Positions 1 to 53,833 of a stretch of 53,833 bases of DNA are shown here, in pieces (within the stretch, counting starts at the first letter, position 1; every line of letters begins with the position of its first letter). Origin of the DNA: Deltaproteobacteria bacterium. GTDB taxonomy: Bacteria; Desulfobacterota; Desulfuromonadia; Geobacterales; Pseudopelobacteraceae. Both the position numbers and the translations under genes were made by a program. The notes under the pieces were generated by a model. That model was not told where the DNA came from. It saw nothing but the letters and a program-made list of their open reading frames with translations, and did not search any database. The stretch is from contig JAJZRX010000013.1 in assembly GCA_021850095.1 (NCBI GenBank), positions 1-53,833 on the forward strand, read 5' to 3'.

Positions 1-783
1 AGCGATACCGGCCAGCAGTTGACGGGGAAGTGTAATTTTGGCTTTTGCGTCCATCGCAGGAACGCCGGGAGCGGCAAGCTTGAAATCACCATCAATATCA
101 ATATCGACTTCACTGCGGTATGACACACCAGCGGAAATACCATAGCCGGCATCGTAAGCCACAGCCAGGTTGTAGCCGAAACCGATTCCGTCTCCTTTAA
201 ACCTGCTGTTGACATCAACGGCAGGAGCAATCGGAACCGCCCTCTCCAGCGACGCATCCAGATACACCACATCCAGGCCGGCCGCAAAAGAAAGCGCCGG
301 GACTATCCGGTAGGAGATCACCGGGTTGAAGTTATAGGTCTCGATCTTCGATGTGGTGGCAAGATATTTTCCCTCCCAATTACCGTTCCACTCCGTGCCC
401 AGGCCAAAGGGATTGAAAATGCCCAATCCGGCGCTGATTTTGTCATTGAAGGCATGGCTGATGTAAAAGGTACTGGGATAATAAAGGGTGTCTTCGGTTG
501 AGGCAGTGGCGCCGGTGGTTGCGCTTTTGAAATCCCGGGACGGAAACAGCAGAGTGGTTCCGAGTTCGATTTGAGTGCCCGGCAGTTTATTGAGCAGAGC
601 CGGGTTAAAGAATATTGTCGAGGGCTCATCGGTATGGGCCACGACTGCATCCGCCTGTCCCAGGGCTGAAGCGCCCTGGGTAAAAATGCCGAAACCGGAC
701 CCGTAGGCGGTTGTTCCGGCGCAGATGGTTGTTACAAGTGCTGTTGAAGCAAACAGAATTGATCTATTACGAACAAGCGGCAT
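1..783 (-). CDS. FadL/OmpP1/TodX-family outer-membrane protein (C-terminus cut by window edge)
   Basis: The frame is open from an ATG at 783 to the window edge (261 codons), so the C-terminal part is missing. An AGGAGA ribosome site lies just upstream. The start encodes a signal peptide (MPLVRNRSILFASTALV...) followed by SGFGIFTQGASALGQADAVVA and TDEPSTIFFNPALL, the N-terminal hatch pattern of FadL-type long-chain fatty acid or hydrocarbon transporters. Later segments such as FYISHAFNDKISAGLGIFNP and FAAGLDVVYLDASLERA alternate polar and hydrophobic residues as expected for barrel strands. By family it would be a 14-stranded outer-membrane channel for hydrophobic substrates. The substrate cannot be told. 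It is followed on the same strand by no visible gene inside the window. Confidence 0.82.
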   Translation of the reverse strand, partial: MPLVRNRSILFASTALVTTICAGTTAYGSGFGIFTQGASALGQADAVVAHTDEPSTIFFNPALLNKLPGTQIELGTTLLFPSRDFKSATTGATASTEDTLYYPSTFYISHAFNDKISAGLGIFNPFGLGTEWNGNWEGKYLATTSKIETYNFNPVISYRIVPALSFAAGLDVVYLDASLERAVPIAPAVDVNSRFKGDGIGFGYNLAVAYDAGYGISAGVSYRSEVDIDIDGDFKLAAPGVPAMDAKAKITLPRQLLAGIA

Positions 784-829
784 ATATTCTCCTGTCATCC
801 AATGAGTGGAATATCGCGGGCCGAATGGG

Positions 830-2140
830 CTAGCTTTGTAACTGTGAAAAATAGCAGTAAATGTTGCGGCCGTTTTGCTTGGAGCTGTACATGGCGCTGT
901 CGGCTGCCTTCAGCAATGGCTCGGCTGAATCTGCGTCTTCCGGAAAGACACTGATGCCGATACTGACGCCAATGTGACACTCCTGCCCCTGGATGATAAA
1001 GGGTTTGTTCAGGGCGGCAATGATCTTGGCCGAGACAATGGCATTATCGGAGGGGTCCATAATTCTGGACAGAATCACGGCAAACTCGTCGCCCCCCATA
1101 CGGGCCACGGTATCGGCATTGCGCAGGCACTCCTGCAATCGTGTTGAAACCTCACTGAGCAGCGTGTCACCGGCATCATGACCCAGGGTATCGTTGACCT
1201 GTTTGAAACGGTCCAGATCCAGAAAGAGCAGTGAAAACTGTTCTTTATATCTTTTGCAGTGAGAAAGTATGCATGTCAGGCGATCAAAGAAGAGTCTACG
1301 GTTGGGAAGTCCGGTGAGTGCGTCAAAGTTGGCCAGATATTCCAGCCGCTCATGGGCAAGCCGGCGCTCACTGATATCACGGAATATGATCTGTACGGCA
1401 GGCTTGCCCTGATAGGTGAACGGAACACCTGACACTTCCACATCGACTTCACTGCCGTCCAGACAGATGAACTTCCCTTCTTTCCAGGGTGCGGTTGAAG
1501 CATTGCTCTCAATCATTTCCATCAGAGTCCTGAATACGTCACTGAATTCCGGATGAACAAAATCCAGCATTTTCCGTCCCAACAATTCTTCCGGAACGTG
1601 AGACTTCAAAAGCGCCGCTCCGGCAGGATTTATGAAAACCAGCCCGTCGCTCGCGTGGATGACGATACCATCCGGAGAAAGATCCACCAGCCGGCGATAA
1701 CGTTCCTCGCTCTGCATGATGGCGGTAAACATCTGCTCCCGCTCCTGAATCATGAGCCGTTTTTGCAGCGCCTTCTCGATAACGATCGGAAGGAGTTCAA
1801 GATAGCCCAGGTCCACATCTTTGACGATGTAATCGGTGGCGCCCAGCTTCATCGCCTCGACAGCGGTTATTTCATTCCCTTTTCCGGTCACCATGATTAC
1901 CGGAGGCGCATCCGCCTGGCCGGCCAGTGTCCTGATCACCTCAAGCCCCTCACAAACCGGCATATTGTGGTCGGTCAGCACCAGATCATAGGCGCCATCC
2001 GCCAGCATGTCCAGCCCCACCCTGCCATTCTCGGCCAGATCCACTGCATAGCCCTGCCTCCGCAGGCTTTTTTGCAGCAAACGGGCAAGCCCGGGATCAT
2101 CTTCCATGTACAATATGCGATATGAGCGCTCTTCAGCCAC
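830..2140 (-). CDS. Response regulator with PAS and GGDEF domains (diguanylate cyclase)
   Basis: This 436-residue cytoplasmic protein has three parts. Residues 1-125 are a receiver domain with acidic pocket EDD near residue 13 and phospho-acceptor D57 in LVLTDHNMP. Residues about 143-260 are a PAS sensor. Residues about 270-436 are a GGDEF domain. The active-site motif is intact (ARMGGDEFAVIL), and RNAD sits five residues upstream, the position of the RxxD product-inhibition site. The substrate-specificity positions read FKQVND and GHDAGD, the canonical N and D for c-di-GMP synthesis rather than the Ser-type Hypr variant that makes cGAMP. It should therefore make c-di-GMP when phosphorylated. 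No partner kinase is adjacent. Confidence 0.9.
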   Translation of the reverse strand: MAEERSYRILYMEDDPGLARLLQKSLRRQGYAVDLAENGRVGLDMLADGAYDLVLTDHNMPVCEGLEVIRTLAGQADAPPVIMVTGKGNEITAVEAMKLGATDYIVKDVDLGYLELLPIVIEKALQKRLMIQEREQMFTAIMQSEERYRRLVDLSPDGIVIHASDGLVFINPAGAALLKSHVPEELLGRKMLDFVHPEFSDVFRTLMEMIESNASTAPWKEGKFICLDGSEVDVEVSGVPFTYQGKPAVQIIFRDISERRLAHERLEYLANFDALTGLPNRRLFFDRLTCILSHCKRYKEQFSLLFLDLDRFKQVNDTLGHDAGDTLLSEVSTRLQECLRNADTVARMGGDEFAVILSRIMDPSDNAIVSAKIIAALNKPFIIQGQECHIGVSIGISVFPEDADSAEPLLKAADSAMYSSKQNGRNIYCYFSQLQS

Positions 2141-2194
2141 CGAAGCTCTCCTTCTCCACCGATTTATGTTTGGTAAGCGGACATCAAGTAACTA

Positions 2195-3286
2195 TCAGCT
2201 CCGCAAAGAACCGTCCCGGTAGAACGGCAGCTCGCAGACGACCGCTTCCATGCCGACCCGCTCGTGGCGAATCGTGAAGGGAGTTCCGATCACGGTCAGT
2301 TCGGGTTTGACGAAACCGATGCCGATGCCGCAGCCCAGCATGGGGGAGAAGACACCGCTGGTCACGCTGCCGACCGTTTCGCCGGCAAAGCAGATCTCGT
2401 AATGGTGGCGCGGTGAGCGACGGCTGGAAACCTGGAAAGCCACCTTTTTGCGCCTGATCCCCTGCTCTTTCTGGCTCAACAGGGCCTGCTTGCCGACAAA
2501 GATCTTGTCGAAATTGACAAAAGCCTCCAGGCCAGCCTCCAGTGGCGTGGTTGTCTCGTCGATATCGCTGCCATACAACGAATACCCGACCTCCAGGCGC
2601 AGCACATCCCGCGCACCCAGTCCGGCCGGTTTGACGCGCTGATCCTGCAGCAGCAGATCCCACAGCTGACAGACCTTTTCGACCGGGAGGAAGATCTCGT
2701 AGCCCAGTTCACCAGTATAGCCGGTCCGGCTGACGATCGCCTCCACCCCCAGGATATCCATGGTGATGAACTTGAAATAGGGAATTGAGGCGATCTTTTC
2801 GCCAAAAGCCGCCAGCATGACGTCGCGGGCCAGCGGTCCCTGCAGATCCAGCTTGCCGGTACGGTCGGTGATGTTGGTGAACGAGCCGCCCCGCAACCGG
2901 CTGTTGATAACGGCAAAATCATTGTCGGCCGTGGCGGCGTTGACCACCACCATGACCTTGTCCTCCGCCAGGCGGAAAACGATCAGGTCGTCGATGATGC
3001 CCCCCTGATCGTTCAGCAGAAATCCGTAACGCGAACGGCCGAGCGGGATCGTCGTGACCGAGAAGCTGAAGACATCCTCCAGCCCGCCCGCCTCGAAATC
3101 ACCCTGAAAGATGAATTCACCCATGTGGCAGATATCGAATAGCGCCGCCTTCTGCCGGCACCAGGCGTGCTCGGCGATGATGCCCTCGTACTGGATCGGC
3201 ATATCCCACCCCCCGAAGGGCGCTATCAGGGCTTTCAGATCACGGTGCCGGCTGTTGAGCGCAGTTGTCTTTGTTTGTTCATCCAT
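2195..3286 (-). CDS. gcvT: Glycine cleavage system T protein (aminomethyltransferase)
   Basis: The 363-residue product has the full GcvT length and signature stretches: FGGWDMPIQYEGI near the N-terminus, HMGEFIFQGDF, the LQGPLARDVM segment, and SRTGYTGELGYEIFLP in the folate-binding core. It moves the methylene group from the lipoyl-bound aminomethyl on H protein to tetrahydrofolate, releasing ammonia. Unusually, gcvH and gcvP are not adjacent; the only gcvH-like gene in this window is about 17 kb away in the aro/acc operon. The ATG at 3286 is the natural start, giving MDEQTKTTALNSRH. An exported protein of unknown function lies 21 bp upstream on the same strand, so the two may be co-transcribed. 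Confidence 0.93.
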   Translation of the reverse strand: MDEQTKTTALNSRHRDLKALIAPFGGWDMPIQYEGIIAEHAWCRQKAALFDICHMGEFIFQGDFEAGGLEDVFSFSVTTIPLGRSRYGFLLNDQGGIIDDLIVFRLAEDKVMVVVNAATADNDFAVINSRLRGGSFTNITDRTGKLDLQGPLARDVMLAAFGEKIASIPYFKFITMDILGVEAIVSRTGYTGELGYEIFLPVEKVCQLWDLLLQDQRVKPAGLGARDVLRLEVGYSLYGSDIDETTTPLEAGLEAFVNFDKIFVGKQALLSQKEQGIRRKKVAFQVSSRRSPRHHYEICFAGETVGSVTSGVFSPMLGCGIGIGFVKPELTVIGTPFTIRHERVGMEAVVCELPFYRDGSLRS

Positions 3287-3307
3287 GGCGGATTCCCCCG
3301 GTTTGAT

Positions 3308-3796
3308 TTAATGATGGTGCGGAGAAGAGCTGCGGATCTTTTTCGTACTGTGGCGGGATTTTTTTCCGGTTAGGCCGGCGATCGAAAGCACATCCGCCAG
3401 CTGCATCTTCCAGAGCCCCTCTTCATGGGTCAATTTGAATTCACGGGTGCTTGAATCGGAGGAGATCATGGTTCCCTCCAGCCCGACCGTCGCGTAGACG
3501 GTGGCCTCGCTCTGCTTTTCATGCAGAACCTTGAAGTTTTCCAGCTTCTGCCAGCAGCAGGCCGGCCGGACAGTGCTGTCAGCCATCTTATTGACAAAGG
3601 CTTCACGGGATGTTCTGCCGCGATGGGCCAGGCGATCGAAAAGCTGTTCATAGCGCCCCGCGCGCCACAGATCGAGCGTCTCCGACATGGATTGCTCCAG
3701 CACGGAAGCGGATTCAGCGGCAAAAGCAGAGAAGGCGGTCGCCAGGGTTAGAAACAGGACACTAACGATCAGGATCTTGAAACGGAGAGCCAGCAT
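3308..3796 (-). CDS. Exported protein of unknown function
   Basis: I chose the ATG at 3796 because GGAGGT lies six bases upstream; an upstream in-frame ATG at 3856 has no such site and would bury the signal peptide. The 162-residue product begins MLALRFKILIVSVLFLTLAT and has a likely signal-peptidase I site after FSAFA. The mature part contains ETLDLWRAGRYEQLFDRLA and a C-terminal EGLWKMQLADVLS stretch, a pattern seen in small NTF2-like or DUF4878-like periplasmic proteins, but I cannot place it firmly. It ends in a basic, His-rich tail. It may share a transcript with gcvT, which starts 21 bp downstream. Confidence 0.6.
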   Translation of the reverse strand: MLALRFKILIVSVLFLTLATAFSAFAAESASVLEQSMSETLDLWRAGRYEQLFDRLAHRGRTSREAFVNKMADSTVRPACCWQKLENFKVLHEKQSEATVYATVGLEGTMISSDSSTREFKLTHEEGLWKMQLADVLSIAGLTGKKSRHSTKKIRSSSPHHH

Positions 3797-3886
3797 CGTT
3801 CCACCTCCATTTTTTTGTTGCATCCTAGTGCAAATGCGACTGCTGTGCAACTTCAAATGCCGTTATATCAACGTAAATTCTGCCGC

Positions 3887-3914
3887 TTGATTAATGAATC
3901 AAATCCAGTAGAAT
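3887..3914 (+). promoter_or_regulatory. Probable sigma-70 promoter of the GAF/HD-GYP gene
   Basis: TTGATT at 3887-3892 and TAGAAT at 3909-3914 are separated by 16 bp. They lie about 30 bp upstream of the chosen ATG at 3946, inside a short divergent intergenic region. Confidence 0.5.
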
Positions 3915-3945
3915 AAAGTAGCCTGATTTGTGCGGGGAGGTTGCC

Positions 3946-5190
3946 ATGCTGCGCCAGGGAGACAAATTGCGGAGGATTATCGATCTGGGATTTGAAATAG
4001 CCCAGATCAAGGATATCGATCTGCTGCTGGAAAAAATCCTGAACGAGGCGCGCGCGTTCACCAACTGCGACGCCGGCTCAATTTACGTTCGGGAAGGGGA
4101 TGCGCTGAAATTCAGCTACGCCCAGAACGACACGCTGCAGAGGCAGCTGCCTCCCGGCAGAAGGCTGCCCTACTCCACCTTTTCAATACCCATCAGCAAA
4201 GATTCCATCGCGGGTTATGTGGCCTCAAAGGGCGCCATCCTGAATATTCCCGATGCCTACCAGCTCGACACCCGCTTCCCCTTTTCCTTCAACCGCTCCT
4301 ATGACGAGTTGACCGGCTACCGGACACGATCGATGCTGACCATCCCGCTGAAAAACTTTCGCGGAGAAATAATCGGGGTACTGCAGCTGATAAACGCGAT
4401 GGACGACAAGGGGAACGTGACCGCTTTCGTGCATGACGATGAAGAGCTGATCATCTACTTCTCGAACAACGCCGCCATTGCCATCGAACGGGCCAAGATG
4501 ACCAGGGAGATGATTCTGCGCATGAACAAAATGGCGGAATTGCGCGACCCGAAAGAGACCGGCCCCCACGTCAACCGGGTTGCGGCCTATTCGGTTGCCA
4601 TCTACGAAGCCTGGGCCGCTAACAAAGGGCTTTCACAAGCGGAGATTGACAAGAATCGCGATGTTCTGCGCATGGCGGCCATGCTGCACGATGTCGGCAA
4701 AGTGGCCATTTCCGATGCGATTTTGAAAAAGCCGGGGCATTTTACCGCCGACGAATACCAGATCATGAAGCTGCACACCCTGTATGGAGCCAATCTTTTT
4801 GCCGACATCTACTCCGACTTTGACGAATCGGCTGCGGTTGTGGCACTGACCCACCACGAGCGCTGGGACGGCGGCGGATACCCCGGCCAGATTGACACCC
4901 GTACCCAGCAACCCTTGCCGGGATACGAGAAAGAAGACGGAAAAGCGCAGGGCAAGCGTGGTGAGGAGATCCCGCTCTTCGGCAGGATCGTGGCGCTGGC
5001 GGACGTGTATGACGCCCTTTCCTGCCGGCGCTGCTACAAGGAAGCCTGGAGCGAGTGTCAGGTACTGGAAAACATCCGCTCGGAATCCGGCAAGCAGTTT
5101 GACCCTGAACTGGTAAAGGTATTCATGGACTGCATCGACAGCTTCCGACAGATAGAGCGGCTGTATCCGGATCAGGCGGAACAGGCGTGA
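3946..5190 (+). CDS. GAF domain / HD-GYP phosphodiesterase
   Basis: The start is the ATG at 3946, preceded by GGGGAGG; the TTG at 3928 is upstream of this ribosome site and is rejected. The 414-residue cytoplasmic protein has a GAF sensor domain at about residues 20-185 and an HD-GYP domain at about 195-395. The metal-binding motifs are intact: LHDVGK for the HD pair, downstream HTLYG and HHERW, and GGGYP for the GYP signature. HD-GYP enzymes hydrolyse c-di-GMP, and some act on 3',3'-cGAMP. The second possibility matters here because GEMM riboswitches of the cGAMP-like type lie nearby. No transmembrane segment is visible, so input is probably a small ligand or redox signal at GAF. Confidence 0.9.
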   Translation: MLRQGDKLRRIIDLGFEIAQIKDIDLLLEKILNEARAFTNCDAGSIYVREGDALKFSYAQNDTLQRQLPPGRRLPYSTFSIPISKDSIAGYVASKGAILNIPDAYQLDTRFPFSFNRSYDELTGYRTRSMLTIPLKNFRGEIIGVLQLINAMDDKGNVTAFVHDDEELIIYFSNNAAIAIERAKMTREMILRMNKMAELRDPKETGPHVNRVAAYSVAIYEAWAANKGLSQAEIDKNRDVLRMAAMLHDVGKVAISDAILKKPGHFTADEYQIMKLHTLYGANLFADIYSDFDESAAVVALTHHERWDGGGYPGQIDTRTQQPLPGYEKEDGKAQGKRGEEIPLFGRIVALADVYDALSCRRCYKEAWSECQVLENIRSESGKQFDPELVKVFMDCIDSFRQIERLYPDQAEQA

Positions 5191-5209
5191 TATCATCAGG
5201 TTGATAACG

Positions 5210-5246
5210 CGAAGGCGCAGAGAATTTGCAATTCCCTGCGCCTTCG
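5210..5246. terminator. Long hairpin between convergent genes (possible bidirectional terminator)
   Basis: An 11-bp perfect stem (5210-5220 with 5236-5246, CGAAGGCGCAG and its complement) is extended by an inner 5-bp stem (GAATT/AATTC) after one mismatch. It sits between the convergent HD-GYP and DAHP synthase genes. No clear T-run follows on either strand, so it may act as an mRNA 3'-end stabiliser or a weak terminator. Confidence 0.45.
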
Positions 5247-5278
5247 TGCGCTTCGCAAAAAGCTTGTTGACGACCAGA

Positions 5279-6298
5279 TCAGAGAGTTCTCTCCCCCGCC
5301 TCCGCAAACAGCTTTAATTTAGCCATCATCAGGTCGAATTTTTTGGGTTTCAGCGATTGGGCACCATCCGATGAAGCCTGTTCCGGGTTGGGATGGACTT
5401 CGACGATCAGGCCGTCGGCGCCTGCCGCCACGGCCGCATAGCACATCGGCGCCACATAATGGTGATCGCCGGTGCCGTGGGAGGGATCAATGACGACCGG
5501 CAGGTGGGTCTTGTGCTTCAGCACCGGAATGGCCGAAAGGTCGAGCGTGTTGCGGGTGGCGGTTTCAAAGGTGCGGATGCCGCGCTCGCAGAGGATGACC
5601 GCCTGGTTGCCCTCACTCATGATGTACTCGGCGCTCATCAGAAACTCCTGAATCGTCATCGCCATGCCGCGCTTCAGCAGCACCGGTTTTTTCAGCTGGC
5701 CGACCTTTTTCAGCAGGGCGAAGTTTTGCGAATTGCGGGCGCCGATTTGAAGGATATCGGCATATTCGGCCACCAGGTCGGCGGTCTCGGGATTGATGAC
5801 TTCGGTCACGAAGGGCAGTCCGGTCAGTTCGCGCGCTTTGGCCAGCAGCTTCAGCCCGTCTTCCTCAAGACCCTGGAAAGAGTACGGCGATGTGCGCGGT
5901 TTGAAGGCTCCGCCCCGCAGTACATGAGCCCCGGACTTTTTGACCGCCAGCGCGGATTCGATGATCTGCTGTTCGCTTTCCACCGAACAGGGGCCGGCCA
6001 TGACCACGATCTGCCTGCCGCCGATAACGACATCGTCACTGATCCGCACCAGACTGGACTCCTTCTTGACCTCTTTCGAGGCCAGTTTGTAAGGCTGCAG
6101 AATCGGCACGACATTCTCCACACCGTGCAGCGACTCCAGCGCCTGCAGAACCGCCTTGCCCCGTTCGTCACCGATGGCGCCGATCACATTCCGGGTCTCC
6201 CCGCGGATCACGTGCGGTTTGTAGCCCAGCTCCTTGATCCGCTTCAGCACCTCATCCTTGTCCTTTTTCGACGCATCTGTTTTCATGACAATAATCAT
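5279..6298 (-). CDS. aroF: 3-deoxy-7-phosphoheptulonate synthase (DAHP synthase, type I-beta with N-terminal regulatory domain)
   Basis: The enzyme condenses phosphoenolpyruvate and erythrose 4-phosphate, the first step of the shikimate pathway. The start is ATG 6298 ([14 protein letters not shown]), preceded by AGGAG; the longer open frame upstream runs through a terminator hairpin and is not coding. Of 339 residues, about 1-70 form a ferredoxin-like regulatory domain like that of Thermotoga-type enzymes. The TIM-barrel follows with [35 protein letters not shown] and VIDPSHGTG, all hallmark substrate and metal motifs. Transcription appears to be controlled by an aromatic leader peptide and attenuator (6375-6522). 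The other shikimate genes lie 17 kb away in the aroC-B-K block. Confidence 0.94.
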
Positions 6299-6374
6299 CC
6301 GCCTGCTCCTCTCCCACAAACAAGTAAGGCCGAAGGTTTCCTCCCCGGCCCTGGCTGTATAACGAATCAGACAG

Positions 6375-6458
6375 CAAAAAACCGGGGAGACTCGCGTCTG
6401 CCCCGGTTTGTGGTTTTGTGTGATAGCTTCCTCGCTTACACCGGTACCTGGGCAGACG
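6375..6458 (-). promoter_or_regulatory. Transcription attenuator of the DAHP synthase gene (terminator plus competing antiterminator)
   Basis: The terminator on the minus strand is a GC-rich stem (AACCGGGG, one bulged C, AGAC, loop GCGA, GTCT, CCCCGGTT) at about 6379-6408, followed by TTTTTT. The 5' arm segment GGGCAGACG (6395-6403) is also perfectly complementary over nine bases to CGTCTGCCC (6450-6458), which lies in codons 21-24 of the leader peptide. Ribosome stalling on aromatic codons would leave 6450-6458 free to pair and block the terminator. A ribosome reaching the leader stop at 6436 would cover it and allow termination. This is the classical attenuation logic of trp and phe operons. 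Confidence 0.8.
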
Positions 6459-6522
6459 GCCTGAAATAAAAGCCGAACCAAAAGTAAACGTTATAAGCGG
6501 TAAAGAAGCGGTTAGTGTTCAT
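6436..6522 (-). CDS. Aromatic-rich leader peptide of the DAHP synthase attenuator
   Basis: This 28-residue ORF ([12 protein letters not shown], then [16 protein letters not shown]) contains six Phe, three Tyr and one Trp, with seven of these ten within codons 13-20. Such density is not expected by chance and is typical of leader peptides that sense charged tRNA-Phe, tRNA-Tyr and tRNA-Trp. It lies directly upstream of a terminator whose 5' arm can pair with its own 3' codons. Its ATG lacks a good ribosome site, but a six-codon ORF (6519-6539, MLKCSP) with a strong GGGAGG site five bases upstream ends in an ATGA overlap with it. That arrangement suggests translational coupling. TTGACA hexamers occur at 6554-6559 and 6572-6577, but I could not assign the promoter firmly. 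Confidence 0.8.
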
Positions 6523-6593
6523 GGGCTGCACTTAAGCATAGAGACCTCCCGGTTGTCAAGCGACATTTCCCTGTCAATCCCTAAATAACCCGA

Positions 6594-8657
6594 TTACCAG
6601 GGCTTGGCTCCATGGCAGTAGGTTGCACAGCTGCGCGTTGCTGGGTTCCAGACGCTGAGGCTCACATTCTTCACACCGTTCATGTGCGTCGCAGCATTTG
6701 TGGTCGTGCTGCTGTAGCCCGCACCGTGGCAGGTGGCGCAATCGATCCCTTGAGCGGCGTGAAACGCATGTTCACCCAGAGCTGGCGGAATGGCATGACA
6801 GCCTCCGCAGGTTGGTGCTGGCGGAGGAGTGGCGGCATTGGTGGCAGCGCTGGCCTGTGCTGACGCGACACTTTCGCCGCTGCTGTTGACGGCCGTGACG
6901 ATGTAATAGTAGCTGCTGCCGGCCGCCAGACCGGTCTGGAGATAGGGGGCCGCGGCATTGGTGATTTTCGCGCCGCTGGCTTTTGTCACTCCGGGGGCGG
7001 TTGCCCAGTAGATGTTATAGGATGTTGCTCCGGCAACTGCCGGCCAGGAGATGGATATCTGATTGGCGCCGCCGGTGGCCGTAACGCCTGTCGGCGCTGC
7101 GGGAACCGCAGGAGGCGCTGCGGCGGTGATTGCGGACACCTGACTTGAGGCTACGCTTTCGCCGACGCTGTTGACCGCCGTAACGATAAAGTAGTAGCTG
7201 CTACCAGCGGCAAGTCCGGTCTTGACGTAGGGGCTGGTAACACCGGCGACTTTGGTGCCGCTGGTTTTTGTCACACCGGTGGCTGCTGACCAGTAGACAT
7301 TGTACGAGGCCGCCCCTGAAACCGCAGGCCAGGTGATGGTCGCCTGGTTGGTTCCTCCAACGGCCGTCACAGCGGTTGGAGCTGCCGGCGCAGTCGGGCT
7401 GGGGATTGCGGGAAGCGTGGCAGCCGCAACCTGAACGGATGGCGCGCTTTCGCCGACGCTGTTTACGGCCGTAACGATGTAATAATAGGTTGTGCCGTCA
7501 GAGAGGCCGCCCAGCACCGCCGGACTGGTGACATTGGTCAGCTTGGTGCCGTTGAGCGTGGTCACGCCGCTGGCGGTTGCATAATAGAGATTGTACGATG
7601 TGGCTGAACTGACCGCTCCCCAGGAGAGGGTCACCTGTTTGGTGCCGCCGGTGGCAAGGATACCGCTCGGAGCGGCCGGAGCGGCCGGCAGGGGTGGTGT
7701 TGACGCGGTGGCGGCCGAGACTTGGGCAGAGGCTGCGCTTTCACCAGCGCCGTTGACGGCTGTGACAACAAAATGATAGGTCGTGCCCGCCGCAAGTCCG
7801 GTCTGTAGATGGGGGTTGGAAACCAAGGCAACCTTTGTTCCGTTGGCGGTCGTTACGCCAGATGTTGCAGAGTAGTAAATGTTATAGGAGGCTGCATTGC
7901 TGACCGGAGCCCAGGAAAGCGTGACCTGACCATTGCCGCCGACAGCGGTCAGAGCGGTCGGAGATGCAGGAACGGCGGCAGTCGGAGGCAAGGAACCGCC
8001 ATTGAAAACACCGTTGGCGATGTCGCTGAGTTTGCCGCTGAAGATGACCGCAGCGGATTTCTTGTTGATGATCGTCAGAATGCCTTTGGATACCTTGATT
8101 TTAACCTTGTCAAACATCTCATCCAGATCAAGATGGTTGGCGATGTAGCGCGACGTGATCGGGTTGGTATGTTCCGCATTGTACTGTTTGAGGAGCGGTT
8201 GCAGCTTGTTCAGCAGTACGGCGACCGTCGCCTGTATGTTATTCCTGATCCGCTTGCACTTGGCGGAATCCGCCTTTTCAAACACATCCTCCGGGTCGTC
8301 ATCGCCGGCAGCAGTGGCAACGATCACATCCGAGAGCGGGTTGATATTGGCGGTTCCCGTGCCATCGGCAAAAGAGTGCAGCTTGTAATTTTCCCCGGCG
8401 GCGCTTCCGGTTGCCTGCAGCACATAGGGCGCCTGCATATCAGTAACGTCGAAGGCGAACGAACCGTCGCTGCCGATAACAGTGGTTTTCAGTTTCGAGG
8501 GGCTTGATGAATCCTTGAGGCTGACCTGACCAGAGAGGGGATCGCCGACGGCGGCGACGCCGCTGACCACTTCCGATGAAGCCCCACCCGAACCGCCGCC
8601 GCAACCGGCAAGAATAAGTCCAAGGGTCATCAGGGAAAAACTGCAATGGCTGTACAT
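6594..8657 (-). CDS. Fibronectin type III repeat lipoprotein with C-terminal haem-binding motifs (apparent signal-peptide frameshift)
   Basis: The mature protein starts at the lipobox LILAGCGGG, so it should be a lipid-anchored surface or periplasmic protein. After a roughly 200-residue N-terminal region come four tandem fibronectin III domains of about 95 residues, each with a GG..QVTLSW..V..A.SYN.Y pattern. The C-terminus has two CxxCH haem motifs (CGGCH, CATCH) and one CxxxCH (CATYCH), as in Geobacter extracellular cytochromes. The ATG at 8657 gives an N-terminus without positive charges and has no ribosome site. The ATG at 8680, behind AAAGGAG, reads MKTLLKRSCTAIAVF in another frame. One extra T in the T5 run (8636-8640) would join it to LMTLGLILAGC. 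Tandem GEMM riboswitches lie upstream. Confidence 0.85.
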   Translation of the reverse strand: MYSHCSFSLMTLGLILAGCGGGSGGASSEVVSGVAAVGDPLSGQVSLKDSSSPSKLKTTVIGSDGSFAFDVTDMQAPYVLQATGSAAGENYKLHSFADGTGTANINPLSDVIVATAAGDDDPEDVFEKADSAKCKRIRNNIQATVAVLLNKLQPLLKQYNAEHTNPITSRYIANHLDLDEMFDKVKIKVSKGILTIINKKSAAVIFSGKLSDIANGVFNGGSLPPTAAVPASPTALTAVGGNGQVTLSWAPVSNAASYNIYYSATSGVTTANGTKVALVSNPHLQTGLAAGTTYHFVVTAVNGAGESAASAQVSAATASTPPLPAAPAAPSGILATGGTKQVTLSWGAVSSATSYNLYYATASGVTTLNGTKLTNVTSPAVLGGLSDGTTYYYIVTAVNSVGESAPSVQVAAATLPAIPSPTAPAAPTAVTAVGGTNQATITWPAVSGAASYNVYWSAATGVTKTSGTKVAGVTSPYVKTGLAAGSSYYFIVTAVNSVGESVASSQVSAITAAAPPAVPAAPTGVTATGGANQISISWPAVAGATSYNIYWATAPGVTKASGAKITNAAAPYLQTGLAAGSSYYYIVTAVNSSGESVASAQASAATNAATPPPAPTCGGCHAIPPALGEHAFHAAQGIDCATCHGAGYSSTTTNAATHMNGVKNVSLSVWNPATRSCATYCHGAKPW

Positions 8658-8889
8658 GATCGTTTCAAGAGTGTTTTCATCAGATCTCCTTTCAGGGGCA
8701 TGCTACTGACGTTGTGGCACTGGTTATTCGTGAATATATCTTTCATCTGTTCTCCCTTGTTCACCGACAGCAGGGATGCTTAACCAGCTGCCGGCAGAGG
8801 TATGTGCGTTCGAGACTCCCGCCCCATCAGGAACTGAACACGGTTTGTTCACGTTGAGCAGATTTCGGCAGGCTCCGCTACAGGGGCGC

Positions 8890-8999
8890 AAAAAAGCCGG
8901 GCTGCCGATATCTCGTGATATTTCGGCAACCCGGCTGTCTGCTGGAGACCCTATAGGCTTTCCGCCCCATCCTCGCGGATGGTTTAGTATTATCGTGTA
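8890..8999 (-). promoter_or_regulatory. GEMM-I riboswitch (proximal copy) with terminator
   Basis: Read on the minus strand, the element has the GEMM-I core: an ATAATACTAAACC segment, a P2 helix CCATCC-GCGA-GGATGG capped by a GNRA loop, the conserved GGGGCGGAAAGCC segment, P3 and GGGTTGCCG. The aptamer spans about 8917-8999. Its 3' strand overlaps a long terminator stem (AGCCGGG to CCCGGCT) followed by TTTTTT at 8890-8895, so ligand binding should favour read-through. The A in ATACTAAACC fits the Geobacter subtype that I recall as sensing 3',3'-cGAMP rather than c-di-GMP; ligand identity is inferred. It lies about 210 bp upstream of the fibronectin/haem lipoprotein. Confidence 0.88.
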
Positions 9000-9115
9000 C
9001 CACCATCTTGTTTATGCCCCATTCCGACAATCAAATCCGGCCGGCATAAAAGTTCGCCTTACCAGGCGTCAGAATCGTTATGTGATGGTCACCTCCTGTT
9101 TCGTATTTTGAACAC

Positions 9116-9230
9116 AAAAAAGCCGGGGCTTCGTATCGTATTAACGATATTTCGGCGACCCGGCTGTCTCGTTGAGACCCTGTAGGCTTTCCGTCCTACC
9201 CTCGCGGATAGTTTAGTATTGTCGTATATC
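9116..9230 (-). promoter_or_regulatory. GEMM-I riboswitch (distal copy) with terminator
   Basis: This second copy lies about 120 bp upstream of the first, in the same orientation. On the minus strand it shows GATATACGACAATACTAAAC, P2 with a GCGA tetraloop (CTATCC/GGGTAG), GACGGAAAGCC, a P3 helix and GGGTCGCCG. P1 is closed by GATAT (at 9226-9230) pairing with ATATC (9146-9150). The 3' strand of P1 is also part of a terminator (AGCCGGG...CCCGGCT then TTTTT). Each copy has its own complete expression platform, so the two could act in series as a steeper or gated switch on the downstream lipoprotein gene. Confidence 0.88.
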
Positions 9231-9264
9231 AATCACTCTGTGCTTATTTATCAGTTTTGTACAC

Positions 9265-9306
9265 AATATAGCTCAAGAAATAAAAAATCAAGCAGAAAAT
9301 GCTCCA
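9265..9306 (-). promoter_or_regulatory. Promoter region of the tandem-riboswitch transcript (sigma-54-like, with a sigma-70 alternative)
   Basis: On the minus strand, TGGAGC...TGCT at 9290-9306 has the GG-N10-GC spacing of a sigma-54 -24/-12 element (GG at 9304-9305, GC at 9292-9293). An overlapping sigma-70 reading is TTGATT with TATATT at 9265-9270 and 15-bp spacing. Both would start just upstream of the distal riboswitch, between it and the end of cheV. Confidence 0.35.
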
Positions 9307-9319
9307 AAACCCATCAGGG

Positions 9320-10261
9320 CTAGGCCGTCAGTTCATCAGTCACTTTGACCAGGTTGGGAAGATCCGGCTTGGTCAGAATGCAGTTGGCGCCCAGATTGAT
9401 CCACTTTCTTTTATTGTCATCGGAAGCCAGGGACGAGAAGATGGCAACCGGCAGGTCCTTGAGGCTTTCCTCCTTGCGAACCAATGAGGTCAGGTGCAGT
9501 CCATCCATCTGCGGCATTTCAACATCGGTTATCAGCATATTGATATAACTTCTGAAGGGGTTGCCTTCCTGGGCCGCCTTCTGCATGGTCTGCTGGATTA
9601 TGTTCCAGGCTTCGGCCCCGTTTTCGGCTTCAGCGACGATGTAACCGGCCGATCGAAGACTGCCGCAGAGCGTTTTGCGGATAAAGACCGAATCATCCGC
9701 GACGAGGATCGTTCTTTGAGTCCGTTCGGGGTTCAGTTCCGCCTGCGAAACAAACGAGTCATCCAGCGGCCTCAAAGCGCTTTCCGAGCAGAGTTCGGCA
9801 ACGATCTTTTCAAAATCAAGCACCAGTATGATCCGGTCATCCATCTTCACCAGGCCGGTCACCTGCTCGCTGTGAACCGACTTGGCCGGCGGTTCGACAT
9901 TTTTCCAGGATATGCGGTAGATGCGGGATACCGAATGAACCAGCACACCGACCATGATGTTATTGAACTCCAGCACGACCACCCGGTCGGCCACCAGGTC
10001 ACCGGTATCCTTGTTGAGAACTTTTGCCAGATTGATGATCGTGATAACCTTGTCACGCAGTTTGATCATCCCTTCGACACCCGGCTTGGCGTTGACCACC
10101 CGCGACATCTGGGGCAGCCTGATGATCTCGCGCACCTTGGCGACATTGACCCCATAATAACAGGGCACGACAGTGCCATGCCAATCCATTTCGTCGATCC
10201 TGAATTCGACGATTTCCAGTTCGTTGGTATCGCTTTCCAGAAGGATTTTACTCTGTTCCAT
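9320..10261 (-). CDS. cheV: CheV-type chemotaxis coupling protein (CheW domain plus receiver)
   Basis: The 313-residue protein has a CheW-like domain at about 12-165, with VNVAKVREIIRLP and GMIKLRDKVITIINLAKVL, the typical binding surface for CheA and receptors. A receiver domain follows at about 180-310, with ILVADDSVFIRK and phospho-acceptor Asp in MLITDVEMPQMDG. CheV proteins couple chemoreceptors to CheA and are thought to adjust signalling through phosphorylation of the receiver. It is a lone gene: no other che genes are in the window. The ATG at 10261 gives a natural N-terminus (MEQSKILLESD). Confidence 0.9.
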   Translation of the reverse strand: MEQSKILLESDTNELEIVEFRIDEMDWHGTVVPCYYGVNVAKVREIIRLPQMSRVVNAKPGVEGMIKLRDKVITIINLAKVLNKDTGDLVADRVVVLEFNNIMVGVLVHSVSRIYRISWKNVEPPAKSVHSEQVTGLVKMDDRIILVLDFEKIVAELCSESALRPLDDSFVSQAELNPERTQRTILVADDSVFIRKTLCGSLRSAGYIVAEAENGAEAWNIIQQTMQKAAQEGNPFRSYINMLITDVEMPQMDGLHLTSLVRKEESLKDLPVAIFSSLASDDNKRKWINLGANCILTKPDLPNLVKVTDELTA

Positions 10262-10367
10262 GGTTTTTGCCTTTCACAATGAAATGTTGCGGGAGTATAG
10301 CACAGTTTTATTAAAATTAAAGCGACAGCCGCCATAAAACTTGCACCGCGACGGGACAGGGCTGAAC

Positions 10368-10396
10368 TTGACTCTCACATGCGCCTGTGCTAGCTT
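10368..10396 (+). promoter_or_regulatory. Candidate sigma-70 promoter of trpEG
   Basis: TTGACT at 10368-10373 and TAGCTT at 10391-10396 are 17 bp apart, about 30 bp upstream of the trpE ATG at 10426. The short leader holds no leader peptide or attenuator, unlike the DAHP synthase gene. Confidence 0.4.
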
Positions 10397-10425
10397 TCCG
10401 GACATTATCTGATTCCGGAGCGACA

Positions 10426-11901
10426 ATGTTTTTTCCAAATTTTGAAACTTTTTGCCTGCTGGCCACCAGGGGAAATCTGATACCGGTGTATCGAGAGATC
10501 ATGGCCGACATGGACACCCCGGTTTCGGCTTTCAAAAAACTCGATGATGGCAATTTTTCCTACCTGCTGGAGAGTATCGAAGGTGGTGAGAAGTGGGGCC
10601 GCTACAGTTTCCTGGGATCAAGCCCTTCGGTTGTGATCCGCTCCAAGGGCAATCTGGTTGAAATCATTGACAACGGAGTCACCAGTAGTGTCCAGGCGCC
10701 GGATCCTCTGGAGTACATCCGCAGATTGCTGGCGCAATACAACCCGGTCGAAGTCGAGGGGCTGCCGCGTTTTTTCGGCGGTGCGGTCGGTTACCTGGGC
10801 TACGATATGGTTCGACATTTCGAGCATCTTCCGAATGAAAAACCGGCGGTTCTGGACGCCTTTGATTCCTATTTCATGATCACCGACACAATCGTGATCT
10901 TTGACACAATGCGTCAGAAGATCAAGGTCGTTTCAAATGCCCACCTTGACGATGGAGTTTCTGCCGCTGAAGCCTATCGCGCCGCCACGCAAAAGATCGA
11001 CGCCATCGTCGAGCGCTTGCGGGCTCCGCTGGCTGCATCCGTTGCCGGCAATCCCAAACACAACGTTGAATTCCAGCCTAATATCACCCGCGAAGAGTTC
11101 GAAGCATCGGTTGAGAAGGCCAAGGAATATGTCCGCTCCGGCGATATTATTCAAGTGGTGCTGTCGCAACGTTTCAGCGGTCAGCTGTCAGCTGACCCGC
11201 TGGATCTCTACCGGGTATTGCGAACACTGAACCCTTCACCCTATATGTTCTTTCTGCGACTGGAAGGCACCGTGGTAGCCGGCGCATCACCGGAGGTCAT
11301 GGTCCGCAAGGAGGGGCGCCAAGTAGAGCTACGCCCCATCGCCGGCACCCGACCGCGTGGAGCAACGCCAGAAGCCGATGCCCTGCTGGCCGAAGAGCTG
11401 CTGGCCGACCCCAAGGAGCGCGCCGAACACGTCATGCTGGTGGATCTGGGCAGAAACGACCTGGGACGAGTGTGCGATACCGGCACGGTCGAAGTTTCGG
11501 AATTGATGGTTATCGAGCGCTACTCCCATGTCATGCACATCGTCTCGAATGTCCGGGGGGAGTTATGCAATAACAGAGATGCCTTCGACCTGGTACGAGC
11601 CACCTTTCCGGCCGGCACACTGTCGGGAGCCCCGAAAATTCGTGCCATGCAGATCATTGACGAACTGGAGCCGGTGCGGCGCGAGATCTACGGCGGGGCC
11701 GTCGGCTATTTCTCTTTTTCCGGCAATATGGACCTGGCCATTACGATCCGGACGCTGGTGATCAAGGATGGCACATTCCACATCCAGGCCGGAGCCGGAA
11801 TTGTGGCCGACTCCGATCCGGCCGCGGAATGGCAGGAAACCGTCAACAAGGGGATGGCCGCCATGCGGGCGGTGGAAACCGCAGAGAGAGGTATTGCCTA
11901 A
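10426..11901 (+). CDS. trpE: Anthranilate synthase component I
   Basis: TrpE converts chorismate to anthranilate using ammonia delivered by TrpG, the first committed step of tryptophan synthesis. I chose ATG 10426 (MFFPNFETFCLL), preceded by GGAG six bases upstream; the earlier in-frame start at 10387 lies in the promoter region. The 491-residue product has the full chorismate-binding fold: FFGGAVGYLGYDMVRHFE in the N-terminal half, IQVVLSQRFSG, PEVMVRKEG, RPIAGTRPRGATPEAD, LVDLGRNDLGRVC and PAGTLSGAPKIRAMQIID. The Trp-sensing LLES element is present near residue 43 (SYLLESIEGGEKWGRYSF), so feedback inhibition is expected. The stop abuts trpG, but trpD/C/F/B/A are not here. Confidence 0.96.
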   Translation: MFFPNFETFCLLATRGNLIPVYREIMADMDTPVSAFKKLDDGNFSYLLESIEGGEKWGRYSFLGSSPSVVIRSKGNLVEIIDNGVTSSVQAPDPLEYIRRLLAQYNPVEVEGLPRFFGGAVGYLGYDMVRHFEHLPNEKPAVLDAFDSYFMITDTIVIFDTMRQKIKVVSNAHLDDGVSAAEAYRAATQKIDAIVERLRAPLAASVAGNPKHNVEFQPNITREEFEASVEKAKEYVRSGDIIQVVLSQRFSGQLSADPLDLYRVLRTLNPSPYMFFLRLEGTVVAGASPEVMVRKEGRQVELRPIAGTRPRGATPEADALLAEELLADPKERAEHVMLVDLGRNDLGRVCDTGTVEVSELMVIERYSHVMHIVSNVRGELCNNRDAFDLVRATFPAGTLSGAPKIRAMQIIDELEPVRREIYGGAVGYFSFSGNMDLAITIRTLVIKDGTFHIQAGAGIVADSDPAAEWQETVNKGMAAMRAVETAERGIA

Positions 11902-12474
11902 ATGTTGCTGATGATCGATAACTACGACTCGTTTACCTACAATATCGTCCAGTATTTCGGCCAGCTGGGAGAAGATGTCCAGGTTCACCGTAATGACAAG
12001 ATCACGCTGGAGCAGATCGAGGCGCTCAATCCCGCCCGTATCGTTGTGTCTCCCGGTCCCTGCTCGCCCGAGGAGGCGGGAATCTCCGTGGCGGCGATCA
12101 GGCGTTTTGCGGGGAAAATCCCGCTGTTAGGGGTCTGTCTGGGTCACCAGTCCATCGGCGCCGCCTTTGGCGGCCGGGTTGTCCGGAGCGCCACCCTGAT
12201 GCACGGCAAAACATCTCCAATCTTCCACGACGGCAAGGAACTTTTTGCCGGCCTTCCCAATCCGTTTCAGGCCACCCGCTACCATTCCCTGATCGTTGAG
12301 CGCCCCACCCTGCCCGATTGCCTGGAAGTTACCGCCTGGGTCGAAAACGGCGAGATCATGGGAATGCGGCACAAGCAGCTGCCGGTCTGGGGGGTGCAGT
12401 TCCATCCGGAATCGATTCTGACCGAAAGCGGCCTGGAGCTTCTCAATAATTTTCTGACAATCAGTCGCAGTTAG
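11902..12474 (+). CDS. trpG: Anthranilate synthase component II (glutamine amidotransferase)
   Basis: The 190-residue class I glutamine amidotransferase starts at the base after the trpE stop, so the two are translationally linked. Visible motifs are [31 protein letters not shown], the catalytic Cys in [16 protein letters not shown], and the His-Glu pair in [11 protein letters not shown]. It supplies ammonia to TrpE; in many bacteria this subunit also serves para-aminobenzoate synthase, which could explain its separation from the rest of the trp operon here. It converges on the selenopeptide maturase gene 70 bp away; I see no strong terminator in that gap. Confidence 0.95.
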
Positions 12475-12544
12475 GGATTTTCCGACACCCTTGAACGGGA
12501 TCGGGATCAACGTGCAAACGGAAACCGGTCGATCAACGCACCGC

Positions 12545-14119
12545 TTAATGCTGCCTGAAACAATAGGGATCCCTTTCAGTAAACGGATCCAGCCCAAGAC
12601 TGGCGCTTACAGCCGGGCACCCCCGGCAGACGGAGTTCAGACGGCATCCGCTGCAGGCCGAACTTCCGGTACGATAGCGGACTGCAGCCTGGCTGGCGTA
12701 AATTGTCTCCAGGCTGTCGGCAAGTATGTTGCCGATCGGCGACGGAAACTTTCTGCAGGCATGTGCCTCACCGTCGGAAAGAATCGATATGAAATTAAAA
12801 GCCGCACCGCAGCCATAGCCGGCACATCCGCCAAACAGTCCGCTTTCATTACTTTCAAAAACAGTGTTGATCAGGCTGTCTTTGAGACTCAAAACCGGAT
12901 AATCCGCAAGAGCCCTGACATACATCTCAAGAAAAGCCCGGTACTCTCCCGGCGTCGGCAGTTCCAATGCAGCGCCTTCGCCGAAAAGAGCCAACCGGTT
13001 AAAGGTCAGCCCACCCGTGATATTTTCCAGTTCCGCCGCCAGCGGTACAATCTGATCCATATTCTTTCTGGTCAAGGTCAGCATAACCATGTTTGGCACG
13101 CCCATCTCGGTCAACATCCGCAGAAAAACGATTGTCCGCCGATAGTTGCCGACCCCGCGGATCTCGTCGTTATGCGACTCCAACCCCTCCAGGCTGACCT
13201 GGTAATACACCGGCATTTGAAGCGCAACGATCCGCTCGACCGTCTGACGATCAACCGCATTGCCCAGAATCGCAATCATGAAATCCCGCTCGGCAGCCGC
13301 ACGATAAAGCTCATAAAAGTGCGGATACATCAGCGGATTGCCGCCCGTCAGGGAAATTTGCCCGCGCACAAAGCGCTTCCGACAGAAGCTGCGCAGTTCA
13401 TCCATAATTTCAAGTGCACGTCCGAAAGGGAATTCACTGCGCTGGCTGCGATCATAACAATGCCTGCAGTGCAGGTCGCACTGTTGGGTCAGGTGCCACT
13501 GCAGGGTAAAAACCTCTGCTGCGGTATAGCGCTGGTCAGGCGCCAGATCGGCAACAGCCGCATCGCGGCGAAGCCGTGATACCGGGGAGATGAGCAGGCC
13601 TTTCGAGACCGCTTCCCGCATGACAGCATCGATTTTTCCAACCGGCACGGATGCTTGCCGGGCAGCAGTTTCCGGATCAATCTCTTCAGCAACCAGTTTG
13701 ATAGCCAGCAGATCGCCCGGTTCGGCGGTCTGTGTAAGAACTTCACCGGTTGACGGTTCCTGCCACACCAGGATAAATTCATTTCCAGGTTTGATCCGCT
13801 CCAGGTTGCGAGCCCTGGAACGCGTCAACAGTGACAGGATATTGATCCACTCAAGCGGGATAATCTGCAGGGTGGGATTAATGATGGTGGTTTCTGCAGC
13901 AGGGGGGATCACATCAGCGGTGTGAACCTGAAAAAGCGCCAGTTCCAGACGGGCGAGCCCGGAAAGAAACGGAAACCCTCCGAACTCGCCCTGTTCTTTT
14001 ACTAGTACCGGAAAATCGTCCGGCGACATGCCATCCCCAGCCACTGCCAAAATCCTCCGCCAGCCCTTTGGGCCAAGCAATGAACGGCACACTGGAAATA
14101 CATCCGATAATTTGCTCAT
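12545..14119 (-). CDS. Radical SAM/SPASM maturase of the selenobiotic-type peptide
   Basis: The 524-residue protein has an N-terminal extension of about 200 residues, whose part around 145-195 resembles a PqqD-like peptide-recognition winged helix. The radical SAM domain has the cluster motif CDLHCRHC near residue 215 and LTGGNPLMYP. The C-terminal SPASM region carries multiple Cys (FGGCAGYGCGAAF, ACRKFPSPIGNI, CSGCRLNSVCRGCPA). It lies 69 bp downstream of the UGA-containing precursor gene on the same strand. I recall this pairing as the computationally defined selenobiotic family found in Geobacter. By analogy to other SPASM maturases it should crosslink or otherwise modify the precursor, possibly at selenocysteine. 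The product is unknown. Confidence 0.87.
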   Translation of the reverse strand: MSKLSDVFPVCRSLLGPKGWRRILAVAGDGMSPDDFPVLVKEQGEFGGFPFLSGLARLELALFQVHTADVIPPAAETTIINPTLQIIPLEWINILSLLTRSRARNLERIKPGNEFILVWQEPSTGEVLTQTAEPGDLLAIKLVAEEIDPETAARQASVPVGKIDAVMREAVSKGLLISPVSRLRRDAAVADLAPDQRYTAAEVFTLQWHLTQQCDLHCRHCYDRSQRSEFPFGRALEIMDELRSFCRKRFVRGQISLTGGNPLMYPHFYELYRAAAERDFMIAILGNAVDRQTVERIVALQMPVYYQVSLEGLESHNDEIRGVGNYRRTIVFLRMLTEMGVPNMVMLTLTRKNMDQIVPLAAELENITGGLTFNRLALFGEGAALELPTPGEYRAFLEMYVRALADYPVLSLKDSLINTVFESNESGLFGGCAGYGCGAAFNFISILSDGEAHACRKFPSPIGNILADSLETIYASQAAVRYRTGSSACSGCRLNSVCRGCPAVSASLGLDPFTERDPYCFRQH

Positions 14120-14176
14120 GGCGCGATGACACCGAACATGGTTAAAGCCTTAATCCACCTTCCTGCAAAGATATGC

Positions 14177-14190
14177 AGCGCGACCGCGCT
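14177..14190 (-). other. Candidate SECIS-like hairpin after the second UGA
   Basis: Sixteen bases after the UGA at 14207-14209, the minus strand reads AGCGC-GGTC-GCGCT, a 5-bp stem with a GGUC loop. Bacterial SECIS loops often contain a GGU-type apex. The stem overlaps the TAG stop of the precursor gene and its 3' side, so it extends beyond the coding region. Confidence 0.5.
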
Positions 14191-14482
14191 ACTTGGATGA
14201 ACCGCCTCAACCGCTGCTGCCAGGTGCCTGTTTGGGTTTCTGACCTTCCTTGCCGACCGCATCCTTTGGAACCTTCTTGGACGTGACGCCCTTTTTGTCA
14301 GTTTTTACCGCTGACGATACTTTTTTGAACGTTCCAACCTTATCCTTGGGGGCGCTCCCGGCGCCCGACTTACCGCCTCAACCGCTTGCGGCTGCCAGAT
14401 CTGGCGCCGAGATGGTCGCACCGGCCACCAAACCGGCAATACCCATGCCAGCGACAAGGCTTTTTATCGTACTGTTTTCCAT
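14189..14482 (-). CDS. Selenocysteine-containing RiPP precursor (selenobiotic-type), two in-frame UGA codons
   Basis: Reading through UGA at codons 35 and 92 gives a 97-residue peptide from ATG 14482 (AGGTGGTGA ribosome site) to TAG 14189. The N-terminus (MENSTIKSLVAGMGIAG...) is hydrophobic. The middle is Lys-rich (VGTFKKVSSAVKTDKKGV). Both UGAs sit in the same context, SG-Sec-GG (AASG-U-GGKSG and GSSG-U-GGSSK). Each UGA is followed by a stable hairpin. The next gene downstream is the radical SAM/SPASM maturase. A pseudogene is unlikely, because identical motifs surround both UGAs and the frame is otherwise clean. Function is unknown; the family is thought to yield a modified selenopeptide. 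Confidence 0.88.
14350..14366 (-). other. SECIS-like hairpin after the first UGA
   Basis: After the UGA at 14378-14380 there are exactly 11 bases, then a 17-base hairpin GGGCGC-CGGGA-GCGCCC with six perfect G-C pairs and a purine-rich loop. The E. coli fdhF SECIS upper hairpin has the same 11-base spacing and 17-base length. This supports recoding by SelB rather than termination. Confidence 0.75.
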
Positions 14483-14527
14483 GCTATCACCACCTTTCCA
14501 ATGTGGACTCAACAACTTGGTAAATTC

Positions 14528-14555
14528 ATTCTACCGATAAATTCTCGCTTATCAA
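14528..14555 (-). promoter_or_regulatory. Probable sigma-70 promoter of the selenopeptide operon
   Basis: On the minus strand, TTGATA (14550-14555) and TAGAAT (14528-14533) are 16 bp apart. The start would be near 14521, about 40 bp upstream of the precursor ATG. Confidence 0.55.
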
Positions 14556-14598
14556 TCTTAAAATACAATAACCAAGCTATTTTTTTGACCGGCAAAAT

Positions 14599-14619
14599 GA
14601 TTATGGATGAGTCATAATC
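14599..14619. repeat. Inverted repeat in the divergent selenopeptide/PxxKW intergenic region
   Basis: GATTATG and CATAATC form a perfect 7-bp inverted repeat with a 7-base spacer. It lies between the divergent promoters and is a possible operator for a dimeric regulator. Confidence 0.4.
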
Positions 14620-14657
14620 CGACAATCAAACAGTCCGGTTTACCGACAACTTTTCCG

Positions 14658-14686
14658 TTGACATTTCTCGGCAAGAATTGATAAGG
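14658..14686 (+). promoter_or_regulatory. Candidate promoter of the PxxKW gene
   Basis: A consensus TTGACA (14658-14663) is followed after 17 bp by ATAAGG, a weak -10. A strong AGGAGG ribosome site precedes the ATG at 14725. Confidence 0.4.
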
Positions 14687-14724
14687 TTATTTTTCATTCA
14701 AGAACAAATTCAGGAGGAAGAAGC

Positions 14725-15024
14725 ATGCAGTGTCAGACAGTACTTCCAGGTACCGAGTGTACCTTTTGGGGAAAACAGGGCTGTATTTTTACCGGCGGTT
14801 CATGCCAGACTATCGAAGAAAACTGCGAAGGGTGTGACCGGGTAGTAACAGGCTCGATCGGTCAGGTATGCAGCGCATACCCGGCTCCATCAAAAAAATG
14901 GGTCGGCGGCATCTGCAATTTTGCTTCGCATGTCAAAGTTGAAATCAAGGTTGACGATACAAAAGTCAACCCGCTCAAAGCTTCCAAAAAAGCTTCCGGC
15001 GGTGCGGCCAAGAAGAAGAAATAG
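14725..15024 (+). CDS. PxxKW-family cysteine-rich protein
   Basis: The 99-residue protein has eight Cys (residues 3, 12, 20, 27, 34, 37, 49, 64) in its first two thirds, the PSKKW motif at 55-59 that names the family, and a Lys-rich tail (VNPLKASKK...AAKKKK). No signal peptide is visible, so it is probably cytoplasmic. The Cys pattern suggests metal or Fe-S binding, but no function is established that I know of. It is divergent from the selenopeptide gene across a 242-bp shared regulatory region, and both proteins have Lys-rich C-terminal halves. A strong ribosome site (AGGAGGA) and dedicated terminator point to high expression as a single gene. Confidence 0.8.
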   Translation: MQCQTVLPGTECTFWGKQGCIFTGGSCQTIEENCEGCDRVVTGSIGQVCSAYPAPSKKWVGGICNFASHVKVEIKVDDTKVNPLKASKKASGGAAKKKK

Positions 15025-15045
15025 TTTTCATACACTGCTGCTTTC

Positions 15046-15076
15046 AAGGGGGGGAATTCATATTCCCCCCTTTTTT
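15046..15076 (+). terminator. Rho-independent terminator of the PxxKW gene
   Basis: A stem GGGGGGAAT-TCAT-ATTCCCCCC is followed by TTTTTT at 15071-15076. It sits 21 bp after the PxxKW stop and separates it from the Nudix gene. Confidence 0.88.
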
Positions 15077-15090
15077 ATTACGGAGGAATC

Positions 15091-15543
15091 ATGTCGTTCG
15101 AGGCTCTCACCTGCCCTGGCTGCGGTTCGGCTGTAAAAAAGCACCGCAACCCTTTCCCGACAGTTGACATAATCATCGAGCTCAATAACAGAATTGTTCT
15201 GATACAGCGAAAGAACCCACCCTTGGGATGGGCCTTGCCGGGCGGTTTTGTGGATTATGGCGAGGGGTTGGAACAGGCGGCTATTCGGGAGGCACGCGAG
15301 GAGACATCGCTGGAAATTTCGAATCTGCGGCTATTGGGCTGTTATTCCGACCCGCAACGCGACACAAGGATGCACACGATTTCAACGGTTTTTGTGGCTA
15401 TCGGGCAGGGAACTCCGGCTGCAGCGGATGACGCGGCCAGCCTCGGTCTCTTCAGAATTGACGAAATTCCCGATCAGCTCTGTTTTGACCACGGGCAGAT
15501 CCTGGACGATTATCTGAAGTGGAAATCAGGCCGTCAATCCTGA
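15091..15543 (+). CDS. Nudix hydrolase with N-terminal zinc-ribbon-like motif
   Basis: The 150-residue protein begins with CPGCG, a partial zinc-ribbon motif, followed by the Nudix box GGFVDYGEGLEQAAIREAREET (residues about 50-72), matching GX5EX7REUXEEXGU. It should hydrolyse a nucleoside diphosphate linked to another moiety; the substrate, perhaps ADP-ribose or a damaged nucleotide, cannot be told. A GGAGG site precedes the ATG. It overlaps the convergent GGDEF/EAL gene by 10 bp at its 3' end, so the two transcripts share an antisense tail. Confidence 0.88.
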   Translation: MSFEALTCPGCGSAVKKHRNPFPTVDIIIELNNRIVLIQRKNPPLGWALPGGFVDYGEGLEQAAIREAREETSLEISNLRLLGCYSDPQRDTRMHTISTVFVAIGQGTPAAADDAASLGLFRIDEIPDQLCFDHGQILDDYLKWKSGRQS

Positions 15544-17915
15544 CCATCAGTATCACGAAGATTCTTCTGCAGCAGATTTATGATCTCATCCGACGGCAGA
15601 GGCCGGCTGAAGAGATACCCCTGTACCTGCCCGCACTTGTTTTCCTTGAGGAAATCATACTGGGCTTGAGTTTCAACCCCTTCCGCAATAACATTCAGAT
15701 TGAGGCTGTTGCCCATCGCAATAATCGCCGTGGCAATTGCGGCATCGGTGCTGTTCAGGTTCACATCAGTGACAAAGGATTTATCGATCTTGAGGGTATT
15801 GACTGAAAAACGTTTCAGGTGCGCCAGAGACGAGTATCCGGTTCCGAAATCGTCAACAGAAATATGAATGCCGAGGGCAGTGATTGCCGTCAGTATCGAA
15901 ACGGCAAAATCCGGATTCTGCATGATGACGCTTTCGGTTATCTCAAATTCCAGACCTTCGGGAGACATCCCGGTTTCATCAAGTATCCCCTGTACCGTTT
16001 CCAGCAGTTTTTTATGCTGCAACTGATAGCCGGAAATGTTCACCGCCACCCGAATGCCTTTCAATCCTTCAGCCTGCCACTTCATGTTTTGCGTACAGGC
16101 TTCCCGCAGCACCCATTCGCCCAGTTGCATTATCAGTCCGTTTTCTTCAGCCAGTTGAATAAATTCCAGCGGCGACAGCAATCCCAGTTCAGAGTGTTCC
16201 CAACGGACAAGCGCTTCCATCGCGACTATCCGGCCGGAAACAACGTCAATTTTAGGCTGATAGTACAAACGGAATTCGTTATTTTCAAGCCCTTTGCGCA
16301 AACTGTTGGAGATAACAAAACGGCGTGAAGCGTTTTGATCCATCATCTTATCGTAAAACTGGAAGTTATTCCTGCCCAGGGCCTTGGCATGATACATGGC
16401 TATGTCTGCCTTTTTCATCATTGCTTCAGTATCCCGATCATCTTCAGGATACATGCAGATGCCAAGACTGGTGGTGACAAACAGCTCGTGATCGCGCAAA
16501 TGAAAAGGAAGAACCAGTGATTTCAGAATCTTGTCGGCCAGAGCGGCAACATACTGGCGATCGACATTAAGCAGCAAAACGATAAATTCATCCCCCCCAA
16601 CCCTGGCAACCGTGTCTGTTTCACGCAGAATCCGCTTCAAACGGACGGAAACCAAGCGCAGCAGTTCATCACCGACCGAATGCCCCAGGGTATCATTGAT
16701 CAGCTTGAAGCGATCCAGATCAATAAAAAGAAGGGCAAAGCTTTCCTGCGATCGATTGGCGAGCGCTTTAGCCTGCTGCATACGATCCTCAAGAAGCAGC
16801 CGGTTCGGCAGCCCGGTCAGGGTATCGTGGTGCGCCATGGCATAAAGTTCATTTTGGGTACGCTTCCTTTCGGTAATATCGCGACAGGCGCCCCAGACAG
16901 CGGCCGATCCATCGTGCCTTTGACTAGCCGAAAGATTCATTTCAACTTCCACCGCATCTTCTCCTGCGGGCTGAAAGGTAACGTCCAGATGCTGCGGCTG
17001 ACCTTCACGCACAACCATTTGAAACAGATTGACAAGCAGGTCACGGGAAGCACTGTTCACCAGATCAAAGAGGGATTGTTCTTGCCGTCCGTCAGTATCA
17101 AAACGGGTCAAATCCAGAAAGATCTGGTTGGCATATACGATTCTCCCCTCGTGATTACAACTGAAGATCAGGTCACTGGCAGAATTGATAAAACCCAGGA
17201 GCGCTTCCTCTCCTTCCTTTACCCGTTGGTGATCCCGTCGAATGGTATCCATCATAAAGGCAGCAACAAACGCAACCGCGGCGTTCATGCCGGCTACCCA
17301 GCACCACATCAGCATCTGAAACAGAAAGACCTCATGCAGCGATGCATCGACAAACGGCATCTCCACATACCTCAATATGTGAAGGCTTTCCAGCGTCAGG
17401 AGAGCACCGTAAAAGAAGGCCCCCAGCGTTCCGATCAGCCAGACGTCCCGCCTGGTATCAAAGAGAAATGCCGCTTCAATCGTAACCAGCAGATAAACCG
17501 GCCAGAACCAGCTGATGACGCCACCGGTAAAATGTATCAGCACCGTGACGAAAAACAGATCCAGTGCGACCTGAAGATGCATCAGACGGGGAAAACGTTT
17601 CAGATGTGAGCAATTGGAACTTAAAGCGGAGTTGTAAATAACAACCGCCATTATCGTAAGGGCAAGAAAGATGGTCTGATTGACAGTAAAGTGAAATCCG
17701 ACGGGGCTTAATTTGTAACTTATGGCGGCAAAAACAGCATACACCAGAATAACCAGCAGTATGACCCAGCGGGTGCGGGCCACAATGGCCATCCTGACAC
17801 AACAATCATCAAGCCGCTGGAATTCAGGCTCGCGCAGCGGATCTCCCGCCGCCCGGATTATGCCGGAAACGGTATTGATCCATTTTGTCGGGCTGCTATG
17901 ATGCAGATTTTTCAT
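15534..17915 (-). CDS. Membrane-bound PAS-GGDEF-EAL protein (dual c-di-GMP enzyme)
   Basis: The 793-residue protein has about six transmembrane segments between residues 50 and 235, a PAS domain (about 240-340), a GGDEF domain (about 355-515) and an EAL domain (about 535-785). The GGDEF site is intact (VARVGGDEFIVLL) with an RETD inhibition site five residues upstream. Specificity residues FKLIND and GHSVGD are canonical for c-di-GMP. The EAL part has EALVRWEH and DDFGTGYSSL, the catalytic and loop-6 motifs, so phosphodiesterase activity is also possible. The membrane part resembles MASE-type sensory modules without a clear match. It lies 21 bp downstream of mqnA, in a likely tolC-mqnA-GGDEF/EAL operon. 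Confidence 0.92.
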   Translation of the reverse strand: MKNLHHSSPTKWINTVSGIIRAAGDPLREPEFQRLDDCCVRMAIVARTRWVILLVILVYAVFAAISYKLSPVGFHFTVNQTIFLALTIMAVVIYNSALSSNCSHLKRFPRLMHLQVALDLFFVTVLIHFTGGVISWFWPVYLLVTIEAAFLFDTRRDVWLIGTLGAFFYGALLTLESLHILRYVEMPFVDASLHEVFLFQMLMWCWVAGMNAAVAFVAAFMMDTIRRDHQRVKEGEEALLGFINSASDLIFSCNHEGRIVYANQIFLDLTRFDTDGRQEQSLFDLVNSASRDLLVNLFQMVVREGQPQHLDVTFQPAGEDAVEVEMNLSASQRHDGSAAVWGACRDITERKRTQNELYAMAHHDTLTGLPNRLLLEDRMQQAKALANRSQESFALLFIDLDRFKLINDTLGHSVGDELLRLVSVRLKRILRETDTVARVGGDEFIVLLLNVDRQYVAALADKILKSLVLPFHLRDHELFVTTSLGICMYPEDDRDTEAMMKKADIAMYHAKALGRNNFQFYDKMMDQNASRRFVISNSLRKGLENNEFRLYYQPKIDVVSGRIVAMEALVRWEHSELGLLSPLEFIQLAEENGLIMQLGEWVLREACTQNMKWQAEGLKGIRVAVNISGYQLQHKKLLETVQGILDETGMSPEGLEFEITESVIMQNPDFAVSILTAITALGIHISVDDFGTGYSSLAHLKRFSVNTLKIDKSFVTDVNLNSTDAAIATAIIAMGNSLNLNVIAEGVETQAQYDFLKENKCGQVQGYLFSRPLPSDEIINLLQKNLRDTDGQD

Positions 17916-17936
17916 GTACTCGCCGTTGTGACAGAA

Positions 17937-18755
17937 TTATATTTCAGTAAAATTCAAGGCCGGCAGCGATGGTATCAATCCGAGCTCATAACACTGGCCA
18001 AAAAAGGTTGTCACCCCCTTGATACCATCGTCTTCCAACTCGTAGGAAATATTGCTGCGCCAGTATTCCAGCAGATTCATACGCGGCATCCAGGCAGCCT
18101 CGCGGGCATACCGGATGAGTCGTTCATGGTGCAGAGGCGCCATTTCTTTAGCCTGAATCAGTCGGCGGGACAACTCTGCAAGACGGGGGTCATCGCCGAC
18201 TTCCCGGCGACACAGGAAGAGTGCAAAAACAAACGGCAGCCCGGTCCAGTCGCGCCAGAGACTGCCCAGATCGTACACCAGCAGTCCGTTTTCCAACAGC
18301 GAAGCACGCAGGGCCGCGTCGCCTATCAAAAGCAGTGCGGGAGATGATTCAAGCGCCTCGGAAATTGTGCTGGAGTTGACGGCATAATCACAACGGCAGC
18401 CGTAGCGCCGGGCCATCAGGATTTTGAGCAGATTGACCGAGGTGGCCGATTCCGAGCTGAGCTGAATGGTCTGACCGTGCAGATCCTCGATCGGCACCCG
18501 TGAGAAGAGCAGAACGCTGGCAACCGCACCGTTGCTTGAGATAGAAAGCCGGGGGAGTATCCGATAGCGCTCGGAGTGAATGGCGTACTCGAACGATGAC
18601 GAAGGACAAACATCGATTTTTCCGGTAGCCAGAAGGGTATTCAATGCCGCCGGAACTCCTGAAATAAATTCATACTCGCTGCAGTCGAACTGTTCTTTGA
18701 GCAGGTGGTACAACGGCGTACAGTTTGCGTATTCTATCTGACCTATTCTGAGCAT
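17937..18755 (-). CDS. mqnA: Chorismate dehydratase (futalosine menaquinone pathway)
   Basis: MqnA converts chorismate to 3-[(1-carboxyvinyl)oxy]benzoate, the first step of the futalosine route to menaquinone, the main quinone of Geobacter-type respiration. The 272-residue product has the periplasmic-binding-protein-like fold and family stretches MLRIGQIEYANCTPLYHLL, GVPAALNTLLATGKIDVCPSSS, LSSESATSVNLLKIL and DLGSLWRDWTGLPFVFALF. Its start overlaps the TolC stop by one base. The other mqn genes are not in the window. It draws on the same chorismate made by the aroC operon upstream. Confidence 0.92.
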   Translation of the reverse strand: MLRIGQIEYANCTPLYHLLKEQFDCSEYEFISGVPAALNTLLATGKIDVCPSSSFEYAIHSERYRILPRLSISSNGAVASVLLFSRVPIEDLHGQTIQLSSESATSVNLLKILMARRYGCRCDYAVNSSTISEALESSPALLLIGDAALRASLLENGLLVYDLGSLWRDWTGLPFVFALFLCRREVGDDPRLAELSRRLIQAKEMAPLHHERLIRYAREAAWMPRMNLLEYWRSNISYELEDDGIKGVTTFFGQCYELGLIPSLPALNFTEI

Positions 18756-20257
18756 CAGTGTGCAGCCGAATAAAGCTTGTCGGCATCGCCCTCCACAACC
18801 CGGATGTTCTCGCGCTCAAGCAGTTCGCCGGTAACCTGCCAATAGCGGGTCAAGGCATTGGCGTAGGCGACGACAGCCTTTATCTGGTTGCTTTTTGCAG
18901 CCGCCAGATCGTTTTCCACATCCAGCAGATCCCGGGTGGTAGCCAGGCCGACTTCATTTTTGCGGATAAAGGCCCGTAGCCGCTCTTCAGCGAATGCCCG
19001 GCCGCGATCGGCCACATCAATCTGCTTGAAGCCGGTTCCGATAGCCCGGATCGCAGCTTTGACATCATTGGCAACACCCTCTTCCAGACTGCGTATCTGC
19101 AGAGCGATCTGCTCCGTTTTGAGGCGACTCCTGCGATAATCATTCTCGGCGGCGCCGTTGCCCAGCGGATAGCTGAAATTCAGACCGACACTCCAGACCG
19201 GATAATCAAACGTGACCAGCTTGTCCAGGTTGCGCTGATAGGCACTGTCACGACCGCTTAATCCTGCCGAGGCGGTCAAGGACAGATCAGGACGTGTCCT
19301 GCTGCTATAAACGCGGGTCTGGAGTTCGGAGATCTCGATATTTCTTTTCTGCTCACGAATATCAGGACGGTCATAGGCCTTGCGAAGCGCCTCTTTTTCC
19401 ACCACCGGATATAGTTCGCGGGGGGGGAGGTCAATCGTCAGCAGTTCGACCCCCCTGTTATCAATCTGCAGCAACCGCCGCAATACATCCAGCTGATCAC
19501 TCACGGCCCGCTCCGCGTCAATCAGCTCTTTCTCGCGGGTTACGCTGCCGAATTCGGCGTTCAGGGTTTCCATGGCAGGCAGAACCCCGGCCCTGACTCT
19601 GGCCTGCGTATCGGAAAGTATTTTGCGGGCCAATTCAAGCGAGACCTTCTTTACCTGCAACTCCTCACGAAGGCTGTGCAGTTTGTAATATTCATTGCGA
19701 ACCGCGGCTACGGTCTCAAGCAGCCGGGAGTTAAAGCGTTCCAGTGAAGCGAATTTTGACAGGCGGGAGACATTGATGGCCAGTTCGGTAGCTTCCCGGC
19801 CGGCATTTTTAAGCAGCGGCTGACTGATGCTGGCTCCCAGTTCGGAATACCAGTAATCGGGAATCGAATTTGACTGACCGCCGCCGATGTAACCGTTATT
19901 ATAGTAAAGTCCGGCCCGGGCACCGGTCCAGAACAGGCTGCTGATCGACGTGTCCAGCACAAAGGATTCCGAATTGCTGGCCATCCCGCCCTGGACAACC
20001 GAAGAAGACGTCGAATCGGTAAAAGAGGTCTTCAAATCGATAACCGGCTCATAAATTGCTCGATTGCGGTTGATGTCGGCCTCAAACTGCGCCGGATTGT
20101 AGAGTTCGGCCCGCACATCCAGGTTTTTCTCAACAGCCATGCGAATCGCTTCATGGAGTGTCAGCGAAAGCGGCTCACCGGCCGAATGGGCGGCAAGCGG
20201 CACAAGAACGTATATAACAAACAGTACTATCGACAGGCGCACGTCGGATCCTTTCAA
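18755..20257 (-). CDS. TolC-family outer-membrane efflux protein
   Basis: The 500-residue protein starts with a signal peptide (MKGSDVRLSIVLFVIYVLVP) and LTLHEAIRMAVEKNLDVRA, the usual opening of the outer-membrane efflux repeat. Long helical segments (FASLERFNSRLLETVAAVR, ELQVKKVSLELARKILSDT, VANDVKAAIRAIGTGFKQID) form the two OEP repeats. TolC-type trimers connect inner-membrane pumps to the outside. No pump or adaptor gene is adjacent, so the partner is unknown. A terminator just upstream (20258-20294) separates it from the acc/gcvH operon. It overlaps mqnA by one base, an odd pairing of an efflux channel with a quinone gene. Confidence 0.88.
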   Translation of the reverse strand: MKGSDVRLSIVLFVIYVLVPLAAHSAGEPLSLTLHEAIRMAVEKNLDVRAELYNPAQFEADINRNRAIYEPVIDLKTSFTDSTSSSVVQGGMASNSESFVLDTSISSLFWTGARAGLYYNNGYIGGGQSNSIPDYWYSELGASISQPLLKNAGREATELAINVSRLSKFASLERFNSRLLETVAAVRNEYYKLHSLREELQVKKVSLELARKILSDTQARVRAGVLPAMETLNAEFGSVTREKELIDAERAVSDQLDVLRRLLQIDNRGVELLTIDLPPRELYPVVEKEALRKAYDRPDIREQKRNIEISELQTRVYSSRTRPDLSLTASAGLSGRDSAYQRNLDKLVTFDYPVWSVGLNFSYPLGNGAAENDYRRSRLKTEQIALQIRSLEEGVANDVKAAIRAIGTGFKQIDVADRGRAFAEERLRAFIRKNEVGLATTRDLLDVENDLAAAKSNQIKAVVAYANALTRYWQVTGELLERENIRVVEGDADKLYSAAH

Positions 20258-20294
20258 TAAAACAGGGCGAGATCAGTACTTCATCTCGCCCTTA
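20256..20294 (-). terminator. Rho-independent terminator ending the aroC-gcvH operon
   Basis: On the minus strand a 10-bp perfect stem AGGGCGAGAT / ATCTCGCCCT with a 9-base loop is followed by GTTTTATT. It lies 21 bp past the gcvH stop and directly upstream of the tolC start. Confidence 0.82.
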
Positions 20295-20314
20295 TAACAT
20301 ATTTATGTCAGAAA

Positions 20315-20701
20315 TTAATCTCTGTTTTCAACATAGTCGGCATAATCATCCGCCGACATCAAACCCTTGAGCTCATCCGGATCGTCCAGCGATAGTTCGA
20401 TCAGCCAGCCGCCATCATAGGGGTCATCGTTGATCAGCTCCGGATTATCAATGACTTCATGATTAACATTCCGGACGGTTCCGCTGAAGGGCGCATAAAT
20501 ATCAGCCACTGTCTTACGAGCTTCGATAGACCCGACAGAATCGTCCTGTTCTACTTCGTCACCCTCATCGGGAAGCTCGACTCCGCTGACCGGCCCCAGA
20601 TCCTCCTGGGCAAAGTCGGTTATGCCGATAACGGCAGAGCCATGTTCTATCCTGACCCAGACGTGTTCCTTTGAATATTTCAACTCTTCCGGAAAATCCA
20701 T
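20315..20701 (-). CDS. gcvH: Glycine cleavage system H-like lipoyl carrier protein
   Basis: The 128-residue protein carries lipoic acid as a swinging arm. The lipoyl-Lys region reads SIEARKTVADIYAPFSG; alignment to the ESVKAVSD family motif places the acceptor at K63. The N-terminus KYSKEHVWVRIEHGSAVIGIT is typical. It starts five bases after accC and ends the aro-acc operon, far from gcvT and without gcvP. It might serve the glycine cleavage system in trans or be a relay for lipoate in another complex; the sequence does not decide. The RKT variant around the acceptor Lys is less common than VKA. Confidence 0.85.
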   Translation of the reverse strand: MDFPEELKYSKEHVWVRIEHGSAVIGITDFAQEDLGPVSGVELPDEGDEVEQDDSVGSIEARKTVADIYAPFSGTVRNVNHEVIDNPELINDDPYDGGWLIELSLDDPDELKGLMSADDYADYVENRD

Positions 20702-20706
20702 AATAG

Positions 20707-22047
20707 CTACTCCAGAACTATCCTCTCGAGGAATGAGGTATCAATGTCACCTTCGATGAAATCCTTGTTGGCCATGATCCGTTTGTGAAAGAATATCGTG
20801 GTCTTGATGCCTTCAATCCAGTATTCGTCCAGCGCCCGCGCCATGCGCTTGATGGCCTCTTCACGGGTATCGGCATGCACGATCAGCTTGCCGATCAGCG
20901 AATCGTAGTGCGGCACGACCGAATACTGATCATAAACGAACGAGTCAACCCGGACACCCAGCCCTCCCGGCGGATGGTAGGCAGTTATTTTGCCGGGGCA
21001 GGGAGTAAACTTAAAGGGGTCCTCGGCGTTGATCCGGCATTCAATCGCATGTCCGCGGATCTGGATGTCTTCCTGCCGGTAGCGCAACGGGATTCCCGCC
21101 GCCGAGCGGATCTGTTCGCGCACGATATCCACCCCGGTCACCATCTCGGTCACCGGATGCTCAACCTGCACACGGGTGTTCATCTCCATGAAATAGAACT
21201 TGTTGTTTTTATCAACCAGGAATTCGATCGTGCCGACGCTGTTATAACCGACTGCAGCGGCAGCCCGGACCGCCGCCTCGCCCATTTCCTTGCGGATTTC
21301 AGGTGTGACGACAGTTGAGGGGGCTTCTTCGATCAACTTCTGGTGGCGGCGTTGAATGGAACAGTCACGCTCGCCCAAGTGGACCACGTTGCCGTGCTTA
21401 TCGGCCAGAATCTGGATTTCAACGTGCCGAGGGCGCTCGCAATACTTCTCGATATACACTTCCGGATTGCCGAACCCCGCCTGTGCTTCGGCCCGGGCAG
21501 TGGCAAAGGCGTTCGGCAGCGCAGCCTGGGAATGGACGATCTTCATTCCGCGCCCGCCACCGCCGGCAGTAGCCTTGATAATAACCGGGAAGCCGATCTC
21601 TTTGGCGATTTTAACCGCTTCATCAACCGAATTGACCCCCTCCTTGGTGCCGGGCAGAATTGGAACGCCCTGCTTGATAACGGCCTGACGGGCACTGATC
21701 TTGTCACCCATGATCCGCATACTCTCGGCTGTCGGCCCGATAAAAGTTATGCCGCACTTTTCGCACACTTCGGCGAACTCGGCATTTTCAGACAGAAAGC
21801 CGTAGCCGGGATGGATCGCCTCGGCATCGGTCAACTCTGCCGCACTGATAATGGCGTTGATATTGAGATAACTCCTGGCACTGGGCGCCGGACCGATACA
21901 AACGCTTTCGTCGGCCATCTTGACATGCAGCGAATTCGCGTCAGGCTGCGAATAAACAGCAACGGTCTTGATGCCCAGCTCTTTACAGGCGCGGATGACC
22001 CGGACGGCAATTTCCCCGCGATTGGCAATAAGGACTTTATGGAACAT
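20707..22047 (-). CDS. accC: Acetyl-CoA carboxylase, biotin carboxylase subunit
   Basis: AccC carboxylates biotin on AccB using ATP and bicarbonate, the first half-reaction of malonyl-CoA synthesis. The 446-residue protein is full length, with [20 protein letters not shown], the ATP-grasp glycine loop [34 protein letters not shown], and [16 protein letters not shown]-type active-site stretch (here [19 protein letters not shown]). It lies 27 bp downstream of accB. The two subunits are co-transcribed with shikimate genes, coupling lipid and aromatic synthesis in one transcript. accA and accD are not in the window. Confidence 0.96.
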
Positions 22048-22074
22048 GAAGGCAGACCCCTCTTCGGTGTGGAA

Positions 22075-22560
22075 TTATAGTTTCTGGATCACGAACAGCG
22101 GATCGCCGAACTCGACAGCCTGGGCGTTCTCCTTGCAGATCTTGACGATCTTGCATTTGCACTCGGCCTCAATTTCGTTCATCAGCTTCATGGCTTCGAC
22201 AATGCAGAGGACCTGACCCTTTTCCACAACCTGGCCGATCTCCACATAGGGGGCGGCGTCGGGAGCCGGTGCGCGGTAGAACGTGCCGACGATCGGCGAA
22301 TTGAGCGTATCACCGGTTTCGGCCGCCGGTTCTGCCGGAGCGGCAGCTGCGGGCGCGGACGCCGCAGGCGCTGCCGGAGCAGGGGCCGGAGCATACTGGG
22401 GAGCGGCGTAGGACTGTACCATCGGCGCGCCCATCTGGATATACTCCGGCTGCTGACCGCGCTTGATGACGATCTTCTCTTCGGAGTTGTCCATCTCGAA
22501 CTCGGTGATATCCGTCTCGGTCACCATCTTTATCAGCAACTTCAAATCCTTGATATCCAT
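22075..22560 (-). CDS. accB: Biotin carboxyl carrier protein of acetyl-CoA carboxylase
   Basis: The 161-residue protein has the AccB layout: an N-terminal domain (MDIKDLKLLIKMVTETDITE), an Ala/Pro-rich flexible linker at about 52-80, and a C-terminal biotinyl domain. The biotin-accepting Lys is K125 in the motif EAMKLMNE. The thumb region GTFYRAPAPDAAPYVEIG is present. It carries carboxybiotin between AccC and the AccAD transferase. It begins 60 bp downstream of the pepQ stop. Confidence 0.96.
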   Translation of the reverse strand: MDIKDLKLLIKMVTETDITEFEMDNSEEKIVIKRGQQPEYIQMGAPMVQSYAAPQYAPAPAPAAPAASAPAAAAPAEPAAETGDTLNSPIVGTFYRAPAPDAAPYVEIGQVVEKGQVLCIVEAMKLMNEIEAECKCKIVKICKENAQAVEFGDPLFVIQKL

Positions 22561-22620
22561 CTGTGTCTCTCCTTTGAATACAATCTGATGATGTTATTTT
22601 ATTCCGTTATTCAGGCTGAC

Positions 22621-23688
22621 CTAAAAGATCAGCAGCTGTTTGTCGGCACTTGTCAACACGCGATACCCTTCGGCGGTTACCACCAAGGTATCTTCTATTC
22701 TTACTCCGCCGAATCCGGGAATATAAATGCCCGGTTCGATCGTAACCACCATCCCCTCTTCCAGAACCGCCTCACTGCGCGGCGACAGGGTCGGCTGCTC
22801 GTGGATCTCCAGCCCGACTCCATGCCCCAGACCATGGCCGAAATAGTCACCGTAACCATGCTCGCGGATGTGATCGCGGGCTACCGCATCCAGATCCTTG
22901 CAGAAGATTCCCGGCCTGACCCTCTGGATCGCCAGATCATGGGCCTCCCTGACGATGGCATGGATCTCGCGCGCCCTGACGCCCGGCTCGCCGCAGGCAA
23001 CGGTCACGGTTTCGTCGGAATGGTAAGCGTCTTTCAAAGCGCCGAAATCGATCGTCACCAGTTCGCCGGACTGGATGACCTTGTCGCTGGCCCGACCGTG
23101 CGGCATGGCACCCCGCACCCCGGAGGCGACGATAAAATCGAAGGCACGCCCGTCGGCGCCACGGCGCCGCATTTCGAATTCAAGCTCAAGAGCGATCTCC
23201 GACTCGCGCACACCCGGTTGTATCAAAGGCAGGATCGCAGTTAGCGATTGGGACGCAAGCTTGGCGACGGCCGCCAGCAGATCGATCTCCAGAGAATCCT
23301 TGCAGGTGCGGATATCGTCAAAAACCGGCCCCAACTCCACCAGTTCAACCTCATTCAAGGCGGCACTGATTTTACGAAAGGCCCTGACGGATGTATGCGC
23401 CGCTTCAAACCCGATCCGCTTCAAACCATTTTCAAACGCCAGCGCCTGCAGGGCTTCCAGACGGAGTACGCATTCCCTGACTTCGGCCCCCTGTACTTCG
23501 GAAGCCGCCTGCTCGGTATAGCGGGAATCGCACAGAAACCAGGCCGCCGAGGACGAAATCAGCAGCGCACCCTCGGAGCCACTGAATCCGCACAGGTAGC
23601 GGATGTTTTTGAGATCGGTGACCAGAACGGCATCCAGCTTCAATTCTTCAAAGAGCGGCTCCAGCCGGGAGCGCCTGTTTTTTAGCAT
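22621..23688 (-). CDS. pepQ: M24-family Xaa-Pro aminopeptidase
   Basis: The 355-residue cytoplasmic metallopeptidase has an N-terminal creatinase-type domain and a C-terminal pita-bread domain. The dinuclear metal ligands are visible: Asp in VTIDFGALKDAYHSDET, His in GHGLGHGVGLEIHE, Glu in VTIEPGIYIPGFGGVRIED. It removes N-terminal residues preceding proline. In many bacteria this gene sits immediately upstream of accB, as here; the association is probably one of conserved operon order rather than pathway. The start MLKNRRSRLEPLFEEL is the first plausible Met; the symbol could equally be pepP-like. Confidence 0.9.
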   Translation of the reverse strand: MLKNRRSRLEPLFEELKLDAVLVTDLKNIRYLCGFSGSEGALLISSSAAWFLCDSRYTEQAASEVQGAEVRECVLRLEALQALAFENGLKRIGFEAAHTSVRAFRKISAALNEVELVELGPVFDDIRTCKDSLEIDLLAAVAKLASQSLTAILPLIQPGVRESEIALELEFEMRRRGADGRAFDFIVASGVRGAMPHGRASDKVIQSGELVTIDFGALKDAYHSDETVTVACGEPGVRAREIHAIVREAHDLAIQRVRPGIFCKDLDAVARDHIREHGYGDYFGHGLGHGVGLEIHEQPTLSPRSEAVLEEGMVVTIEPGIYIPGFGGVRIEDTLVVTAEGYRVLTSADKQLLIF

Positions 23689-23758
23689 AAATGAAACCCT
23701 GACTACAAACTGTTTTTACGCTCGCCGTAAAAAGCGGGCACTTTGGCGCCTGTCCCGC

Positions 23759-24199
23759 CTATGCTTCAGTTTTAATGTGATTAAAGAGCGCGCGCAAACC
23801 GAGCAGATAACTTTCAGCGCCGAAGCCGCAGATTTGACCGAGCGCCACCGGCGCGGTCAGACTGACATGTCGGAACGACTCCCGGCGATGAATATTGGAG
23901 AGATGCACCTCTACGCAGGGAAGAGCGACGGCGGAAAGCGCATCACGGATGGCGATACTGGAATGGGTATAAGCGGCCGGGTTGATCAGGATACCGTCGC
24001 AGTCGGCTGCCGCACCATGGATGGCATCGATCAGATCACCTTCGCTATTGGACTGATAAAAGGAAAGGAAACACCCCAGCTCAACGGCCAATTTTTCCAG
24101 AGAGCGGTTAATGTCCTCCAGTGTTTGACTGCCGTAAACCTGCGGTTCACGTTTTCCGAGCATGTTCAGATTCGGTCCGTGCAGTATCAGAATTCGCAT
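23759..24199 (-). CDS. aroQ: Type II 3-dehydroquinate dehydratase
   Basis: AroQ dehydrates 3-dehydroquinate to 3-dehydroshikimate, step three of the shikimate pathway. The 146-residue size is typical of the type II dodecameric enzyme. Motifs are [19 protein letters not shown] with the catalytic Tyr/Arg lid, and [19 protein letters not shown] with the active-site Asn and His, then [15 protein letters not shown]-type stretch (here [10 protein letters not shown]). It starts two bases after the roadblock gene stop, so it is tightly co-translated with it. Confidence 0.96.
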
Positions 24200-24201
24200 G
24201 A

Positions 24202-24564
24202 CTATGACAACTCCCGGGCCAGCCCGTATGATTTGAGCTTCAGCAGATAACGCCCCTTGCCGAAGTTACCGTCCCGCTTCATGATCAATGCCGCAAACAG
24301 ATCATCATTCAGCACACGCACGACCACCCAGGTCTGGGCTGTGGCAATCGAGACCTCTTCCAGTTCACCAGCTTTGATAACTTCGACGGCCCGCTTGATC
24401 TCCTTCAGAACCGAAGCATACTCCACCGAGAGGAGCTGCAGATCAAACTCGGCCTGTTCCACGGTAATCTCTTCGATCGGTATGCCGTCGTAGGCCATGA
24501 CAAGCGCCGCCAAAGCCCCATCAACGGAAGAAACAATCGCATTGAGCGTGTCTTTCAGCGGCAT
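24202..24564 (-). CDS. Roadblock/LC7-domain protein
   Basis: I chose ATG 24564 ([16 protein letters not shown]) because AGGAGG lies upstream; the longer ORF from 24594 is unlikely. The 120-residue protein matches the roadblock/LC7 fold in pattern: an N-terminal helix, then [18 protein letters not shown], a central amphipathic helix ([15 protein letters not shown]), and [25 protein letters not shown]. Such proteins regulate small Ras-like GTPases, as MglB does for MglA. No GTPase is in the window. It overlaps the TPR gene upstream by 10 bp and abuts aroQ. Its place inside the shikimate operon is a recurrent but unexplained arrangement, to my knowledge. Confidence 0.78.
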
Positions 24565-25529
24565 GACTTGACCCTCCTGATGTTTTCCAGCCACCCCTCC
24601 AGAGTCTCCAGCGCATTGTCCGCGGCTCCTTGCTGCGGCAGCTCGGAGCCGGCACTCCAGGCCGGAGCAGCGGAAACGGATTCCGGCTGAGGAACAGAAG
24701 TCATCAGCGGCTGCAGCGCTTCGGGCGTCCCGACAGGTTCATCCTCATACAAATCTTCGTCCAAGGGGGGGGACGGTTCGGTTGCTTGAGCCAGCTGCTC
24801 AAGTTCGGCAACCCGGGCGCTGACGGCTCCGTTGACCGGATTATCGGCCAGGATGCCACGATAGATATCCAGGGCTTTATGAATAAAGCCCTGTGAAACG
24901 TACAACTCGGCCAGCGTAGCGGTGGAAAGCGGATCATGCTGCGCTTCGGCAGTAGGGATCGGGGAAGCGGATTTTGTGATCATCGCCTGAAGCGGAAACC
25001 GGTCATCCGGCTGATCCTCTTCCAGAACATCCAGCTCCTCCAGAATTTCCAGATCCTCGATGATCTCCTCGTCATCGTCCGCATCAAGCGACGTGAGGGA
25101 AAGATCGAGCGCTCCCGAACCACCAAGCGACTGCAGCTCCAGCCGGGACTCAACATCCCGGGGGTAAAATTCCAGCACGGTCAGGTAAGCGCGCCGGGCA
25201 GTTTCCCGGTCGCCAATCCCGCTTGACAGACGCCCCAGCAGTTTCTGCGCTTCCTGATCTTCGGGCAGCGCGCTTGTCAGGTGCCGCAGAAGCGCCAGGC
25301 ATTCGTCATGAAGTCCCTTGGCGTGACAGGCCAGCGCCAGCGCCCGTTGACCGGCCAGATAGGCGGGATGCCTGGCAACTCCTTGGCGGGCGACAGATAA
25401 TGCCTGGTCAAGCGAGCCCTGTTTGAGATAGAGTTCGGACAGCTTTGCAAAACAGAACGAATCCGGAGAGATTGCCAGCCGTTCCTCCAGAACCTGTATT
25501 TCAGCCGATAATGACGAATTATCCTGCAT
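24555..25529 (-). CDS. Tetratricopeptide repeat protein
   Basis: The 324-residue soluble protein has TPR-like helical pairs near residues 17-130 (FCFAKLSELYLKQGSLDQAL, HPAYLAGQRALALACHAKG, EDQEAQKLLGRLSSGIGD) and another pair near 200-245 (TATLAELYVSQGFIHKALDIY). In between and at the end are acidic, low-complexity linkers (EIIEDLEILEELDVLEEDQ). It has no signal peptide. TPR proteins are scaffolds; given the 10-bp overlap with the roadblock gene, the two probably form a complex, but this is inference. It sits between aroB and the roadblock gene in the same transcript. Confidence 0.8.
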   Translation of the reverse strand: MQDNSSLSAEIQVLEERLAISPDSFCFAKLSELYLKQGSLDQALSVARQGVARHPAYLAGQRALALACHAKGLHDECLALLRHLTSALPEDQEAQKLLGRLSSGIGDRETARRAYLTVLEFYPRDVESRLELQSLGGSGALDLSLTSLDADDDEEIIEDLEILEELDVLEEDQPDDRFPLQAMITKSASPIPTAEAQHDPLSTATLAELYVSQGFIHKALDIYRGILADNPVNGAVSARVAELEQLAQATEPSPPLDEDLYEDEPVGTPEALQPLMTSVPQPESVSAAPAWSAGSELPQQGAADNALETLEGWLENIRRVKSCR

Positions 25530-25531
25530 TG

Positions 25532-26611
25532 TCAGGCCTCCAGCCCGCTCAAACCGAGCAGCTCTTCCGGGGTATGCTTGGACAGGGCATACATGCCGAT
25601 GCCGCTGTTGCAGATAAAGGTGATGCTGCCGCTTTTGACCTTTTTGTCCGCCGCAAGCGCATCCAGCAGCTTCTGGCGATCAAAGGCCGGAACGGCAACC
25701 GACAGCCCGCAGCGCTTTATCAGCGCAACGATCCGGTCGGCCTCATCCCGACTGCAGAGTCCACGCGACACGGAAACCTGTGCGGCCAGAGCCATGCCGA
25801 TTGCAACCGCCTCGCCATGCACCAGACCGCTGTAGCCGGAAAGCGCTTCAAAGGCGTGCCCCAGGGTATGTCCGTAATTCAGGATCGCCCGCAAGCCGGA
25901 TTCTTTTTCATCCAGCTCAACCACCTGCGCTTTCAGCTCGCATGATCGGCGAATGATCGTTGTCAAGGTTTCCGGCTCCATGGCCAGGATCCCGGCCATG
26001 TTTGTCTCCAGATACTCAAAAAACGGCCGATCGATGATTGCGCCGTACTTGATGACCTCGGCCAAACCGGCCCGGAACTGGCGCGGATCAAGGGTGGCCA
26101 GCGTCGCCACATCGATCAGCACCAGCCGCGGCTGATAAAAAGCACCGATCAGGTTCTTGCCCTGCGGGTGATCAATGCCGGTCTTGCCGCCGACACTGCT
26201 GTCCACCTGTGACAGCAAGGTGGTCGGCACCTGCACGAACGGGATACCGCGCAGCCAGGTCGCGGCGGCATAGCCGGCCAGATCACCCACCACGCCGCCC
26301 CCCAGGGCCACGATGAATGAACTCCGATCGACCCCGGCCGCCAACAGATCGTCATAGACCCGGTTCAGGGTGGCCGGGTTTTTATATTCTTCTCCATCCG
26401 GAATGTTTATCAGAACGGCACTGAAACCGGCCGTTTCCAAAGAATTCAGAACGACCCGGCCGTACAGTGCGGCGACGGTGGGATTGGAAATGACCGCTGC
26501 CCGGCCGGAAAGACCCAGTGCGGCGCAACGTTCGCCCAAAGAGGGCAGAGCCCCCTGCTCGATAATGATGTCGTAGCTGTTTTCTGCCAGGTTAACGGTC
26601 AGCACACTCAC
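25532..26611 (-). CDS. aroB: 3-dehydroquinate synthase
   Basis: AroB cyclises DAHP to 3-dehydroquinate using NAD and a divalent metal, step two of the shikimate pathway. The 359-residue protein has DGEEYKNPATLNRVYDDL, ALGGGVVGDLAGYAAATW (NAD-binding glycine loop), QVPTTLLSQVDSSVGGKTG, and metal ligands in ELDEKESGLRAILNYGHTLG and YSGLVHGEAVAIGM. Its start overlaps the aroK stop by four bases (ATGA), and its stop is two bases before the TPR gene start. Confidence 0.97.
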   Translation of the reverse strand: MSVLTVNLAENSYDIIIEQGALPSLGERCAALGLSGRAAVISNPTVAALYGRVVLNSLETAGFSAVLINIPDGEEYKNPATLNRVYDDLLAAGVDRSSFIVALGGGVVGDLAGYAAATWLRGIPFVQVPTTLLSQVDSSVGGKTGIDHPQGKNLIGAFYQPRLVLIDVATLATLDPRQFRAGLAEVIKYGAIIDRPFFEYLETNMAGILAMEPETLTTIIRRSCELKAQVVELDEKESGLRAILNYGHTLGHAFEALSGYSGLVHGEAVAIGMALAAQVSVSRGLCSRDEADRIVALIKRCGLSVAVPAFDRQKLLDALAADKKVKSGSITFICNSGIGMYALSKHTPEELLGLSGLEA

Positions 26612-27129
26612 GCGGAAAGCCCCTTCAAACAGCCCAGAATCTCTAGCGCGACATCTTCCATGGATTTCCCGTCCGTGTCAATTCTAATATCCGCGTCGGC
26701 ATAAAATTGTTCCCGCCCCTCCATCAGCTCCCTGACCCGCTCCGGAGCCCGCTCGCCGGCCAAAAGCGGGCGGTCGTCGCAGCCCTGCAGGCGAGCCAGA
26801 ACCTGTTCCAGCGTCACCTTCAGATTAACAATCAGACCATGCCTGCGCATGACCTCACGATTCTGACGGCTGATCGCCGCCCCGCCGCCGGTGGCGACCA
26901 CGCAGCCCTGCCCTGCCGACAGCGTCCGCTCCAGCTGGGCGCTTTCCAGTGTGCGGAAAGCATCCTCACCGTCGCGGGCAAAGATCTCGTTGATCGAACA
27001 GCCGGCCGACCGGACGATCTCGGCGTCCAGATCGATGAAACGATACCCCAGCTTGTCCGCCAGGAGTGTGCCGACTGAACTCTTGCCGCTGCCCATGAAG
27101 CCGGTCAGGATGATCGGGCGATCAGGCAT
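26608..27129 (-). CDS. aroK: Shikimate kinase
   Basis: The 173-residue enzyme phosphorylates shikimate at the 3-position. I chose ATG 27129 ([20 protein letters not shown]), which places the Walker A loop at the normal distance; the upstream frame to 27216 lies within aroC. Other motifs are [10 protein letters not shown] with the shikimate-binding Asp, VATGGGAAI, and the lid Arg in CDDRPLLAG. It overlaps aroC by eight bases and aroB by four, so the three are translationally coupled. Confidence 0.96.
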
Positions 27130-28282
27130 GCTTGATCTGCTCCCGGTACCCCTGTATGTTGCGCCGGATCTCCACAACCGAATCGCCGCCGAATTTTTCC
27201 AACAGGGCGTTGGCAATCTCGATCGCCACGACCGCCTCGGCCACCACCAGCGCCGCCGGAACGGCGCAGGTATCGGAACGTTCCACGGTGGCCTCGAAAG
27301 CCTCGTGCGTCCGCATATCCACCGAACGGAGCGGTTTGTAGAGGGTCGGTATCGGTTTCATGGCGGCCCGCAGCACGATCGGCTCACCATTGGACATGCC
27401 CCCTTCGATACCGCCGGCATGATTGCTGTCACGGTGATAACCGTCATCGTATGAAATCTGGTCATGCACCTGCGAACCGGGACGGCGGGAGGCCTCGAAG
27501 CCGATCCCGACTTCGACCCCCTTGATGGCCTGGATGCTCATCAGCGCCATCGCCAGACGTGCGTCCAGTTTGCGGTCCCAGTGCACATAACTTCCCAGCC
27601 CGGCCGGCACTCCCAGCACCTGCACCTCCACCACACCGCCCAGGGTATCTCCATCAGCCTTGGCGGCATCGATCGCCCGCTTCATCTCCTGCTCGGCCAG
27701 GGGATCGCAGCAGAACATCTCCGACGCGGCCGCCCGCCGCCACAGCTCTTCCGGCGCTCCAGCGGGGGTTTCAGCGCGAATTCCGCCCACCTCGCTCACA
27801 AAACCACCCACCCGGATGCCGAACTCGGTCAGCAGCGCCCGCGCCACGCCGCCCACTGCCACGCGAACAGCGGTCTCGCGGGCGCTGGAGCGCTCCAGCA
27901 CATTGCGGACATCGTCATGGTGATATTTCAAAACACCGGTCAGATCGGCATGACCCGGACGGGGACGGGTGACGGCGCTGGAATCGTCGCGATGCTCCGC
28001 CAGCGGCGACATCTTTTCCAGCCAGTTTTCCCAGTCGCGATTTTTAACCACCAACGTCAGCGGAGAACCGAGCGTTTCCCCCCAGCGCACACCGGACAAC
28101 AGTTCGGCGGTGTCCTTTTCGATCTTCATCCGGCCGCCCCGGCCATAACCCTGCTGGCGGCGGGCCAGATCAAAATTGACCGTTTCGGCCGATAAACGGA
28201 TGCCGGCCGGCAAACCTTCAATAATGGCACTCAACTGCGGCCCGTGGGATTCACCGGCCGTCAGATAACGGAATACACTCAC
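27122..28282 (-). CDS. aroC: Chorismate synthase
   Basis: AroC converts EPSP to chorismate with reduced FMN. I chose the GTG at 28282 ([14 protein letters not shown]), which has GGGAGG upstream and matches the conserved N-terminus; the ATG at 28306 would add unrelated residues. The 386-residue product has [56 protein letters not shown] and [15 protein letters not shown], all family signatures. It is the first gene of the operon aroC-aroK-aroB-TPR-roadblock-aroQ-pepQ-accB-accC-gcvH. Its chorismate feeds trpEG and mqnA, both in this window. Confidence 0.97.
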
Positions 28283-28397
28283 AAGAAACCTCCCCGAATC
28301 AATCAAAGCGGACGTAAATTAGCATTTATAATGCAGAAACGGCAAGGCAAAAGCGGCGACAGGGAGAAACTGGATTTTCAAAATTAATTTTACATTA

Positions 28398-28444
28398 TTT
28401 ACAACTTTACCCTTCATGATATACTGTAGCGAAATTCACTACAG
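28398..28444 (+). promoter_or_regulatory. Toxin-antitoxin promoter with overlapping palindromic operator
   Basis: TTTACA (28398-28403) and TATACT (28420-28425) are 16 bp apart. A 21-bp near-palindrome (28424-28444), with CTGTAG and CTACAG arms and GAA/TTC inside, starts within the -10 and covers the transcription start. It ends nine bases before the antitoxin ATG. This placement fits autorepression by the ribbon-helix-helix antitoxin. Confidence 0.65.
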
Positions 28445-28453
28445 GAGTACTTT

Positions 28454-28672
28454 ATGCGATCAATCATGTCAGTCAGTTTTCCCGAGCAGATTTCACATGA
28501 GCTTGAAACTTACGCTGCTGAAACAGGACGTAGCAAAAGCGATATCATTAAAGAATCGGTAGCGCTTTACCTGTGGGATGTTCGCTTCAGTTCTCTCAAA
28601 AAAAGCATGAACCGCAGAGCAAAAAAACTGGGGATTGTCACCGAGGATGATGTTTTTAAGGCGCTGACATGA
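28454..28672 (+). CDS. Ribbon-helix-helix antitoxin (CopG/RHH family)
   Basis: The 72-residue protein starts MRSIMSVSFPEQISHELETY, a beta strand and helix of the ribbon-helix-helix fold, followed by AAETGRSKSDIIKESVALYL, the second helix with the family's typical GRSKSD turn. It should bind the palindrome in its own promoter as a dimer and neutralise the PIN toxin through its C-terminal part. An AGGAG site is six bases upstream. It overlaps the toxin start by four bases (ATGA), the usual arrangement in such modules. Confidence 0.85.
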   Translation: MRSIMSVSFPEQISHELETYAAETGRSKSDIIKESVALYLWDVRFSSLKKSMNRRAKKLGIVTEDDVFKALT

Positions 28673-29070
28673 GAGTTGTCTTTGACACCAATGTTTATAT
28701 TGCTGCATTTGTCACAGACGGTGTCTGCGCGAGGGCTGTCCGTCGGGCACGCAAGCGGGAATTCGAGCTTTTTCTGTGCCATGTTATTACCCGCGAATTT
28801 TCCGCCAAGCTGAAAGTCAAATTCCGCTGTACTGACAAGGAGATAGAACAAGCTTGTTCACTGATTTCAGAAGCAGCCACGGCTTTATTCAACGAAGGAA
28901 CCATCACCTCGCCTGTCTGTCGCGATCACAATGATGATCCAATATTAGCTTGTGTCGAAACAACTTCCGCCGAGTTTTTGGTAACCGGAGACAAGGATCT
29001 ATTAGTTCTGGAGCATCATGGAGTCTGCAAAATTCTGTCACCCAGAGATTTTGAACTGATGTTTGAATAA
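28669..29070 (+). CDS. PIN-domain toxin (putative ribonuclease, COG1569-like)
   Basis: The 133-residue protein begins MRVVFDTNVYIAAFV with the first catalytic Asp. Further acidic residues are in SAKLKVKFRCTDKEIEQA, CRDHNDDPILACVETTSAEF and LVTGDKDLLVL, completing a PIN active site. PIN toxins cleave RNA, often tRNA or rRNA. The sequence pattern (DTNV, DHNDDPILAC, TGDKDLL) is that of the chromosomal PIN family usually paired with ribbon-helix-helix antitoxins. The module lies at the left end of the accessory island, and its 3' end touches a truncated RHS fragment. Confidence 0.87.
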   Translation: MRVVFDTNVYIAAFVTDGVCARAVRRARKREFELFLCHVITREFSAKLKVKFRCTDKEIEQACSLISEAATALFNEGTITSPVCRDHNDDPILACVETTSAEFLVTGDKDLLVLEHHGVCKILSPRDFELMFE

Positions 29071-29086
29071 CGACCAAATGTCACAT

Positions 29087-29413
29087 TCATGTGTAGTAGA
29101 TCTTGCTGCAGCCCGAGCCGGTGTCGTCACTGCAGGACAAGGTAACCGTTTTAGCTGTGTTGTAGACTCCGCCGAGCGGGGCGACGGTGGTTACGGGAGT
29201 GGTGGTATCGGTGATTTTCTTCTGCGTCCGGTTACCCACCTCATCATAGGTATATTCGATAACCGTTCCGTCACCGTAGGTAATTTTCTGCAAACGGTTC
29301 AGGTCATCATAGGTGTAGGATATTGAGTCGGCAAAGGAGGAAACAACCGCCAACAGAAAACATGAAGCCGCCACGGACCATGATACGGCTCTTCGGATAC
29401 TATCTCGTGACAT
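29087..29413 (-). pseudogene. N-terminal remnant of an exported YD-repeat (RHS-like) protein
   Basis: The 108-residue ORF has a signal peptide (SWSVAASCFLLAVVSSFAD), then YD repeats (ISYTYDDLNRLQKITYGDGT, EYTYDEVGNRTQKK), then the start of a chitobiase-type beta-sandwich linker (TVAPLGGVYNTAKTVTLSC...CSKIYYT). Such linkers normally continue into TDG.TP repeats; here a TGA follows immediately and the sequence changes to the end of the PIN toxin gene. It is best read as a gene truncated by a recombination or insertion event near 29085. It may still produce a small secreted peptide. Confidence 0.7.
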
Positions 29414-29534
29414 TACGCTATCCCCCCCAAAGTATCGGTAACTATTTTTCTATTTCATGCACCAGCCAGGACGGGCCGGTATTGACAATCCCGATGCCGT
29501 ACTCTTCCTGCCTGGGCAGTATGGCATGAGGCTT

Positions 29535-30548
29535 TCATTGCATCGCCCACTGGCGAAGCGATGCAAACAGCTCTCTCGTTTGCCACGCTTCCAGATACGG
29601 CGTGTCTCCTATGCGCTCAAAGAGTTTCCGCGCTGTTTCACAATCCCCGGCCAGGCAGGCATAAAAGCAGAACATATTCAGATTCCACCGGGAGTCCGGA
29701 TAGTTCTTCTCCATATCGAGAAAGCCCTGCTTCATCATCGGCCAGGATATGCCGCCTTCCTCGAAGGACTTCCAGGTATTACCTTTCTGCCACAGGCCCC
29801 ATACGATCAGGGGATACACGGTTATCCCTTCGGATTGGGGCGTGAGCTTGACGGCAATCTCGGCAAACTTCTGCCACTCCCCTTCTGCGCCGTGCCAGTG
29901 GGGCCGAAGATAGTTCGCCATGGAGACATAATATTCGTGATAGCCGGGTTCAAAGGCCACGGCCCTTTTGAAGGCCTCGATGTAACGCTGCCGCTCCCAT
30001 CCCTCATTGTGACCGACCCGCAGGATGAGCTGGTACCTGTGGGGGCAGTCACCAGAACGGGAGGATATCCCCTGGAGGATGCCATATGCTTTCCGGACAC
30101 GTTCAGTGTAGAGGCGATACGCTTCGTCGCTCACGGTATTCCCGAGGCCGGTGCCTCGCGCGTCCCAGGCGTAATTGAGCCAAGCTTCCGCAGTGGCTAC
30201 CCGAGCGGTCAGGGACTCGGGGGAGGCCTTCGACCACCGCTCCAACTGGAGAAAAATCCCCTTCCACTCGTCCTCGGATGGTTTTTCCGGCTTTGCCACC
30301 CCTTTGTAGAAATGGAAGAGCTTCCACTGCCCGTCGGGAAAGCGGGTTTTGTTGCTCCTGAATTCCGCCGCCATCTGCTCGATCTCTTTGTACTTCTCCT
30401 GCTTCAAGAGGGTTCTGGCGGCAGACATCAATTCATTCCGGGCAATGGGGCCGTCGTTGAAGCCGGTCGTCGCGGCTGAGGCAGCTGTTGTTATCACTGA
30501 CAGCCCGAGTATCAGGACTGCCGTCAGCATAATCTTTGCGGATTTCAT
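29535..30548 (-). CDS. Exported DUF4034-like helical protein
   Basis: I chose ATG 30548 (MKSAKIMLTAVLILGLSVIT), preceded by AGGAAAAG, which gives a clean signal peptide ending near AASAA. The 337-residue product is mostly helical and Trp-rich (FPDGQWKLFHFYKGVA, AEAWLNYAWDARGTG, ANYLRPHWHGAEGEWQKFAE), the pattern I associate with DUF4034, a TPR-like family of unknown function. It lies between two broken RHS pieces, and proteins of this family are often found near polymorphic toxin loci; whether it takes part is unknown. Confidence 0.6.
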   Translation of the reverse strand: MKSAKIMLTAVLILGLSVITTAASAATTGFNDGPIARNELMSAARTLLKQEKYKEIEQMAAEFRSNKTRFPDGQWKLFHFYKGVAKPEKPSEDEWKGIFLQLERWSKASPESLTARVATAEAWLNYAWDARGTGLGNTVSDEAYRLYTERVRKAYGILQGISSRSGDCPHRYQLILRVGHNEGWERQRYIEAFKRAVAFEPGYHEYYVSMANYLRPHWHGAEGEWQKFAEIAVKLTPQSEGITVYPLIVWGLWQKGNTWKSFEEGGISWPMMKQGFLDMEKNYPDSRWNLNMFCFYACLAGDCETARKLFERIGDTPYLEAWQTRELFASLRQWAMQ

Positions 30549-30641
30549 ATGATCTTTTCCTGGCATTGTCGAACTGATCACTTCCTATTCAGAGAAATTA
30601 ACTTTACTGAAAATGGAGATCTGTTCATTTCCTTTTCATAT

Positions 30642-30848
30642 TTATTGTGAATCTGAAATTTTTCTTACATAACTTTTTGTCAATACGGCACCTACGCACC
30701 ACGACAAATATAATGTCATAGCTATATACGAAGGCTTACCAAGTAATGCTGCGATTATTTCAGCGCCAAACATAATTACACCTACAACAATGAAGATGTT
30801 GGCACATAAGATGATTGCTTTTATTGATTGACTTTTACTTAGTGACAT
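30642..30848 (-). CDS. Small two-helix membrane protein, candidate immunity protein of the RHS tip
   Basis: The 68-residue protein has two predicted transmembrane segments (IILCANIFIVVGVIMFGAEI and YIAMTLYLSWCVGAVL) and short polar ends. Its ATG lies inside the last codons of the RHS core gene (10-bp overlap), so it is translationally coupled to it. Immunity genes commonly follow the toxic C-terminal tip of RHS proteins in exactly this way. No family is recognised. Base composition is more AT-rich than the RHS core upstream. Confidence 0.6.
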   Translation of the reverse strand: MSLSKSQSIKAIILCANIFIVVGVIMFGAEIIAALLGKPSYIAMTLYLSWCVGAVLTKSYVRKISDSQ

Positions 30849-32065
30849 TTCATTGCCTTTGGTGATGAAGCTGTTGATTTATATTGATATGTCCAAACTG
30901 GATTTGCGCTCAGATCATTTAGCTTAGTTACGCCAGAGTAGATTCGGTTAACCCCATCCCAACCGGCCTCAAGGCTTGCACCAGAAGCTAAAATCGATAC
31001 TGGCCAAAATTCAGGACCTGCAGAATAAGAAATTAGTGAGGCTGTGCCAGCGGCTATGGCACCTCCTAACTCTATACCGCCAGAGACAATATCTGCAACT
31101 GCTGCTACTCTAGAATCGGGGAAACGATCCGAAAAGCCCGGAATCTGTGGAAGGAAATTATCCATCAACCCCATAGGATCTATTTTACTGATAGGGTTAC
31201 CACCTACATAAGCCGACACATTCACATCCCCACCCGCAAACCCGATCGGGTCCTCGGAGACAAACCGCCCCACAGTCGAATCGTAATACCGCGCCTTCAT
31301 GTAGTAAAACCCGTTCGGTTCCCTCATGACCCCAAACTGCCCCACGTATGTGAAGGGTTGCGGGATCGCCTCCACCTGGTTGGCGACGGCGCCGAAGGCG
31401 TCGTAGGCGTACTTGTTGACCATGGCCTGGCTCTGATCGGTCACGGCCACCGTGCTGCCGACGGCGTTGTAGTGGTAATTGTAGACCTGGTCCGCCGGCG
31501 TCACCGCAGCCAGAAGCCCCTGGCCATGGATGTAGTAGCGGGTGATGGCGTTGTTCGCGTCCGCTTCGGCCAGGAGGTTCCCCGCCGCGTCGTAGATGTA
31601 CTTGGTGGTGACGCCGCTTCTGATGGCCTTCAGCCGGTTGCCGTTGCCGTCGTAGGAGTAACTGTTGCTGCCGAACCCGCTCAGCCGGTGGTCGTAGTCG
31701 AAGGTGTAGGTTGCGCCGTAGCCGGTTTTCAGCTGTCCCTCGTTGTCGTAGGTGAAGCCGTTCGCTCCTGCGGCCATCAGCCGATTCTTGGTGGCGTTGG
31801 GGGTGTACGTGGTGGTGCCTCCCCCCTGTGTGGGGAGCAGCGGCTCGCTCTGCGTGACCTCTTTCCGGTTGCCGTTACCGTCGAGCACCGTGAATTGATA
31901 GCTGGCCACGGAGGGGATGGTGATTCCCTTCAGCCGGTGGGCCGTGTCAAAGGTATAGCTGGTCTTGATGCCGTTGAACGCGGCCAGGTTGTCCAGAAGA
32001 TCCACTTCTTTGTCCTTCCAGGTGTAGGTGGCAACGGGCTTGGCGGCGAGCCAGTCAATCTTCAC
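30839..32065 (-). CDS. RHS/YD-repeat protein with variable C-terminal tip, 5'-truncated
   Basis: The frame encodes YD repeats (YTFDTAHRLKGITIP, FTYDNEGQLKTGYG, YSYDGNGNRLKA, YIYDAAGNLLAEAD) and the RHS core (YYMKARYYDSTVGRFVSEDP, IGFAGGDVNVSAYVGGNP, DPMGL). After this comes an unrelated tip of about 110 residues with hydrophobic, Gly/Ala-rich stretches (GGIELGGAIAAGTASLISY), possibly membrane-acting. The 5' end is broken: in-frame YD-repeat sequence continues upstream only to about 32125 and hits TAA at 32139-32141, without a signal peptide or N-terminal domain. The GTG at 32065 is only the first usable start. A full RHS protein would be several times longer, so this is probably a reservoir or remnant cassette. 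Confidence 0.72.
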   Translation of the reverse strand: MKIDWLAAKPVATYTWKDKEVDLLDNLAAFNGIKTSYTFDTAHRLKGITIPSVASYQFTVLDGNGNRKEVTQSEPLLPTQGGGTTTYTPNATKNRLMAAGANGFTYDNEGQLKTGYGATYTFDYDHRLSGFGSNSYSYDGNGNRLKAIRSGVTTKYIYDAAGNLLAEADANNAITRYYIHGQGLLAAVTPADQVYNYHYNAVGSTVAVTDQSQAMVNKYAYDAFGAVANQVEAIPQPFTYVGQFGVMREPNGFYYMKARYYDSTVGRFVSEDPIGFAGGDVNVSAYVGGNPISKIDPMGLMDNFLPQIPGFSDRFPDSRVAAVADIVSGGIELGGAIAAGTASLISYSAGPEFWPVSILASGASLEAGWDGVNRIYSGVTKLNDLSANPVWTYQYKSTASSPKAMKCH

Positions 32066-32125
32066 GGTCTTCAGCCGGTTCAGCTCATCGTAGGTGTAGA
32101 GGACCTTATTTGCGATAGAGTTGGT

Positions 32126-32308
32126 TAGCGAGAAAAATTAGCGCCAAATTATGTTTATTGTTTAATTTGTCAAGGAAATAATTTATATGATCATGAAATT
32201 CAGAAGTTCAACAATATTTTTTTCATACAACGCTTGTTAATATTCATTTACAGGTAATAATTGTGAATCTTAATTTTCCGGCAATCGACATTCATACGGA
32301 GGAGAACC
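32126..32308. other. AT-rich junction between RHS remnant and the prkA operon
   Basis: This 183-bp stretch is markedly AT-rich compared with both sides and contains no gene. TTGTTA with TAATAA (15 bp apart, about 32234-32260) is a weak promoter candidate for prkA. A good ribosome site (GGAGGAGA) precedes the prkA ATG at 32309. Confidence 0.4.
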
Positions 32309-34363
32309 ATGGCAGCCCATGAAAAGCTGATTCAACATATCGTTGCGGTCAAGGAGGGTGAACGGGTCTTTGAAAACGCTTTTCAATCCGTGGCCAGAAT
32401 GATTCTGGGAGCGGGCTTTGAAAAGGTGGTTGTCAACGGCCGGACGACCTATGACTTTAAAGTCTTCCGTAGCGGCCGGAAGCATACCATCGGCATGTTC
32501 GATGAGATCAACAGCTTCGTTTCCTATGTCAAGGACGCCGCCGAAGGGGGCTCCAGCAAGGAGATGGCCTTTGTGCTGGTCGGCGAACCGGGCAACGGCA
32601 AGACTTTTTTCGTCGAATTCCTCTGCACCCAGTACCGGGCCTTTCTGTCGCAGCCGAAAAATCGCCGCTACACCTTCCGCTATAACGGCCTGTCACAACT
32701 GGGGCACTACGGCAAGATAAACATCGTTGATTCCCAGACTTTTGAGGACCCGCTGATCCTGGCCATGAACCTGTACGACAACGCCTCCGACAACCGCCGC
32801 TTCCTGGCCGAACAAGGAGGGCTGAACGAAACCGCGCTGGACACGCTCTACGAAAACTACCGTCCCCTGGGCGCCTGCAGCGCCTACATCTGGAACGATA
32901 TCCGCGAGTTCTGCGATGGTGATCTGAAGCGCATGCTGGAATTCGTCGAGGTGATACCGGTGCCGATGACCGAGAGTTTGGGAACCGTAACCGGCAAATA
33001 TCCGGCCAAGGACAAGATCACCTCCTCGTCGGTGGACCTCCTGGGCGAGGAATCGATCCAGCGTCTGCTGCACATCTCCGACACCAACAACCCCTACCGC
33101 TTCGATCTGCGGCGCGGCGCGCTGGCGCGGGTGGCCGGCGGCGGCATCCACTTTTCCGATGAAATTTTCAAGAACAAGAAGGATCTGGTCCAGGTCTATC
33201 TGGGTGTCATCCAGAACCGGGCCATCGAAATCGACGGCTACAAATGGCCGATCGATTCGCTGATCATCGCCACCAGCAACAACTCCGAATTCAACCGTTT
33301 CCTGGCCGAAAAAGAGGAAGCGCCGATCGTGGACCGCTGCCGGATCTGCTACGTCTCGCACAACACCAACTACCGGTTGCAGGAGGGTCTGACCGCCTAT
33401 GCCATCGGCAGCGATTCAAAGACGACCCTGGACAAGGAGATCCTGCACCAGGATCCCAATCTGAACTACGCCGCCTCGGTCGGCGTTGTCCTGACCCGCT
33501 TCCCCCGTTCGGAAAAACTGACCCCCATCGAGACGATGAAGCTGGCGGCCGGGGAAGTGGCCGGCGAGAAGAGCATCAAGGCCCTGGCGGAGGTGATCGA
33601 CACCCTCGGACAGGATCCTGACATCACCAAACGCTTCGGCCAGAAAGGGCTGGGACATCGCAGTCTGGGACGTTCGATCCAGCTCCTGGTCGAGAATTCC
33701 GAGACCAACGAAGGGCGCTGCATGTTCGCCTACGACGTCTTCAAAACCCTGGAGCGGGTCGTGCTGGATTATGTGGTCGAAACCAATGACCGCGCCAAGT
33801 ATCTGGAAGATCTGAAGATCGCCAAAGGTCTGTACCGCGAACGGATCATGACCGAGATGTTCAACGCCTACATGGATGAACCCCACGCCATCCGCAAGGA
33901 TGTGATGAACTACGTCAACATGATCATCGGCATCGATGCCGAAAACCTGGGGCCGGACCGGATGTGGAAATACAAGGATCCCCAGAGTGGAGAACTGCGG
34001 GCGCTGAAGATCGACGAGCGCTATGTCAAGAGCGTTGAGGAGCGGATCGGCCTGAAGACCGAAGAGCAGCGCGATTCCTTCCGCACCTCGATCCGCAAGA
34101 TCTACGGCCAGAAGATTTCCATGGATCCCAATTATGATTTCATGGACAACCTGGAACTGGTCAAGGCGGTCACCGATGTGCGCCTGAAATCGGACATCGC
34201 CGGCGCCGGCAGCCTGATCGGGGCCCTGGCCAACCGCACCAACGAGGAAAACCAGAAGCTGTACGACCGCATGATCACGACCATGCTGGACAAACTGGGC
34301 TACTGCCGCACCTGCGCCCAGAAGACCATTGAATACTTCTGCACGCAGGAAGATGAAAACTAA
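32309..34363 (+). CDS. prkA: PrkA-family serine protein kinase (YeaG-like AAA+ protein)
   Basis: The 684-residue cytoplasmic protein has the PrkA layout: an AAA+ module with Walker A GEPGNGKT at residues 92-99 and sensor segments (IIATSNNSEFNRFLAEKEE), then a C-terminal kinase-like domain (about 420-684) with a DYVVETNDRAKYLEDLKIAKGLYRE-type helical region. In Bacillus PrkA is linked to sporulation, and in E. coli YeaG acts with YeaH in nitrogen or stress adaptation. Here it heads a four-gene cluster with yeaH, spoVR and a second PrkA-like gene. CYS near the end (GYCRTCAQKTIEYFC) may bind metal. A repeat element separates it from yeaH. Confidence 0.92.
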   Translation: MAAHEKLIQHIVAVKEGERVFENAFQSVARMILGAGFEKVVVNGRTTYDFKVFRSGRKHTIGMFDEINSFVSYVKDAAEGGSSKEMAFVLVGEPGNGKTFFVEFLCTQYRAFLSQPKNRRYTFRYNGLSQLGHYGKINIVDSQTFEDPLILAMNLYDNASDNRRFLAEQGGLNETALDTLYENYRPLGACSAYIWNDIREFCDGDLKRMLEFVEVIPVPMTESLGTVTGKYPAKDKITSSSVDLLGEESIQRLLHISDTNNPYRFDLRRGALARVAGGGIHFSDEIFKNKKDLVQVYLGVIQNRAIEIDGYKWPIDSLIIATSNNSEFNRFLAEKEEAPIVDRCRICYVSHNTNYRLQEGLTAYAIGSDSKTTLDKEILHQDPNLNYAASVGVVLTRFPRSEKLTPIETMKLAAGEVAGEKSIKALAEVIDTLGQDPDITKRFGQKGLGHRSLGRSIQLLVENSETNEGRCMFAYDVFKTLERVVLDYVVETNDRAKYLEDLKIAKGLYRERIMTEMFNAYMDEPHAIRKDVMNYVNMIIGIDAENLGPDRMWKYKDPQSGELRALKIDERYVKSVEERIGLKTEEQRDSFRTSIRKIYGQKISMDPNYDFMDNLELVKAVTDVRLKSDIAGAGSLIGALANRTNEENQKLYDRMITTMLDKLGYCRTCAQKTIEYFCTQEDEN

Positions 34364-34372
34364 AACCGATTA

Positions 34373-34491
34373 GCCACAGAGTTCACAGAGAACACAGAGG
34401 AAATTATATAATTTTATTGAAGATTTGTTTTCACGCTTACTGCAGTTACATTAGATTTTCTTCTCTCTGTGACCTCTGTGTCCTCTGTGGC
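34373..34491. repeat. CACAGAG-type inverted repeat element
   Basis: The left arm (34373-34400) holds three 9-bp units of CACAGAG plus two variable bases; the right arm (34463-34491) holds the same unit in inverse orientation (CTCTGTG). The arms are almost complementary and flank about 60 bp of AT-rich sequence. Similar CCACAGAG arrays are scattered in many bacterial genomes and give rise to spurious ORFs. The transcript could form a long hairpin between prkA and yeaH. Confidence 0.75.
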
Positions 34492-34509
34492 AAAGGCTTT
34501 TAAAAAATT

Positions 34510-35883
34510 ATGCGAAATGATCTGCTGACATACCTGGAACAGCTGAAGGCGTCCGGCCTTGATCCCGGACGGGAGGCGCGCATCCGCAACGAGCTGACCA
34601 GCATGGATCACGGGCACGATCTGCCCGCAGCTGACGTGGCGCCAGATCCCATCTGGGCCGGATTCGGCCGCAGTCTCTACAGTCGCGGGGATCAGCAGGT
34701 TCTGAGCCAGGCAGCCCCCTGCCTGAAGGGAGCCGGGCTGGCCAAATCACTGGACGAACTGCTGGAGCGCGACCGGCAGCGGGAACAGGATGGTTTCCCC
34801 CGCAAGATCCAGATCGGCAAGCTGGTGAAACCGGGGCGCGGCCGCAAGGGCAAGGTAGTGATCGTGCCGACCACGGTCGAGGAAAAACTCTACCACGACC
34901 CGACGGTTCGCCCGCCGGGCGAAGAGGGAACATCGGGCGGAACCGGCGATGAGCAGGAAGGTCAGGTAATCGGCGAACAGCCGGTCCGCGATCAGGGCGG
35001 CCAGCCCGGCGGGGCGGGTGAAGGGGGCGAATCCGGTCACGAGATGGAAGCTTCCGCCTACGAGCTCGGCAGAACCCTCTCGGAAAAATTCCAGCTGCCT
35101 AACCTGCAGGACAAGGGCAAGAAGCGCTCTTTCACCCGTTACACCCACGACCTGACCGACAAGAATCGCGGTTTCGGCCAGGTGCTGGACAAAAAAGCCA
35201 CCCTGCGCAAGATCGTCGAAACCAACATCGCCCTCGGCAATCTTCCGGATGTCTCGCAGATCGATCCGGCCCAGTTCCTGATTGCACCGCGCGACAAGGT
35301 TTATCGCATCCTGTCGCGCGAAAAGGATTATGAACCGCAGGCCATGCTCTTTTTCCTGCGCGACTATTCCGGCTCTATGGCCGGCAAGGTCACCGACCTG
35401 ATCGTCAACCAGCATGTGCTGATCTACAGCTGGCTTTTGTACCAGTACGGCGGCCAGGCCGAAACCCGCTTCATACTGCATGACACCCAGGCACGGGAAG
35501 TGCCGGATTTCTACAGCTACTACAACTCGCGGGTGGCCGGCGGCACCCAGGTTTCCAGCGCCTACCGCCTGGTCAACGAGATCGTGACCCGCGAAAACCT
35601 GGCCAAGGATTACAATATCTACGTCTTTCAGGGTACCGACGGTGATGACTGGGACGAGTCCGGCTCCGAGGCGCTACCGGAACTAGAATTAATGCTGACC
35701 TACGCCAACCGGATCGGCGTCACGATCGCCGAGCACATGCCGGGGCCAAGCACGACCGTGGCCCGCTACCTGAACAGCTCCGGCCTGCTGGACAAAAAGC
35801 CGGAACTGCTGCGGCTGGATATAATCCAGAAAGAGGCCGACGAATCACGGCTGATCGAAGGAATCAAACGGCTGATTTCCTAA
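34510..35883 (+). CDS. yeaH: YeaH/DUF444 (UPF0229) family protein
   Basis: The 457-residue protein has a Gly/Glu-rich middle (about 140-185) and a von Willebrand A-like fold in its second half, with the metal-binding pattern DYSGS in LFFLRDYSGSMAGKV and Thr/Asp residues downstream (VAGGTQVSSAYRL, FQGTDGDDWDESGS). The family always travels with PrkA and SpoVR. In E. coli YeaH is needed with the kinase YeaG under sustained nitrogen stress, but the biochemical role is not settled. No strong ribosome site precedes ATG 34510, and the upstream repeat may affect its expression. Confidence 0.92.
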   Translation: MRNDLLTYLEQLKASGLDPGREARIRNELTSMDHGHDLPAADVAPDPIWAGFGRSLYSRGDQQVLSQAAPCLKGAGLAKSLDELLERDRQREQDGFPRKIQIGKLVKPGRGRKGKVVIVPTTVEEKLYHDPTVRPPGEEGTSGGTGDEQEGQVIGEQPVRDQGGQPGGAGEGGESGHEMEASAYELGRTLSEKFQLPNLQDKGKKRSFTRYTHDLTDKNRGFGQVLDKKATLRKIVETNIALGNLPDVSQIDPAQFLIAPRDKVYRILSREKDYEPQAMLFFLRDYSGSMAGKVTDLIVNQHVLIYSWLLYQYGGQAETRFILHDTQAREVPDFYSYYNSRVAGGTQVSSAYRLVNEIVTRENLAKDYNIYVFQGTDGDDWDESGSEALPELELMLTYANRIGVTIAEHMPGPSTTVARYLNSSGLLDKKPELLRLDIIQKEADESRLIEGIKRLIS

Positions 35884-35938
35884 AGGACAAAAAACTTTTT
35901 AACACCAATTGAAACACCATGATACAGATGGATGCCCA

Positions 35939-37567
35939 ATGGAACTAATCAATCAACACACCAAGCGGATCATGGAAGGGTGCAAAGAACGCGCCAGGGC
36001 GGCCGGCCTCTCCTTCACGGATGAGAGTCTGGAGTATATCGTCACCAACCGTGATTTGCTGGAGCTGTCTCCCAAGGTCATGATTCCAACCCTCTACGAT
36101 TACTGGGTGCACGACGTCGAGGTACTGCGCGAACAGGGCAAATACGAACTTTACCCCGGAAACCCTTACGAAACCGTCATCAACACTCGCCCGCCGATCT
36201 CCTTTTACAACGACAACAACCCGGACTGGCTGAACGTGATGATTTTCTACCACGTCCTGGCCCACATCGATTTTTTCCAGAACAATCTCTACTTTCGCCA
36301 CACCTGGGACTACGATTTCACCGGCCAGGCCCTGTCGGACAAACGGGTGATCGCCAAATTGAGGGCCGAGAAGGGGCGCTGGGTCGACTATGTGATCGAA
36401 TTTGCCCGCAGCATCGATAATCTGGTCGATTTCCACGGCGAGCTGGCCGGGCTTTTCACTGTTCCCGGGGCAGCCTGTTCAGCACGGCTGGACTATTATT
36501 TCGACCGGTTCCTGCAGACAGAGAAGAAGCTCCCGGTCAGCGACTATATCAAAGAGGTCAACCGCTATAACGACTGCCTGAAAACCTATGGCGAACTGGG
36601 GGAGAAAACCTTCTTCGCCGAGGCGGAGCGACGCTACCCGGAACTGGAGGCGCATTTTGCCAGGGCCCATGAGCACCGCTCGCCCCCCAGACGGGATCTG
36701 CTCCGTTTTCTACTGGACAAGTCGGAATTCCTGGCCCGGGACGAGAATATCTGGATGCGCTCGATCCTGGAGATCATTCGCAAAACATCGATCTTCTTCC
36801 AGCCCCAGATCCGGACCAAGATCCTCAACGAAGGCTGGGCCAGCTATTGGCACGAAACGCTTTTCCTGCAGGATGACCGCATCCGGGGGCATGAAGTAGA
36901 TTTCGCCCGGGTTCATGCCGGCGTCACCGCCTTGCCGCGGGTCGGGACAAACCCGTATGCGCTTGGAATGCGGCTCTTCGAGCATGTGGAGGAACAGGCC
37001 GGCAAGGGGCGCATCTCCTACGATTTTCAGCGCCTGAACGATGCCGGCAGCCGCAAGCGCTTCGACAGCGGTGCCGGCAGCGGCAGGGATTTCATCTTCA
37101 AGGTGCGTGAAAATCTAAATGACTATCTTTTCCTGAAAAATTACCTGGATCAGGATTTCATTGACCGGCACAAACTGTTCGTGGCCGGCAAGCGTCTTGA
37201 TCAGCAGCGCATGGTCTGGCAGTACTACGTCAAGAGCCGCAAGGCGTCCGATTATCTGCAGATGATGCAGGATTCTCTTTACCACCCGCCGCTCATCAGC
37301 GTGGATCAGTCCAAAGCTGCCGGAGGCGGATTGTACCTGACCCATACTTTCGAGGGTAAACAGCTGGTGCAGGAATACATCGCCAACACGCTGGTCGGCA
37401 TCGAATATCTGTGGGGCGCTCCGGTACAGCTGGAGACCAGCGAAGCCCATATTCTTCCGGAATCAGCCGCAGCGGCAAAAACCGATCAGGAGCCGGAAGG
37501 GGAAATCGCCTGGCAGCGGGTCGTTTATACGATGGATGGCAAAGTGCTGTCCAAAAAGGAACTCTAA
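35939..37567 (+). CDS. spoVR: SpoVR family protein (YcgB-like)
   Basis: The 542-residue protein matches SpoVR throughout: YDYWVHDVEVLREQGKYELY, MIFYHVLAHIDFFQNNLYF, KTSIFFQPQIRTKILNEGWA with SYWHETLF, NPYALGMRLFEHVEEQ and ENLNDYLFLKNYLDQDFI. The HVLAHIDFF and NEGWASYWHE motifs look like metal ligands, but no enzymatic activity is established. ATG 35939 (MELINQHTKRI) is a likelier start than 35909. It is 16 bp upstream of the second PrkA-like gene, so these two are tightly linked. Family role: Bacillus spore cortex, and stress physiology in Gram-negatives. Confidence 0.93.
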   Translation: MELINQHTKRIMEGCKERARAAGLSFTDESLEYIVTNRDLLELSPKVMIPTLYDYWVHDVEVLREQGKYELYPGNPYETVINTRPPISFYNDNNPDWLNVMIFYHVLAHIDFFQNNLYFRHTWDYDFTGQALSDKRVIAKLRAEKGRWVDYVIEFARSIDNLVDFHGELAGLFTVPGAACSARLDYYFDRFLQTEKKLPVSDYIKEVNRYNDCLKTYGELGEKTFFAEAERRYPELEAHFARAHEHRSPPRRDLLRFLLDKSEFLARDENIWMRSILEIIRKTSIFFQPQIRTKILNEGWASYWHETLFLQDDRIRGHEVDFARVHAGVTALPRVGTNPYALGMRLFEHVEEQAGKGRISYDFQRLNDAGSRKRFDSGAGSGRDFIFKVRENLNDYLFLKNYLDQDFIDRHKLFVAGKRLDQQRMVWQYYVKSRKASDYLQMMQDSLYHPPLISVDQSKAAGGGLYLTHTFEGKQLVQEYIANTLVGIEYLWGAPVQLETSEAHILPESAAAAKTDQEPEGEIAWQRVVYTMDGKVLSKKEL

Positions 37568-37582
37568 GCGAACGGTGAACTC

Positions 37583-39874
37583 ATGTTAAACGTGGACAGG
37601 GCCATAAAGCACCTCAACCGGAAAATCAGCGAGCGGGAGCATAACCAGACCATCCCCTTTGACGACTTCCTGAAAATCCTGGCGAACAAGCCGGCGGCGG
37701 TCGTCCGCAACGTATTCCAGATATTCCACGACATGATCAGAACCTATGTCGGCCCCGGATATGACGACACGCCCAACGATCCGGAATCGATCAACTATAT
37801 CTCCTATGACTGCCGCAACCTGTTTGTAAAAAACACCGACCGCCCTTTTTTTGCCGACCGCCTGTTCGCCAACCGCCTGATCAACCACGTCGACTCCATG
37901 AAGGGCAGCGCCCGCCAAAACAAGATCTACATCTTTGAAGGCCCGACCGGTTCGGGCAAAAGCACCTTTTTGAACAACCTGCTGCTGAAGTTCGAGGAAT
38001 ACGCCAACAGCGAGGCCGGGCGGCGTTATGAAGTCGTCTGGCGTCTGGATCGGAGGGTTCTGGCCCGGATCAATGAAACCCAGCTCTCCTCGTTTGTGGA
38101 CCGTTTATCCACACTGCTGGACGAATACGAGCTGGGACAGGCCGAACTGTCCGAGATGAAGAGCTCGCTGACCCGTTCCGGCGATTTCGTCGAAATCGCC
38201 TGCCCTTCCCACGACAACCCGCTGCTGCTGATCCCCAAGCGGGACCGGCGGCTGTTTTTCGACGACCTGTTCAGCAATGACGAATTCAAGTGGAAGCTCT
38301 TTACCGACAAAGAGTACGAGTGGATCTTCAGCGAAAGCCCCTGCACGATCTGCAGCTCGATTTACGAAGCCCTGACCCAACGCCTGCCCAGCTCGATCGA
38401 TATCTACAAGATGATCCACGCCCGCCCCTACCGCTTCAATCGCCGCCTGGGGGAAGGGATCACGGTTTTCAATCCGGGCGACAAGCCGATGAAGCAGAAC
38501 ATCAAGACCAACGAGCAGCTGCAGCGCAAGATCGACAGCCTGCTGGGGGACAGCAACGCGGTCAAGTACCTTTATTCCAACTTTGCCAAAACCAACAACG
38601 GCATCTATGCCCTGATGGACGTCAAATCACATAACGCCGAGCGTCTGCTGGAGCTGCACAACATCATCAGCGAAGGAATCCACAAGGTCGAGGATGTGGA
38701 GGAAAACGTCCGGTCGCTCTTCATCGCCCTGATGAACCCGGAAGATGAGAAAACCATCGAGGGCCTGCAGTCCTTCAGCGACCGGATCGAATATATCAAC
38801 ATCCCCTACGTCATGGATCTGAACACCGAGGTCGAAATCTATCGCAACATCTTCGGCAAGCATATCGACGAAAGCTTTATCCCGCGTGTTCTGCACAATT
38901 TCGCCCGGGCGGTCATCTCGACCCGCATGAAAGTCACCTCCGAGGCGCTGCTGGAATGGATCGGCGATCCGATGAGATACGGGCAGTACTGCGACGAGAA
39001 TCTGCAGATCCTCAAAATGGAAATCTACACCGGCTATATCCCGGCCTGGATCTCGGACGAGGATCGCAAACGTCTGACCGCCAAGCGCCGGCGGCGGATT
39101 ATCGATGAATCGGAAAAGGAGGGCTTGAGCGGTTTTTCGGGCCGGGACTCGATCAGAATCTTCAACGAATTCTATTCGGCCTACGCCCGCAAGGACGAAC
39201 TGATTTCCATGTCGGCTCTGACGACATTCTTCACCAAATGGCGCCGCGATCTTTACGGAATGCTGCCGGAGGGATTTCTGAATTCGCTGCTGCGCAACTA
39301 CAATTACACGGTGCTGCAGGAGGTCAAGGAATCGCTGTACTACTACAACGAGGAACAGATCGCCCGGGATCTGCTCAACTATATGTTTGCGGTCAGTTTT
39401 GAAATGGGGGCGGTGACGGTCTGCCGCTTCACCAATGACAAGCTGGAGGTCAGCGAAGAATTTCTGCGCGGCACGGAGAGACGGCTGATCGGCAACAACG
39501 TCGAGGATTCGGAGCGGCTTCAGTTCCGGCGCGATACCCAGAAGGAATACGCCGGCCGGACCCTGACCCAGGAAATACTGGCCGAAGGGCGCGATCCGCG
39601 CGAAACCTGGCTGTACCGGACGCTTCACGAACGTTATGTCCACAACCTGAAGGAGAAGGTGCTTGACCCGTTTTTAGGCAATCCCAACTTCCGCCGCGCC
39701 ATCAAGGATTACGACAGCGATGCTTTTAAAACCTACGACAAGCGCATCCGGGACGATGTTTCATTCCTGATCAACAACCTCTGCGGAACAAAATTCCACT
39801 ACACCAAACAGGGCGCCAAAGAGGTCTGCGTCTACGTGATCGACAACGATCTGGCCCGCAAGTTCCCCTCCTGA
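37583..39874 (+). CDS. Second, divergent PrkA-like AAA+/kinase protein
   Basis: The 763-residue protein shares the plan of PrkA: an AAA+ module with Walker A GPTGSGKS at residues 120-127, and a C-terminal part with ISTRMKVTSEALLEWIGDP. A region around residues 195-300, including CTICSSIYEALTQRLPSSID, has a possible zinc-binding Cys pair. It differs from PrkA upstream in sequence and is about 80 residues longer. The AAA core lies after a long N-terminal region that resembles a folded domain. It ends the cluster. By position it is likely a partner of PrkA-YeaH-SpoVR, perhaps a heteromeric ATPase; the exact role is unknown. Confidence 0.82.
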   Translation: MLNVDRAIKHLNRKISEREHNQTIPFDDFLKILANKPAAVVRNVFQIFHDMIRTYVGPGYDDTPNDPESINYISYDCRNLFVKNTDRPFFADRLFANRLINHVDSMKGSARQNKIYIFEGPTGSGKSTFLNNLLLKFEEYANSEAGRRYEVVWRLDRRVLARINETQLSSFVDRLSTLLDEYELGQAELSEMKSSLTRSGDFVEIACPSHDNPLLLIPKRDRRLFFDDLFSNDEFKWKLFTDKEYEWIFSESPCTICSSIYEALTQRLPSSIDIYKMIHARPYRFNRRLGEGITVFNPGDKPMKQNIKTNEQLQRKIDSLLGDSNAVKYLYSNFAKTNNGIYALMDVKSHNAERLLELHNIISEGIHKVEDVEENVRSLFIALMNPEDEKTIEGLQSFSDRIEYINIPYVMDLNTEVEIYRNIFGKHIDESFIPRVLHNFARAVISTRMKVTSEALLEWIGDPMRYGQYCDENLQILKMEIYTGYIPAWISDEDRKRLTAKRRRRIIDESEKEGLSGFSGRDSIRIFNEFYSAYARKDELISMSALTTFFTKWRRDLYGMLPEGFLNSLLRNYNYTVLQEVKESLYYYNEEQIARDLLNYMFAVSFEMGAVTVCRFTNDKLEVSEEFLRGTERRLIGNNVEDSERLQFRRDTQKEYAGRTLTQEILAEGRDPRETWLYRTLHERYVHNLKEKVLDPFLGNPNFRRAIKDYDSDAFKTYDKRIRDDVSFLINNLCGTKFHYTKQGAKEVCVYVIDNDLARKFPS

Positions 39875-40014
39875 CCCTTCAAACGACAGCATCATGATGC
39901 ATCTCCGTTGACAGATGAGCAGTGTCGCTGTAATGCTTATGGCCTTACCGGCAGCCGGACGATCAGCGCCGTCATACGTCCGTGCTCCGAACATCCTTTT
40001 CAGCAGGAGACTTC

Positions 40015-40377
40015 ATGCGCATATCCGCACTGTTATTAAGAATTGTGTTCATTGTTCCGGTTCTGCTTGCTGGCGCCGGCTGCGCCACTCACGAGATGAA
40101 TTCGGCGATCGCTTCCTGGCAAAACCAGCCGATTGCCGAGGTTGTCAGAGAGTGGGGCACTCCTTCAGAAGAGTTGAACGTTTCAGGAAAGCATATCTTC
40201 ATCTGGAACACCTATGACGGAATTCTGGCGCCGCCATCCTCACCGCGACCCCACGATCTTTCCGCTTCCAAATATTGCATGAGACTGCTGGAGGCTGACA
40301 ATAGCGGCAGGATCATTTCCGGGGCCTGGGAAGGCTCCCATTGCCCGAGCCTGTTTTCCGGCTGGGACAAATGGTGA
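40015..40377 (+). CDS. Small lipoprotein of unknown function
   Basis: The 120-residue protein starts at ATG 40015 (MRISALLLRIVFIVPVLL), preceded by AGGAG, and has a lipobox LLAGAGC, so it should be lipid-anchored. The mature part has SWQNQPIAEVVREWGTPSEE, a pattern common in small Geobacter/proteobacterial lipoproteins that resemble the BamE/SmpA fold, and a C-terminal CMRLLEADNSGRIISGAWEGSHC with two Cys. TTGACA with TAATGC 17 bp later (39908-39936) may be its promoter. The role is not known. Confidence 0.7.
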   Translation: MRISALLLRIVFIVPVLLAGAGCATHEMNSAIASWQNQPIAEVVREWGTPSEELNVSGKHIFIWNTYDGILAPPSSPRPHDLSASKYCMRLLEADNSGRIISGAWEGSHCPSLFSGWDKW

Positions 40378-40501
40378 ATAGCACCTGAACGGGCGGCAGG
40401 GAGCCACGCGGCGGCAGCGTCCGATCGCCCGCTTACTGGTGGGGGCAATTGCGGAACAGCTGGCGGGTCACGGCTAATGGGATATCTGGGATTATTATGG
40501 C

Positions 40502-41023
40502 TTAACGAACAAATCGGGCCAACGAAACAAGCCTGGGATTGAAATTGATGCGGTAATCCTGGGAAGCGGTGCGGTTGAGACTTAAGACCAACCTTCGTTT
40601 TTCGAATTTGATTTGGATCAGTCCGCCGTCATTTATGAAACCGGCTCCGTTGCCGATGGTGAGCACCTGGTGTTCCATGGCATTTTTGATTATGGAGGAG
40701 CCCCCCTTCGGATTGGAGATGTCATCTATATACACGGCGCTGCAACCGGACGTATTCCGTGATGTATCCAGCGATCTTACGGAAATTCTGCTGCCCGGTT
40801 TTCTGGCCGCCAAGTGATTTCGGAGAATATTTTTCATATCATCGTCAGCAACCATACAGATGGTGTATGCGTCGGTCGATGCGCCCGTCCACTCGACGTA
40901 TCCAAGCACATTGCTCAAAAAAATCGCCGTGATCTCTTTCTCGCTCAATTCGGCGCGACATTCGGCTGGATTTGACAGAAAGAGCAATAAAGAGGCTGTC
41001 AAGGTGAGCAAAGCCGCTCTCAT
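40502..41023 (-). CDS. YfiR/DUF4154-family periplasmic protein
   Basis: The 173-residue protein has a signal peptide (MRAALLTLTASLLLFLSNP, cleaved near CRA) followed by a YfiR-type domain: EKEITAIFLSNVLGYVEW, YTICMVADDDMKNILRNHL, SVRSLDTSRNTSGCSAVYI, VLTIGNGAGFINDGGLIQIK and NFNPRLVSLARFVR. YfiR in Pseudomonas represses the membrane diguanylate cyclase YfiN. No YfiN-like gene is adjacent, so any partner is elsewhere. Two Cys residues could form a redox disulfide as in YfiR. The ATG lies within a 12-bp inverted repeat that could mask it in mRNA. Confidence 0.82.
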   Translation of the reverse strand: MRAALLTLTASLLLFLSNPAECRAELSEKEITAIFLSNVLGYVEWTGASTDAYTICMVADDDMKNILRNHLAARKPGSRISVRSLDTSRNTSGCSAVYIDDISNPKGGSSIIKNAMEHQVLTIGNGAGFINDGGLIQIKFEKRRLVLSLNRTASQDYRINFNPRLVSLARFVR

Positions 41024-41057
41024 CAGAGATTACCCCCGGCTTGCGCTGATGAGAGCG
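41015..41057 (-). promoter_or_regulatory. Hairpin sequestering the yfiR-like start codon
   Basis: CGCTCTCATCAG (minus strand, 41046-41057) pairs perfectly over 12 bp with CTGATGAGAGCG (41015-41026), which contains the ATG at 41021-41023. The probable ribosome site GGGGGT is in the 19-base loop. A second hairpin just upstream (GCGCC/GGCGC, about 41053-41071) overlaps the outer arm and could compete. Confidence 0.5.
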
Positions 41058-41132
41058 CCAGGTGCCGGGCGCCGACCAGGCTTTGATTGATCTTAAATTT
41101 GCTTTTTTTCCGCATCACGAATCCTGAACTTT

Positions 41133-41166
41133 TTACCGTATTTTAACAATTCGTAAAAAACGGTAA
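41133..41166. terminator. AT-rich hairpin in intergenic region
   Basis: TTACCGT and ACGGTAA form a 7-bp stem extended by TTTT/AAAA with an 11-base loop. T-runs flank it on the minus strand, so it may end transcription from the gene at 41296. Confidence 0.35.
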
Positions 41167-41295
41167 TTTATAGCAGAATCCACACAGACATTCCATTAAA
41201 AATCATGAAGAATGAGAAATACACCTATCATGGGCAGACGTGGTGGGAAGAGTGAAGGGGGAAAGCGGCGCGGTACTGGCCGCGCAGATATTTTT

Positions 41296-41658
41296 TCAGA
41301 CCATGCTTGAATCAAAGGACTGCATCCAACCGGAAGCATCGCCGCCGTCATCACCGTTGTATTTGTAGGTGAAAACCAGTCGGCCTCCAGGGGGCACAAC
41401 AGTCGGTAGCGCAACCCTGAACGGGGCAGCCGCATTCAGCTCCAGCTGGCGGGGCATGACCAGGTCAACCGCCCGGGCAACATTTTTTCCCTGGGCATCA
41501 CGATACTGCACCCATACTTCGATATTTTCCATCCTGGCATAGCGGATGTTGCGGATATGTCCCTCAATGACCGTTTTCCGATCCTTGACACTGACACCCC
41601 ACTCCATTTTCACATCAAAGTTCGCGTACCGCTGCGGCGGCATTTCCGGTGTCATCAT
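41296..41658 (-). CDS. Protein of unknown function with a FxLYD-like beta fold
   Basis: The 120-residue protein has no signal peptide or membrane segment. It contains NFDVKMEWGVSVKDRKTVIEGHIRNIRYARMENIEV, then PFRVALPTVVPPGGRLVFTYKY, a pattern of an Ig-like beta sandwich seen in FxLYD domains that describe interactions of exported proteins. The start MMTPEMPPQ follows GAGGGAAA. A GC-rich hairpin (41268-41285) lies past the stop. Function unknown. Confidence 0.6.
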   Translation of the reverse strand: MMTPEMPPQRYANFDVKMEWGVSVKDRKTVIEGHIRNIRYARMENIEVWVQYRDAQGKNVARAVDLVMPRQLELNAAAPFRVALPTVVPPGGRLVFTYKYNGDDGGDASGWMQSFDSSMV

Positions 41659-41801
41659 ATAGTTTCCCTCAACGTTCCCGTTTCACTGAAAAAAAGACTC
41701 CCCATGCCAACGGAACCGCACAGAAGCGGCCATGACATGGGGAGCCTGCGGAAAAATCCATCAAACATCAGCTCCGAAATCCGGTGGCAGAATATACGGG
41801 T

Positions 41802-42722
41802 TTAATCCCTTCCCCGTCCACGCTCTTCACCCCGTCCACGCTCTTCACCACGTCCACGGACTTCATCCCTGCCCTGCTCGCGTCCGTGACCCCGGCCGGG
41901 CTCCCGTTGCATATCCCTTTCGGGCGCTCTTTGTTCCTGTTTTTGCACCCTCGGTGCGCGTTCCTCACGCTGTTGCGGTGGCGGCTGATACTGGCGTTGT
42001 TGCCGCACATCGGCCGGAATCCCCTGTTGCTGCGGCGCCAAACGGCGCTCGTCCCTCTGCACCGGTGCTCTCATGGCCGGTTCCTGACGCTGCTCCCGCT
42101 GGACTGGAACGGATTCTCTGTGATCCACTTTTTGCCTTAAGTGCTCGCGCACGGCGCGGTCACGGGGCTGATAACGGTATTTCTGACTGCGCAGCTCATG
42201 CTGCCGTTCGGGCTGCGGGTAACGCTCTCCGGTATACTGGCGCTGATACAACGGCAGCGGCGCACGGCGTGGAACAGCAGAGCGATTCCAGCGCTCCCAG
42301 CCTCTGCGGTGCTTTTCCCAGTCGCGCCCCCAGTGCTGGCCCCAGCGGGGAGGTTCGGTCGGGCGCCACTCGCGGAAATAGACCGGCGGCTGGCGATAAT
42401 AGCGCACCGGAATGCGCAGGATATAAAGCGGCACGGCCATCGGCTCCACAAAATACCAGGGGCCGTTATACCAGGAGCTGGCGTACCAGTTATCATCCTG
42501 ATAAACCCAGTAATAGCCGTCGTAGAAAAAATAGTTGGCATCCACGCGCGGCGCATAATAGACCGGATAGCCCGAAACCGGGACGAGATCCGGGAACAGC
42601 GGCAGATTGATGTCGATGCTGACGTTGGGCAATCCGATACCGATGCTGACCTGGGCTTCGGCGGACAGCGCCGAGCTCATCAGCAGCCAGATGACAACCA
42701 ATCCATAGCGTAATTTTTTCAT
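41802..42722 (-). CDS. Exported Arg/Gln-rich protein with aromatic N-terminal domain
   Basis: I chose ATG 42722 (MKKLRYGLVVIWLLMSSALS), preceded by GGAGGG; the ORF start at 42812 adds a non-signal extension. After cleavage near AEAQ, residues 25-130 are rich in Tyr and Trp (YYAPRVDANYFFYDGYYW, DNWYASSWYNGPWYFVEP), a pattern common in small cell-surface proteins. The C-terminal 170 residues are low-complexity, rich in Arg, Gln, Glu and Pro, and end in RGRGEE repeats. The highly basic tail could bind nucleic acid or polyanions outside the cell. No function is recognised. Confidence 0.68.
   Translation of the reverse strand: MKKLRYGLVVIWLLMSSALSAEAQVSIGIGLPNVSIDINLPLFPDLVPVSGYPVYYAPRVDANYFFYDGYYWVYQDDNWYASSWYNGPWYFVEPMAVPLYILRIPVRYYRQPPVYFREWRPTEPPRWGQHWGRDWEKHRRGWERWNRSAVPRRAPLPLYQRQYTGERYPQPERQHELRSQKYRYQPRDRAVREHLRQKVDHRESVPVQREQRQEPAMRAPVQRDERRLAPQQQGIPADVRQQRQYQPPPQQREERAPRVQKQEQRAPERDMQREPGRGHGREQGRDEVRGRGEERGRGEERGRGRD
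41816..41869 (-). repeat. Three 18-bp tandem repeats (RGRGEE) at the end of the Arg-rich gene
   Basis: Units at 41816-41833, 41834-41851 and 41852-41869 encode RGRGEE-type hexapeptides; the first two differ by one base. Copy number could vary by slippage. Confidence 0.7.
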
Positions 42723-42817
42723 ATTTCCCTCCTGTTCGATAGAATACTGTTCAACCGGTGATGATAATTTCAAGCGGAGCGGACTCTGCGCCCCCTTGCC
42801 GGACTGATCCATCAGGG

Positions 42818-43744
42818 CTACTTGACCAAGGGGACCGTTCCCAGATCGGTTGTCTGTCCCTGCAGCACATTAACCTTTGGCGACGAGTATAAGCTGAAAC
42901 CGTTGGCGGCTACGAAAGTCTTGTACGCGAACGTCGAATCATTTGCCGGAACAAAGGCGGCGAAAGGAGCCTGCCAGGCGCCGCTCGTGTATGTGCTGAA
43001 AATACTTCCGGACGCTATCGGATCACTGTCATTGATTACCCCGCGGCGCTTGACGGAAACAGTCGCGCTGGACCAGGATTCAAAGATCGAGGAAACGTTC
43101 CCCGAGATGGAGCCGAACTGGGTGAGCATTCCAGACATCCTGACAAGGCGGATGCCGGTCGGCTTCAGGTTATAGTCGCCATTTCCCCGGGCAACGATGG
43201 CCGTATTGGGATCAAAGTCGATCATCATCGCCGTGACGACCCCCGCCTTGATTTCGACCGGCCCTTTGAGCTTTAGGCCCGACTGCTGGGCGCTGGGAGT
43301 GGTGAGCGGGATTTTGTTGTTAGGATCCGATTTGAGCACGAGGTAGTTTGACGGCGGCTGCCCCTGGCCCTTGGGGTTGGGTTCGAGGATCAGCCGAATC
43401 TGGCTGTAGCTGCCTGCCGGAAGGACCACCTCGCCAAGCGCCTGCTGCACGAACTGCAGCGTCATGACATCAATTACCTTTGGCGACGCATAACGAGCCA
43501 GCACGGGAAGCCCGGGATCGTCGTCATCCGCATTTTCTTTGCCGTTCGGCACGACCCGTATTTCTCGGATGCTGATGACTACCTTTGCAAAGTCGTCACT
43601 GGCCTTGTCGGTGATCGCGAGCTTCAAAGTACCGCTGCTAGCACCGCCACCGCTGCCGCCGCAGCCCGCCATCTGCAGCAACACCAGGACTGCCGCTGCC
43701 AGAACCGTCAGAACCGTTACCAATGACAATGATTTTCCTACCAT
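42818..43744 (-). CDS. DUF4382 lipoprotein under GEMM riboswitch control
   Basis: The start is ATG 43744 (MVGKSLSLVTVLTVLAAAVL) because AGGAGA lies six bases upstream; the longer ORF runs into the riboswitch. The 308-residue product has a lipobox (LLQMAGCGGSGGG), then a DUF4382 domain at about 40-190 (GTLKLAITDKASDDFAKVVI, LPAGSYSQIRLILEPNP, LKLKGPVEIKAGVVTAMMID) and a C-terminal beta-rich carbohydrate-binding-like region. DUF4382 proteins are exported and often found with extracellular matrix or metal-reduction genes; exact role unknown. The riboswitch terminator ends 30 bp upstream. The fibronectin/haem lipoprotein is controlled the same way. Confidence 0.88.
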   Translation of the reverse strand: MVGKSLSLVTVLTVLAAAVLVLLQMAGCGGSGGGASSGTLKLAITDKASDDFAKVVISIREIRVVPNGKENADDDDPGLPVLARYASPKVIDVMTLQFVQQALGEVVLPAGSYSQIRLILEPNPKGQGQPPSNYLVLKSDPNNKIPLTTPSAQQSGLKLKGPVEIKAGVVTAMMIDFDPNTAIVARGNGDYNLKPTGIRLVRMSGMLTQFGSISGNVSSIFESWSSATVSVKRRGVINDSDPIASGSIFSTYTSGAWQAPFAAFVPANDSTFAYKTFVAANGFSLYSSPKVNVLQGQTTDLGTVPLVK

Positions 43745-43773
43745 GGCTGTCTCCTTTTCCATGAAATAACAAC

Positions 43774-43888
43774 AAAAAAAGCCGGGTTGCCAAAATATCG
43801 TGATATTTCGGCAACCCGGCTGTCTCGGTGAGACCCTGTGGGCTTTCCGCCCCACCCTCGCGGATGGTTTAGTAGTATCGTTTACCAC
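43774..43888 (-). promoter_or_regulatory. GEMM-I riboswitch upstream of the DUF4382 gene
   Basis: The minus strand shows GATACTACTAAACC, P2 CCATCC-GCGA-GGGTGG, GGGCGGAAAGCC, P3 and GGGTTGCCG at about 43802-43884. A terminator stem (AGCCGGGTTGCC paired with GGCAACCCGGCT) shares the aptamer 3' side and ends in seven T (43774-43780). It is the same subtype as the pair at 8890-9230, with A in the ACTAAACC segment, so cGAMP-type recognition is likely but unproven. Confidence 0.9.
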
Positions 43889-43937
43889 AATCGGTTATGT
43901 GCTGGGACGGCCGATTATACACTGGAAAAAGTGAATG

Positions 43938-44219
43938 TCAATGTGTCGCCGGTGATACCGCTTCCGCTCTCTTTGTTTCATCAAGGTCGTCATCAGACAA
44001 AATTGCGGCGATAACTTTATTATCATCAGAAGCAGCCGGCTTTTTCTCCTTCACTTTCGGATCATTGAGAAGTTCCGCCTGTAAAGTTTCCTCGTGAATG
44101 TCGTCGACCGGTCTTCCGACGCTTTTTGCACTTTTTCTCCGGTCAGCCGCATAGGCGATGCTGCCGATGAGCAGCACTGCGATACCGATTGAGACTGCCG
44201 GCAATAATTTTTTGTTCAT
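43938..44219 (-). CDS. Small protein with N-terminal membrane anchor
   Basis: The 93-residue protein starts at ATG 44219 (MNKKLLPAVSIGIAVLLIGS), with an AGGA site about ten bases upstream; a TTG at 44228 is rejected. It has one hydrophobic N-terminal segment, either a signal peptide or an anchor, and a charged, helical remainder with VDDIHEETLQAELLNDPKVK and ILSDDDLDETKRA. No family is recognised. It lies 50 bp upstream of the third riboswitch, on the same strand, but the riboswitch should define a separate transcript for the DUF4382 gene. Confidence 0.55.
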   Translation of the reverse strand: MNKKLLPAVSIGIAVLLIGSIAYAADRRKSAKSVGRPVDDIHEETLQAELLNDPKVKEKKPAASDDNKVIAAILSDDDLDETKRAEAVSPATH

Positions 44220-44287
44220 GGTGTACAAGTCCTTTATGAGTTATGGGCGTTACGCGCCGGCGATGTCCCGGCATTCAAGAGGTGACT

Positions 44288-44316
44288 ATTGTACAATATC
44301 CTCACCAGTAAAACAA
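44288..44316 (-). promoter_or_regulatory. Candidate sigma-70 promoter of the small membrane-anchored protein
   Basis: On the minus strand TTGTTT (44311-44316) and TACAAT (44288-44293) are separated by 17 bp, about 70 bp upstream of the ATG at 44219. Confidence 0.5.
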
Positions 44317-44354
44317 CGGGGTCATAGCCATTACTAATAATCCCAATGGTAGAT

Positions 44355-47300
44355 TTAATGATCCAGCATCTCCCGTATCTTCCGCAGCAACTCCAAGGGC
44401 TGAACCGGCTTCATGAGCAGTTCGATATCATCTTCGGACACGCCTCGATTCTGAATGAAGTCAGCAGTATAGCCGCTGGAGTAGAGCACCTTGACGCCCG
44501 GCCTGATTTTGCTGATCTGGTCATAAGCATCTTTACCATTCATTTTCGGCATGATCATATCCATCAGGATCAGTTTGATCTCATTCTGGTGCTCTCTGAA
44601 TTTGTCTATGGCATCCAAGCCGTCCACAGCTTGTATCACCTTGTAACCGAAAGTAGACAACACGGTGACCGTCAAGTTACGAACGCTGGCATCATCTTCG
44701 GCCAGCAAAATTGTTTCGCTTCCGCCCTGCGGCCCCGCCTGCGTATTTTCTTCTGTCTGGCAACTCTGCTGTGCTTCGGCAAGGGGGAGATAAATCCTGA
44801 CGGTGGTTCCCATTCCCAGCTCACTATAGACATTGATAAAGCCGTTATGCTGCTGGATGACACCATAGGCGATCGCCATACCGAGGCCGGTTCCCTTGCC
44901 GATCTCTTTGGTGGTGAAGAAAGGCTCAAAGATTTTAGAGCGGTTTTCTTCACTAATGCCATACCCGGTATCGGATACGGTAATACAGGCATATGGTCCC
45001 GGCTTGGCATAGCCGTGGGCATGCTGGAACGAGTCAGTTATTTCCTGAAAACTGGTCTCCAACATCAAACTCCCGCCTCGTGGCATGGCATCACGAGCAT
45101 TGGTGGCCAGGTTGATCAAGACCTGCTCAATCTGGCTGGCATCAACATTAACCGGTAGTTCGCGCCCGTTGTAAACAGACTTTAACAGGATGTCCTCGCC
45201 AATTATCCGGGCGATGAATTTCTCGACGTTATGAAGAATGTCATTGAGATTTTCGTTCTTTACCGCCAGTACCTGCTTACGACTGAAGGCAAGCAGTCCT
45301 TTGGTCAGTTGGGCGGCTTTCTCGGTTGAGGACATGATATGTTCGGCAGCATCCCTGATTTTCGGATCCAGTTTAGAGTCCATCTCAAGAAGAGCGCAAT
45401 ATCCCATGATGACGGTCAGGATATTATTAAAGTCATGGGCTACACCGCCGGCCAAAAGGCCAATAGCCTCCATCTTTTGAGACTGGCGAAGCTGTTCTTC
45501 AAGCTTTATACGCTCGGAAAGCATGCGGGACACTTTTATCGAACTGAAACTCAAGGATGATATCATCTTGGTAAGCTTTGAGTAGAACCGCATGCCCGCT
45601 TCCGCGGTTTCACGACTGATACGCGGCACCCGCTCAAGAGCCGCAAGGTATTCCGATTCGTCAAAACCGAAATGCCTGGCCTGTTCTCGGAACAACTCCA
45701 CCTCAACCGGTTCGTCCTCGTAAAAAAATTGGCCGATAAAAATATTACCGACATGCCGCCCGCCAACCTCCAGAGGGGTAACCATGTCCCACATGTTGTT
45801 TTTACATCGGTATTGCTTGAATGTCCCCACCGGCACTCCATTGGTAAGAATGGTGTCGCTTTCTCTGCAGTTTTTAAGGGATTCGGGGTGACAGCGGTGG
45901 AACTTTGTACAGATGTCCTGCCAACCGACGGCAACCAGAACCTTTCCCGAAACATCGAGCACGGCTCCCAAAATACCGGTAAGCTTGTAAAAATCTTCCA
46001 ACAGGGATCGCAGCATCTCACAATCGATAATGTCGGAGAGTTCAAGACTGCCAATATCGCCTTCCGGCTCGAGTATGGCCGAGAGCTTGTTGCGAATCGT
46101 GGCCTCGCTCTGTTGCAGAGCCTGCTCTATCCGAATACGCTCTTCTATTTCCTCCTCCAAAATGGCTGCCTGATCCTGCAGAGCCTCTTGCGCACTCTGT
46201 CGCTCCGCCAGTTCATCTTCAAGCCGGAGGGCCTGTTCGTGCAAACTATCTTCCAGCGCCTTGCGTTCGCTGATATCAGTTGAAATGCCGCACAGCCCGT
46301 ATATAACGCCGCTGTTGTCGCGAAGCGGAATTTTAACCGTCCAGTACGTGTGGCGTTGATTGGCAGCCACCGTCAGATCAGTCTCTTCCCTTCTGACCGT
46401 TTCTCCCTGTTCAATGACCACACGGTCACTGCGCATGATCTCCTCGACCGATCCGGCAGAGAAAAACGCCGTATCGTCCTTGCCGATGATATCCTGTTCG
46501 CTTTTACCAAAAAGTTCACAAACTTTGCGATTCACATAGATGTAACGGTAGCGGGTATCTTTAATAAAGATACAGGCGCCGACATTTTCCAGAATAGTAT
46601 CCAGGCGTTGCTTGCTTTCTCGTAACGCATCTTCAGCCTGTTTACGTTCAATGCCGCGCCTGTAAATAAAATACAGGACCAGACAGACAGCGAAGCCGGC
46701 AAAAGGCAGCAGATATTTGAGCATATCCTTGAACGTTGGCTCTTTAATTTCATAGATTCCGAACCATTTCTGATAGAGGCTATCATAGGCGCCACTCGCC
46801 TTGGCAAGCGCAAGTCCCTCGTTAAGTCGGGCCAAAAGCTCGGCATCGCCACGGTGAACGCCAAACGAGAACTTTTGTGCATACCCGACTTTCGCATCAA
46901 GCGCCTTGATGTTCTTCAGATCCAAGGCCTTGATTGTCTGCATTCCTGCCAGCTTACTGAGAAGCATGGCATCGTGCCTGCCTGATGCGAGCAGTTTGAG
47001 GCCGTCTTTTGCCGTGTCGACAACGACAAGCTGTGCTTGCCATCCTTTTGAGACAGCATATTCATGGGCAAGATCGGATTTGAAAACGATGATGGACTTA
47101 CCCGCCAGATCGCCTTCTGAACGGATGCGGGAATCATCCGTACGAACAAAGATCGCACCATTAACGGTTACATGGGATACACTGAAATCAGTATATTGGT
47201 GCCGGTCATCCGACTGGGCAACATTAATCAGTACGTCGATTTTTCCGTCCTTGAACTCCTGAAGAATCTGTCCCCAGGGTCTCACACGGATTGTGTATTT

Positions 47301-47495
47301 CAGTCCTGCTTCCCGGGCAACCACTCTCCACAGATCAACAGTAAATCCGTCGGCTGTTTCATCTGTCTCGCCAATCGCAAAGGGTGGGAAATTCTGTTCA
47401 CTTCCAACAACTAAAACCTTTTCAGCAATGTCCGCTGCCAGGGTAACATCAGCGCCAACCAGTAAACAGAGGACAAGAATCATTCGAATGATCAT
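44355..47495 (-). CDS. Hybrid sensor histidine kinase: periplasmic binding domain, PAS, PocR, HisKA/HATPase and receiver
   Basis: The 1046-residue protein begins with a signal peptide ([20 protein letters not shown]), then a solute-binding family 3 domain at about 25-262 ([34 protein letters not shown]). One membrane helix follows at about 268-288. Cytoplasmic parts are a PAS domain (about 300-415), a coiled coil, a PocR domain (about 478-640, with [15 protein letters not shown]), a HisKA domain with [17 protein letters not shown], a HATPase domain with [13 protein letters not shown], and a C-terminal receiver with [12 protein letters not shown]. It combines an external ligand sensor with PAS and PocR inputs. 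No partner regulator is adjacent. GAGGAAA precedes the start. Confidence 0.93.
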
Positions 47496-47590
47496 CGCGT
47501 TTCCTCACTAATGAAGTGACGTCCGAAAAGACAGTAACATCATTCTCATTGATTTCAATCATAAAGCGAATTTACATGTTTGGCAGGCAC

Positions 47591-47619
47591 AAAAAAGCCC
47601 CTGATTTCTCAAGGGCTTT
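47591..47619 (-). terminator. Rho-independent terminator of tmRNA
   Basis: On the minus strand AAAGCCC-TTGAGAAATCAG-GGGCTTTTTT forms a stem with a T-run at 47591-47596, 32 bp past the CCA end of ssrA. Confidence 0.8.
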
Positions 47620-47651
47620 CGGTCTTGTCCGGATGATGCCGGACTATTGAA

Positions 47652-48004
47652 TGGTGGAGGCGGCGGGAATCGAACCCGCGTCCGAAAAATCTAGCATCTG
47701 AGACCCTACACCGTTAGTTCGTTGCTCAATTTAACCGTCTGCCTGCGCAGCGAACAAGGCAGTCAAACGGCGGTCCCGTAAATTTCGGGCCGCGCTACGG
47801 GCGTTGCGCTTCCCTATCCGATAGTGAGTGACGCCCCCTTTTTACCATCGGCATCTCAATCGGGGACGCCTGTTAAGCAGCTAGTGCAACAGGGGTGTTA
47901 TAATTGTCGGCAATTAATGCCGTGCAGGTTTATTAAGGTCGGCCGCCTGCCCCGACCCGGTGCTCCCCAGATTTTCAATTCCCCGTCGAAACCTTTACGC
48001 CCCC
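47652..48004 (-). ncRNA. ssrA: Transfer-messenger RNA (tmRNA)
   Basis: The 353-nt RNA runs from GGGGGCG at 48004 to the CCA at 47652-47654. The acceptor ends pair over seven bases (GGGGGCG with CGCCTCC, one G-U). The T-arm reads GCGGGTTCGATTCCCGC. The messenger part (tag codons 47876-47911, stop TAA 47873-47875) encodes ADNYNTPVALAA, with the AA end recognised by ClpXP-type proteases. Together with SmpB it rescues ribosomes stalled on broken mRNA. It lies 43 bp downstream of smpB on the same strand. Confidence 0.96.
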
Positions 48005-48047
48005 TTTTAAAGCAATTGTGAATTTTGGATTATGAATGTGAACCATT

Positions 48048-48506
48048 CTAATCCCGGTTTCTGGCCTTCAGCGCCTGCGACAATTCGCGCTGGCTGTCCT
48101 TTTTCTTCATGTCCTCACGTTTATCGTACAGTTTCTTGCCTTTGGCAAGCCCCAATTCGACCTTGACCAGGCCGTCCTTGAAATACAGCCGCAGCGGAAT
48201 TACCGAAAGCCCTTTCTCGCGGATGCGGCCGTACAACCGCTCGATCTCGCGGCGATGCAGCAAAAGTTTGCGATTGCGATCCGGCTGGTGATTCTGGCGG
48301 TTGCCGAATTCATACTGCGAGATATTCAGGTTGTGCAGAAAGGCCTCGCCATCCCGCACCAGCATGAACGAATCGTTCAGGTTGGCCCTGCCGGCCCGCA
48401 GCGATTTAACCTCGGTGCCCTGCAATACCAGCCCCGCTTCCAGCTTCTCCTCGATGAAATAATCGTGGTAGGCTTTTTTGTTGTTGCAGATCAGTTTCTC
48501 ACCCAT
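48048..48506 (-). CDS. smpB: SsrA-binding protein
   Basis: SmpB binds tmRNA and places it in stalled ribosomes. The 152-residue protein has the full OB-fold and a C-terminal basic tail (KLYDKREDMKKKDSQRELSQALK). Signature stretches are NKKAYHDYFIEEKLEAGLVL, GTEVKSLRAGRANLNDSF, NQPDRNRKLLLHRREIERLY (here RQNHQPDRNRKLL) and LRLYFKDGLVKVELGLAKG. The gene is directly upstream of ssrA, an arrangement that matches their partnership. Confidence 0.97.
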   Translation of the reverse strand: MGEKLICNNKKAYHDYFIEEKLEAGLVLQGTEVKSLRAGRANLNDSFMLVRDGEAFLHNLNISQYEFGNRQNHQPDRNRKLLLHRREIERLYGRIREKGLSVIPLRLYFKDGLVKVELGLAKGKKLYDKREDMKKKDSQRELSQALKARNRD

Positions 48507-48558
48507 GCTGGCACCATAGCAGATTTTTATTGAAAAGGGAATGCCGCCGCAGTGATTC

Positions 48559-48587
48559 TTGCATTAAGCCCTGGTTAGCTATATAAA
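48559..48587 (+). promoter_or_regulatory. Probable sigma-70 promoter of glgP
   Basis: TTGCAT (48559-48564) and TATAAA (48582-48587) are 17 bp apart, about 30 bp upstream of the glgP ATG at 48621. Confidence 0.6.
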
Positions 48588-48620
48588 TGCAGCTTATCTC
48601 CGTCTACAAGGATCGCTGCC

Positions 48621-51113
48621 ATGACCCCAGCAGAAACCGTTCCCGCCAACAACGGCAAGCCTACGGCCGCCGACCTGCAGCGCTCTTTCCTGCGCCACCT
48701 GCAGTATACGCTGGTCAAGGACAAATACTCGGCCACCAAGGCCGATCTTTACCTGGCGCTGGCCTATGCCGTGCGGGACGTGCTGGTGGAGCGCTGGCTC
48801 GACACTCAACAATCCTACTATATCAATGACGCCAAACGGGTTTACTACATCTCGATGGAATTTTTGATGGGGCGCACCCTGGGCAACAGCCTGATCAACC
48901 TGGGCATCATGGAGGAATGGCAGACCGCTCTGACGCAGATGGGCATCGACGTGGAGGAACTGCAGGAAAAGGAGTGGGACGCCGGTCTCGGCAACGGCGG
49001 TCTGGGACGTTTGGCGGCCTGTTTTCTGGACTCGATGGCCACCATGAGCCTGCCGGCCTACGGCTACGGCATCCGCTATGAATTCGGCATGTTCTTCCAG
49101 AAAATCATCAACGGCGCCCAGAGCGAATTTCCGGACAACTGGCTGCGCTACGGCAACCCCTGGGAGTTCGACCGCCAGGAGCATCTGCACCAGATCAAAT
49201 TCGGCGGCCGGGTGATCGAGTATGTGGATCAGGAGGGCGCCCGGCGCTGCCAGTGGGTCGACACCACTGACGTCATGGCGCTGGCCTATGACTTTCCGGT
49301 GCCGGGCTACGGCAATGACACCGTCAACACGATGCGGCTCTGGAGCGCCAAATCAACCCGTGATTTCGAGCTGGGTTCCTTCAACCAGGGCAATTACATC
49401 GGGGCGGTGGAATCCAAGATGCGCACCGAAAACATCTCCAAAGTGCTCTACCCGGCCGACCACATGGCCGAGGGCAAGGAGCTGCGCCTGCGCCAGGAGT
49501 ATTTCCTTTCTTCCGCCACAGTCAAGGACATCTTCTACCGCTTTGCCAAAAAGCACGATGATCTGAAGCGGCTGCCCGAGAAGGTGGCCATCCAGCTCAA
49601 CGACACCCACCCGACCCTGGCCATTCCGGAGCTGATGCGGATTCTGCTGGATGAAAAGCAGCTTTCCTGGGAAGACGCCTGGCAGATTGCGGTCAACACC
49701 TTCGCCTACACCAACCACACCGTCCTGCCGGAAGCGCTGGAGACTTGGCCGGTGCAGACCATGGAAAAGATCCTGCCGCGCCATCTGCAGATCATCTACG
49801 GCATCAACCAGGCGTTCATCGGGCAGATCGCCGAACGTTTTCCGGGTGATTCGGATCGCCTGCGGCGCATGTCGATCATCGGCGAGGAGGGTGAAAAGCA
49901 CGTCCGCATGGCCCACCTGGCGATCGTCGGCAGCCATTCGGTCAACGGGGTTTCAGCCCTGCACAGCGCAATCCTTAAAAACGACCTGTTCCGTGATTTC
50001 TATCAACTCTGGCCAGAGCGTTTCAACAACAAAACCAACGGCATCACCCAGCGCCGCTGGCTGAAATACTGCAACCGCTGGCTGGCCGACCTGATCTCCT
50101 CCCGGATCGGCGAGGGGTGGGTCACCGATCTGAACCAGCTGAAAAAACTGATCCCGCTGGCCGATGACCGTGAATTCCAGCAGCAGTGGATCGAGATCAA
50201 ACATGCCAACAAGCGCCGGCTGGCGGAGTATATTTACAATCAGAACGGCATCCGGGTATCGCCCGACTCCCTGTTCGACTGCCAGACCAAGCGTATCCAC
50301 GAATACAAGCGCCAACTGCTGAACGTGCTGCACGTCATCACCCGTTACAACCGCATCAAGGCCAATCCGGGCGCCCGTTTCGCGCCGCGCACGGTCATAT
50401 TCGGCGGCAAGGCGGCTCCTTCCTATTTCATGGCCAAGCTGATCATCAACCTGATCAACGCCGTCGGAGAGGTCGTCAACAGCGATCCGGATCTGAACGG
50501 CCTGCTGAAGGTCGTCTTCCTGGGCAACTACAACGTCTCCCTGGCCGAAATGATCTTCCCGGCCTCCGACCTGTCCGAGCAGATCTCCACCGCCGGCACC
50601 GAGGCTTCCGGCACCGGCAACATGAAGTACTCCCTGAACGGGGCGCTGACGATCGGCACCCTGGACGGCGCCAACATCGAGATCATGGAGGAGGTCGGGC
50701 GCGACAACATCTTCATCTTCGGCCTGACCGCCGATCAGGTCACCAGCCTGAAAAAAGCCGGCTACCGCCCCCAGGATTACTATTACCGCAACCCGGAGCT
50801 GAAGCAGGTCATCGACATGATCGGCAACGGAAGTTTTTCACCCGGCCAGCCGGATCTGTTCAAGCCGATCGTGGAGACCCTGCTGGGGCTGGATCACTAT
50901 CTGCTGCTGGCCGATTATGCCCCCTACATCGCCACCCAGGACGAGGTGGACAAACTGTACCAGCAGCCCTACGAATGGGCCCGCACGTCGATCCTCAACA
51001 CGGCCGGCATGGGCAAGTTTTCCAGCGACCGGACCATCGCCGAATACGCCCGCGAAATCTGGGGCATCCGGCCGGAAACGATCCGGCGCGTCAGCCGGCG
51101 GGATCTGCTTTGA
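48621..51113 (+). CDS. glgP: Glycogen phosphorylase
   Basis: GlgP releases glucose 1-phosphate from glycogen or maltodextrin using phosphate and pyridoxal phosphate. The 830-residue protein is full length. Motifs are [77 protein letters not shown] and the PLP-Lys region [23 protein letters not shown] 48621 is preceded by AAGGA. It forms a plus-strand series with rarA (four-base overlap), an SRPBCC protein and pfkA, which fits carbohydrate mobilisation into glycolysis. Confidence 0.97.
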
Positions 51114-52480
51114 AAACCGAACCTGCGGGCATAAACCCCGGATTGTGGGATCAGGCCGGCGGAACCGGCACAGCGCCGGGGATTTCGACCCACGCCCCGC
51201 TGGCCGAGCGCATGAGGCCCCGCAGCGTGGCCGAATTCATCGGTCAGGAGCATCTGCTGGGCGAGGGGCGCATCCTGCGCACCATGATCGCCAGCGACAA
51301 CCGTTCCTCGCTGATCTTCTGGGGGCCGCCCGGCTGCGGCAAAACCACGCTGGCCCACATTATCGCCGCCGAAACCAGGATGCGCTTCGTCTTCTTTTCG
51401 GCCATCCTGTCCGGCATCAAAGAGATCCGCGAAATCTTCCGCGAAGCGGAAGCCTGCGCCCAGCGCGGCCAGCGCACCCTGCTGTTTGTGGACGAGATCC
51501 ACCGCTTTAACAAATCGCAGCAGGACGCCTTCCTTCCTTATGTGGAAAAAGGGGTCGTCACGATCATCGGCGCCACCACCGAAAACCCCTCCTTCGAAGT
51601 CATCGCCCCGCTGCTTTCCCGCTGCCGGGTGCTGACCCTGCAGCAGCTGGAGCCGGAAGCGATCCGGGCCATCCTGGTGCAGGCCCTGGCCGATGAAGAG
51701 CGCGGCCTGGGGGGGCAGGGCCTGACGGCAACTGGCGAAGCGCTGGATTTTCTGGCCGAACAGGCCGACGGCGATGCCCGCAAGGCGCTCAATACGCTGG
51801 AGGTGGCGGCCGGGCTGGTCGACCGGCAGGCTGACGAGCAGCTGATCATATCCCTGAAAGTCATTCAGGAAGCGCTGCAGAAGAAGGTGCTGCTGTATGA
51901 CAAGGGGGGCGAAGAACATTACAACGTCATCTCGGCCTTCATCAAATCGCTGCGCGCCAGCGACCCGGATGCGGCGCTGTACTGGGTGGCGCGCATGCTG
52001 GAGGCCGGCGAGGATCCGCTTTTCATCCTGCGGCGCATGATCATCCTGGCCTCCGAAGATATCGGCAACGCCGATCCGCGCGCCCTGCAGGTGGCGGTGG
52101 CGGCGCTGCAGGCTTTCCAGATGATCGGTATGCCGGAGGGGCGCATCACGCTGGGTCAGGCCGTGACCTACCTGGCCACCGCTCCCAAATCCAACGCCTC
52201 CTACCTGGGAATCGACGCGGCCCTGGCCGAGGTCAGAAGCAGCGGCGCCCTGCCGGTTCCGTTGCATATCCGCAACGCCCCCACCAGACTGATGAAGGAG
52301 CTGGGCTATCACAAAGGCTACCAGTACGCCCACGATTACCAGGACGGCTATTCCGGCCAGGCCTGCCTGCCGGAGAAGCTGGCCGGGCGCCGATTCTACC
52401 AGCCGCGCGGGCACGGCTACGAAAAGAACATCAACGAACGGATGGAATGGCTGAAGAGCCGGAAAGACAAACCATCATGA
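51110..52480 (+). CDS. rarA: Replication-associated recombination protein A (AAA+ ATPase)
   Basis: The 456-residue AAA+ ATPase acts at stalled replication forks. The likely start is TTG 51110, overlapping the glgP stop (TTGA); ATG 51212 would cut the N-terminal segment [17 protein letters not shown] that the family needs. Motifs are Walker [12 protein letters not shown], Walker [21 protein letters not shown] and sensor 1 [12 protein letters not shown], with the C-terminal oligomerisation part ([41 protein letters not shown]). The longer open frame back to 50186 is a glgP shadow. Confidence 0.94.
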
Positions 52481-52935
52481 AACCTTTTACTCTGGAACGC
52501 AGCCAGACCCTGCCGATCACCCTGGAACAGGCCTGGGCTTTTTTTTCCGATCCCGGCAATCTGATTAAGATCACACCGCCGGACATGGACTTCCGCATAA
52601 CGTCGCCCCCCTGCAGCAACACCTATGCCGGCCAGATCATCACCTACAGCGTGCGTCCGCTGCTGGGAGTGGCCGTCAGCTGGACGACCGAAATCACCCA
52701 TGTCGAAAAACCCCATTTCTTTGTTGACGAGCAGCGTTTCGGACCCTACCGTTTCTGGCACCACCAGCACCGCTTCCGCGCAGTGCCCGACGGTGTGGAA
52801 ATGCACGATCTGGTGCATTACCTGCTCCACCATGACCAGCTGGCCGGCCTGATCAACCGCCTGATCGTGGCGCCGCGCCTGCGGCGGATTTTCGATTACC
52901 GCAGCCGGATCCTGAAAGAAATTTTCCCGTCCTGA
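52477..52935 (+). CDS. SRPBCC (START-like) ligand-binding protein
   Basis: The 152-residue protein starts at ATG 52477, overlapping the rarA stop by four bases. The sequence [61 protein letters not shown] and MHDLVHYLLHHDQLAGLINR match the COG4276-type SRPBCC family, which has a helix-grip fold with a hydrophobic pocket. The ligand is unknown. It is probably co-transcribed with rarA; a possible pfkA promoter lies just beyond its end. Confidence 0.83.
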   Translation: MKPFTLERSQTLPITLEQAWAFFSDPGNLIKITPPDMDFRITSPPCSNTYAGQIITYSVRPLLGVAVSWTTEITHVEKPHFFVDEQRFGPYRFWHHQHRFRAVPDGVEMHDLVHYLLHHDQLAGLINRLIVAPRLRRIFDYRSRILKEIFPS

Positions 52936-52943
52936 TGCTTTGC

Positions 52944-52949
52944 TATAAT
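52944..52949 (+). promoter_or_regulatory. Candidate -10 element for pfkA
   Basis: A perfect TATAAT lies 20 bp upstream of the pfkA ATG, with no clear -35 at the right distance. A GGAGG site follows at 52957-52961. Confidence 0.35.
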
Positions 52950-52969
52950 TAACGTTGGAGGAACCACCC

Positions 52970-53833
52970 ATGAAACGACTTGCCATACTGACCAGCGGCG
53001 GAGACTGCTCCGGCATGAATGCCGCCATCCGCGCCGCAGCCCGCACTTCCATCGCCAACGACGTGGAGATGATCGGCTACCGCAAGGGCTATGCCGGCCT
53101 GCTGAAAAATGACTTCCAGATCCTGGACACCCGAGCCGTGTCAGGCGTGCTGCAGCGGGGCGGCACCTTTCTGCAGTCGGCCCGCTCGCCCGAGTTCCGC
53201 ACCGAGGAGGGGCGCAAAAAAGCGCTGGAGAATCTGCTCAAGGAGCGGATCGAGGGACTGATTGTGATCGGCGGCGACGGTTCGCTGAACGGCGCCCTGG
53301 CGCTTGACCGGATGGGCTTCCCGGTGATCGGCATTCCGGCCAGCATCGACAACGACATCCCCTACACCGACATGGCCCTGGGGGTCGATACGGCCCTCAA
53401 CAACATCATCTATGCCGTGGACTGCATCAAGGACACCGCCAGCTCCCACGACCGGGCCTTTATCGTCGAGGTCATGGGGCGCAATTCCGGCTATCTGGCC
53501 TCCACCTCCGCCATCGCCACCGGAGCCGAATTCGCCATTGTGCCGGAAGTGGAATTCGACCTGTCGGAAATGTGCCATCAGCTGAGGCGGCGCTATGAAG
53601 AGGGGCGCACCAATGCGCTGATCATCATGGCCGAAGGGGCCGGCCATGCCCAATCGGTTGCCGACGGCATCAAGGATACGGTCGGCTTCGAGACGCGGGT
53701 AACGGTGCTGGGGCACTACCAGCGCGGCGGTGCGCCGTCGGTCTTCGATCGGTTGCTGGGGAGCCGTTTCGGCCGCAAATCAGTCGACCTGCTGCTGTCC
53801 GGCACCAAAGGGGTCATGGTCGGCCTGGCCACC
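52970..53833 (+). CDS. pfkA: 6-phosphofructokinase (3' end cut by window edge)
   Basis: The frame is open from ATG 52970 to the window end (288 codons of about 320). PfkA phosphorylates fructose 6-phosphate. Motifs are LTSGGDCSGMNAAIRAA, IVIGGDGSLNGALAL, PASIDNDIPYTDMALGVDTAL, EVMGRNSGYLA and GHYQRGGAPSVFDRLLG. At the positions that separate ATP- from PPi-dependent enzymes it reads GGDGS and PASIDND, with Gly and Ala rather than the Asp and Lys of PPi enzymes, so it should use ATP. It follows glgP in this carbohydrate cluster. Confidence 0.95.
   Translation, partial: MKRLAILTSGGDCSGMNAAIRAAARTSIANDVEMIGYRKGYAGLLKNDFQILDTRAVSGVLQRGGTFLQSARSPEFRTEEGRKKALENLLKERIEGLIVIGGDGSLNGALALDRMGFPVIGIPASIDNDIPYTDMALGVDTALNNIIYAVDCIKDTASSHDRAFIVEVMGRNSGYLASTSAIATGAEFAIVPEVEFDLSEMCHQLRRRYEEGRTNALIIMAEGAGHAQSVADGIKDTVGFETRVTVLGHYQRGGAPSVFDRLLGSRFGRKSVDLLLSGTKGVMVGLAT

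Follow-up and report, generated by a model that had tools for sequence, protein, structure and literature searches.

A predicted two-selenocysteine SbtA precursor and its maturase SbtM, whose N-terminal module resembles the partner proteins of copper-peptide systems

The sbtA-sbtM locus

The window, by which we mean the whole stretch of DNA that was analysed (53,833 nucleotides), carries on its minus strand a short precursor gene, sbtA, followed by the gene of a radical SAM/SPASM maturase, sbtM (Table 1). An earlier, sequence-only reading had described one clean frame from a ribosome-binding site and ATG to TAG, interrupted only by UGA at codons 35 and 92 in an SG-Sec-GG context. This description holds on the minus strand: the start codon ATG lies at 14482-14480, the stop TAG at 14191-14189, and the only in-frame stops between them are the two UGAs, each found as SG-UGA-GG. 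The limits proposed for the gene, 14189 to 14482, are indeed those of the frame, but they came without a strand, and the sbtA-sbtM unit extends beyond 14189, with the second hairpin ending at 14175 and the maturase spanning 14119-12545. Read on the plus strand, the same interval is dissimilar to the SbtA family. As that reading had also expected, automatic callers miss the gene: standard calling stops at UGA, and no ORF of at least 80 aa is listed there on the minus strand.

Table 1. Features of the sbtA-sbtM locus, in positions of the window
Feature	Position	Strand	Basis or remark
Promoter-like element, TTGATA and TAGAAT, 16-nt spacer	14555-14550 and 14533-14528	-	consensus match only
Ribosome-binding site AAGGTGGTG	14488..14496	-	sequence; similar in close relatives
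sbtA precursor gene	14189..14482	-	97 codons, 2 predicted Sec codons; TIGR04081 match, dN/dS
SbtA leader, residues 1-27, hydrophobic, signal-peptide-like	14402..14482	-	TIGR04081 match; putative export role
UGA codon 35 (predicted Sec), core SGUGG	14378..14380	-	identical column in 8/8 aligned relatives
SECIS-like hairpin 1, GGGCGC-CGGGA-GCGCCC	14350..14366	-	11-nt spacer after UGA 35; encodes GAGSAP stretch
UGA codon 92 (predicted Sec), core SGUGG	14207..14209	-	frame and alignment of relatives
SECIS-like hairpin 2, GTAGCGC-GGTC-GCGCTGC	14175..14192	-	after UGA 92; includes the TAG stop codon
sbtM, radical SAM/SPASM maturase, 524 aa	12545..14119	-	TIGR04082; model pLDDT 91.5
SbtM residues 1-181, MNIO-partner-like module (DUF2063 helical part and RRE)	13577..14119	-	family profile and fold
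SbtM CxxxCxxC, residues 214-221, radical SAM [4Fe-4S] motif	13457..13480	-	alignments
SbtM SPASM domain, residues 437-501	12617..12811	-	Pfam PF13186

Both products score above the NCBIfam cut-offs of their families. A profile check of the precursor, which the sequence-only reading had proposed, gives the N-terminus of SbtA 35.9 bits against TIGR04081 (cut-off 30.5; 37 bits in the genome search), and SbtM reaches 717 bits against TIGR04082 (curated cut-off 350). The pair, already suspected to be a selenobiotic precursor with its radical SAM/SPASM maturase, is assigned by these scores to the known SbtA/SbtM thio(seleno)oxazole RiPP system, and is by its sequence one more member of a described family. 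As elsewhere in this system, the genes are adjacent and the Sec cores are of the S/G-U/C-G/S type; relatives have one to several cores, the window precursor has two, and nothing essential differs. Sec-containing RiPPs had been proposed from bioinformatics, according to a review (PMC4979651). The next best NCBIfam match to SbtM, the radical SAM enzyme of the ACGX system (TIGR04340), was rejected as an assignment at 159.4 bits, under its cut-off of 400, and a PHROGs search returned generic radical SAM families only.

A TTGA...GTAnAAT-like pair aligns 5' of the Geobacter-type sbtA genes, and the promoter-like element of the window resembles it. Divergent from sbtA, a PxxKW family cysteine-rich protein (DUF6811) is encoded at 14725-15024 (+), and its ORF family recurs in three close relatives only (L043, L044, L045). 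Elsewhere in the window, a tmRNA gene lies at 47652-48004 (-), with the tag ADNYNTPVALAA.

Decoding of the UGA codons

The relatives come from 320 stretches with SbtM matches in a named genome collection, of which the best 80 of 320 were kept; three more loci, one of them the window and one a duplicate, bring the set to 83. An SbtA-type precursor was found in 76 of these 83 loci. Two pairs are duplicates, L036/L070 (one contig) and L107/L113 (one assembly, identical precursor), so that counts over the 83 loci, and over the 85 precursors used below, are each two too high. In seven loci no precursor was found: L050, L073 and L088 are truncated at most about 225 bases 5' of the match, L074 and L109 have a degenerate SbtM, and the last two are L120 and L122. 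The 68 loci that have any UGA core carry from one to six of them.

In the alignment, each UGA of the window gene shares its column with a UGA in 8/8 aligned Geobacter-type relatives. Over these nine genes, dN/dS amounts to 0.20 ahead of the first UGA, 0.14 from there to the second and 0.12 beyond it; these estimates are rough, with pS of up to 0.69, near saturation, and they indicate that the frame downstream of each UGA is under selection. The sequence-only reading held that a genome lacking the Sec machinery, or homologous loci with ordinary stops and no conserved flanks, would speak against a selenopeptide. The host genome encodes selA, selB, selD and a tRNA-Sec, the latter also called by ARAGORN, and in homologous loci the equivalent cores hold either UGA or Cys, which swap in the same core even between neighbouring paralogues. 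The selD match of this genome (L135, G000:C82:1411-2337) contains one in-frame TGA, which makes SelD a probable selenoprotein in its own right.

The precursor type also follows the machinery. Over 79 genomes searched for selA (L113 excluded), the gene is present in 60 and absent from 4 of those with Sec-type precursors, and present in 2 and absent from 6 of those with Cys-only precursors (Fisher p 3.4e-5 over these four counts, the genomes not being independent); in the remaining 7 no precursor was found. Two of the four selA-less exceptions, L043 and L051, apparently come from genomes listed as 66% complete. A quick tree, which holds the window and 70 of the 79 loci offered and in which 65 rows were labelled, gives three changes between Sec and Cys, an undercount since the motif filter left out loci. 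L052, L054, L056 and L059 have an additional, Cys-only precursor immediately 5' of the Sec precursor, with cores such as SGCGG and no SECIS footprint. The precursors of L083, L108, L116 and others finish with ...SG-UGA-x-UGA; within such a gene, Sec would be inserted at the first UGA and translation would terminate at the second. Of the 46 TAA or TAG stops that lie no more than 8 codons from a Sec codon, 37 are TAG and 9 are TAA (TGA stops are uncountable there).

The hairpins were assessed on distinct flanks, 183 for UGA cores and 78 for Cys sites, the latter including 21 at residue 32 or earlier, most of which resemble a lipobox. Stems of 5 bp or longer whose loop starts 16-26 nt away follow 160/183 UGA cores versus 18/78 Cys sites. 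With slightly wider offsets, stems of 5 bp or longer follow 168/183 UGA cores versus 21/57 Cys sites past residue 32, and stems of 6 bp or longer 145/183 versus 8/57, while shuffled flanks give 6-bp stems in a mean of 14.4/183. The loops of the post-UGA stems, at any offset, carry GG or GT in 166/171 cases. Compared to synonymously recoded flanks, folding energy is lower after UGA (z -1.14, 187 sites) but not after Cys (z -0.07, 79 sites). In two covariation classes of 50 and 60 sites, which cover 110 of the 183 UGA sites, pairing is kept in 259/300 and 341/360 cells, against column-shuffle means of 75% and 78% and at most 52% when one arm is slid, and two-sided changes are numerous. Structure, covariation and the Cys-site control thus agree with a predicted SECIS hairpin just 3' of the UGA.

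A G-A-G/V-S-like stretch follows 104/131 internal UGA cores versus 0/69 internal Cys sites. Since it follows UGA cores and never internal Cys sites, the stretch is most plausibly the trace that the hairpin leaves in the coding sequence, and would not belong to the product proper. The cores without a detected hairpin include tandem cores and several Nitrospirota precursors. The tandem cores, SGUGxSGUGG, occur in L052, L054, L056 and L059 with the two UGAs 15 nt apart, and the first may use the hairpin of the second. An Rfam search of 13900-14700 had isrK as its sole match, on the other strand and at chance level, and it was set aside. We conclude that sbtA is almost certainly translated with Sec at both UGAs, each served by its own SECIS-like hairpin, on which SelB would deliver the Sec-tRNA.

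The maturase and its recognition module

Among 141 genomes of the order, SbtM is found at E 1e-60 or better in 24; an SbtA match at E 0.01 or better accompanies it in 22 of them, and in 19 that match exceeds the cut-off. The two without SbtA, G127 and G134 (the contigs of L109 and L074), keep an open SbtM frame in which CxxxCxxC is absent, and the DNA upstream of it holds no precursor. These homologues, at about 5000-6550 of their loci, retain their SPASM cysteines, which suggests a repurposed or decaying enzyme; the two genomes form a long-branched sister pair in the tree, and a single loss is probable. The CxxxCxxC motif is invariant in 9/9 and 41/41 aligned SbtM sequences, alignments outside which L074 and L109 fall. 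Against a strict pairing, G126 has an SbtA over the cut-off with SbtM not detected (short contig, genome 85% complete), and three genomes have weak SbtA matches below the cut-off.

Family profile and fold both indicate that the first 180 or so residues of SbtM are, with very little doubt, homologous to the DUF2063 and RRE partner protein of MNIO enzymes (PME1), which here appears as a fused N-terminal module scoring below the family cut-offs. The partner alignment (A4) uses 10 of 14 loci, L141, L146, L148 and L149 being excluded. In Foldseek, the TglHI chains are among the matches listed for the N-terminal model (E 2.9e-4 and 3.1e-4); NgoC was not among the matches first listed for either the N-terminal or the whole SbtM model, and on a second look it ranks 47 for the whole model and 1 for the N-terminus. 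None of the radical SAM/SPASM maturases SuiB, SkfB and CteB reaches SbtM residues 1-72 among the matches listed, and by their entry titles their products differ from that of SbtM. When the SbtM N-terminus was used in a profile search against the sequences of solved structures, nothing relevant was retrieved, the best match being a formin at 0.49. SbtM looks like a fusion of an MNIO-partner-type recognition module with a radical SAM engine. This link to DUF2063 proteins is apparently unreported: neither it nor a description of SbtA as a lipoprotein came up in full-text searches of open PMC.

Two side observations concern similar modules. At L146:1492-3441 (-), a B12-binding radical SAM enzyme has a C-terminal PqqD-like (RRE) part that matches the HvfC model, and L148 has a long frame that also matches it. 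These are perhaps other pairings of a recognition module with radical SAM enzymes.

In the mechanism that we propose, SbtM would grip the precursor with its N-terminal helical part and RRE, and it is likely that the SbtA leader is what this module binds. The radical SAM/SPASM part would then remove four hydrogens per core and close a seleno- or thio-oxazole, a step that we regard as highly likely here by analogy with the characterized enzyme. Indeed, a review (PMC11002830) reports in vitro activity of SbtM on both Cys and Sec substrates, four hydrogens being lost, and NMR that revealed a thiooxazole in the Cys product. As to the ring, the "unknown structure" of the sequence-only reading is therefore out of date.

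Export and function of the modified precursor

The TIGR04081 model, 27 residues long, spans only the charged start and the hydrophobic stretch of SbtA. A lipobox of the PROSITE type is present in 31 of 85 precursors, against a shuffle mean of 10.6 (maximum 18), a looser form adds 9 of the 85, and a Cys stands at residue 29 in 36. On the quick tree, with its 71 rows, at least 10 switches of lipobox state are counted. That Cys 29 could be a modification core rather than part of a lipobox was considered and rejected: residue -3 is mostly hydrophobic at Cys 29, and is L/I/V/M/F at only 3/187 UGA cores. In L119, residue 29 is a UGA where close relatives have a lipobox-like Cys, with no clear hairpin; this may reflect Sec within a lipobox, or an error in the sequence. 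The precursor of the window itself has no lipobox. Its LAAASG region is a possible signal peptidase I site, and since the test for such sites was not above shuffles, we do not claim periplasmic release of its product. We hold it to be moderately probable that the hydrophobic N-terminus directs export of the modified polypeptide, which would be a lipoprotein in many relatives and perhaps a periplasmic protein in the case of the window.

The recognition module brings to mind the bufferins and captophorins, in which an oxygen-using MNIO works with a DUF2063 partner (BufBC, HvfBC, FonBC, NgoBC) to install 5-thiooxazoles on precursors that are exported and bind copper. The homologous module is fused in SbtM, a thiooxazole is reported for both systems, and both precursors have repeated Cys-Gly type cores and a signal-like N-terminus. 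SbtM, in contrast, is one fused enzyme with a radical SAM/SPASM engine instead of an MNIO, so that no O2 is needed in principle, and selenium replaces sulfur. The window system is not a bufferin or captophorin, since no MNIO enzyme (PF05114) was found at E 0.001 in any of the 141 genomes of the order, its own included; it may nevertheless work like one. Bufferins are reported to sequester copper in the periplasm by Cys-derived thiooxazoles and to carry Sec signal peptides, with about 16% of Buf2 predicted to be lipoproteins (PMC12452194), and bulbicupramide is reported to bind Cu(I) (PMC12538549). Lipidated MNIO RiPPs are also reported (DybA, NedA; PMC12636315), with a lipobox-type signal on the modified precursor as in some SbtA; the lipobox, however, belongs to only part of the SbtA family, not to the precursor of the window, and the SbtA maturase is a radical SAM enzyme. 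MNIO enzymes are said to activate oxygen (PMC13419390), which suits aerobes, while a radical SAM engine suits anaerobes.

We tentatively propose that exported SbtA would present several selenium or sulfur heterocycles in the envelope as a soft-metal ligand, and would thus be, by analogy, an oxygen-independent counterpart of bufferins and captophorins. The whole chain, from Sec decoding through module binding, ring closure and export to the soft-metal ligand role, appears reasonably probable to us.

SbtA could instead be the precursor of a diffusible selenium natural product, an antibiotic or a signal, with the leader removed and the cores released and secreted. In favour are the annotation of the family, RiPP natural product precursor, and the repetition of the cores, with up to six UGA cores per locus. 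However, no exporter, no peptidase and no third gene at all is conserved beside sbtA-sbtM in the 80 loci and the window stretch (ORFs of at least 70 aa): SbtM is the sole family in most of them (79 sources) and the next family occurs in 13, SbtA being found separately from this comparison. Moreover, the linkers between cores are variable, and the lipobox of many relatives favours an anchored polypeptide, so we consider a diffusible product unlikely. Unlikely, too, is a reading in which SbtA serves redox chemistry or electron transfer as an exported protein, or stores selenium, and in which the heterocycles are not mainly metal ligands. Many relatives are named as Geobacter kin or as members of sulfate-reducer groups, which are anaerobic respirers, and Sec is elsewhere a redox residue. 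The same neighbourhoods, however, show no link to redox genes, and Cys-only homologues exist, 6/8 of them in genomes without selA, so selenium alone is not the whole purpose of SbtA.

RREs are widespread in RiPP enzymes, and those of other RiPP enzymes likewise match SbtM residues 76-180, so the likeness of the SbtM N-terminus to the MNIO partner could reflect a common RRE fold with no special kinship, which we hold to be very improbable. That the UGAs are ordinary stops, leaving a 34-residue peptide and a decayed or untranslated remainder, would fit the halt of standard gene calling and is hardly credible given the frame selected past both UGAs, the UGA/Cys exchange in paralogues and homologues, the excess of hairpins after UGA over Cys, and the Sec machinery of the genome.

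What this analysis adds to the described family is the SECIS and Cys-control evidence, the joint loss of precursor and catalytic motif, and the module common to the copper-peptide systems. It links two systems that are treated separately in the literature consulted, a selenium RiPP and the widespread copper-buffering thiooxazole peptides, and the MNIO-partner-like module in SbtM hints at a metal-handling role. If the module reflects common ancestry, two unrelated chemistries, that of oxygen-using iron enzymes and that of oxygen-independent radical SAM enzymes, arrive at one type of ring on one type of substrate, and the question of the selenobiotic role could be reduced to metal binding and envelope localisation. 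SbtA/SbtM would possibly be the O2-independent, selenium-using branch of the thiooxazole metallophores, providing anaerobes with soft-metal binders that are exported to the envelope and often lipid-anchored.
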